Of a stretch of DNA of 37,499 nucleotides, positions 1 through 37,499 are shown piece by piece. Source of the DNA: Gemmatimonadaceae bacterium (GTDB lineage Bacteria > Gemmatimonadota > Gemmatimonadetes > Gemmatimonadales > Gemmatimonadaceae); NCBI GenBank assembly GCA_020852815.1, contig JADZAN010000041.1, positions 1 to 37,499 on the forward strand. The letters are read 5' to 3'. Both the position numbers and the translations under genes were made by a program. How positions within the stretch are numbered: position 1 is the first letter of the stretch; every line of letters begins with the position of its first letter. The notes beneath the pieces are model-generated. The model made no database searches and was not told the origin of the DNA. It saw nothing but the letters and a program-made list of their open reading frames with translations.

Positions 1-190
1 CTCGCGTCGTCAGTGCGCGGTCGCGCCCGACGGATCACGATCCTGCGGTACGGCTTCGGCCCAACCCGCGCATATCAGAGTGATCAGCCGTCGCGCGCCG
101 CGTCCCGCCGTCCACTCGCCCCGCCCCACGCCCGTGTACGCCCCACTCCCACCCCCCTGACCACGTCGCCACTTGACAGGTCGCTTCATA

Positions 191-225
191 TCAGAGTCAC
201 CGAGAATTTGGTTCGGTGACTCTGA
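191..225. repeat. REP-like palindrome, copy 1
   Basis: Perfect inverted repeat: left arm TCAGAGTCACCGA (191-203), 9-base loop GAATTTGGT, right arm TCGGTGACTCTGA (213-225). The right side continues with CCCC as in copy 2, but the left side does not, so this copy has lost its outer left arm. Short GGGGTCAGAGTCA-type palindromes are common scattered intergenic repeats, often linked to REP-associated tyrosine transposases; that link is inference, and no transposase is in the window. Confidence 0.8.
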
Positions 226-341
226 CCCCAAGTGCGCGGAGGGCCCTGTCCGCCCGCCAAGCGCCGATGGCTGGTCCTGCGCTCAGCTGCGTTTAGCTGC
301 GGGACGCTGGGAGAATCGGGGGAACGGGGCCAGGTCGAATC

Positions 342-384
342 GGGGTCAGAGTCAGCGAGAATTTGGTTCGGTGACTCTGACCCC
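342..384. repeat. REP-like palindrome, copy 2
   Basis: Second copy of the same element, 150 bases downstream in the same orientation. Outer arms GGGGTCAGAGTCA (342-354) and TGACTCTGACCCC (372-384) pair perfectly; the inner GCGA/TCGG has one G-G mismatch. The loop carries the same GAATTTGGT as copy 1. Having both full outer arms, it is the more complete copy. Confidence 0.8.
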
Positions 385-407
385 AATTCGGAACTGACCT
401 CAAATCG

Positions 408-444
408 CCCCCCCCCCACCCCCCACCCACCCCCCACCCCCCCC
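408..444. other. C-rich tract, G-quadruplex potential on minus strand
   Basis: Five C runs of 10, 6, 3, 6 and 8 bases separated by single A residues. The complementary strand therefore has G runs with one-base loops, the composition that favours G-quadruplexes. It lies about 100 bases upstream of the response-regulator start. Any regulatory role is inference. Confidence 0.6.
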
Positions 445-542
445 GCACGCGCTGGGTAGAATTACCCACGAACCCGGACCCGGACCGCCACACCTTCCCC
501 CCGAGCAGCGCTCCCCCCCCCCCGGAACCGAGTCCCCCTGCC

Positions 543-1148
543 ATGAAGCGCATCCTCATCGTCGAAGACAACGTCGACCTCGCCGGTGGCCTCAAGCGCA
601 ACCTGGAGGTCGAGGGGCACAGGGCGACGGTGGCGGGGACGGCGGCCGCGGCGGTCGAGGCGGCGATGCGCGATGTCCCTGACCTCCTCGTCCTCGACCT
701 GGGGCTCCCCGACCGCGACGGCTACTACGTCCTCGAGCAAGTGCGCGCGCGCGGGTGCAACGCCCCGGTCCTCATTCTCTCGGCACGCGGCCTCGAGGCC
801 GACAAGGTGAAGGGGTTCCGCCTCGGGGCCGACGACTACGTCACCAAGCCGTTCGGCGTCGTCGAACTCATGGCCCGCATCGGCGCGCACCTGCGCCGCG
901 CCACCAGCGACGAGACGGCCGACAGCAACGGCGCGTTAGGCGACGAGGCGCTCCAGCAGCGGTTCGGCCTCACGGATCGCCAGGTCGAGGTGGCGCGCCT
1001 CCTCGCCCAGGGACTCTCGAACGCCGAGATCGCGGAGACGCTGGGGCTGAGCACCTTCACCGCGCGCAACCACACCGAGGCGGTCCTCCTCAAGCTCGGC
1101 GCCTCCACGCGCGCCCGCGTGGGCGCCATCCTGCGCGGCCAGGCGTGA
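543..1148 (+). CDS. Response regulator, receiver plus LuxR-type HTH
   Basis: A 201-residue two-component response regulator and predicted DNA-binding transcription factor. The receiver domain covers residues 3-118, with acidic pocket E8/D9, phosphoacceptor D52 (motif VLDLGLPDRDG), the Ser/Thr position at S80 and conserved K102 in the TKPF motif. A short linker leads to a GerE/LuxR helix-turn-helix at about 141-198 (LTDRQVEVARLLAQG, then the SNAEIAETLG helix). The receiver's end (GADDYVTKPF, then ELMARIGAHLRR) is the form usual in OmpR-type regulators, so receiver and output look like a mixed pair. The ATG at 543 gives a complete receiver; no strong ribosome site precedes it. The histidine kinase follows after 58 bases and is the likely partner. 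Confidence 0.9.
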   Translation: MKRILIVEDNVDLAGGLKRNLEVEGHRATVAGTAAAAVEAAMRDVPDLLVLDLGLPDRDGYYVLEQVRARGCNAPVLILSARGLEADKVKGFRLGADDYVTKPFGVVELMARIGAHLRRATSDETADSNGALGDEALQQRFGLTDRQVEVARLLAQGLSNAEIAETLGLSTFTARNHTEAVLLKLGASTRARVGAILRGQA

Positions 1149-1206
1149 CCGGCGGCGCTGGCGCGTTGCGCCTCGCGGCCAGCGCTCGCCCCCGCCGGGG
1201 CGCACG

Positions 1207-3108
1207 ATGAGCGCCCCCGCGCGCCTGCCGGCCCGCCTCTCGCGCGCCTGGGCCCGCGCGATCGTCCCCCGCGTCCCCACCGTCCTGTTCTCGCTCTTGC
1301 TCCTGGCGATGATGGCGGTGTCGATCATTGCCGGGCGGCAGCTGCGCCGCAGCCGGGAGAGCCACGCGCGCGCCACCGACGAGGCGCTCACGGAGTACGC
1401 CCTCTTTGCCGCGCGACTGTTCGGCGAGCGCGCCTTTGCCGTGAGCGTGTCCGAGCGCACGCGCGCCGCCGCCGCCGTCCTCACCGCCCCGCAGCGCCCC
1501 CCCACCACCGTCACCCTCGTCGACTTTGCCGCCACCGTGCGCGACGTCCTCGACGGCGACGGCTACGATGTCGGGGGCGACTCGCTGGCCGGCTACTTCC
1601 GCATGAGCGCGCGCCCCGGCGCACCGTTCGAGGCGTTAGGCTCTGCTCGGCGGGCCGACGTGCGTGCCCAGGTCGACTCGGCGCTCGCCGACGTCGAGCC
1701 GCCCCGGCTCTACCGCAACGAGACCGCGCAGCGCCACCGCATGCTCAACGGCGTCCCCATCACCGTCGTCATCGCCATGCACCGCGACGCCGACGGCTCG
1801 GTCATCACCTGGTTCGGCTACATCTTCGACCGGCTGCGACATTGGGAGGTGAGCGGCAACCGAATCCTTGCCCAGCAGCCGCTCCTCCCGCCCTCGCTCC
1901 TCGACCCCAGCTGGCGTTACGGCGCCGCCTACTCCACCGACTCGCTCATCTCCATCACCGCCTTCACGCCGCAGGGGAAGGAGCTGTACCGATCGCGTCG
2001 CGTCATTCCCGGCGGGATCTCCGGCACGTTCGAGTATCGCACGACGGCCGGCGGCGTGCGCTTCGTCGCCACGTTGCACCCGCTCCTCGTGCAGACCGTG
2101 CGCGAACGGCTGCGCGCCAACCAGCGCAACGTCATTGCCTTCGCCTGGGAGCTGGGCGGGAGGGAGCACCGGGTCGAGGCCCCGATCGAGCTCCTCCTTC
2201 CCACGCTCACCGCGCTCCTCGCCATCGCCGCCGTGTTGCACCTGTGGCGTGAGCACACGCTGGTGCGGGCGCGGCGCGACTTCGTGGCCAGCGTCTCGCA
2301 TGAGCTGCGCACGCCGCTGGCGCAGATCCGCATGTTCACCGAGACGTTGCAGCTGGGACGCGAGCGCGACGCACACGAGCGCCAGGGCTGGCTCAACATC
2401 ATCTCGCGCGAGGCGCGGCGACTGGGTGACCTGGTGGAGAACATCCTCCTCTTTTCCCACATCGACGCCGACCGTGCCAGGCTCGAACTCGAACGCACGG
2501 ACCTCGGGGAACTGATCGAGGAAGTGGTCGAGGGCTACGTCCCCATGGCTGACCAGCGCCGGATGCGCATCCTGGCCGACGCGCCGTCGCGCATCTTCTC
2601 CATGGTCGACCCGCGCGCCATGCGACAGGTCATCGTCAACCTCCTCGACAACGCGCTCAAGTACGGCCCCCCGGGGCAGACGGTGAGCGTGGAACTGGAG
2701 CGCATCGGGAGCGTGGCGCGCATCACCGTGAGCGACCAGGGACCCGGCATCGAGTCCAACGATCGCAAGCGACTGTGGGAACCGTTCGTCCGGCTGGGGA
2801 AGGAGGCGGGGACCAGCGGCGGGAGCGGGATCGGGCTCGCCGTCGTGCGCGCGCTTGTCGAGAAGCACGGCGCGACCGTTGCCCTCGACGACGCTCCGGG
2901 CGGTGGCGCGCGTTTCATCCTCGAGTTCGAGGTGAGCGAGAGCGCGGCGGGGTTGCCGTTGCGGGCGACGGGGGAGTTCCGCGCGCCGCGGATGGTGAAC
3001 GGGGTGATGATTTCGGGGGCGATGCCGGCGATGCCGAGGCCCGGGCGAGACGTTGATGCAGCAGCGGAATCGCCGTCGCCCGGACGCTCAGCCGGTGCCG
3101 GTGACTGA
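1207..3108 (+). CDS. Membrane sensor histidine kinase
   Basis: A 633-residue sensor kinase. Order: basic N-terminus, transmembrane helix 1 (about 23-43), a roughly 280-residue periplasmic sensor region with no family I recognise, transmembrane helix 2 (about 327-347), then directly the HisKA dimerisation domain with phosphorylated H365 in SHELRTPLAQIR, with no HAMP or PAS domain between. The HATPase domain has the N-box NLLDNALKYG (N478, N482), G1 DQGPGIE, the F-box region around LWEPFVRLG and G2 SGIGLAVV, so all ATP-binding motifs are present. The C-terminal 50 residues or so are low-complexity and beyond the fold. It lies 58 bases after the response regulator and is probably co-transcribed. 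The signal sensed cannot be read from the sequence. Confidence 0.93.
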   Translation: MSAPARLPARLSRAWARAIVPRVPTVLFSLLLLAMMAVSIIAGRQLRRSRESHARATDEALTEYALFAARLFGERAFAVSVSERTRAAAAVLTAPQRPPTTVTLVDFAATVRDVLDGDGYDVGGDSLAGYFRMSARPGAPFEALGSARRADVRAQVDSALADVEPPRLYRNETAQRHRMLNGVPITVVIAMHRDADGSVITWFGYIFDRLRHWEVSGNRILAQQPLLPPSLLDPSWRYGAAYSTDSLISITAFTPQGKELYRSRRVIPGGISGTFEYRTTAGGVRFVATLHPLLVQTVRERLRANQRNVIAFAWELGGREHRVEAPIELLLPTLTALLAIAAVLHLWREHTLVRARRDFVASVSHELRTPLAQIRMFTETLQLGRERDAHERQGWLNIISREARRLGDLVENILLFSHIDADRARLELERTDLGELIEEVVEGYVPMADQRRMRILADAPSRIFSMVDPRAMRQVIVNLLDNALKYGPPGQTVSVELERIGSVARITVSDQGPGIESNDRKRLWEPFVRLGKEAGTSGGSGIGLAVVRALVEKHGATVALDDAPGGGARFILEFEVSESAAGLPLRATGEFRAPRMVNGVMISGAMPAMPRPGRDVDAAAESPSPGRSAGAGD

Positions 3109-3140
3109 AACTACCTCGGTCGCGAACCGGCCGGCGTACG

Positions 3141-3715
3141 TCACCGTGACGCTCTCTCTGCGATCAACTCGAGCAGATCGCGCCGGAAGTCCTCCAGATG
3201 TCGCGCGGCGTCTCCACTGTCGAACGACCAGTTGCTGAGCCGCATCTGGTCGCGAAGCGCGATGACGCCGGTCGCGGTCGCCTCACCGAACAACTCGAGA
3301 CAGATGGATTGCGCTTCCTGCATGCGCTGCTCTCCCGAGTGCTCCCGCGACCATGCCTTCACCTGATTCCATTCGTCCTCGGTCAGTGATGCCCACACCG
3401 CGAACAGGTCCAGCGCGTGGTAGCGCTGCTTCCTATCGGTGGCACGCGTGAGTCGGTCGCGCAGCGCGAAGAGCTTGAGGATGAAGTAGGTGAAGGGATG
3501 GAGGACAGTGACTACGATCGACTCTGTCCGTTCACGGGCCGCACGCGCATTGACTTGACATGCACGAGCGCCGCATCTGACTCCGCTACAGGCCCCGTGA
3601 GCAGGTCGATCTTCACTGTGGCGGACATGCCCTCCGCGCGGCGGGGAATCGCGAACTGCATGAAGTTGACGGTCGGTTCGTAGCCGAGCTGGCGCGCATG
3701 CGTCGGTCGTCCTGG
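3141..3715 (-). pseudogene. Remnant of a nucleotidyltransferase-like protein
   Basis: Two pieces in different frames on the minus strand. The right-hand piece (about 3715 down to a TAG at 3512) reads LGYEPTVNFMQFAIPRR, then TVKIDLLTGPVAESDAALVH. The second piece, open down to 3141, reads TVLHPFTYFILKLFALRDR, then YHALDLFAVWASLTEDEW. Motifs of the type FTYxxxKLxAxRDR and HALDL are, from memory, typical of a family of uncharacterised bacterial nucleotidyltransferase-like (AbiEii-like) proteins, so this looks like the middle and C-terminus of one such protein. The frame changes near 3515-3540, probably with loss of a few residues; the N-terminus is absent and replaced by the MmeI-like fragment. 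It is tail-to-tail with the kinase gene. The family call is from motif memory and is moderate. Confidence 0.5.
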
Positions 3716-3999
3716 ATGCCCTGCCCGGTGGCCTTACCCTCGAGGGCGAAGTGTCCCGCGCGATACCAGTCGATGCGGTTGTTGGCGAGGTTGCCGTCCC
3801 GGTCGACCACCTGCACCGGATACTCGAATCGGTGGTGATCCGTGGGCGGGGTCGGCGCACTCACCCCCAGGGCGGCGCACAGCTCGAGGACGAACCCCTG
3901 CAGCGTGGCCTGTTCGTTCGCCGTCGTCCCCTTCCACCGCTCCATCATCGTCGCGACCCGGGGAGCGATCGCAGCGAGGTCCCATACCCGTGGCGTCAT
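3700..3999 (-). pseudogene. N-terminal fragment of MmeI-like methyltransferase/endonuclease
   Basis: About 100 residues from the ATG at 3999 on the minus strand: MTPRVWDLAAIAPRV, later LQGFVLELCAALGV and NNRIDWYRAGHFALEGKATG. The LCxxLGVxxPTP segment followed by RIDxYxxGxFxLExK resembles the N-terminal domain of large MmeI/type IIG DNA methyltransferase-endonucleases, which carry a PD-(D/E)XK-like nuclease there. Full-length members are roughly 900-1000 residues or more, so everything after the N-terminal domain is missing. Near 3700 the frame stops matching and the nucleotidyltransferase-like remnant begins, so the two are joined by a deletion. It is unlikely to be functional. Confidence 0.5.
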
Positions 4000-4091
4000 G
4001 CGCGGGAAAGTAGGGCGATGCGGGCGACGTCGCGACCGCTGCCACGGGAGCGCGCCTCCGGGGGGTGGCGAGCGACGCCAGGAAGAATGGA

Positions 4092-4197
4092 TCCCAGCTT
4101 TCGCTGGGACGGTGGGGGTACGCTGGGGCGGTGGGCGCAGGCTGGGACGGTGGGCGCAGGGAGGGACAGTGGGCGTATGCAGGGACGGTGGGTGATT
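4092..4197. repeat. Hairpin plus five 19-bp tandem units
   Basis: A perfect hairpin, TCCCAGC (4092-4098), loop TTTC, GCTGGGA (4103-4109), leads into five head-to-tail 19-bp units: 4103-4121, 4122-4140, 4141-4159, 4160-4178 and 4179-4197. The unit is close to GCTGGGACGGTGGGCGCAG; units 2 and 3 differ at one base, units 4 and 5 are more diverged. The hairpin's right arm is also the start of unit 1, so the array may have grown from it. It occupies the gap between the remnant at 3999 and the gene at 4293; a 19-bp period does not suit coding. Confidence 0.85.
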
Positions 4198-4292
4198 CTT
4201 CCCCAACCTCCGCTTGCGCCACCCCCGCCCGCTTCGGATTTTCGCCGGGCTGAAGTTCTGCCCCCAAGATTCCGCAATTCCGGAGGAAGTGC

Positions 4293-7200
4293 ATGTGCAT
4301 CCGAGCCCGCCACTCCTGGCGAGCGGCCCTGCTGTCGATTGCCTGTGTCGCTCCGCTTGTCGCCCCCTTCGCGGTAACCGGCGCCCAGGCCCGCCCAGCG
4401 CCTCGCCCGGCCGGCGTTCGCGCCACCGTCGTCCAGCCGGCGCCCACCGGGCCGCTGACCTTCGACTCCACCGTCTTCGGCGCCCTGCGCTGGCGCGAGC
4501 ACGGCCCGGCGCGCGGCGGACGCTCGGTGGCCGCGGCCGGGTCGGTGCAGCGCCCTAACGAGTACTGGATGGGGACCACCGGCGGTGGCGTCTTCAAGTC
4601 GACCGACGGCGGGAACAACTGGGCCGCCGCCAGCGACAAATACTTCGGCGGGACCATCGGCTCGATCGCCGTCGACCCGCAGAACGCCGACATCGTCTGG
4701 GTCGGCGGCGGCGAGACGGACATCCGCGGCAACACGGCCGGCGGCGACGGCCTCTGGAAGACGACGGACGGCGGAAAGACCTGGTCGCTCCTCGGCTTCA
4801 GGGAGGAGCACATCGCGGCGATCCGAATTCATCCCACCAACAAGGACATCGCCTGGCTGGCCGTCTTCGGGAACCCGTTCCGCGCCGGCGCGGAGCGCGG
4901 CGTCTACAAGACCACCGACGGCGGCAAGACGTTCAGCAAGCTGTTGTTTGTCAACGACTCCACCGGTGCCATCGACATCCAGCTCGACCCGTCAAACCCC
5001 GACATCCTCTACGCCGCCACCTGGCAGGCGTATCGCACCTCGTGGGCGATGTCGTCGGGCGGGATGGGGAGCGGGATCTGGAAGTCGACCGATGGCGGCG
5101 CACGCTGGACCTCGCTCACGAAGACGGCCAAGGGGCTTCCCACCGGCGTGATCGGGAAGATCGGCCTCACCGTCTCGCCCGTGAAGCCGGCGCTCGTCTG
5201 GGCCGTGATCGAGCACGACTCCGGCGGCGTGTATCGCTCCGACGATGCCGGCGCCACGTGGAGCTACATCAACCGCGACCGCAAGCTGCGCCAGCGCGCC
5301 TGGTACTACTCCAACCTCGTGGCCGACCCCAAGGACACCAACGTCGTCTATGCCCTCAACGTGGGCTTCTACCGCTCGCGTGACGGCGGCAAGACGTTCC
5401 CGGAAGCGATCAACGTCCCGCACGGCGACAACCACGACCTGTGGATAGCCCCCAACGATCCGCAGCGAATGATCGAGGCCAACGACGGCGGCGCCACCGT
5501 CAGCACCAATGCCGGCAAGACGTGGACCGACCAGGAGTTTGCCACGGCGCAGATGTACCACGTCGACACCGACAACAGTTATCCGTACCAGATCTGCGGC
5601 GCGCAGCAGGACAACTCGACGCTGTGCGGGCCCAGCCGGGGCGAGGGGCGCGTCAACATCTCCGACTGGAAGGATGCCGGCGGCGGTGAATCGGGCTACG
5701 TCACCCCGCATCCCACCAAGCCGGGGATCGTCTTTGCCGGCTCCTACGGCGGCCTCCTCACCCGCAAGGACCTCAACACCGGCTTCACCCGCGACGTGAC
5801 GGTGTACCCCATCAACCCGATGGGCTTCTCGTCCAAGGACATCAAGGTCCGCTTCCAGTGGACCTTCCCCATCGTCTTCTCGCGCCACGACAGCAAGGTG
5901 CTCTACGCCGCCGGGTCACGCCTCTTCCGCTCTACCGACGAAGGGGAGAGCTGGAGTGCGGTGTCGCCCGAACTCGCGCGCCGCGACCCGTCGACGATGG
6001 AGGCGTCGGGCGGCCCGATCACGAAGGACCAGACGGGCGTCGAGACCTACGCGCTCATCTTCGCCTTCGACGAATCGCCGTTGCAGAAGGGGATCCTCTG
6101 GGTCGGGACCGACGATGGCCTGGTGTGGATCTCGAGAAACAACGGCGTGAGCTGGGAGAACGTGACGCCGAAGGACATCGGGGACTTCACGCGCATCTCG
6201 ATCATCGAGCCCGGGAACTACGATGCCGGCACCGCCTACGTTGCCGCCAATCGCTACCAGCTGGGTGACAAGTCGCCGATCCTCTACAAGACCACCGACT
6301 ACGGGAAGAGCTGGACCCGCATCGTCAGCGGGATTGCCCCCGAGCATTTCGTGCGCGTGGTGCGCGAGGACCCGGTGCGTCGCGGCCTCCTCTTTGCCGG
6401 CACGGAGCGCGGCGTCTACGTCTCGTTCGACGACGGGCGCAACTGGAGTTCGCTGCGCCGTAATCTCCCGCTGGTTCCGGTGCACGACCTGCGCATCAAG
6501 GACAACGACCTGATCGCCGCCACGCACGGGCGCTCCTTCTGGGTGATGGACAACATCTCGGCGCTGCGGCAGCTGACGGCCGAGGTGCCGGCCAGCGTGG
6601 CGCACCTCTTCCAGCCTAACGATGCGATCCGCTCCGAGGGGGGCGGCGGCTTCTTCGCCCAGCTCATGGCGATGATGGGTGGTGGCGGTGGGGTCGGCGC
6701 CAACCCGCCGGGCGGGGCGCTGATCCAGTACTACCTCAAGAGCCCCAACCAGAAGGTCACGCTCGAGTTCCTCGACGCGCAGGGCAAGTCGATCGCCGCC
6801 TTCACCAGCGACCAGGACGCCGAGACGGCCGCCGACTCGCTGCGCACGGAAGGGCTGAAGGCCGCCGCGATCGACTCCATGGTGAACAAGGCCGGCTTCA
6901 CGCGCGACTCGGCCACCAAGGTCGTGACCGCGCGCTTTGCCGACCCGTCGGCCATGATGCAGAACATCGACTTCGAGGAGTTCTTCTCGCGCCCGCCGCG
7001 CCCGGCGCGGGTGCCGAACAAGGGGGGGATGAACACCTTCGCGTGGGACATGCACTATCCCGACGCCGTGCGCTTTGACGGGATGATCATGTGGGCCGCC
7101 GGCACCACAGGCCCCACCGCACCGCCGGGGACGTACAGCGTGCGCATGAAGGCGCTCGACGACGCGGCGCAGACGCGGACCTTCAGGCTCAAGCGCGACC

Positions 7201-7712
7201 CGCGCAGCGACGCGACCGACGCCGACCTCCAGGCGCAATTCAGGCTCCTCATCGCCATTCGCGACAAGACCACCGAGGCCAACAACGCCGTGCGCCTCGT
7301 GCGCAACATGCGCGCGCAGGTGAACGACCGAAACGGGAAGATCACCGGCGCCCAGGCCAACGAGTTCAAGCAGCTGGCGGGGGAGATGATGGGCGAGATG
7401 TCGGCGGGCGAGCAGGAGGTCTACCAGGTGAAGAACCAGAGCTCGCAGGACCCGCTCAACTATCCCATCAAGCTGAACAACCAGATCGCCGCACTGGCCG
7501 GCGTCGTGGGCCAGGGGGAATACCGTCCGACGAAGCAGGCGCAGGAGGCCTACGCCACGCTCAGCAAGTTGCTGGACGACCAGGTGGCGGCGATCAACAA
7601 GGGGATGAACAGCCGGCTACCGCGACTGAATGCGATCCTCAAGGCCTCGGGGCTCCCGGAACTCAAGCCGTCGACAGAGGAAGTGAAGAAGCGGCCGAAT
7701 GTGGTCTCGTAG
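4293..7712 (+). CDS. Secreted Asp-box (VPS10/sortilin-like) beta-propeller protein
   Basis: A 1139-residue exported protein. The ATG at 4293 follows a GGAGG site (4282-4286). An N-terminal signal peptide (about 1-32, hydrophobic core LLSIACVAPLVAPF, cut near TGA-QA) is followed by a propeller region rich in Asp-box motifs: STDGGNNW, TTDGGKTW, TTDGGKTF, STDGGARW, SDDAGATW, SRDGGKTF, STNAGKTW, STDEGESW, SRNNGVSW, TTDYGKSW and SFDDGRNW, spread over roughly residues 100-730. The last 400 residues include a Gly-rich linker (GGGGGVG near 790), a beta-rich domain and a charged helical tail. Relatives are annotated as glycosyl hydrolases or sortilin-like proteins, but no catalytic residues are evident. 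It probably binds or processes polymers or peptides outside the cell. It is monocistronic and followed by a strong hairpin. Confidence 0.88.
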   Translation: MCIRARHSWRAALLSIACVAPLVAPFAVTGAQARPAPRPAGVRATVVQPAPTGPLTFDSTVFGALRWREHGPARGGRSVAAAGSVQRPNEYWMGTTGGGVFKSTDGGNNWAAASDKYFGGTIGSIAVDPQNADIVWVGGGETDIRGNTAGGDGLWKTTDGGKTWSLLGFREEHIAAIRIHPTNKDIAWLAVFGNPFRAGAERGVYKTTDGGKTFSKLLFVNDSTGAIDIQLDPSNPDILYAATWQAYRTSWAMSSGGMGSGIWKSTDGGARWTSLTKTAKGLPTGVIGKIGLTVSPVKPALVWAVIEHDSGGVYRSDDAGATWSYINRDRKLRQRAWYYSNLVADPKDTNVVYALNVGFYRSRDGGKTFPEAINVPHGDNHDLWIAPNDPQRMIEANDGGATVSTNAGKTWTDQEFATAQMYHVDTDNSYPYQICGAQQDNSTLCGPSRGEGRVNISDWKDAGGGESGYVTPHPTKPGIVFAGSYGGLLTRKDLNTGFTRDVTVYPINPMGFSSKDIKVRFQWTFPIVFSRHDSKVLYAAGSRLFRSTDEGESWSAVSPELARRDPSTMEASGGPITKDQTGVETYALIFAFDESPLQKGILWVGTDDGLVWISRNNGVSWENVTPKDIGDFTRISIIEPGNYDAGTAYVAANRYQLGDKSPILYKTTDYGKSWTRIVSGIAPEHFVRVVREDPVRRGLLFAGTERGVYVSFDDGRNWSSLRRNLPLVPVHDLRIKDNDLIAATHGRSFWVMDNISALRQLTAEVPASVAHLFQPNDAIRSEGGGGFFAQLMAMMGGGGGVGANPPGGALIQYYLKSPNQKVTLEFLDAQGKSIAAFTSDQDAETAADSLRTEGLKAAAIDSMVNKAGFTRDSATKVVTARFADPSAMMQNIDFEEFFSRPPRPARVPNKGGMNTFAWDMHYPDAVRFDGMIMWAAGTTGPTAPPGTYSVRMKALDDAAQTRTFRLKRDPRSDATDADLQAQFRLLIAIRDKTTEANNAVRLVRNMRAQVNDRNGKITGAQANEFKQLAGEMMGEMSAGEQEVYQVKNQSSQDPLNYPIKLNNQIAALAGVVGQGEYRPTKQAQEAYATLSKLLDDQVAAINKGMNSRLPRLNAILKASGLPELKPSTEEVKKRPNVVS

Positions 7713-7771
7713 AGACTAGAAGCCTGCCTCAGCGAAGGCTGGGGACGAGAGCGTTCAAGACCGAAAAGCTC

Positions 7772-7875
7772 GACACGGAGGCTCACGGAGGTGTCACGGA
7801 GGTACACGGAGGAGTGCGGCGGAATCGCTGACGTCCTCCGTGTACCTCCGTGACACCTCCGAGGACCTCCGTGTC
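7772..7875. terminator. Large inverted repeat between convergent genes
   Basis: Perfect 27-bp inverted repeat, arms 7787-7813 and 7834-7860, with a 20-base loop. An outer imperfect layer adds GACACGGAGG (from 7772) pairing with CCTCCGTGTC (ending at 7875). It lies 75 bases after the Asp-box gene stop and 33 bases before the stop of the convergent lipoprotein gene, so it could end transcription from both sides, although it has no T-run. The arms consist of CACGGAGG-type words that recur in the 183-bp repeats at 19135-19776, so it may be a mobile palindrome reused as a terminator. Confidence 0.6.
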
Positions 7876-7907
7876 CCGCTTCTGGTTGTTGCGGTTGTCC
7901 GCTCACC

Positions 7908-8444
7908 TCAGCGAATGCGGAAGGACAGGAAGGGGACGCGCGCCTCGTTAGGCCCTCCATTCGGCGGCGTCGTCCCCGACGACTCGCCGCCGTGGATGAT
8001 TGCATAGGTCGCCGCGCTCACCGCCAGCGCGCCGAGCACCACCGACGTGATCGTCGTGCGCTTGCGGTCGAGCTTGCGGACCTCCACCGAGCGAAAGTCG
8101 CTGCGCGCCAGCGGGAGCGGCTGGTAGAAGGTCACCGGGCGCGTCATGGCGTCCGACGACTGCGTCGTCTGCACCGAGAGCACCACGCTGTCACCCGTGA
8201 CGCGCGACACGGCGCCGCTGACGGAGAAATCCTCGAGCAGGCGCGCCTCGTTGCTCTTCCCATTGCGCAGCTGCTCCACCGCCATCCCGCTCAGTTGCAC
8301 ACGGACCGACGTGTTGGGGCTGATCTCGCTGAGCTGAATGGGCTGGTACGAGTAGCACCCCGCGGAACTCGCGAGGGCGAGGACGAGCGCGGGGCGCAAG
8401 CGGCGCACGCGGCACCCTGACGGTCGGGGACTGGATAGCGACAT
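7908..8444 (-). CDS. Small predicted lipoprotein, function unknown
   Basis: A 178-residue protein from the ATG at 8444. A GTG at 8480 is possible but would add 12 residues before the signal sequence and sits inside direct repeats. The signal sequence ends in a lipobox, LASSAGC, with C30 as the lipidation site. After this comes a beta-rich middle (VRVQLSGMAVEQL, VSGAVSRVTGDSVVLSVQT), then a basic stretch RKLDRKRTT and a C-terminal hydrophobic segment (about 140-157, SVVLGALAVSAATYAII) followed by a short tail. I recognise no family. The hydrophobic segment near the C-terminus is unusual for a simple lipoprotein and could be a second membrane anchor. It converges on the Asp-box gene. Confidence 0.7.
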   Translation of the reverse strand: MSLSSPRPSGCRVRRLRPALVLALASSAGCYSYQPIQLSEISPNTSVRVQLSGMAVEQLRNGKSNEARLLEDFSVSGAVSRVTGDSVVLSVQTTQSSDAMTRPVTFYQPLPLARSDFRSVEVRKLDRKRTTITSVVLGALAVSAATYAIIHGGESSGTTPPNGGPNEARVPFLSFRIR

Positions 8445-8469
8445 GAGGGCACTCTGGACTGGCAAAGCG

Positions 8470-8502
8470 TCAGCGATCACTCAGCGATCACGCAGCGGTC
8501 AC
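8470..8502 (-). promoter_or_regulatory. Three 11-bp direct repeats upstream of lipoprotein gene
   Basis: Plus-strand units TCAGCGATCAC (8470-8480), TCAGCGATCAC (8481-8491) and GCAGCGGTCAC (8492-8502) are head to tail, 26 bases upstream of the ATG at 8444. The 11-bp spacing is close to one helical turn, as in sites for regulators that bind cooperatively on one DNA face. The bound factor is unknown. Confidence 0.45.
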
Positions 8503-8753
8503 TCGGCGTTCCCGCGGTGGTCATCATATCAACGTATGACGCCCGGGACACCCTGATTCAAAGCACGAGGTCGGTAGCGTCGTACACCGGCGCCGTGCGC
8601 GGAGCGACGAAGATGGCGTGAGACGGCCTCGGCAGCCATCCCTCTCGGGCGCCGTCGCTCCCATCGATGCCTTGGCCTCGCCCATCTGGACGGCGCCGGC
8701 GGGGCGCTTCATGCTCTCCCGTGAATGCACGCCCCCTCACACCTGGAGGTCGC

Positions 8754-9554
8754 ATGGCAAGTGCTCGACGGACCGCCTCGCGGAGCGCGAAGAAGCGCGC
8801 GGCCGCATCTCCCTCCGACCGAGATGCGTTTCGACTCCTGGCACCGAATGAAGCGGCCAGGGCGCGCGAAGGTGAGCAGCACGTCTACGGCAAGCGGATC
8901 AAGTGCGTCACCGACACGCGCGGCTTCGCCACCCCCAACAACGATGCCCGCGTGCGCATCGTCGTCGACAGCTCCGAGGGCTTCATCCCGCTCTGGGCGA
9001 GGAACAGCACGCTGCGCTGGCGCTTCCAGGCGCAATCCATTCGCGCCTTCGCCAACCCCGAAGCGGCCAAGGCGAAGATCCGCGCGATGATGGGAAAGGC
9101 GCTGCTCGAGTGGGGCGACGCGGTTCCCGTGAAGTTCGCCGAGCGAAAGGACGCATGGGACTTCGAGGTCTCGCTGCGCAACGCCGCCGATTGCGACATC
9201 AACGGTTGCACACTGGCCTCGGCCTTCTTCCCCGATTCGGGGCGCCACGAGCTGCTGATCTATCCGACGATGTTCGAGCAGTCGGAGCAGGAGCAGGTGG
9301 AGACGCTCGCCCACGAGTTCGGCCACGTGTTCGGGCTGCGCCACTTCTTTGCCAAGATCAGCGAGCGCGAATGGTCGAGCGAGATCTTCGGCAAGCACAA
9401 GCCGTTCACCATCATGAACTACGGCGCCAGGAGCAAGATGACGGCCGCCGACCGTGGCGATCTCAAGACGCTCTACCGGAAGGCATGGGCCGGCGAAATC
9501 ACCGCGATCAACGGGACGCGCATCAAGTTCGTGCGGCCGTCGCACTACGACTGA
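8754..9554 (+). CDS. Metzincin-type zinc metalloprotease
   Basis: A 266-residue predicted zinc protease. The ATG at 8754 was chosen because GGAGG lies at 8745-8749; the frame is open further upstream without a better start. The active site is HEFGHVFGLRH: zinc ligands H187, H191 and H197 with catalytic E188, the HExxHxxGxxH signature of metzincins. A Met-turn candidate (M221 in FTIMNYG) follows 24 residues after the last His, as expected. Upstream, W-F-Q and ALLEWGDAVPVKF resemble the matrixin/astacin N-terminal subdomain. I see no signal peptide: the N-terminus is basic and Ser/Ala-rich, so location is open. Two Cys pairs (C178-type positions near NAADCDINGCTL) could form a disulfide if exported. 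It precedes the SusC gene with its own promoter region between. Confidence 0.85.
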   Translation: MASARRTASRSAKKRAAASPSDRDAFRLLAPNEAARAREGEQHVYGKRIKCVTDTRGFATPNNDARVRIVVDSSEGFIPLWARNSTLRWRFQAQSIRAFANPEAAKAKIRAMMGKALLEWGDAVPVKFAERKDAWDFEVSLRNAADCDINGCTLASAFFPDSGRHELLIYPTMFEQSEQEQVETLAHEFGHVFGLRHFFAKISEREWSSEIFGKHKPFTIMNYGARSKMTAADRGDLKTLYRKAWAGEITAINGTRIKFVRPSHYD

Positions 9555-9620
9555 CGCGCCACGGCATGCGTGGCCCCCCTCCGAGCGGTCGAGGCTGTCA
9601 GCGCGCGAGCTGCAAGCGTA

Positions 9621-9650
9621 TTGACAACGCCTTCGGCCGAGCGGCACAAT
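9621..9650 (+). promoter_or_regulatory. Candidate sigma70-type promoter for the SusC-SusD pair
   Basis: TTGACA (9621-9626) matches the -35 consensus exactly. CACAAT (9645-9650) follows after 18 bases as a plausible -10. It lies in the 174-base gap between the protease and SusC genes, with about 80 bases of leader before the ATG at 9729. In such GC-rich DNA a perfect TTGACA in an intergenic gap is notable, but the start site is inferred. Confidence 0.45.
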
Positions 9651-9728
9651 AGCGCTGAATCGTTAGGGTAGCGCGCCGTGGGCGCCCTGCCCGGCGCGCT
9701 GTCCGCCTCGTTCCGCACGGAGGAACTC

Positions 9729-12700
9729 ATGCCCATGAAGGTCAGCAGTGCACCCGCGGTATCGCGATGGTTGCAGTTGGCGGCAGGTCTCGTCCTGGTG
9801 GTCCCTTTCGCGCTCCAGGCGCAAACGGGGACCATCGTTGGGCGCGTGACCGATGCCGCCACGCAGGGCCCGGTGGCCGAGGCAAGGGTCACGGTCGTCG
9901 GGACGGCGCTCGTTACCTCGACCAATGCGTCGGGCGACTACCGCCTCGTGAACGTGCGTCCGGGGCGCGTCACCATCACCGTCTTCCGGCTGGGCTACAA
10001 GGCCGCTGGCGACACGGTGCGCGTGCAATCGGGAGAGACGGTCACCCTCAACGTGGCGATGACCGCCTCGCTCGCCAAGCTCTCCGAGGTGGTCGTGACG
10101 GGGACGGCGGGGAACCAGGAGCGGCGCGCGCAATCGGCGCAGGTGGCCTCGCTCACCGTCGCCGAGATCGTGAAGGAGGCCCCCATCCGCAACGTGGGCG
10201 AAGTCCTGCAGTCGCGCATTCCCGGCGTTGCCGTTTCCTCCAACTCCGGCGTCCTGGGCACGGCCAAGACGATCCGCATTCGCGGTGCGTCGTCGGTCAA
10301 CCTCTCCAACCAGCCGCTCCTCTTCATCGACGGCGTGCGCATCAACGAGGGGCCCATCAACGGCAACGTGAGCGGGCAATCGTATGACCGCATGAATGAC
10401 CTCAACCCCGATGAGATCGAGAGCATCGAGGTGGTGAAGGGGCCGGCGGCTGCCACGCTCTACGGCGCCGACGCCTCGGCGGGCGTCATCCAGATCATCA
10501 CCAAGAAGGGGCGCCCAGGGGGAAACCGCTTCGTGCAGTCGCTGCGCCTGGAGTCGGGCACCACCGACCAGAACTACATGCCCCCCGACAGCTACGGCAA
10601 CTGCACCGCTGCCCTCGTCGCCGCCAACAGCACCAACCCGCTCTGTCGCGGGCAACCGGTAGGGACGCTGGTGCATGACAACGTGTGGAAGCGCTACAAC
10701 GTGTTGCGCACCGGGAAGGACCTGAGCGTGGGCTGGGGCGGCCGCGGCGGCGGACAGAACTATGGCTACAACCTCTCCTTCGGTGCCGACAACGCCACCG
10801 GGACCTTGGCCAACAGCGGGCTCACGCGCTACAACGTGCGGTCGAACTTCAATTACGTCCCCGATTCGCGCCTCACCATCGACTTCGGGCTGGGGTTGGG
10901 GCAGAACCGCACGCAACTCCCCAATCTCGACAACTCGCTCTACGGATGGATTGCCGGCGCGTTGCTTGGCTCGCCACTCACGCGCTCCGACAACCCGGCC
11001 AACAGCGCCGACGGTTGGTTCGGCTACAATCGTCACTACAACGCGATTGCCGCCATCACGAATCGCATGCTCACGCACCGCACGATGTCCAACCTCACGG
11101 CGTCGTACCTCCCGGTGAGCTGGTTCACCAACCGCATCACGCTCGGCGTCGACTACGCCTCCGACGAGCAGTTCGAGTTCAACCCGAGGAACGACAGCAC
11201 CTGGTACGGCGGCCAGCTCGACGCGGGGCGCATGAATCGCCAGGCGCGCGGCGCCGAGCGGTACACGGTCGACTATCTCGGCAACATGCGAAGGACATTC
11301 GGCGCCAACAAGCAATGGGAGGGGAACCTCTCCGTCGGGCTGCAGGTCGTCTCGACGCGCAACACGCTCACGTCGGCGACCGGCATCGGCTTTGTCACCA
11401 ACGAGAACAACGCGGTCACGTCGGCGGCCACCACCACGGGCGGCAGCTCGTACACCGCGCAGAAGCAGTATGGCTACCTCAGCCAGCTGCAACTCGGCTA
11501 CCAGAACCGCCTCTTCCTGCAGATGGCGGTGCGCGTCGACAAGAACTCCGCCTTCGGGTCGGCGGCCCCGGCCTTCGTCCTTCCCAAGGTGGGCGCCACG
11601 TGGACGATCTCCGAGGAGCCATTCTTCGAGGGCTTCACCAAGGTCATCAACTCGTTGCGCCTGCGCGCCGCGTGGGGGACCACGGGGCGTTCGCCCGCGC
11701 CGGGGGCCGCGCTCACCACCCTCGTCTCGGCGCCGTACAACATCTTCGGCACCACCTCCAACGGCGCCAACCCGGGGAATCCCGGCAACGCCGACCTCAA
11801 GCCCGAGCGCGGGACCGAGTTCGAGGCTGGCTTCGACGCCTCGTTCTGGAGGGACCGCATTTCCGCCGAGCTCACGTACTTCCACAAGGTCACCGACGAC
11901 CTGATCATCGCCAAGCCCATCGCGCCATCGCTGGGTTTCAACAGCAACCCGCTGCAGAACATCGGCTCGGTGCTCAACAGCGGGCTGGAACTGGCGGTGA
12001 ATGCGAGTGCGATCTCGGCGACCAACTTCCTGTGGGACGTCCGCCTCGGTGCCAACACGCTGCATAACGAGGTCACGGACCTGGGCGGCGTCGCCGCCTT
12101 TGCGCCTGGCGGAAGCTTCTCCCACACGCGCGCCATGCTCGGCCAGCAGTTGGGGGTGTACGTCGCCAAGCGCATCAAGTCCATCGACGAGGCCACCGGC
12201 GTGGTGGTCGTCTCCGACACCGTCTCCCCCGTGGGGAACCTCTACCCCACGCTCGAGTGGAACCTGACCAACACCTTCACCGTGATGAAGCAGTTCCGCA
12301 TCAGCGCGCTCCTCGACGCCAAGCGCGACTTCATCACCGACAACTTCACCGACTTCTACCGCGAGACGCAGCTCGTGCGCGGGCAGAATCGCCTCGATCC
12401 CAACAAGCTGTCGCGACGCGAACGCCTGCGCCGGTACGGCAACGACACCCCGGGCAAGCCGGCCTTCGTGACCGAGTCCGGCGTCGTGGCCACGCAGAAC
12501 GACGTCTACGAGGCGTGGGAGCAGCCGGGCGACTTCCTGCGCTTCCGCGAACTCTCCGTCACCTATCTCGTCCCCAAGCGGTTGAGCGACGCACTCGGCA
12601 ACCGCATCCAGAATGCGTCGCTACAGTTCGCCATGCAGAACCTCAAGCTGTGGACCGACTATGAAGGGCCCGATCCCGAGGTCGTGACCGACAGCGGCAA

Positions 12701-12773
12701 CTTCTCGCGCGCCGACTTCTTCACCCTTCCCAACCCTCGTCGCGCGCTGTTCCGCGTGAACTTCACCTTCTGA
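9729..12773 (+). CDS. SusC/RagA-like TonB-dependent outer-membrane receptor
   Basis: A 1014-residue outer-membrane transporter. The ATG at 9729 follows GGAGG (9719-9723); longer in-frame starts exist but would displace the signal peptide (about 1-32, ending FALQAQ). Next is a carboxypeptidase-regulatory-like beta-sandwich (about 35-120, GTIVGRVTDAATQGPV to TASLAKLSEVVVTG), then the plug domain (about 130-265) with VGEVLQSRIPGV, TIRIRGASS, QPLLFIDGVRI and IESIEVVKGPAAATLYGADA, and the large beta-barrel ending in aromatic VNFTF. In SusC-type systems this protein takes up oligosaccharides or peptides using TonB energy, with the SusD partner as lid. The SusD gene follows after 13 bases. No carbohydrate-active or other enzyme gene is next to the pair, so the substrate is not indicated. 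Confidence 0.95.
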   Translation: MPMKVSSAPAVSRWLQLAAGLVLVVPFALQAQTGTIVGRVTDAATQGPVAEARVTVVGTALVTSTNASGDYRLVNVRPGRVTITVFRLGYKAAGDTVRVQSGETVTLNVAMTASLAKLSEVVVTGTAGNQERRAQSAQVASLTVAEIVKEAPIRNVGEVLQSRIPGVAVSSNSGVLGTAKTIRIRGASSVNLSNQPLLFIDGVRINEGPINGNVSGQSYDRMNDLNPDEIESIEVVKGPAAATLYGADASAGVIQIITKKGRPGGNRFVQSLRLESGTTDQNYMPPDSYGNCTAALVAANSTNPLCRGQPVGTLVHDNVWKRYNVLRTGKDLSVGWGGRGGGQNYGYNLSFGADNATGTLANSGLTRYNVRSNFNYVPDSRLTIDFGLGLGQNRTQLPNLDNSLYGWIAGALLGSPLTRSDNPANSADGWFGYNRHYNAIAAITNRMLTHRTMSNLTASYLPVSWFTNRITLGVDYASDEQFEFNPRNDSTWYGGQLDAGRMNRQARGAERYTVDYLGNMRRTFGANKQWEGNLSVGLQVVSTRNTLTSATGIGFVTNENNAVTSAATTTGGSSYTAQKQYGYLSQLQLGYQNRLFLQMAVRVDKNSAFGSAAPAFVLPKVGATWTISEEPFFEGFTKVINSLRLRAAWGTTGRSPAPGAALTTLVSAPYNIFGTTSNGANPGNPGNADLKPERGTEFEAGFDASFWRDRISAELTYFHKVTDDLIIAKPIAPSLGFNSNPLQNIGSVLNSGLELAVNASAISATNFLWDVRLGANTLHNEVTDLGGVAAFAPGGSFSHTRAMLGQQLGVYVAKRIKSIDEATGVVVVSDTVSPVGNLYPTLEWNLTNTFTVMKQFRISALLDAKRDFITDNFTDFYRETQLVRGQNRLDPNKLSRRERLRRYGNDTPGKPAFVTESGVVATQNDVYEAWEQPGDFLRFRELSVTYLVPKRLSDALGNRIQNASLQFAMQNLKLWTDYEGPDPEVVTDSGNFSRADFFTLPNPRRALFRVNFTF

Positions 12774-12786
12774 CCGGCGGAGGACC

Positions 12787-14079
12787 ATGACCATGCTGTG
12801 CATGACAACGACCATGACCACGATCCCCCGCGCGGTCGCGCGCACGATGGGTCGCGCGATGTGTGGCGCGACGCTGTTGCTCGCGGCAACGGCGTGTACC
12901 GACAAGTTCCTCGAGGTGACCAATCCCACCGTGATCGACGCCGCGACGGTCGATCCGGCCTCCTCGGCGGCGACGCTGGCCAACACCACGCAGCAGAACT
13001 TCGCCACCGAGTTGGGGATGAGTGCGATGTTCGAGTCGCACTTCACCGGCGAGACCTACATCATCGAGACCAGCTCGTCGCAGAACGAGTTCGGGAAGCG
13101 CGAGGTCTCGGTCGACAACGCCACGCTCGCCGCGCGGTGGGCCGGATTGCAGCTGGTGGCTGCGTCGGGGAAGATCCTCCTCGACCTCTCGCTCCCCACG
13201 CCCACCACCAACGTCAACCTGGCGCGCGGGGCGACCTTCCGGGCGTACGGCATCCTCTATCTCGCCATCGACTTCTGCAGCGGGACGCTCTCCGCCGGCC
13301 CGGCGCTCACCACCAACCAGCTCCTCGACTCGGCGATCTTCTGGTTCACCAAGGGGGTCGACGTGGGGACGGCCAACGCCACCGCCGATGGCCTCAACAT
13401 CGCGCGGGCGGCACTCGTCGGGCGCGCCCGTGCCAAACTGCAGAAAGGTGACCGGGCCGGTGCACTGGCCGACGCCAACCTCGTCCCGGCCGGCTTCTCC
13501 TTCAACCTCACGTATCAGGACGACCTGGCCAACCGCGCCCGACTGTCCAACGCGATGTGGCGCTTCATCGTCGATCGCGGCACCATCAGCGTCCCGCCGT
13601 ACTACCAGACCACCGACCCGCGCATCAAGTTTCTCCTCCCGTCGCAGCACTCGTACACGGCGGTGGACCAGGCGGCGGGGCCGTTCGTGGTGCAGCAGAA
13701 GTTCCCGTCGTATGCCTCGCCGTTGCGCCTCGCCTCCAAGCTGGAAGCCGAATACATCGCCGCCGAGGCGTCGGACAACGTGACGCAGCAACTTGCGCTC
13801 ATCGACCGGCAGCGCGCGGCGGCCGGGCAGCCGCCCTACAGCGGGGCAACCGACGCCGCTTCCGTGCTGGCCGAGCTGTTCTACCAGAAGGGGTATGATT
13901 TCTGGCTGGAGGGGAAGCGCATGGCCGACTGGCGTCGCCAGCCCGTCGCCGCGTCGCGCTACGTTCCGGTGGCCGGGAGCCCGTACTGGCGCACCGGCTT
14001 CGGATCGGTAGGGGCACAAGTGTGCTATCCGGTGCCGCGCACGGAGCTGGACAACAACCCGAACCTCAAGACGTCATAG
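12787..14079 (+). CDS. SusD/RagB-like surface lipoprotein
   Basis: A 430-residue partner of the SusC-like receptor, expected to sit on the cell surface as the substrate-binding lid. The ATG at 12787 follows GGAGG (12780-12784). The signal sequence ends at lipobox LAATAC with C37 as lipidation site; the first 20 residues are unusually Met/Thr-rich, and an ATG at residue 21 would also leave a workable signal. The mature N-terminus TDKFLEVTNPTVI is the typical SusD opening (DxFLExxNP). Helical TPR-like segments follow (YGILYLAIDFCSG; LNIARAALVGRARAKLQKG), and the C-terminus has the usual EAEYIAAEA and FWLEGKRMADWRR segments. At 430 residues it is shorter than the roughly 500-550 of many Bacteroidota SusD proteins. 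A hairpin follows the stop. Confidence 0.92.
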   Translation: MTMLCMTTTMTTIPRAVARTMGRAMCGATLLLAATACTDKFLEVTNPTVIDAATVDPASSAATLANTTQQNFATELGMSAMFESHFTGETYIIETSSSQNEFGKREVSVDNATLAARWAGLQLVAASGKILLDLSLPTPTTNVNLARGATFRAYGILYLAIDFCSGTLSAGPALTTNQLLDSAIFWFTKGVDVGTANATADGLNIARAALVGRARAKLQKGDRAGALADANLVPAGFSFNLTYQDDLANRARLSNAMWRFIVDRGTISVPPYYQTTDPRIKFLLPSQHSYTAVDQAAGPFVVQQKFPSYASPLRLASKLEAEYIAAEASDNVTQQLALIDRQRAAAGQPPYSGATDAASVLAELFYQKGYDFWLEGKRMADWRRQPVAASRYVPVAGSPYWRTGFGSVGAQVCYPVPRTELDNNPNLKTS

Positions 14080-14103
14080 CGTTCGGGGGGCGCTGTGTGG
14101 TGC

Positions 14104-14140
14104 GAGACCGGCGGGGCGCTCGTGCGTTCCGCCGGTTCTC
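14104..14140 (+). terminator. Possible terminator after the SusD gene
   Basis: ACCGGCGG (14107-14114) pairs with CCGCCGGT (14129-14136), extended by GAG/CTC with one bulged base. The 14-base loop and lack of a T-run make this a weak intrinsic terminator candidate; it lies 25 bases after the stop of the SusD-like gene. Confidence 0.35.
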
Positions 14141-14282
14141 ATGTGCGCGAGTGCTGCAGCTGTTGCGCGTGGTGCGAGCTACCTGCGTGTGAGCGAACCC
14201 CACGTTGGAGGTCAGTGGAGCGCGCGTACTCGCACGAGATCGGAAGGTCCCTTCGCGCGAGGCCGTTGCGGAACTCAGTACG

Positions 14283-14300
14283 TTGAGTAAAAATACTCAA
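14283..14300 (+). promoter_or_regulatory. Palindrome abutting the ATPase start codon
   Basis: TTGAGTA (14283-14289), loop AAAA, TACTCAA (14294-14300): a perfect inverted repeat ending one base before the ATG at 14302. It occupies the place of a ribosome site and no Shine-Dalgarno sequence is seen. A partial copy, TGAGTA, recurs at 14305-14310 in the first codons. It could be an operator, an RNA hairpin controlling translation, or a -10-like element of a leaderless transcript. Confidence 0.5.
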
Positions 14301-14301
14301 T

Positions 14302-15516
14302 ATGATGAGTAATCTGATCCCGTCCTTTCAACGCCCCCAAGGCGCGGTGCTCGCCGGTCGTCTCGCCGAGCCGAGGCGCTTCATCCAAGTCGTGGCGGGA
14401 CCACGTCAGGTGGGGAAGTCTACGCTCGTCCAACAGGTGTCGCGTGAACTCGCACCGACGGTGCGCTACGCGAGCGCCGACGAGCCCACACTTCGGGGAT
14501 CGGATTGGATCGCCCAACAGTGGGAGGTTGCTCGCGTTGCGGCTCGCGACGGGGGTGCGGTGGGAGCGGTGCTGGCGCTCGATGAGATCCAGAAGATTCC
14601 CGGGTGGTCGGAGACCGTCAAACGCTTGTGGGACGAGGACACGCGGCAGCGATGCCCACTCAAGGTCGTCCTCCTCGGCTCTGCGCCGTTGCTCATCGCC
14701 CATGGGATGAGCGAGAGCCTCGCCGGCCGCTTCGAACTGCTGCACTTGCCACATTGGTCGTTCGCGGAGATGCGAGACGCCTTCGGCTTTGCCCTCGACG
14801 AGTACCTGTACTTCGGCGGTTATCCGGGGGCGGCGGCGCTCATCCATGAGCCCGATCGCTGGCGCCGCTACATTGCCGACAGCCTCATCGAGACGTCGGT
14901 CTCACGCGACGTCCTGTTGCTCACCCGCGTGGACAAGCCCGCGCTGCTACGACGGCTGTTCGAACTCGCCTGCCGGTACTCCGGTCAGATCCTCTCGTAC
15001 ACCAGGATGCTGGGACAGCTGCAAGAGGCGGGAAACACGACGACACTGGCGCATTACCTCGACCTGCTGCAGGGAGCGGGGTTGGTGTGCGGGCTGCAGA
15101 AGTATGCTGGCGATGCGGCACGTAGTCGCGGCTCGAGTCCCAAGCTGCAAGTGTTCAATACCGCGCTCATGACGACGGTAACCGGGCTGTCGTTCGACGA
15201 GGCGCGCGCCGACCGTGAGTTCATGGGGCGTCTCACTGAGTCGGCGGTTGGTGCGCACCTGATCAATGCCGCTGCTGCGCGTGACTGCGAAGTCTTCTAC
15301 TGGCGGGAGCGGAGTCGCGAGGTCGACTTCGTGGTGACGGCGGGGCGCCGCGTGGTCGCCGTCGAAGTGAAGAGCGGACGATCGCGGGAGATGCCGGCGG
15401 GGCTCGCAGCGTTCCGTGAGGCGTTCGGCATCAGGCGCACGCTGCTTGTTGGTGGCGACGGCATCGACGTCGGGGAGTTCCTGGCGCGACCGGTGATGGA
15501 GTGGATCGCGGGGTAG
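14302..15516 (+). CDS. AAA ATPase with DUF4143 domain
   Basis: A 404-residue ATP-binding protein of the AAA_14/DUF4143 family. Walker A is GPRQVGKST (33-41), Walker B is VLALDEIQ (near 95), and sensor-like VVLLGSAPLL follows. The conserved LYFGGYPGAA segment marks the change into the winged-helix/DUF4143 part, which ends in a restriction-endonuclease-like motif, REVDFVV then VVAVEVKSG (D/E-x-K pattern). The usual sensor motif in this family is L-x-G-S-S; here the second S is A. The cellular role of the family is not established; members often occur as lone mobile cassettes. This one is also alone: about 220 bases after the SusD gene, less GC-rich upstream DNA, and unrelated genes on both sides. 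The start ATG-ATG at 14302/14305 leaves both usable. Confidence 0.88.
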   Translation: MMSNLIPSFQRPQGAVLAGRLAEPRRFIQVVAGPRQVGKSTLVQQVSRELAPTVRYASADEPTLRGSDWIAQQWEVARVAARDGGAVGAVLALDEIQKIPGWSETVKRLWDEDTRQRCPLKVVLLGSAPLLIAHGMSESLAGRFELLHLPHWSFAEMRDAFGFALDEYLYFGGYPGAAALIHEPDRWRRYIADSLIETSVSRDVLLLTRVDKPALLRRLFELACRYSGQILSYTRMLGQLQEAGNTTTLAHYLDLLQGAGLVCGLQKYAGDAARSRGSSPKLQVFNTALMTTVTGLSFDEARADREFMGRLTESAVGAHLINAAAARDCEVFYWRERSREVDFVVTAGRRVVAVEVKSGRSREMPAGLAAFREAFGIRRTLLVGGDGIDVGEFLARPVMEWIAG

Positions 15517-15614
15517 TCGGCGCTGACATGATCCACCCCCTCGTCAACGATCAGGTAGTTTTGGGCCACACCCCCCATCGTCGTCCCTACGCGCTCGCAC
15601 CCCAAGGGAGACTC

Positions 15615-17408
15615 ATGCCCCGTCTCGCGCTGGCCCTCGCCGTCGCCATCCTCTCCCCGTCGTTAGGCGTCCACGCCCAGCAGGCCGCAGCTCCAGCGCC
15701 GCCCGCCTATCACCGGGACTACGGCTACATCACGCTCCACGACGGCGTCCGCATTGCCTACGTCGCCTATCGTCCGGCACGCGACGGCAAGTACCCGACG
15801 ATCATGCAATACGACCCCTACGTCGCCGCGGGGTCGGGGCCCAATCCCACGTGGACCGACAAGGGCTACGCCTTCATCGGCGTGAGCGTGCGCGGGACCG
15901 GTTGCTCGCAAGGGACCTTCTCCTTCCTCAATGGCGAGTCGCACGGCGCGGATGGCGCCGAGATCGTCAACTGGATCGCGCGGCAACCGTGGAGCAACGG
16001 GGCGGTCGGGCTCTGGGGCTCGTCGTATCCGGCGCATACGGCGTACTTCGTGGCGGCCAGGCGCCCGCCCGCGCTCAAGGCGCTGGTAACATCGAGCATC
16101 ACGGCCAGCGTCTACGAGGACGCGCTCTATCCCGGCGGGATGTTCAACATCGGCTTCACGTCGCGCTGGTTCACGCTCTACCAGCCGGCGCTGTCGAAAG
16201 CGGGAATGGACGCACGCATTGGCTGGGGCGACACGGAGTGCGAGCCTAACGCCAAGGCGCATCCGCCCACGGACTACGTGCGCGAGGTGCAGCAGCACCC
16301 GTTCGACGACGCCTACTGGAAGCGGCGCGCCACCGAGTCGTACGTGGATCGCGTGAACGTCCCGACGATCGTCGGGATGGGATGGCAGGACTTCCAGACG
16401 CAGGTCACCGGCGGCATCACGCTTTTCCATCGCCTCAAGGTGCCCAAGCGGCTGTACGTCCTCCCTGGCGGGCACGGGGTGGTGCTGGGGCAGAAGGTCT
16501 TCCAGGAGGATCAGCTCCGCTGGTTCGATCGCTGGCTCAAGGGGACCGAGAATGGCGTGGAGAAGGAGGAACCGGTCACGGTCTTCTGGGAAGTGGCGCG
16601 CAAGGGAGGGACGGCGCTGGGCGGCGGCACCTCGACGCCCAACTGGATCACGCGACACGCTTCCTGGCCGGTGCCGGAAGCCCGGATGCAGCGCTTCTAC
16701 CTCACGGGAGATGCGCAACTGGTGACGGACAAACCGTCCACAGCGGCCCAGACGGCACCGCGCAGCTACACCTACCCCACGGGGACGGAGCTGATCGGGA
16801 GCAACGCGCAGTTTGCGCTCCCCGTGGAGCCGGAAGGGGTCCTGGTCTACCGCAGCGCGCCGTTGACGTCGGACCTCACGATGCTGGGCGCGCCGCAGAT
16901 TACCTTCTACATGAGCGTGCAACACGACGACGCCGACTTCGTGGTCGACCTGCACGACCTGTACCCCAACGGCGACGTGCAGTACCTGCAGCGCGGACTG
17001 TTGCGCGCCTCCATGCGGGCGATTGACATCAAGCGCTCGCGCCCCGATGCGATACGGCACGCGTTCACCCGGCGCGCGCCGCTGCTGCCGGGAAAGATCT
17101 ACGAGATCCGGATGTCGCTCCCGCCCATCGGCGCCGTGATTCGGGAGGGGCACCGCCTCGAGGTGACGATCATGGCACCGTCGCCGATTGCGCAGCCCGA
17201 CTGGGGGTTCCACCCCGCGGGCGAGCCGGGACGCAACACGGTTTACCACACAGCGGCTCAGCCGTCAGTGCTCACCGTCCCCGTGATTCCTGGCGCCAGG
17301 GCGCAGGGGGCGGCGCCGGTCTGCGGGTCGCTCGACTTCCAACCGTGCCGGCCGGCGAACACGATCGATGCGCTGATGTTCATCGTGCGGCCCAAGCTGG
17401 TGCCATGA
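15615..17408 (+). CDS. Exported CocE/NonD-type alpha/beta hydrolase (X-Pro peptidase family)
   Basis: A 597-residue exported serine hydrolase. The ATG at 15615 follows AAGGGAG (15604-15610) and starts a clear signal peptide (about 1-21, ending VHAQQ). The hydrolase domain opens with DGVRIAYVAYRP and IMQYDPY, has the oxyanion-type segment FIGVSVRGTGCSQG, the nucleophile elbow GLWGSSYPAH with S137 as probable nucleophile (G-x-S-Y as in CocE), and a likely catalytic His in LPGGHGVV. The C-terminal third is the beta-sandwich (jelly-roll) lid domain typical of the family (VYRSAPLTSDLTMLG, HDDADFVVDLHDLYPNG). Family members cleave X-Pro dipeptides or hydrolyse acyl/glutaryl amides and esters; the substrate cannot be decided here. 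Location is periplasmic or extracellular. It converges on the next gene with a 21-base gap. Confidence 0.92.
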   Translation: MPRLALALAVAILSPSLGVHAQQAAAPAPPAYHRDYGYITLHDGVRIAYVAYRPARDGKYPTIMQYDPYVAAGSGPNPTWTDKGYAFIGVSVRGTGCSQGTFSFLNGESHGADGAEIVNWIARQPWSNGAVGLWGSSYPAHTAYFVAARRPPALKALVTSSITASVYEDALYPGGMFNIGFTSRWFTLYQPALSKAGMDARIGWGDTECEPNAKAHPPTDYVREVQQHPFDDAYWKRRATESYVDRVNVPTIVGMGWQDFQTQVTGGITLFHRLKVPKRLYVLPGGHGVVLGQKVFQEDQLRWFDRWLKGTENGVEKEEPVTVFWEVARKGGTALGGGTSTPNWITRHASWPVPEARMQRFYLTGDAQLVTDKPSTAAQTAPRSYTYPTGTELIGSNAQFALPVEPEGVLVYRSAPLTSDLTMLGAPQITFYMSVQHDDADFVVDLHDLYPNGDVQYLQRGLLRASMRAIDIKRSRPDAIRHAFTRRAPLLPGKIYEIRMSLPPIGAVIREGHRLEVTIMAPSPIAQPDWGFHPAGEPGRNTVYHTAAQPSVLTVPVIPGARAQGAAPVCGSLDFQPCRPANTIDALMFIVRPKLVP

Positions 17409-17429
17409 CGCACCCGCGCCAACGCTGAC

Positions 17430-18656
17430 TCAGCGCAATTCCATCCGCTGGATGGCCACCGTCCCCTCCACCCACTCGGCGCCCGACTCGCCGTGTGCGA
17501 GCATCACGCGCGCGCTCCCGTCGCGCTGCACCAGGCAGTAGGCGCCGTAGATGCCCACCGGCAGGCGATACGCCCTGATCCCGTCGCCCGGCATGCAGCC
17601 GATGGCACCGGCGACGGTGATGGTGGGGGGCGCCTCGCCGGCACGACGGGGAATGTACTTGAGCCAGTAGGAACCGTTAGGCAGTTGCCAGTGCAGCGTG
17701 TCGCCGCGCGCCAGGCGCACCGGGCGCGCCACGAAGCGCTGGTCGTCGCGCAGCGACTCGAACGAGGGAACGAGCGCGTGGACCACGAGCATCATGCGCG
17801 CCTCCTGTTCGCCCACCTCGACGCGCACCATCGTGGCCCCTTCCTGCCTTGCGCGAACGGTGGCGCCGTCGAGCGTAGCGATGGCCGGGTTGGAGAGATG
17901 CGTGGCGCCGCGCAACTCGGTCACCCGCTGGCCGTCGAGACCGATCGCCTCGAACGGGAGGTGGCGCGGCGTGGAATCGCCGGCGACGAAGTCGATCCAG
18001 GTGGCGGCGCGCAGCTCCTGGACGGGACGGCAGTGCACGTCGACGTCGGTGAAGATGGCGCCGAGCGTGGCGCGCACGCGGGCGTCGCCCCGCTCGGTGC
18101 AGGTGAGGACGCCGCGTGCGGTGATGGAGAGCGGTGCACCCGACCTCCAGGCGAAGCGCACACTGTCGGCATCGAGGCGGTAGCCGGCCCGGTTGAGCAC
18201 ACGCATCTCGAGCTGGACCGGCCGGGCGTTGTTCACGACGATGCCGTCGGCTGCAAAGGCTGGTCCGGCGTCGATGCTCACGGCAACGCCGTAGCGCGAC
18301 CTGACCGCGACCAGCACGACCGCCAGCGTGAGAGCGAGGATCGCGATGAGGGCGGCAAGCCGCAGGTATGCGCGCGGGCCGCCGTGCCGCAGCGCACTCC
18401 CGACGAGGTGCGGCGCCGAGCGTATGAGCTCCCGCGCCCGCCACGCCGTCGCCGCCAGGCGTCCGTCGCTGGAGACGCGATGCGCGTATTCCTCGGCGAG
18501 GTCGCCGAAGACACCATCGAGGAAGCAGGGGTCCGCGCCTAACGCCAGGAGGGAGCGCTCGACGAGCGTGTGCCGGCTCGAGCCCGCGGCGTGTGCGGCG
18601 TTGACGTGCGCTTCGTGTTCGTGCGCCTCGCGGGCGCCGGCGCGGTATCTCGTCAT
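17430..18656 (-). CDS. One-TM protein with ADOP-like prefix and Ig-like outer domain
   Basis: A 408-residue protein from the ATG at 18656, whose ATGA overlaps the stop of the upstream PadR gene, fixing the start. Residues about 30-85 (FLDGVFGDLAEEYAHR, then ATAWRARELIRSAPHLV) resemble the cytoplasmic permease prefix domain found before ADOP permeases (GDLxEEY motif). One transmembrane helix follows (about 98-117, LAALIAILALTLAVVLVAV). The rest is predicted outside the membrane: beta-rich, with a bacterial Ig-like pattern (VTELRGATHLSNPAIATLDGA, GATMVRVEVGE) and four or more Cys. No FtsX or MacB permease domain is present, so the prefix has been combined with something else. Its operon with PadR suggests a PadR-controlled envelope function. 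The product is otherwise unknown. Confidence 0.75.
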   Translation of the reverse strand: MTRYRAGAREAHEHEAHVNAAHAAGSSRHTLVERSLLALGADPCFLDGVFGDLAEEYAHRVSSDGRLAATAWRARELIRSAPHLVGSALRHGGPRAYLRLAALIAILALTLAVVLVAVRSRYGVAVSIDAGPAFAADGIVVNNARPVQLEMRVLNRAGYRLDADSVRFAWRSGAPLSITARGVLTCTERGDARVRATLGAIFTDVDVHCRPVQELRAATWIDFVAGDSTPRHLPFEAIGLDGQRVTELRGATHLSNPAIATLDGATVRARQEGATMVRVEVGEQEARMMLVVHALVPSFESLRDDQRFVARPVRLARGDTLHWQLPNGSYWLKYIPRRAGEAPPTITVAGAIGCMPGDGIRAYRLPVGIYGAYCLVQRDGSARVMLAHGESGAEWVEGTVAIQRMELR

Positions 18657-18988
18657 GCGAGCCTCGGATGCGTGAGCGGTCCAACCCCTGCCCACAATGC
18701 CGCCGCGTTCCGCTCTGCCTCGCGCAGCGCGCGGGCGCCAGCCGCCGTGACGGTAAAGTGGCGCCGCGATCGCCCGCCGCGCACAGGGAGCGGCGCGCTC
18801 GATCGGGAGCGAAGGAAGCCCTTCTCCTCGAGTCGCTGCAGCGTGGTGTACACCGCGCCCACGGAGTAGTCGCGCCCCGTCCGTTCCGAGAGGTCGGCGC
18901 GCACCGCGAGTCCGTAGGCGTCGTCCCCAAGCCGAGCGACGGCCAGGAGTGCGGCGAGTTCGAGTGTTCCGAGTGTCGGTGTCGGCAT
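18653..18988 (-). CDS. PadR-family transcriptional regulator
   Basis: A 111-residue winged-helix regulator. Motifs: TLGTLELAALLAVARLGDDAYGL at the start (helices 1-2), VGAVYTTLQRLEEKGFL (recognition helix and start of wing) and the RGGRSRRHFTVTAAGARAL wing, as in PadR proteins that act as ligand-responsive repressors. The ATG at 18988 puts the N-terminus at the usual place (MPTPTLGTLEL); a TTG at 19024 is in frame but adds an atypical extension. No Shine-Dalgarno site precedes the ATG, so a leaderless transcript is possible. It overlaps the next gene by four bases (ATGA), so the two are surely one operon, and a candidate operator lies against the start codon. Confidence 0.9.
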   Translation of the reverse strand: MPTPTLGTLELAALLAVARLGDDAYGLAVRADLSERTGRDYSVGAVYTTLQRLEEKGFLRSRSSAPLPVRGGRSRRHFTVTAAGARALREAERNAAALWAGVGPLTHPRLA

Positions 18989-19010
18989 AAGTACTAGTTT
19001 GTAGAACAAA
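18989..19010 (-). promoter_or_regulatory. Candidate PadR operator/promoter
   Basis: AT-rich island directly against the PadR start codon: on the plus strand AAGTACTAGTTT followed by GTAGAACAAA. It contains the palindromes GTAC and ACTAGT and the short dyad TTGTAGAACAA. Its AAGTACT word is shared with the site at 28481-28490 near the second PadR gene. Autoregulation by PadR is usual for the family; binding here is inferred. Confidence 0.4.
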
Positions 19011-19134
19011 TCGCGAGCGCGCAAGTCCGGCGTGAGATCGTGGCCCGCGCCTGCGACAGGGCCTGGGTCGAGTGCCCGCTGCGTGAGGCGCCATCTCGGT
19101 CGAGGGCGGCCCCGTCCCCGCGATCCTGCTCGGC

Positions 19135-19776
19135 GTCACACGGCGGAAACCAAGGACGATGGACCTCCTCCGTGCCCCTCCGTGCCTCCGTGCTTCCTCC
19201 GTGTTCAAGGCACTTGATCTTGCCGTTCTGCTGAGCGCCGCCTGACCCAGCGAGGGCGTCGGGCCAGGAAGTTCAAGGTCAAGATCGTCATGACACGGAG
19301 GTAAACGGAGACACGGAGTCACACGGAGGAAAGCAAGGACGATGGACCTCCTCCGTGCCCCTCCGTGCCTCCGTGCCTCCTCCGTGTTCAAGGCACTTGA
19401 TCTTGCTGTTCTGCTGAGTGCCGCCTGACCCAGCGAGGGTGTCGGGCCAGGAAGTTCAAGGTCAAGATCGTCATGACACGGAGGGAAACGGAGACACGGA
19501 GTCACACGGAGGAAAGCAAGGACACTGGAACTCCTCCGTGCCCCTCCGTGCCTCTGTGCCTCCTCCGTGTTCAAGGCACTTGACCTTGCCGTTCTGCTGA
19601 GCGCCGCCTGACCCAGCGAGGGTGTCGGGCCAGGAAGTTCAATGTCAAGATCGTCATGACACGGAGGGAAACGGAGACACGGAGTCACACGGAGGAAAGC
19701 AAGGACGATGGACCTCCTCCGTGCCCCTCCGTGCCTCCGTGCCTCCTCCGTGTTCAAGGCACTTGATCTTGCCGTT
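19135..19776. repeat. 183-bp tandem repeat, about 3.5 copies
   Basis: Direct repeats with an exact 183-base period: the word GTCACACGG recurs at 19135, 19318 and every 183 bases after; ATGACACGG occurs at 19290, 19473 and 19656. The first copy is partial and diverged, the others nearly identical (for example CTTGATCTT versus CTTGACCTT). Each unit is itself a long imperfect inverted repeat: CACGGAGG words on one side face CCTCCGTG words on the other, and TTCAAGGTCAAGATC faces the TTGATCTTG side. No gene is seen in 19011-20068; the 183-bp array fills most of it. The same CACGGAGG words build the hairpin at 7787-7860. Confidence 0.93.
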
Positions 19777-20068
19777 ATCCTGCCACCTTCATCAAGTACG
19801 ATCCCATCTGCTGCGGCTACCCGAAAAGCCTCGATGACACGCCGCGCATAGTGCGCAACCAGAAGGCACTCGGCGCTCCCCTTTGAAGAACGACGTGGTG
19901 CAACGCTTCGCGCGGACGGCGACGCGATACGTCCCGACGCTGGTGATGAACCCGCTGGAGTCGTTCTTCGTACTAATGCGGCAGCAGGCGAGTTGTCTGC
20001 CGGTGATGGTGCAAGGAATCGAGGAAGGGCGTAGCGCGCGCGGCCCGACACCACCATTCTTCCGTTCC

Positions 20069-20602
20069 ATGAAAGAGACCAATGCGTCACGCGCCCTCAA
20101 GGCGGTCACGACCGACGAACCGCACCTTCCGGGTGCCGTGCTCGCGACCGACAACCCGCTGGTCGGCGTCCTGGTGGAGCAGTCGGAACGGCGACTGATT
20201 GCGGTGCAGGCAACCGAGGCGGGGACGGTCCTCTTCCGCATCGAGGGGTTCGAGTCACGCACCCCGTCCAAGTACTCGGTGCAGGTCGGGCGTGACCGGC
20301 ATCTCGACCAGCGTGGCGCACGCGACGCGACCGACCGCGTGCGCCGCTTCTACTGGCGCTACATGAACCACGCCTGCGAGCCCACCACGCGCATCGTGGA
20401 GTGCGAGGTGATTGCGCTGCGCGACATCGCCCCCGGCGATTCTGTCACCTTCGATTACAACACGACGGAAGAGAAGCTGGCGGAGCCATTCCGATGTCAC
20501 TGCGGGGCCCACGGATGCGTGGGTGTGGTGCGCGGGGCGCGACACCTCACGCCGGCGCAGCGCGCGCGCGTGGAGCACTTGCTGCCGGATTACCTGCGGT
20601 AA
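20069..20602 (+). CDS. SET-domain protein with post-SET zinc motif
   Basis: A 177-residue SET-domain protein, the fold of lysine methyltransferases using S-adenosylmethionine. The domain begins near residue 35 and contains TVLFRIEGF, YWRYMNHACEP (100-105 is the N-H-x-C-x-P signature), EVIALRDIAPGDSVTFDYN (catalytic-site Y130) and a post-SET motif CHCGAHGC (C143, C145, C150), which together with C103 would bind one zinc. The Asn usual after Pro in NHSCxPN is Thr here. The start is uncertain: the ATG at 20069 is used because the domain begins soon after, but the frame is open to a TTG at 19883 and has an ATG at 19946; none has a good ribosome site. The target of small bacterial SET proteins is generally unknown. 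It stands alone beside the repeats. Confidence 0.82.
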   Translation: MKETNASRALKAVTTDEPHLPGAVLATDNPLVGVLVEQSERRLIAVQATEAGTVLFRIEGFESRTPSKYSVQVGRDRHLDQRGARDATDRVRRFYWRYMNHACEPTTRIVECEVIALRDIAPGDSVTFDYNTTEEKLAEPFRCHCGAHGCVGVVRGARHLTPAQRARVEHLLPDYLR

Positions 20603-20789
20603 GAGTCCGCGGGTTCCTTCACTTCCGGCACTTCCCAGGGTGGCGCGGCGATTTGCCCCGCGCCGCCCCGATCGCCAACATATCCCGTCCGCCCTGCCAC
20701 GCCCGGCCCCCCCTGCGCGTAGCATACGGACCAGTCCCCGTCTCAACTCCACCGACGGCCGCCGAACCGGCCACCCCACGGAGCCCTTC

Positions 20790-23786
20790 GTGAGAGCGTC
20801 TCGTTTCCTCCTCGGCATCGCCGTGCTCGTCGCCGGCTCGCTCGAGGCCCAGCAGTCATCCCGCACCCAACCGGTCACCGGACTGCGCGACAACTCCACG
20901 GGGTATCACGCCCTCGTTGGTGCGCGCGTGGTGACGGCCCCGGGCCAGGTGATCGACAACGCGACGATCGTCGTGCGCAACGGCCTCATCACCGCAGTCG
21001 GTGCCAACGTGAGCGCGCCAGCGGGTGCGCGCGTGTGGGACCTCAAGGGGCTCACGGTCTACCCGGGCTTCATCGATGCCTCGGCCGACCTTGGCGGCGA
21101 TGCACCGCCACAAGGGGGCGACGTGGGGCCCACGCACTGGAATCCGCAGGTGCGCGCCTGGTTCAGCACCACGGCCAACCTCAAGGACGATTCCACGCGG
21201 CGCATCGCGCTGCGCTCGCTCGGCTTTGGCGCCGCGCTGGCGGTGCCGCGGCAGGGAATCTTCCGCGGCGCGGCGAGCGTGCTCAACCTCGGCGATGCCG
21301 GTGCGCGCGAGCGCGTGTTGCGCCCCGACATTGCACAGGCCATCGGTTTCCAGCGCTCCTTCGCGCTGGGCGGGATGTACCCAAACTCGGCGATGGGGAC
21401 GATCGCGCTGATGAAGCAGACGTTCATGGACGCGGAGTGGTACATCCGCGCCTGGGGGGCGTACGAGGCGAGCGGCCGCTCGTTGCTCCCGCCGGAGACG
21501 AGCGAGGCGCTGGCCGCGCTGCAGAAGGCGGTGAAGGGACAGCAGCCGGTCTTCTTCGAGACCGACAGCGAGGAGGAGTACCTGCGTGCCTACAAACTGG
21601 CGCAGGACTACAAGCTCACGCCGTGGTTCCGCGGGAGCGGGCAGGAGTACCGGCTGATCGACGTGCTCAAGGGGCGCACGCAGCCGCTGGTGGTCCCGCT
21701 GGCCTTCCCCGATGCGCCTAACGTGTCGAGCCCCGAGGCGGCGGCGAATGCGACGCTGGCCGACCTGCGACACTGGTACCTGGCGCCGACCAACCCGGCG
21801 CAGCTGGCGGCGGCGGGCGTGCCGTTCGCCATCACCGCCGATGGATTGTCGTCGCTGGCGCAGTTCCTCCCCAACCTGCGCACAGCGGTCGCGCGCGGGC
21901 TGGCGCCGGACAAGGCGCTGGCCGCGTTGACAACGGTCCCCGCGGCGTGGCTCGGCATCGAGCGGACGCACGGGACCATCGCCGTCGGCAAGGCGGCCAA
22001 TCTCGTGGTGAGCGAGGGCGACCTCTTCACCGAGGAGGGGGCGGTGCGCGACGTGTGGGTGCAGGGGACGCGCTACGGCGTCACGCGACCGCCGCAGGTG
22101 GACCCGCGCGGGACGTGGACGATTGCGTCGTCCGATCCCGGTACCTTCACCAACGCGACGCTGCGCCTGGAAGGGCCGCTCAACCGCATTCGCGGGACGA
22201 TCGAGATCAGCGGGCGTCGCCCCGTGAACCTGACCTCGGCGCGCATCACCGCCGAGACCGGGCGACTGGAGGCGACCTTCCCCGGCGAGGCCGTGGGCCT
22301 CGAGGGGGCAATGCTGCTGGCCGGCTCCGTGCGCGATGCGGAGTTCTTCGGCTGGCTGTCGCTGCCTAACGGCACCGACGCGACCTATCGCGGGACGCGC
22401 ACCGAAGCCTTCGAAGGGCCGGCGCGCGGTGCGGTGGCGGTGAAGGTCCCCAAGCTCGACCTCCCTTTCATGCGCCCGTCGATGGAGTTCGGGCGCACCG
22501 CGCCCCCGGTGCAGCCGGCGGCGGTGGTGGTGCGCAATGCGACGGTGTGGACGCAGGGACCGCAGGGACGCCTCGAGAACGCCGACCTGTTGGTGCAGGG
22601 CGGCAAGGTGGTGCGCGTGGGTCAGAAGCTCTCGGCGCCGGCCGGTGCCGTCGAGATCGATGCCACGGGCAAGCACGTCACGCCGGGGCTCATCGATCCG
22701 CACACGCACTCCGGCGTGAGTGCCGTGAATGAGACCGGCTTCGCCATCGTCCCCGAGGTGCAGATGGGGGACGTGATCACGCACAACAACATCTGGTTCT
22801 ACCGCCAGCTGGCCGGCGGGCTCACCACCACGATGATCAAGCACGGCTCGGCCAACCCGATAGGGGGCGAGAACGTGTACGTGAAGATCCGCTGGGGGTC
22901 GCTGCCTGACGAGTACAAGATCGCGGGGGCGCCGCGCACGGTGAAGTTCGCGCTGGGCGAGAACCCCAAGCGCAGCCCCACGCGCTATCCCAAGACCCGC
23001 ATGGGGACGCAGGAGATCATCCGCGACCACTTCCTGGCGGCGCGCGACTACGAGAAGGAGTGGAAGCGCTGGGAGAAGGAGAAGACCGGGATCCCGCCGC
23101 GCCGCGACCTGCGCATGGAGGCGATCCTCGACATCCTCAACCAGAAGCTCCTCGTCTCGTCGCACGGCTACCGCGCCGATGAGTTCCTGGCGCTCGTGCG
23201 CCTGGCGGAGGAGTTCGGCTTCCGGATCCAGACGCTGCAGCACGGCGTCGAAGCCTACAAGATCGCCAGCGAACTCAAGGCGTCGGGGGTGGCGGCCGTG
23301 GTGTGGAGCGACTGGGGAGCGTTCAAGATGGAGGCGTACGACAACACGACGTACAACGCGCGATTGCTGATGGAAGCCGGCGTCGTGACGTCGCTGCACT
23401 CCGACAACGCCGAGATCTCGACGCGCATGAACTGGGAGGCGGGGAAGCTCCTCCGCACGGGCGTGGAGGAAGTCGCGGCGCTCAGCACCGTCACCAACCA
23501 GTCGGCCAAGGCGATCGCGATCGACAACCGCGTCGGCTCACTTGAGTCGGGGAAGGACGCCGACTTCGTGATCTGGAACGGGAACCCGCTCTCGCAGTTC
23601 ACCAAGGCCGAGCAGACGTGGGTCGACGGTCGTCGCTACTTCTCGATCGACGAAGACAAGGCGCTGCGTGCCGAGACGGCGCGGCAGCGCGCGCAGCTCA
23701 TCCAGGCGGTGCTGGCGGCCGCCCCGCCTGAGAACGCGGCGGCAGGCGCCGCCGCACGCCCGCGCGGCACGGAGGGCTCCCGCTGA
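20790..23786 (+). CDS. Exported two-domain amidohydrolase
   Basis: A 998-residue exported protein with two amidohydrolase-like halves. The GTG at 20790 (after ACGGAG) starts a signal peptide, RFLLGIAVLVAGSLEAQQ; the longer open frame upstream lacks one. The N-terminal half has the family's beta-sandwich opening (NATIVVRNGLITAVGANV) and a PGFIDASADLGG strand in which the metal-binding HxH is missing. The C-terminal half is complete: PGLIDPHTHSGVS (HxH), later candidate His ligands in VSSHGYR and TLQHGVE, the catalytic-Asp segment LHSDNAE and the closing VGSLESGKDADFVIWNGNPL. So one active site per chain is expected, in the second half. Such enzymes hydrolyse amide or C-N bonds (imidazolonepropionase-like); substrate unknown. 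Its TGATG stop overlaps the next gene. Confidence 0.9.
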   Translation: MRASRFLLGIAVLVAGSLEAQQSSRTQPVTGLRDNSTGYHALVGARVVTAPGQVIDNATIVVRNGLITAVGANVSAPAGARVWDLKGLTVYPGFIDASADLGGDAPPQGGDVGPTHWNPQVRAWFSTTANLKDDSTRRIALRSLGFGAALAVPRQGIFRGAASVLNLGDAGARERVLRPDIAQAIGFQRSFALGGMYPNSAMGTIALMKQTFMDAEWYIRAWGAYEASGRSLLPPETSEALAALQKAVKGQQPVFFETDSEEEYLRAYKLAQDYKLTPWFRGSGQEYRLIDVLKGRTQPLVVPLAFPDAPNVSSPEAAANATLADLRHWYLAPTNPAQLAAAGVPFAITADGLSSLAQFLPNLRTAVARGLAPDKALAALTTVPAAWLGIERTHGTIAVGKAANLVVSEGDLFTEEGAVRDVWVQGTRYGVTRPPQVDPRGTWTIASSDPGTFTNATLRLEGPLNRIRGTIEISGRRPVNLTSARITAETGRLEATFPGEAVGLEGAMLLAGSVRDAEFFGWLSLPNGTDATYRGTRTEAFEGPARGAVAVKVPKLDLPFMRPSMEFGRTAPPVQPAAVVVRNATVWTQGPQGRLENADLLVQGGKVVRVGQKLSAPAGAVEIDATGKHVTPGLIDPHTHSGVSAVNETGFAIVPEVQMGDVITHNNIWFYRQLAGGLTTTMIKHGSANPIGGENVYVKIRWGSLPDEYKIAGAPRTVKFALGENPKRSPTRYPKTRMGTQEIIRDHFLAARDYEKEWKRWEKEKTGIPPRRDLRMEAILDILNQKLLVSSHGYRADEFLALVRLAEEFGFRIQTLQHGVEAYKIASELKASGVAAVVWSDWGAFKMEAYDNTTYNARLLMEAGVVTSLHSDNAEISTRMNWEAGKLLRTGVEEVAALSTVTNQSAKAIAIDNRVGSLESGKDADFVIWNGNPLSQFTKAEQTWVDGRRYFSIDEDKALRAETARQRAQLIQAVLAAAPPENAAAGAAARPRGTEGSR

Positions 23787-25180
23787 TGACTCGCTCCTTT
23801 CTCTCGAGGCTCGACACGATGCGACTCATGACCTCCACGGTGCGCGGCGCACTGTTCGCGATGGCGGCAACGACGATGTTGGCACCGTGTGCCCTGCGCG
23901 CGCAGGAGCGCATGACCGTCCCGCCGCAGGACCGTCCGGTGGTGCTGCGCGGCGCCACGGTTCACACTGTCACCAAGGGGACGATCACCAACGGTGTCAT
24001 CGTCTTCGATCGCGGGCGCATCACGGCGATCGGCGGTGCCGAGGTGGCCATCCCGACCGGTGCCCGTGTGGTGGATGTGAGCGGAAAGCACATCTATCCC
24101 GGGCTCCTCGATGCCTACACCACGTTAGGCATCACCGAGGTGGGGGCGGTGGATGTCACCAACGACATCACCGAGCAGGGCGACTTCAACCCCAACGTGC
24201 GCCCGGAGATCGCGGTGAACGCCGAGAGCCGGCACATCGGGACGACTCGCTCGGCGGGGGTACTCGTGGCGTTCAGCACCCCCGAGGGGGGGGTGATCTC
24301 GGGGCTGTCGTCGGCGCTGTCGCTGGAAGGGTGGACGTGGGAGGAGATGTCGATGAAGGGAGCGGCCGCGCTCAACGTGCGGTGGCCCGACCCCACTGCG
24401 CAGCCGCGCCGCGGCTTCGGCGGCGGCCCGGGTGGGCGCGGTGCCGGTGGCCCGCCCCCCAAGACCTACGCCGAGCAGGTGCAACAAATCAAGGACTGGT
24501 TCGGCGAGGCGCGGGCGTATCGCGATGCCGTGAAGAGCGGCCAGGACGTGCGCACCGACGCTCGTTATGCGGCGATGATCCCGGCGCTCGACGGCGCCAT
24601 CCCGGTGGTCGTGGCGGCGGACGGGGCGGCGCAGATCAATGACGCGATCACCTGGGCCAAGGCGGAGAAGGTGAAGCTGGTGATTCGCGGCGGGCGTGAC
24701 GCACTCTTCGCCGCCGACAGGCTAAAAGCCGAGAACGTCCCGGTGATCCTCACGTCCACCATGGCGGCGCCGGAACGCGACTACGAGGGGTACGACGGCG
24801 CGTACGCCACTCCGGCCAGGCTGCACGCCGCAGGGGTCAAGTTCGCCATCGCCGGCGGCTCGGGTGGACTCTACAGCAATCGCCTCCCGTGGGAGGCGGG
24901 CGTTGCCGTGGCGTTCGACCTCCCGGAGGAGGAAGCGCTCAAGTCGGTGACGATCAACGCCGCCGAGTTCCTCGGCGTGGCCGACAAGGTCGGCTCGCTG
25001 GAGGTGGGGAAGGAGGCAACGCTGTTGATCACGACCGGGACGCCGCTGGACATGACGAGCAACATCATCCAGTCGTACATCCAGGGGCGCGAGATCAACA
25101 TGATGGACATCCACAAGCTCTTCTTCCAGAAGTACATGGAGAAGATCAAGCAGCAATCGCCTAAAAAGGTGGTGCCGTGA
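23786..25180 (+). CDS. Exported amidohydrolase-like protein lacking metal ligands
   Basis: A 464-residue protein whose ATG overlaps the previous stop (TGATG at 23784-23788), implying translational coupling. A signal peptide ends near CALRAQE (about residue 40); an internal ATG at residue 12 or 15 would give a more normal signal length. The amidohydrolase opening (NGVIVFDRGRITAIGGAEV) and close (VGSLEVGKEATLLITTGTPLD) are clear, but the first metal site reads PGLLDAYTTLG instead of PGLIDxHxH, and the catalytic-Asp position reads AIAGGSGGLY. It thus resembles the N-terminal half of its upstream neighbour and is probably not catalytic by the usual mechanism. A Gly/Pro-rich loop (GGGPGGRGAGGPPP near 215) is inserted. 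Likely a structural partner of the upstream enzyme. Confidence 0.87.
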   Translation: MTRSFLSRLDTMRLMTSTVRGALFAMAATTMLAPCALRAQERMTVPPQDRPVVLRGATVHTVTKGTITNGVIVFDRGRITAIGGAEVAIPTGARVVDVSGKHIYPGLLDAYTTLGITEVGAVDVTNDITEQGDFNPNVRPEIAVNAESRHIGTTRSAGVLVAFSTPEGGVISGLSSALSLEGWTWEEMSMKGAAALNVRWPDPTAQPRRGFGGGPGGRGAGGPPPKTYAEQVQQIKDWFGEARAYRDAVKSGQDVRTDARYAAMIPALDGAIPVVVAADGAAQINDAITWAKAEKVKLVIRGGRDALFAADRLKAENVPVILTSTMAAPERDYEGYDGAYATPARLHAAGVKFAIAGGSGGLYSNRLPWEAGVAVAFDLPEEEALKSVTINAAEFLGVADKVGSLEVGKEATLLITTGTPLDMTSNIIQSYIQGREINMMDIHKLFFQKYMEKIKQQSPKKVVP

Positions 25181-25200
25181 GCATCTGACGCGCGAGCACG

Positions 25201-27960
25201 TCATGCATCCGCGTGCATCGCCTCGCGCGCTTGCACCGCAAGGATCCGCCTCGTCGGGATCAGGCACGAAGTGATCCCGACGAGGGCCACGATCCCGGTC
25301 GCCATCCCCAGCGCGACCACCAGGGCCTGCACCACGGAACCGCCAGCACTCGGCGTCGCCGTCACCTCGAAGACGAAGCGCGCGGCGAAGGGGAGTCCGA
25401 TCGCGGCGCCAACGGCGACCTGCACGAGCGACCGCCGCAGGATCGTCAGGAGCAACCGGCCGCGTGAGGCGCCCAGCGCCGAGCGGATGCCGATCTCGCG
25501 CGTACGCTCCGAGACGGAGAGCGAGAGCATGGCAAAGAGCCCGGACGTCGCCAGGGCGAGCAGTACGCCGACCAGCACCATGAGTCCGGCGACGAGCCCC
25601 ATCACGAGGTACCAGTCGCCCTGCCGGGCCTCGCTCAGCACCGTCGCGCGCCCCATCACCAGTTCGGGATCGGCGGCGAGCATGAGGGCGCGCACGCGGT
25701 CGACCAGGGTGGCCGGCGGCATCTCGGTGTGCACCGCCAGCCGCATGGGATTGAGGGTGCCGGGCGCGGCCGGGAGGTAGATCGCCTCGCCGCGATCGGC
25801 GTTCAGCACATTGACGCCAAGCGGGCCCACGACGCCGACGATCTCGTGCCACGCCCCCTTGCTGCTGTCGGCGCGGATGGGGAGGCGGACGCGCTGCCCG
25901 ATGGGGTCGCGCCCGTCGAGGGCACGCGCCACGAAGGCGGTGTTGACGATGGCGACGTGCGCGCCGCTGTCGACGTCGGTTCGCGTGAAGTCGCGCCCGC
26001 TGACGATCGGGGTGCCGAGCGCTCGCATGAAGTCGACGTCCACACGCGCCACACGCGTCCAGCGCAGCGGCGCATCGGCGGCATGATCGACCACGTCCAC
26101 TTCATACGCTCGCGCCGGGTGCTCCATGCGTGGGAGGACGTCGCCGACGGCGACGCGCGTCACCCCGGGCTCGCGCTCGAGCGCGGCGACGAGGGCGCGT
26201 TGCGCCGCGGCGAGCTGGGCGCGGCGACGATCGGTGAGGCCGTCGCCCCCCGGTGCGCCGGCGGCCATCGAGGCATCGGCCGGCAGGTGCAACTCGACCC
26301 CGAGATACTCCGCCGCCCGGATCCCGGTGGCGCGTTCGGCCACCTCCAGGTCGGTCGCGTGGCGCGCGACGGCGAAGGCCATCCCGACCGCCGCGACGGA
26401 AACGGCGATGTCGGCCACGACCAGGCCAGCGGTCAGGCGCCCGAATCGCACGCGCGCGCCAAGGCCCATGTTCTGCGCGATCGAGCGCGCGGAGATGGCG
26501 ACGGCGGGGATGACGCCGGCCACCGTCGCACTCACGACGGCCAGGGCGAGCGCGCTGAGTGCGGTGCGCCACGTGAGCTCGAGCGTGAGCCAGTACGGCA
26601 GCGTGGTCTCGCCGGCCAGCGCGGCGAGGTTCACGTGATCGAGCGCCCAGTCAAAGACGGCGACGCCCACGCCAGCGGCGACTACCGCCAGCAGCAACGT
26701 CTCGACGAAGACCTGCGACACGATGCGCGCGCGACTGGCGCCGAGTGAAATGCGGATGGCAAGCTCGCGCAACCGGGTCGCGGTGCGCGCAAAGACGAGC
26801 ATGGCGACATTGCCGCACGCCACCAGGAGCAACCCGAACATCAGGAGCTGCACCAGGCGAAACTCGGGAAGGCTCGCCAGTCCGCCGGCGGGGAGGTTGA
26901 GGAAGAGAAGGCCGATGGGGACGACCTCCGCTCGCAGCCGCGAGCGCTCGCGCGCCTCGCTGGCGCTGGCGGCGCTTGTACTCGACATCACCTGCGACGA
27001 CAGCTCGGCCTGCGCCTGCTGCGCCGACACACCCTCCGCCAGTCGGCCAATGACCTGCACACGCGCGCGCTCCGCCGTGCCGCCGGCAGATGCAAGACGG
27101 AGGGGGAGCCACAGCGACTCGTTGTTGGGGAAGGCGAAGCCGTTGGGCATGACGCCCACCACGGTGTGCAGCGTGCGCCCGATGCGAATGGTGCGGCCCA
27201 GCACGCCGGGATCCTGACCGAAACGGGCGCTCCACAAGGCGTGTCCGATGACGACGACCTCCGGTGCGCCGGGTGCAACGTCACCATCCTCGATCACTCG
27301 GCCGATGAACGGTCGCGCCCCCAACAACTGGAAAACGCCGGCGGTGAGTTGCGCACCATTGGCAGGCGCAGCTACCCCCGTTGCCGCTGCCACGTTGTAG
27401 CGCGACGTCTGAAAGGCGCCGAGCGCGGAGAAGGAGCGCAACTGCTGCGCCCAGTGGGTGAAGTCCGCGTCCCAGGTGGGGGCGACGCCGGAGGAGAGGG
27501 GATCCCAGTGACGAATGGCGCGCACGCGGTTGTCCGCGTCGCCAGGGAGCGGCGCCTCGAGCGAGCGCGCCAGGTGCGAGGGGGCGAGCCCCATGGGGAT
27601 GCCGATGGCGAGCGCGAAAACGGCGGCGATGTTGAGCATGGGGTACTTGCGCAGCATGCGAAGCCCGAGCTTCACGTCGAGCCAGGAGAGGCGCAGTTGC
27701 GTGATCGATGCCAACCCGATCGCGTCGTGCGCCTGCGCACGATGCGTCCCCTCGTGACCGAACTCGCGCCGTGCGCGCAGCCGCGCCTCGTCGGCGGAAA
27801 GCCCCTCACGCACCAGTGCATCGGTGCGCTCGTCCAGGTGATGCTGGAACTCCTCGCGCATCTCCGCGTCGAGCTGGTCGCCGTGCATCACCGTGCGATA
27901 CATCGCGTGCGCGCGGGCCTTCAACGCCGTGGCCGTGGCCCATTCGGGAAGCTGTGGCAT
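25201..27960 (-). CDS. ADOP-type (MacB/FtsX-like) permease with prefix domain
   Basis: A 919-residue inner-membrane permease of the type called acidobacterial duplicated orphan permease. The ATG at 27960 lies one base after the PadR stop. Order: cytoplasmic prefix domain (about 20-75, HGDQLDAEMREEFQHHLDERT, then EARLRARREFG), SWLDVKLGLRMLRKYP, first transmembrane helix (about 108-127), MacB-type periplasmic core (RVIEDGDVAPGAPEVVVIGHALW, RTIRIGRTLHTVVGVMPNGF), three-helix FtsX domain with FARTATRLRELAIRISLGASRARI, a second periplasmic core (VSGRDFTRTDVD, VGVVGPLGVNVL) and a second FtsX domain with SVSERTREIGIRSALGASRGRLL. No ATPase gene is adjacent, as is usual for these orphans. Transport or mechanotransmission substrate is unknown. 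It converges on the amidohydrolase gene with a 20-base gap. Confidence 0.93.
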   Translation of the reverse strand: MPQLPEWATATALKARAHAMYRTVMHGDQLDAEMREEFQHHLDERTDALVREGLSADEARLRARREFGHEGTHRAQAHDAIGLASITQLRLSWLDVKLGLRMLRKYPMLNIAAVFALAIGIPMGLAPSHLARSLEAPLPGDADNRVRAIRHWDPLSSGVAPTWDADFTHWAQQLRSFSALGAFQTSRYNVAAATGVAAPANGAQLTAGVFQLLGARPFIGRVIEDGDVAPGAPEVVVIGHALWSARFGQDPGVLGRTIRIGRTLHTVVGVMPNGFAFPNNESLWLPLRLASAGGTAERARVQVIGRLAEGVSAQQAQAELSSQVMSSTSAASASEARERSRLRAEVVPIGLLFLNLPAGGLASLPEFRLVQLLMFGLLLVACGNVAMLVFARTATRLRELAIRISLGASRARIVSQVFVETLLLAVVAAGVGVAVFDWALDHVNLAALAGETTLPYWLTLELTWRTALSALALAVVSATVAGVIPAVAISARSIAQNMGLGARVRFGRLTAGLVVADIAVSVAAVGMAFAVARHATDLEVAERATGIRAAEYLGVELHLPADASMAAGAPGGDGLTDRRRAQLAAAQRALVAALEREPGVTRVAVGDVLPRMEHPARAYEVDVVDHAADAPLRWTRVARVDVDFMRALGTPIVSGRDFTRTDVDSGAHVAIVNTAFVARALDGRDPIGQRVRLPIRADSSKGAWHEIVGVVGPLGVNVLNADRGEAIYLPAAPGTLNPMRLAVHTEMPPATLVDRVRALMLAADPELVMGRATVLSEARQGDWYLVMGLVAGLMVLVGVLLALATSGLFAMLSLSVSERTREIGIRSALGASRGRLLLTILRRSLVQVAVGAAIGLPFAARFVFEVTATPSAGGSVVQALVVALGMATGIVALVGITSCLIPTRRILAVQAREAMHADA

Positions 27961-27961
27961 C

Positions 27962-28303
27962 TCAGATCTCCTGCGGCGTGGCGAGGAGCGAGCGAGCGAT
28001 GGCGTCGGCGAGCCGCTGCCAACTCCCCTGTTCCTGCACGAAGCGACGTCGCCCGAGCGGCGTGAGCTTGTAGAAGCGTGCACGCCGGTTGTTGTCCGAT
28101 GTCCCCCAGCGACCGGCGATCAACCCTTGTTGCTCCAGCCGGTAGAGCGCGGGATAGAGCGCCCCCTGCTGCACGACGATCGCCTCGCCGGAGATCTGCT
28201 GGATGCGCAGCAGCACGCCGTAGCCGTGGACGTCTCCGAGTGAGATGGCCTTGAGGATGACCAGCTCGAGGTTGCCGGGGAGCAGTTCTGCTGGCGGCGC
28301 CAT
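27962..28303 (-). CDS. PadR-family regulator of the ADOP permease
   Basis: A 113-residue winged-helix protein: LLPGNLELVILKAIS and LGDVHGYGVLLRIQQISGE (helices 1-2), VVQQGALYPALYRLEQQGLI (recognition helix), then SDNNRRARFYKLTPLGRRRF (wing). This is the form of PadR regulator regularly found immediately before ADOP permease genes. The ATG at 28303 has AGGAG five bases upstream on the minus strand, and that ribosome site lies inside an inverted repeat (28307-28329), so protein binding or RNA folding there could control its own synthesis. It is one base from the permease start, making a two-gene operon, and is divergent from a second ADOP gene. Confidence 0.93.
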   Translation of the reverse strand: MAPPAELLPGNLELVILKAISLGDVHGYGVLLRIQQISGEAIVVQQGALYPALYRLEQQGLIAGRWGTSDNNRRARFYKLTPLGRRRFVQEQGSWQRLADAIARSLLATPQEI

Positions 28304-28306
28304 TGC

Positions 28307-28366
28307 TTCTCCTATGTGGGTTAGGAGAAAGGTGTACGCGCTCTCCTATGCCGGCAAGGAGAGCGC
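28307..28366. promoter_or_regulatory. Two inverted repeats, probable PadR operators
   Basis: Dyad 1: TTCTCCTA (28307-28314), 7-base spacer, TAGGAGAA (28322-28329). Dyad 2: GCGCTCTCCT (28338-28347), 9-base spacer, AGGAGAGCGC (28357-28366). Both share the CTCCT/AGGAG core and their centres are about 34 bases apart, near three helical turns, fitting two dimers on one face. They lie directly upstream of the PadR start, and the AGGAGAA arm of dyad 1, read on the minus strand, is also its ribosome site. Confidence 0.6.
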
Positions 28367-28480
28367 TCGGCGGGAGTGGAGTCTCCCCCGGGCGTCGCCG
28401 TCAGCGGTCCGCGCCGATGGTGGTGGGACGACGCGTGCGATGGAGGCACTGGCGCACGCCGGATGGCGGCTTTATTGCGC

Positions 28481-28490
28481 AAAGTACTTT
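28481..28490 (+). promoter_or_regulatory. AAAGTACTTT palindrome before the second ADOP gene
   Basis: Perfect 10-bp palindrome in an AT-rich patch, 19 bases upstream of the ATG at 28510. It shares AAGTACT with the site against the first PadR gene (18989-18995). It is a candidate operator or promoter part; the regulator is unproven. Confidence 0.4.
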
Positions 28491-28509
28491 TACCCGTCAT
28501 TCGTCGCGC

Positions 28510-30975
28510 ATGAAGGCCGTCGTCGCCACCACACAACGCCCGCTCCGCTTCTCCTGGCTCGACTTCAAGGTCGGGCTCCGCATCCTGGTGCGGTTCCCCG
28601 GACTCACCGTCGTGGGGACGGTTGCCATGGCGGTCGCCATCGCCCTCGGCTCCATCTACTTCGAGGCCGTCAACAAGTGGCAGAACCCGACCTTGCCGAT
28701 TGCTGGGGGCGATCGCGTCATCTCGATCACCAACTGGGATGCGCACACCTCGTCGCCCGAGCGACGGATGCTGCATGATGTTGGTCTGTGGCGCGGACAG
28801 TTGCGCACGCTCGACGTGGTGGGAGCGGCGGTCGAGTTCCAGCGCAACCTGGCCACCGAGGATGGGCATGTCGAGATCGTCAACGGCGCCGAGTTGACGG
28901 CCAATGCCTTCGCGTTGATGGGGACGGCGCCGTTCATGGGGCGCACGATCTCCGAACGCGACGAGGAGCCGGGCGCGCCGCCGGTGGTGGTCATCGGCCA
29001 CGCACTCTGGACGTCGCGCTTCGAGGGCGATCCGGGCGTGGTCGGGAAGTCGGTCAAGCTCGGAACCGCAAGTGCGACGATCGTCGGCGTGATGCCGCAG
29101 GGGTTCGCCTTTCCCGCCACGCAGCGCCTCTGGCTTCCGCTGCGCCGCGACGCCTTCACGATCGCGCCGCGAACCGGGCCCATGGTGACGGTGTTCGGCC
29201 GCTTGGCACCCGGCGCCACGCTGCAGGACGCGCGCAATGAGCTGGAAGTGCACGGCGCGCGGCTCGCCGCCGAGAGCCGCGCAACGCACGAGCACCTGCG
29301 TCCGGTCGTCGCCAACTACGGAAAGCCGCTCGGCGCCGGGCAGATGCTCCTCATCCGGAAGATCGTCTACGCGGTGAACGTGGTCTTCCTGCTGTTGCTG
29401 GCGATCATCTGCACCAACGTGGCGACGCTCGTCTTTGCCCGTACGGCCACGCGCGGCTGGGAGATCACGGTTCGCTCGGCGCTGGGGGCGAGCCGGGGAC
29501 GGATCATCGCGCAGTTGTTCGTCGAAGCGCTGGTGCTGGCGAGCCTGGCGGCGATCGTGGGACTCGGACTGGCACGGCTCGCACTGCGATTCGCGGTGGC
29601 GCAGTTCGCGGCCAGCGGCGCGCTTCCGTTCTGGATCGACGACACGCTGTCGTGGCGGACAGTGCTCTACACCGGCCTGCTGACGCTCTTTGGGGCGGCG
29701 ATCGTCGGCGTGTTGCCGGCGCTGCGCGTGACGCGGATCAATGTGCAGGACGCGCTGCGCAACGAGGCGGCAGCGCGCGCGGGTCTCAGATTCGGCGGCT
29801 TCTGGACGGGGGTGATCGTGGTGCAGGTCGCGATCACGGTGGCCTTCCTCCCCCTTGCAGCCGGCGGCGCCTTCGAGTCCAATCGCTTCCACCAGCGTGC
29901 GCAGGGGATCGAGGCCGGGCACTACCTCACCGCCGGCGTTGGCATCGATCGCGAAAACTACGTGCTCGACTCGGCGGCCTACGCGCAGCGCACGCGGCGC
30001 GCCTTCGACGAGCTGGAACGTCGCCTGCGCGCGGAGCCGGGGATCGAGCAGGTCTCGTTCTCCGACCGCCTCCCGGTCGAGGACCAGTTCAAGTACTCCA
30101 TCGAGGTCGACAGCACGCTCGGCGTCTCGCCGACGACCGGGATCCGGCGGAGCACGTTGGTGCAGGTGTCGGGCGGCTTCTTTCGCGCGTTTGGCTCGGC
30201 GGTTGTTGCGGGGCGCGACTTCGTCCCGCTCGACTTCGAGACCGGGCACGTGATCATGGTGAACCAGTCGTTCGCCCACTACGTGTTAGGCGACCGGAAT
30301 CCGGTTGGCCAGCGCGTGCGGATCGTGAGCGGGGAGATCGATGCGCTCGCCGGCGAGCAATGGTACGAGATCGTGGGGGTGGTCAGGGACTTCGGCTGGC
30401 AGCTTCCCGAGCCGCAGGAGCAGTCGGCGATGTACCTGCCGTCGCTCCCCGGAACGGGGCACGCGGGGCAGCTCGCCGTGCGGGTACGGGATCCGGATGC
30501 CTTTGCCACGCGATTGCGCACGCTCGTCGCCGAGGCCGACCCGACCATCCAGCTCATCGACGTGAAACCGCTTGGCCTGGCGGGCGGAGGCGAGGCACGG
30601 ATGAACTGGGCATTGACGTCGGTGGCCTGGCTGGTGGGTTTCATCGTGCTGATGCTTTCGGCGACCGGCATACATTCGCTGATGTCGTTCACCGTCGCGC
30701 GGCGCACGCGCGAGATCGGGATTCGCGCCGCGCTGGGGGCGAGTGCGGGGCGCATCGTGGCGGGGATCTTCTCGCGGGCGCTGCTGCAGGTGACCCTGGG
30801 GGTGGTGGTGGGAAGCGTCGTTGCTTCGTTAGGCGGGCTGGGCTCGATGCGCGAGGTGCTGATCCTGGCCGGCGCGGACGCGATCATGCTGCTCGTCGGA
30901 CTCACGGCATGCGCGGTGCCGTTGCGCCGCGCGCTCAGGATCGACCCAACGGAGGCGTTGCGCGCGGAGGGGTGA
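28510..30975 (+). CDS. ADOP-type (MacB/FtsX-like) permease without prefix domain
   Basis: An 821-residue membrane permease related to the minus-strand one. The ATG at 28510 is the first that does not run back into the divergent PadR gene; its ribosome site is poor. It begins almost at once with FSWLDFKVGLRILVRFPG and the first helix (about 31-48), so the prefix domain is absent. Then follow a MacB-type periplasmic core (TISERDEEPGAPPVVVIGHALW, GVMPQGFAFP), an FtsX domain (FARTATRGWEITVRSALGASR), a second core (VAGRDFVPLDFETGHV, VGVVRDFGWQLP) and a second FtsX domain (TVARRTREIGIRAALGAS), ending RIDPTEALRAEG, the normal end of such permeases. The two ADOP genes are divergent around one PadR gene, so shared control is plausible. 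Substrate unknown. Confidence 0.92.
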   Translation: MKAVVATTQRPLRFSWLDFKVGLRILVRFPGLTVVGTVAMAVAIALGSIYFEAVNKWQNPTLPIAGGDRVISITNWDAHTSSPERRMLHDVGLWRGQLRTLDVVGAAVEFQRNLATEDGHVEIVNGAELTANAFALMGTAPFMGRTISERDEEPGAPPVVVIGHALWTSRFEGDPGVVGKSVKLGTASATIVGVMPQGFAFPATQRLWLPLRRDAFTIAPRTGPMVTVFGRLAPGATLQDARNELEVHGARLAAESRATHEHLRPVVANYGKPLGAGQMLLIRKIVYAVNVVFLLLLAIICTNVATLVFARTATRGWEITVRSALGASRGRIIAQLFVEALVLASLAAIVGLGLARLALRFAVAQFAASGALPFWIDDTLSWRTVLYTGLLTLFGAAIVGVLPALRVTRINVQDALRNEAAARAGLRFGGFWTGVIVVQVAITVAFLPLAAGGAFESNRFHQRAQGIEAGHYLTAGVGIDRENYVLDSAAYAQRTRRAFDELERRLRAEPGIEQVSFSDRLPVEDQFKYSIEVDSTLGVSPTTGIRRSTLVQVSGGFFRAFGSAVVAGRDFVPLDFETGHVIMVNQSFAHYVLGDRNPVGQRVRIVSGEIDALAGEQWYEIVGVVRDFGWQLPEPQEQSAMYLPSLPGTGHAGQLAVRVRDPDAFATRLRTLVAEADPTIQLIDVKPLGLAGGGEARMNWALTSVAWLVGFIVLMLSATGIHSLMSFTVARRTREIGIRAALGASAGRIVAGIFSRALLQVTLGVVVGSVVASLGGLGSMREVLILAGADAIMLLVGLTACAVPLRRALRIDPTEALRAEG

Positions 30976-31060
30976 GCTGGTGCGCGCAACGCCGGCAGCA
31001 ACGCGCTTGCGTCGCCGGACGATCCGGTCCATCGTCCACGGCCATGTTCAGAGCCACGCC

Positions 31061-31486
31061 ATGACCCCCGAGCAACTCCTGAAGGAACTGCGCGACCAGA
31101 CGTACGTCATGTTGCGCCCGTCTCCCATCGAGGGGATCGGCGTCTTCGCGCTGCGCGACATTCCCAAGGGGTGCCGCGACATGTTCTCCCCGCCGCCTGC
31201 AACTGACGACTACGTGGTGATCCCGCGCGCCACGATCGACGAACTCCCCGTGCACGCCCGGCGACTGGTCGAGACCTATTGCCTGTTCGACGCCGATTCG
31301 TACTACCTTCCCGGCGGGGGATTCAAGAAGCTCGACCTGGTGCACTTCCTGAATCACTCCGACGCACCGAACGTTGCCTCGGTGGACGAGGGGAAGTGGT
31401 TCGAGGCGCTGCGCGACATTGCGGAGGGGGAGGAGCTGCTGGTGGACTATGGGGAGTTGGTGGAGGATGAGGCGCCGACCGCGTGA
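31061..31486 (+). CDS. Small SET-domain protein without post-SET motif
   Basis: A 141-residue protein with a compact SET fold: PSPIEGIGVFALRDIPKG (20-37), YVVIPRATIDEL, then LVHFLNHSDAPN (NHS signature at 98-100), WFEALRDIAEGEELLVDYGEL (catalytic-site Y130). There is no Cys-rich post-SET segment, unlike the other SET protein in the window, and the two share little beyond the core. The ATG at 31061 begins close to the domain; no strong ribosome site is seen. Predicted cytoplasmic methyltransferase of unknown target. It starts 85 bases after the ADOP gene, same strand, and converges on the CsgG-like gene with a 9-base gap. Confidence 0.85.
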   Translation: MTPEQLLKELRDQTYVMLRPSPIEGIGVFALRDIPKGCRDMFSPPPATDDYVVIPRATIDELPVHARRLVETYCLFDADSYYLPGGGFKKLDLVHFLNHSDAPNVASVDEGKWFEALRDIAEGEELLVDYGELVEDEAPTA

Positions 31487-31495
31487 CGCACCGCG

Positions 31496-32485
31496 CTACT
31501 TCTTGCTCACCAGCGTCTTCTTGATCCACCCCTCCGCGCTGGCCCCCTGCACCTTGAGGAAGCCGTCCTTCTCCTCGCCCAGGTAGACGAGTTCGTCGAC
31601 CTTCTTCACCGTGCCGGCGACCTTGGCTGCGTCCTGCGGCGCCGAGAAGACCTTGACGTTGTCGATCTTGGGGAAGAGGACGTCGCCCTCGTTGTAGACG
31701 GAGCCGGCCTTCGGCGCCTCGCCGCTCGACAGTTTGGACGGATCGAACTTCTCGGCGCGCGCCATCATCGTCGCATCGTCCTTGAGCTGCTTGATGACGT
31801 TGTTGTAGTTGTCCATGTACGACGCGGCGATGACCTTGCCTTCGGCGGTGCTGGTGTAGGCGCCGGCCCCGCCGACCACGCCGCCGGCCCAGCCGAACAT
31901 GCCGAGGGAGAAGTCGGTCTTCCTGGCCTTGCCCTCGGCAGCTGCAACCTGGACCGTGGTGCGCGCGTCGGCGATGAGGATGGTCGTCGAGGCTTCCTTG
32001 AACTTGACGCCGCCGCCTAACGCGCCAATGCCACCCAGGCGGCGGCCGATCCCCGCGATGGCGCCGCCGGCGCCCCCGGCGTTGTTATCGACCACCTGGA
32101 TGGCCGGGTTCATGACGAAGTCGGCGAGGATCATCTGCCCTTTCCCCATGTTGGAACCGGCCTGCGCCTCGCCGTCGCCCGCGAGCTCGCGCTCGCCCTT
32201 CATCACCGCCATCCCGGCGCCGCGCTCCAGCACCACGAAGCACTTGGACTGCTGCACCATCATGCGTAGCAGCGCGGTGGGGGAGCCTAGCGAGTAGCGC
32301 GCGAAGTACTGCATGTACTCGGCCTTGGGCTCGGCCAGGGCGATGGTCCCGATGGGGCGATCGCACTTCTCGAGCTGGTCCTTCGACTTGTCCTGCGCCT
32401 GCGCGAACGAAGGGGAGAGCGACGTGGCGAGGGCGAGCAGCGCAGGGGCAAACGGGAGGCGTGAGGGGCGGCGGGGGAGGGTCAT
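31496..32485 (-). CDS. Exported CsgG-like protein with C-terminal SH3-like domain
   Basis: A 329-residue exported protein from the ATG at 32485 (GGAG shortly upstream on the minus strand; a longer start at 32524 would bury the signal). The signal peptide is about 1-30, ending SPSFAQAQ. The middle part has GDGEAQAGSNMGKGQMILADFVMNP-type segments, an Ala/Gly-rich stretch (GGAGGAIAGIGRRLGGIG), then FKEASTTILIADARTTVQVAAAEG. This order (oligomerising surface, Gly-rich loop, strand with DARTT) resembles the CsgG/curli-assembly family. The last 60 residues (DVLFPKIDNVKVFSAPQDA to EGWIKKTLV) look like a bacterial SH3-type domain. No lipobox Cys is present where CsgG would have one. Predicted periplasmic or outer-membrane; function unknown. 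Confidence 0.7.
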   Translation of the reverse strand: MTLPRRPSRLPFAPALLALATSLSPSFAQAQDKSKDQLEKCDRPIGTIALAEPKAEYMQYFARYSLGSPTALLRMMVQQSKCFVVLERGAGMAVMKGERELAGDGEAQAGSNMGKGQMILADFVMNPAIQVVDNNAGGAGGAIAGIGRRLGGIGALGGGVKFKEASTTILIADARTTVQVAAAEGKARKTDFSLGMFGWAGGVVGGAGAYTSTAEGKVIAASYMDNYNNVIKQLKDDATMMARAEKFDPSKLSSGEAPKAGSVYNEGDVLFPKIDNVKVFSAPQDAAKVAGTVKKVDELVYLGEEKDGFLKVQGASAEGWIKKTLVSKK

Positions 32486-32680
32486 GGGGAGGCTCCGGGT
32501 AGGGTGGACCAGCGCCCTGAGCACCGATCCACTCCCCGTTGCGCGAAAGCTCTCGTCCGGCTGTCATCGTCGGCGCGCCGACCGGTCGACCGCACCGCCG
32601 CAGCTGCGGATTCTCCCCTCGCGGCGCGCCTTTAGGGTGCCGCGCCGCTTAGGAACTCGCCGCGGCGCCGCCGCACACGC

Positions 32681-33571
32681 TCACTTCACATTCGCCCGGA
32701 AGAACGCCACCGTCCGCTCCCACGCCAGCTTGGCCGCCGCCGCGTCATAGCGCGGCGTGGTGTCGTTGTTGAAGCCGTGCTGCGTCCCCGGATACAGGTA
32801 GCGCTCGTACTTCACGTTGGCCGCCTGCAGCGCCTTCTCGAAATCAGGCCAGCTGGCGTTGATGCGCGGGTCGTTCTCCGCCGACTGCACCAACAACGGA
32901 CAGCGAATCTTCGGGACGTCTTCCAGGTTGGGCGCCGAGCCGTAGAACGCGACGCCGCCGGACAGGTCGGTGCCGAGCCGTGTGGCGAGGTAGTTCACCA
33001 TCCCGCCGCCGTAGCAGAAGCCGACGGCGCCGACCTTCCCGGTGCACTCGGCGCGCCCCTTGAGGAAGGAGGCGGCGGCAACGAAGTCCTCGCGTGTCTT
33101 GGCTTGCTCCAGCTTGGGGAACAGCTCGCGCGCCTTGTCCTCGTCCCCCGGATAGCCTCCCAGCGGGAAGAGGGCGTCAGGTGCAAAGGCGACGAAGCCG
33201 TCGAGCGCCAGGCGCCGCGCGATGTCTTCGATGTGCGGGTTGAGGCCGCGGTTCTCGTGGACCACGACAATCGCCGGCAGTTTGCCGGTCGCGTTGGCGG
33301 GCCGACACACGTACGCCTTGATCGTGCCGTTACCCTTGGGCGAGGCGACCTCGACCACTTCGGTCTTCAGCCGCTGGTCATCCTTGGGCACCTGCTGTGC
33401 TTCGGCGAACTTCGGGCTGAGCGAGTCGAGCAACATGCCGGCGGTGATGCCGCCCACGGCAAACTTGGTCGCGCGGTCGAGAAAGCCGCGGCGATCGATG
33501 GCGCCGTGCACGTACTGGTCGAAGATGAGCAGTAGTTCCTGGTCGAAGTCCTGCGCCGTCTTGCGTTCCAT
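32681..33571 (-). CDS. Dienelactone hydrolase-family protein, possibly Tat-exported
   Basis: A 296-residue alpha/beta hydrolase. Catalytic triad candidates are C186 in GFCYGGG, D234 in ENDPRIN and H265 in GTQHGFNN, the Cys-Asp-His arrangement of dienelactone hydrolases. IVVVHENRGLNPHI near 101-114 is the other family signature. The N-terminal 60 residues are an extension with twin arginine RRGFL (28-32) followed by a hydrophobic stretch (FAVGGITAGMLL), which could be a Tat signal placed after an unusually long n-region, as in the YghX-like group. GGGGAG lies upstream of the ATG at 33571. Reaction in the type family is lactone ring opening; substrate here unknown. It stands next to the composition change at about 33.6 kb. 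Confidence 0.88.
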   Translation of the reverse strand: MERKTAQDFDQELLLIFDQYVHGAIDRRGFLDRATKFAVGGITAGMLLDSLSPKFAEAQQVPKDDQRLKTEVVEVASPKGNGTIKAYVCRPANATGKLPAIVVVHENRGLNPHIEDIARRLALDGFVAFAPDALFPLGGYPGDEDKARELFPKLEQAKTREDFVAAASFLKGRAECTGKVGAVGFCYGGGMVNYLATRLGTDLSGGVAFYGSAPNLEDVPKIRCPLLVQSAENDPRINASWPDFEKALQAANVKYERYLYPGTQHGFNNDTTPRYDAAAAKLAWERTVAFFRANVK

Positions 33572-33744
33572 TTAGATGAACTCCCCTGGTCAACTGGCCA
33601 AAGCAAAAATCAACCTGACACTGCGGCCACCCTTCGACGGGGGCCTGGCCGCCGGTCTGGACCAAACCGCGCATCGGTGGTCAGCGCGCCAAAGTCGAGG
33701 GCATCAGCGCATTCAGACCTCAGGTTACTTCAGGTTGATGATGG
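33572..33744. other. Gap at the change of base composition
   Basis: Intergenic stretch between two minus-strand genes. It holds a 10-bp inverted repeat with far-apart arms, ATCAACCTGA (33609-33618) and TCAGGTTGAT (33730-33739). To its left codon use is the extreme GC-rich type of the first 32 kb, with frequent CGTTAGGC; to its right it is milder. No integrase, tRNA or transposase is seen. Confidence 0.5.
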
Positions 33745-35037
33745 CTAGAACCCGCCGCCGGGCGGCCGTGGTACGGCCGTGCGCGCACCGGAATCGCTGC
33801 TTGAACCGCTCGAGCCGCCAGATGAGCTACCAGTTGAGCCGCCGGAGTAGCCCTGCGACGAGACGCCGCTGGTGCCGCCGGAACTGGCGCCCGACCTGCC
33901 GGCGCTCGAGCTGTAGTCGTTGCTGCCGGTACGAATCGGTTCGCTCTCGCGCGGACGCACCTGCGTGTAGCCGCGACCGTTGACCACCCGGCCTTCGACC
34001 TGGGCCGTGCCAGCCTCCGGAGCCGGATTCACGCTGACCCAACCGCTCGGGTAGTAATTACCGTAGTAGTTGCCGTAACCGTAATTGCCGTAAAGCGGGT
34101 TGTAGTACGGCGAATACATCGACCCGCACGCCGAGTAGTAGCTGCGGTAGCCGTAACCGCTGTAGCCATAGCAGTCGGCAAAGGCGCTGCCCATCAGGAA
34201 CGGCGACAGGAACGGGTCGTAGAAGCTGCCGGCCATTGAGATGCCGACCGGCGCGGACGAGCCGTAGTTGCTGCGGCGTTCGACCACGAAGCGCTGCGGA
34301 AAGGCGAGACCGATCATCAAATCGATCACCGTTTCGGAAACGCCGGCATCGGCCAACGCGACCAGCGACTTCTTATTGAGGTCGAACCGGCCCTTGGCCT
34401 CGGCAATCGCGGCCTGCACGGCCTCGGCCGGCATCTTGGCGCTGGCTTCGATCACATCGGCGACATTCCACAACATGTCGTCGGCCGTGGGTGTGCGCGC
34501 CATGCCGCCGACGACCACCTGCATGACCGGCGAGCCATCGGCCAGAGTCTGGTTGAAAGCGCGGCGATAGCGCTGGACGCGCACGGCCCGGTCGCCGCCG
34601 CCCTCGACCAACTGCACGTTGATCCACGACGGTCCCGGGTTCAGGAACGCGATGCTCGACACCGTGCGCGCCGGCTCAGTGCCGCACGTCACTTCGGTTC
34701 GCCGGAACAGGCGCTGGCCATCGCGCGACCATTCCGCCCGCTCAGTGCCCGCGCATTCCTGGTCGCTGATCGGCCGCGTGATCCCGTCTGCCTGCAGCCG
34801 TTCGGCGCCGCCATCGACCGTACTGATCACGGTTTGCAGGCGCACCCCAGGCGTGTCGGGCGTGATGCAGAGTCGCGCGCCGGTGCCGGCCGGGTCGTCT
34901 TCAAGCCGCCAGCAGCCCAGCCAATTGGCAAAGCGAGCATCGACCTGTGCCGTCGGCGCCGGGGCCGGGGCGGCCGGCGCCTGCGCATATGCCACGCCGG
35001 TGGCCATTGAGAACGCGAGAACCAATGTCGTTGTCAT
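33745..35037 (-). CDS. Exported Tyr/Gly-rich protein with Ser-rich tail, unknown
   Basis: A 430-residue exported protein. The ATG at 35037 follows GGAG on the minus strand. Signal peptide about 1-19 (VLAFSMATGVAYAQA). Residues 30-170 form a beta-rich domain (WLGCWRLEDDPAG, LCITPDTPGV, AEWSRDGQRLFRRTEV), probably lipocalin-like or a similar exported domain with paired Cys. Residues about 180-245 are helical (DVIEASAKMPAEAVQAAI, LVALADAGVSETVIDLMI). Residues about 275-335 are rich in Tyr, Gly and Asn (YGYGNYYGNYYP), and the last 60 are Ser/Gly (SGGSTGSSSGGSSG). Proteins of this layout are, from memory, common in Vicinamibacteria. It follows the outer-membrane barrel gene by 39 bases, so the two are probably co-transcribed. 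Confidence 0.75.
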   Translation of the reverse strand: MTTTLVLAFSMATGVAYAQAPAAPAPAPTAQVDARFANWLGCWRLEDDPAGTGARLCITPDTPGVRLQTVISTVDGGAERLQADGITRPISDQECAGTERAEWSRDGQRLFRRTEVTCGTEPARTVSSIAFLNPGPSWINVQLVEGGGDRAVRVQRYRRAFNQTLADGSPVMQVVVGGMARTPTADDMLWNVADVIEASAKMPAEAVQAAIAEAKGRFDLNKKSLVALADAGVSETVIDLMIGLAFPQRFVVERRSNYGSSAPVGISMAGSFYDPFLSPFLMGSAFADCYGYSGYGYRSYYSACGSMYSPYYNPLYGNYGYGNYYGNYYPSGWVSVNPAPEAGTAQVEGRVVNGRGYTQVRPRESEPIRTGSNDYSSSAGRSGASSGGTSGVSSQGYSGGSTGSSSGGSSGSSSDSGARTAVPRPPGGGF

Positions 35038-35076
35038 GGTCGGTCTCCGTGTGAGGCAGTCTGCGTCATCTGCGGG

Positions 35077-35874
35077 CTAAAACCGGATGTGGAGTCCGGC
35101 GCCCAACCGGAATCCGCCGAGGTCGATGGCTTCAAAATCGATAAAGTCAGTGCCGAGCGTGGCCTTGGACCAGGTATAGCGCCCTTCCAGGGACATGAAC
35201 ATCCGCCGGTAGACCTGGATGTCGGTGCCGCCGAACACATGCGCGGACGGCGCCCAGCCGTCAGACTGGAACGATTCGGTGAACACCCGACTGTCGCTGA
35301 AGTCGACAAAATCGCCCACCTGCTTGAACAGGTAGTTGGTCAGTCCGCCGCCGGCGCCGAGGTAGGGCACGAAGGTCGAGGGAATCCAGGCGAATCGGCT
35401 GATCGACCGCCCCCGCGGAATCAGCGCAAGTCTCGCCGCGCCAAACATGCCCGACCGGCGCAGCGAAGTCTCCTGCTGAATCGGCAAGTTGCGGTTGTCA
35501 ACAAACGCCCGATACTCGGACGGCGTCGACGACTTGGCGACGTCGAAGCCGGCGACGACATCGAGGCGCGGGGTGAGGTTGAATGCGACTTCGACGCCAA
35601 AGCCCGGTGCGTTGAACGACGACTTCTCCAGTGTCAACTGGTCAGTGACGAAGTCGTAAAGGTCGGACCCGGCACTGGCGAACACCCAGTCGCCGCGTAC
35701 GCCGACACTCACCCGGGGCCGGCCGAGCAGGAAGTCGGGACTGGACGGAGCCTGGAAACTACCGGACGGAGGTGACGAAACTTGCGCCGCGGCTGGAGCG
35801 GGCAACCAGATCAGCGATAGGGTGGCCCCCGCACTCACCAAGAAACCGCGGATGCGCCGGCCGTTGTGAGCCAT
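35077..35874 (-). CDS. Small outer-membrane beta-barrel protein
   Basis: A 265-residue predicted outer-membrane protein from the ATG at 35874 (GAGGTAG upstream on the minus strand); a longer frame upstream has no signal. Signal peptide about 1-31, ending PAPAAAQV. After it, alternating strands typical of an OmpA/OmpW-like barrel: RVSVGVRGDWVFASAG, GFGVEVAFNLTPRLDVVAGF, FVPYLGAGGGLTNYLF, AHVFGGTDIQVYRRMFMSLEGRY, and the last strand FRLGAGLHIRF with the terminal Phe expected for barrel assembly. It is divergent from the HExxH gene with a 115-base gap, and the Tyr/Gly-rich gene follows it. Confidence 0.85.
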   Translation of the reverse strand: MAHNGRRIRGFLVSAGATLSLIWLPAPAAAQVSSPPSGSFQAPSSPDFLLGRPRVSVGVRGDWVFASAGSDLYDFVTDQLTLEKSSFNAPGFGVEVAFNLTPRLDVVAGFDVAKSSTPSEYRAFVDNRNLPIQQETSLRRSGMFGAARLALIPRGRSISRFAWIPSTFVPYLGAGGGLTNYLFKQVGDFVDFSDSRVFTESFQSDGWAPSAHVFGGTDIQVYRRMFMSLEGRYTWSKATLGTDFIDFEAIDLGGFRLGAGLHIRF

Positions 35875-35989
35875 AGCTACTACCTCGCGAAGCGGGCACC
35901 TGCTGGCGAAGAGCCTGCTCTCATCAAGGGTAGCAGAAAAGGGGCAGCCGGCGCAGGCCGCCGGCGACCGTCCCGTCATACAGTTAGGC

Positions 35990-36985
35990 ATGCGACCGAC
36001 AGCGCTGATTGTGTTCGCCCTCACGGTGATTGGCCAGTCCGTGGTGCCGGCCGCCTCGGCGGTCCGGCAGCCGGCGTCCATTTTCCGGTTTCAGTCGGAC
36101 GGCTTCTGGCTGAATCTCCACCACTTCCTCTACGTGCTCGGCCGGGCCGAGGCGGGATTTCCCGATCGCCAGCGCCGGGCGGTGATCGATGCCCCCACCG
36201 ATCAGGCCCGCGTCCTGCCGAGCCTGTCTGAAGATGACCGCCGCGTGTGGACGGCCACGGTCACCGCCTATAGCAAGGGGCTCAGCCTGAAAGACACGGC
36301 CCTCGACCAGGAACTGATGGCTGTGACGACCGCGATGCAACGGCGGGATGATGCCGAACCCGCGACGGCCCGGATCGATCCGGGCCTCGCCGCGCTGCTG
36401 GAACAGGCAGCACCGGTGTATCGCAAGGCGTGGTGGCCGGCGCACCAGCAGGCGAACCGGAGCGAGGTGCGCGAGTTGGAAGGTCTCGTCGCCCAGCATG
36501 GTCCGGCGATCGTCAGCTACATCACGCGCGTCTACCAGGAACGGTGGCCGGCAGATGGCTTCCCGGTCCATGTGACCGCCTACACCAACTGGACCGGTGC
36601 GTATTCCACCGGCGACCGGCTCCTCGTGGTGTCCAGTGTCGACCCCGGTACGAAAGGCCTGTTGGGATTGGAGATTGTGTTTCACGAGGCGATGCATCAA
36701 TGGGATGACGCGATGCTGAGACGGGTGCGAAGGTTGGCGACCAACAATGCCACCGCGCCGGTATCCGACCTGCTCACCCACGCGCTTATTTTCTACACCG
36801 CCGGCGAAGCGGTGCGCGCCCTCGCGCCCGGCCACGTGCCGTACGCGGAGTGGTACGGCTTCTGGCAACAGCGGGAGCTTGGCGCGTTCAAGACCGCCCT
36901 CGATACGTCGTGGAAACCGTACCTCCAGGGCCAGGGTACGCTGGACCAGGCGCTTACGGCGCTGCTGAAGGTGCCGACAGGCTAA
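35990..36985 (+). CDS. Exported HExxH putative metalloprotease
   Basis: A 331-residue protein with a signal peptide (about 1-24, ending VPAASA). The active-site motif is VFHEAMHQWDD: H232, E233 and H236 form HExxH. A second acidic segment, HALIFYTAGEAVRAL, about 35 residues later could supply a third zinc ligand (E in GEAVRAL), as in gluzincins. I do not recognise the family by name; the middle (VHVTAYTNWTGAYSTGDRLLVVSS) is the strand region usual before such a helix. Predicted periplasmic. Its stop (TAA at 36983-36985) lies inside the end of the convergent MFS gene, a 32-base overlap. Confidence 0.75.
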   Translation: MRPTALIVFALTVIGQSVVPAASAVRQPASIFRFQSDGFWLNLHHFLYVLGRAEAGFPDRQRRAVIDAPTDQARVLPSLSEDDRRVWTATVTAYSKGLSLKDTALDQELMAVTTAMQRRDDAEPATARIDPGLAALLEQAAPVYRKAWWPAHQQANRSEVRELEGLVAQHGPAIVSYITRVYQERWPADGFPVHVTAYTNWTGAYSTGDRLLVVSSVDPGTKGLLGLEIVFHEAMHQWDDAMLRRVRRLATNNATAPVSDLLTHALIFYTAGEAVRALAPGHVPYAEWYGFWQQRELGAFKTALDTSWKPYLQGQGTLDQALTALLKVPTG

Positions 36986-37499
36986 GCGCGAGACTCGCGC
37001 CAATCACCAGGACGCCAGCCAGCGTCAACAGGCCGCCTTCGAAGCGGCCAGTCGCGTCGCGGACCCAGCCGATCAGGAATGGACCCGCGAAGCCGCCGAT
37101 GTTGCCGATCGAGTTGACAATGGCCAACCCGCCGGCGGCGGCGGTCCCGCGGAGGAATGCGGTGGGCATGGCCCAGAAGGGTCCCAAGGCGCCCCAGATT
37201 CCGAACGCCGCGATTGACAGCATCAGCAACGACACCGCGGCGGTTTGCGGCGCAACCACGGTCAGTACGAACCCAGCGGCGCCGATCAGGCAGGGTACCG
37301 CCACATGCCAGCGACGCTCGGCTTTGGCGTCGGATCGCGATCCGACCACCACCAACCCGATGGTCGCCGCGACGTAGGGGATGGCCGTCAGCAGAATCAC
37401 CGTCGCCGAGCTGAGGCCGCCGGTCGCCTGCACGATCTGCGGCAGCCAGAAGCTCACCCCGTAGAACGCCATCACGATGCAGAAGTAGAGCGCGGCCAG
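36954..37499 (-). CDS. MFS transporter, C-terminal part (runs off the window)
   Basis: The last 181 residues of a major facilitator superfamily carrier; the N-terminal half lies beyond the right edge, so the ATG at 37472-37474 is internal. About five hydrophobic helices are visible: YFCIVMAFYGVSFWLPQI, VILLTAIPYVAATIGLVVV, AVPCLIGAAGFVLTVVA, SLLMLSIAAFGIWGALGPF and, after AAAGGLAIVNSIGNIGGFAGPFLIG, a final LTLAGVLVIGASLAL. The VGSRSDAKAERR loop (G-x-x-S-D-x-x-x-x-R-R) is the cytoplasmic signature between helices 8 and 9, and the sequence resembles the anion:cation symporter (ACS) group that carries organic acids. It ends with TAA at 36954. Confidence 0.88.
   Translation of the reverse strand: MAALYFCIVMAFYGVSFWLPQIVQATGGLSSATVILLTAIPYVAATIGLVVVGSRSDAKAERRWHVAVPCLIGAAGFVLTVVAPQTAAVSLLMLSIAAFGIWGALGPFWAMPTAFLRGTAAAGGLAIVNSIGNIGGFAGPFLIGWVRDATGRFEGGLLTLAGVLVIGASLALSLSAPSAAP

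Follow-up and report, generated by a model that had tools for sequence, protein, structure and literature searches.

A tandem array of CACGGAG hairpins in a Gemmatimonadaceae genome belongs to a dispersed repeat family linked to GxxExxY genes

REPIN/RAYT and the 23S rRNA intervening sequence (IVS) with its S23p gene are, by analogy and as far as the accessible parts of the source papers describe them, the known systems closest in logic to the locus examined here, although they are defined by another partner gene. In REPs the stems are short and carry a GTAG or CGTC tag (PMC3733652, accessible part). The REPIN/RAYT system combines dispersed paired palindromes, one gene with these repeats on both sides, and tandem arrays (PMC3116915, accessible part), and the Coxiella 23S IVS holds a small gene in a hairpin together with short tandem words and has been called selfish (PMC4990558, accessible part). 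The present locus shares with REPIN/RAYT the dispersed paired palindromic repeats, the repeat-flanked single gene and the arrays, but its partner gene is the PD-(D/E)XK-type GxxExxY (TIGR04256/PDDEXK_3) rather than a Y1 transposase, and each arm consists of three to four CRCRRAG words in tandem rather than a short tagged stem; the RAYT-type gene of the same genome is flanked by other words. With the 23S IVS it shares a small gene inside a hairpin and short tandem words, a layout also found at PF05635 (IVP) genes of the host family outside rRNA. It differs from the IVS in protein family and words, in lying outside 23S rRNA and in having many dispersed gene-less hairpins. MITEs and their parent insertion sequences are alike in that gene-less elements share inverted arms with a gene-bearing one; here the cassette is about 420-740 bp with one small gene, no classical transposase was seen and no clear target-duplication signal was found. 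A pairing of GxxExxY with hairpins was not described in the literature searched, a body that most subscription papers and all preprints lie outside. Six 15-mers of the repeat had no literature match, six 12-13-mers matched papers that appear unrelated in their accessible parts, and the mentions of the GxxExxY family name that were found give no role in the text available.

In this study, we examine a tandem repeat array in a window of 37,499 nucleotides (the whole stretch of DNA analysed), which is contig C41 of a 5.38-Mb draft genome of 47 contigs. The features referred to below are as follows, with the strand given where one applies.

19131-19782: tandem array of a 183-bp unit, 3.5 copies (TRF, self-repeat search, BLAST)
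19131-19291: first, partial copy, unit positions 23-183, beginning within the left arm (BLAST and copy comparison)
19292-19391: CACGGAG hairpin of unit 2, with four ACGGAG words, a loop of about 18 nt and four CTCCGT words
19392-19474: linker of unit 2 and second, imperfect hairpin (TTGATCTTG ... TCAAGATC) (RNA fold)
19475-19574: CACGGAG hairpin of unit 3
19658-19757: CACGGAG hairpin of the last, partial unit
7770-7880: one hairpin built from the same family of words, between convergent genes; both congeners lack it at the orthologous site (DNA fold, congener comparison)
17430-20090, minus strand: open frame of 886 codons through the array, a by-product and not a gene extension (ORF list, random-unit test)

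An earlier note on this DNA had described a 183-bp tandem array of palindromic units, each able to fold into a long hairpin. The array is real by all three methods: TRF reports positions 19131-19776 with period 183, 3.5 copies, 95% matches, no indels and a score of 1194, and with BLAST the last copy reaches 19782. Between the two full units there are 9 differences in 183 positions; relative to unit 2, the first partial copy (161 bp) has 7 differences and the last (125 bp) has 4. The palindromic description applies to about 100 bp of each 183-bp unit, the remainder forming a second hairpin that is imperfect and weaker than the CACGGAG hairpin. A long hairpin in each unit was borne out by both RNA and DNA folding, with the unit as RNA (189 nt) reaching -91.3 kcal/mol (z -5.4) and the 100-nt CACGGAG hairpin as DNA reaching -32.6 kcal/mol (z -7.2). 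Unit 3 has three CTCCGT words in its hairpin and the other units have four. No Rfam family matched the array at gathering score, and neither rRNA nor any other Rfam match was found in the window. The array is flanked by divergent genes, a PadR gene (18653-18988, minus) and a SET-domain gene (19883-20602, plus); a terminator role is therefore not obvious. In a simple scan of 18900-20000, neither promoter-like nor terminator-like sites were found within the array. The SET-domain gene (PF00856) has a match at E <=1e-20 in one other of 60 genomes, with an internal stop.

The earlier note also proposed looking for the unit elsewhere in the genome. BLAST of the unit against its own genome gave 80 matches at E up to 0.001, and the unit thus belongs to a dispersed family, one linked to GxxExxY genes. 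ACGGAG triples number 194 in this genome (89 forward and 105 reverse), as compared to 2 for a backward control. Within the host family the count of such triples ranges from 0 to 194 per genome; 62 of the 179 family genomes have any, and the present genome has the most. Complete hairpins were printed 29 times among 34 fetched loci of the genome. Like REPINs, these elements consist of two inverted repeats arranged as a hairpin in many dispersed copies, with extragenic position checked at two sites in the window. Other family loci in the genome also hold longer-period arrays, with periods of 183, 175, 303, 243, 204, 179, 212 and 187 bp, and a second 183-bp array, on contig C15, is 81-89% identical to the window unit over the whole unit. 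Several hairpin matches lie close to contig ends (for example on C4, C13, C19, C22, C26, C33 and C47), which suggests that breaks in the draft assembly arose at these repeats. Arms in this genome pair only slightly better with their own partner than with the arms of other hairpins (0.603 versus 0.572, p 0.03, n=32). An extended palindrome beyond the CACGGAG arms was considered and rejected, as own outer arms score the same as cross pairs (median 18 versus 18, n=30).

The association with GxxExxY was examined across bacteria and archaea. The cross-species set comprised the best 80 of 571 confirmed GxxExxY relatives, from records labelled as Planctomycetota, Chloroflexi, Acidobacteria, Proteobacteria, Cyanobacteria, Ignavibacteria, Bacteroidota, Hydrogenedentota, Methanothrix and others, and a cluster was defined as at least 3 CRCRRAG words. 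Clusters occurred within 350 bp of the gene at 61 of these 80 loci, as compared to 9 of 80 at 1000-1350 bp, a range in which not all loci have full far flanks; for the 64 loci with full flanks, the counts were 48 near and 8 far (p 5e-13). They were most frequent within 150 bp upstream (42/80) and within 150 bp downstream (48/78), with about 1-11% per bin from 350 bp outward. CRCRRAG ranks first of 420 letter permutations for proximity to the gene, and the k-mers most enriched near it, such as CCACAGAG, occur in the near flanks of 25 loci and in the far flanks of 2. Orientation at the 64 loci is inverted, with upstream clusters on the plus strand 37 times and on the minus strand once, and downstream clusters minus 37 times and plus 5 times. 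Since clusters lie near the gene and are nearly always inverted on its two sides, GxxExxY is contained in an inverted-arm cassette, and the fixed orientation of the enclosing arms puts the gene at the loop position of a would-be hairpin. Locus L118, for example, reads AACCGCAAAGGCGCGAAGAACGCGAAG - gene - CTTTGCGTTCTTTGCGCCTTCGCGGTT. Clusters are properly paired at 33 of the 80 loci, and at 19 of the 80 no CRCRRAG cluster lies near the gene.

A word-free test compared the upstream flank of each locus with its own reverse-complemented downstream flank, with the 95th percentile of far flanks as the threshold. Own pairs passed it at 56 of 74 loci; pairs made across loci with random partners passed in 84 of 367 cases, and the direct orientation did so at 24 of 74 loci. 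Measured arm to arm at 40 loci, the cassette spans about 420-740 bp and contains one small gene, with no classical transposase seen. The pattern CRCRRAG-1-CRCRRAG-2-CRCRRAG recurs in 23 of 30 GxxExxY genomes, picked mostly because their locus had arms, with up to 118+118 matches and none in any of the 30 for the backward control. Dispersed and gene-side word variants, compared by eye in seven genomes, agree at L118 (CGCAAAG/CGCGAAG) and L107 (CACAGAG, 2 matches), agree mostly at L143 (CACAAAG, 4/6 matches), in one of two at L114 and loosely at L077, and agree poorly at L117 and L121. Among viruses and plasmids, GxxExxY was found at one confirmed IMG/VR locus (two patterns) and in 5 of 72,556 plasmid records. 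The genome under study has a dispersed hairpin family with arrays, and across phyla GxxExxY stands between inverted arms of the CRCRRAG class; the window hairpins look like gene-less derivatives of this cassette.

The host genome has two TIGR04256/PF13366 matches, on C4 and C19. Its GxxExxY gene scores 140.4 bits, above the TIGR04256 curated cut-off of 35. At the C4 gene, an upstream arm, TTTCAACACGGAGGATGCACGGAGGCACGGAGGGCACGG, stops three bases short of the ATG adopted here (locus L033); this arm scores 61 of a maximum of 80 against the array and 38 against the 7770-7880 hairpin, with control windows at or below 24. No 3' arm was found at the C4 gene, and no such words near the C19 match. 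The congener G002 has two GxxExxY copies, one with a single upstream cluster in the opposite orientation and the other with none. Because the host copy has no 3' arm and the G002 copies have no proper pairs, no intact cassette was seen in the genus.

GxxExxY occurs in 128 of 179 host-family genomes. CRCRRAG clusters are near 20 of 54 host-family GxxExxY loci (7 paired) and in the far flanks of none of the 54; the other 34 have no such cluster near, some of them being enclosed by other words (L202, L207, L265), and 32 of the 54 pass the word-free test. At some GxxExxY loci, L265 and L180 among them, the gene stands between two complete hairpins, those at L265 being matching hairpins of about 150 bp with other words. 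Among 20 family genomes with at least 5 ACGGAG triples, 16 have GxxExxY, a count made by eye that is not decisive against the baseline of 128/179. Two genomes with at least 5 triples and no GxxExxY, G031 and G094, have a different 11-bp word; G155 (61 triples) and G126 (16) also have no GxxExxY match.

The protein itself is predicted to resemble nucleases of the Cas4/lambda-exonuclease type. The QxxxY element marks the Cas4/RecB group, whose motif consists of D, E-x-K and QxxxY. In 49 aligned GxxExxY sequences, G27xxE30xxY33, D70, E80-x-K82, H91 and Q94xxxY98 are invariant; the set thus includes D70, E80, K82, Q94 and Y98, the residues that define PD-(D/E)XK nucleases of the Cas4/lambda-exonuclease type. 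Conservation of nuclease-type residues in all 49 proteins suggests selection for activity. An AlphaFold2 model (pLDDT 90.5) searched with Foldseek gave as top matches 4ic1 (SSO0001, taken here as a Cas4) and LHK-Exo; tRNA-intron endonucleases came next, as did lambda exonuclease, which is within the top 11. E values ran from 2.5e-3 (4ic1) to 0.04, with none below 0.001. By VIA, 4ic1 aligned over 107 residues with Z 9.3 and rmsd 5.3, ahead of other restriction-endonuclease-like folds. No PDB relative was found by sequence at E up to 1.

We consider it probable, with moderate confidence, that the array arose by local head-to-tail amplification of a non-autonomous hairpin, on whose arms GxxExxY acts to drive copying. 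Inverted arms of three to four CRCRRAG words (here CACGGAG) characterise the element family, which is dispersed in the genome. GxxExxY, as a small Cas4/RecB-like PD-(D/E)XK nuclease, would act on the arms, either while they are single-stranded at forks or when they form a cruciform, and may drive intragenomic copying of both the cassette and the gene-less hairpins, much as RAYT is thought to do for REPINs. The tandem array would be a later product of slippage or unequal recombination between neighbouring hairpins and would itself have no coding role.

Comparison with congeners bears on whether the hairpins move. The single hairpin at 7770-7880 is stronger as DNA than the array hairpin (-55.3 kcal/mol, z -12.3). 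Between the same anchors, the site at 7722-7944 measures 221 and 203 bp in the window versus 93 bp in G002 and 70 bp in G001, and the CACGGAG hairpin, at 7775-7872 here, is absent from the orthologous site in both (C16 of G002 and C319 of G001). Both congeners carry AGAAGACG tandem repeats at that convergent intergenic site, and AGAAGACG is the word flanking the IVP gene of the host genome. Of four hairpin sites compared with G002, three coincide with breaks in synteny, a proportion that has no baseline rate for comparison; the breaks include window 19131-20653, with synteny beyond the array resuming only at 20653, and 3254 and 13524-13817 of L318. As to an orthologous site for the array, the SET neighbour gene is present in only 2 of 60 genomes, the host included. 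Direct words of at least 6 bp, sought as target-site duplications, were present at 5 of 40 loci versus 6.7% of cross pairs, with uncertain element ends. An empty site for a full cassette was sought with the G024 locus L243, whose upstream and downstream flanks were nowhere adjacent among ten congeners searched. No movement event was observed in the data compared, and mobility of the hairpins is inferred from such sequence comparisons.

The gene could instead be a passenger in a selfish hairpin, like the 23S rRNA intervening sequence, that spreads by a host process or at the RNA level, with the gene carried in the loop and shielded by the stem; we regard this as unlikely but deserving of weight. 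Genes of the unrelated 23S rRNA IVP family, PF05635, have inverted arms above the far-flank threshold at 22 of 25 host-family loci, often with short tandem words: 6 of 8 printed loci (L269, L271, L276, L278, L282, L283, L287, L291) have such words, for example GAGTTGA, GACGGGC, CAGGTAT or GACGAGAA, which differ between genomes. In the Coxiella IVS, too, tandem heptamers accompany an S23p ORF within a stem-loop (PMC4990558, accessible part), and the lack of a clear target-site duplication would also suit a passenger. Against this, word class tracks the gene family across phyla, which a passenger gene would not need, and the invariant nuclease-type residues of GxxExxY suggest that its activity is selected. 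The CRCRRAG class was found at none of the 25 PF05635 loci. In the host family the word class goes with the gene family, as the PF05635 and Y1_Tnp loci show other words.

It is improbable, in our judgement, that the hairpins are ordinary REPINs mobilised by RAYT, a Y1 transposase, with GxxExxY as a bystander. The host genome does have one Y1_Tnp gene, as do the triple-rich G005, G014 and G107, and REPINs are organised on the same logic and likewise occur in tandem arrays (PMC3116915, accessible part). But CRCRRAG clusters were found at none of 18 Y1_Tnp (RAYT-type) loci of the host family, and inverted GGGGTCAGAG words flank the single Y1_Tnp gene of the host genome (L355, C9:243554), whose 3.3-kb locus holds neither an ACGGAG nor a CRCRRAG cluster. 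Several of the 18 loci, this one included, have GGGGTCAGAG words in their flanks. ACGGAG clusters occur at 2 of the 18 loci, both in other genomes (G005 and G093), the one in G093 being an 11-bp repeat. At the G005 locus L359 (C25:163197), the Y1_Tnp gene is enclosed by long arms of GGGGACGGAG words, of GGGGACGGAGATCTTGAA type and in partial overlap with ACGGAG, and the ACGGAG hexamer is therefore not exclusive to GxxExxY. G031, G093 and G094 have tandem 11-bp ACGGAGTGGGG repeats, and in G093 a Y1_Tnp match is about 400 bp away from one such cluster. In occurrence, Y1_Tnp is present in 18 of 99 sampled family genomes versus 128 of 179 for GxxExxY, and six genomes with at least 11 triples have no Y1_Tnp match (G155, G126, G018, G096, G025, G027). 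RAYT was rejected as the partner on the differing words of the host-genome flanks, though L359 has GGGGACGGAG arms. In the loci examined, the CRCRRAG class accompanies GxxExxY, and the bare hexamer is not exclusive to it.

We likewise see little likelihood that the hairpins are host regulatory or structural sites, such as terminators or replication or recombination landmarks, which GxxExxY merely often adjoins. The hairpins are strong, the one at 7770-7880 lies between convergent genes, and the breaks in synteny at three of four compared sites could be read in this way. But triple matches vary from 0 to 194 per genome within one family, the array lies between divergent genes, and chance proximity would not give the fixed inverted orientation of the arms at GxxExxY. 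The roles suggested earlier for the array (transcription or replication landmark, RNA source, recombination hotspot) lack specificity. Finally, it is scarcely credible that the minus-strand frame encodes a real 886-residue protein with repeats: it does run uninterrupted across the array (0 stops in 217 codons), but on one given strand 61% of Markov-random 183-mers of this composition are also open as a circular frame, a random-unit test on which the coding reading was rejected, the gene at 17430-18656 has its own likely start at 18656, chosen from its coordinates, in a 4-bp overlap with the PadR end, and the gene part of the frame has no Pfam match. The earlier note was thus correct that the frame stays open in every copy, in phase with that gene, and, given the random-unit result and the use of another frame by the PadR gene (PF03551), that it is a by-product. 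The period is a multiple of three at 183 bp, as had been pointed out, but this has no general meaning, because other arrays of the family have periods such as 175, 179, 187 and 212 bp.

Returning to amplification of a hairpin served by GxxExxY, we tentatively put forward the broader possibility, to which we give somewhat less than even confidence, that GxxExxY and its CRCRRAG arms form an undescribed and very widespread minimal mobile element, in which a single Cas4-like nuclease gene within a hairpin of tandem heptamers seeds many gene-less hairpins and arrays of them. If this is true, one hairpin lifestyle would be served by three unrelated proteins, the Y1 transposase, the four-helix-bundle IVP and GxxExxY, with different words for each. 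The fixed gene-in-inverted-arms layout across phyla points to a testable function for GxxExxY, that of a nuclease acting on hairpins. It would also offer an origin for the CACAGAG/CACGGAG-type repeats of many environmental microbes and for the breaks of draft assemblies at them. Judged from sequence, the presence of matching arms around a small nuclease-like gene in many distant microbes suggests a little-studied single-gene mobile element.
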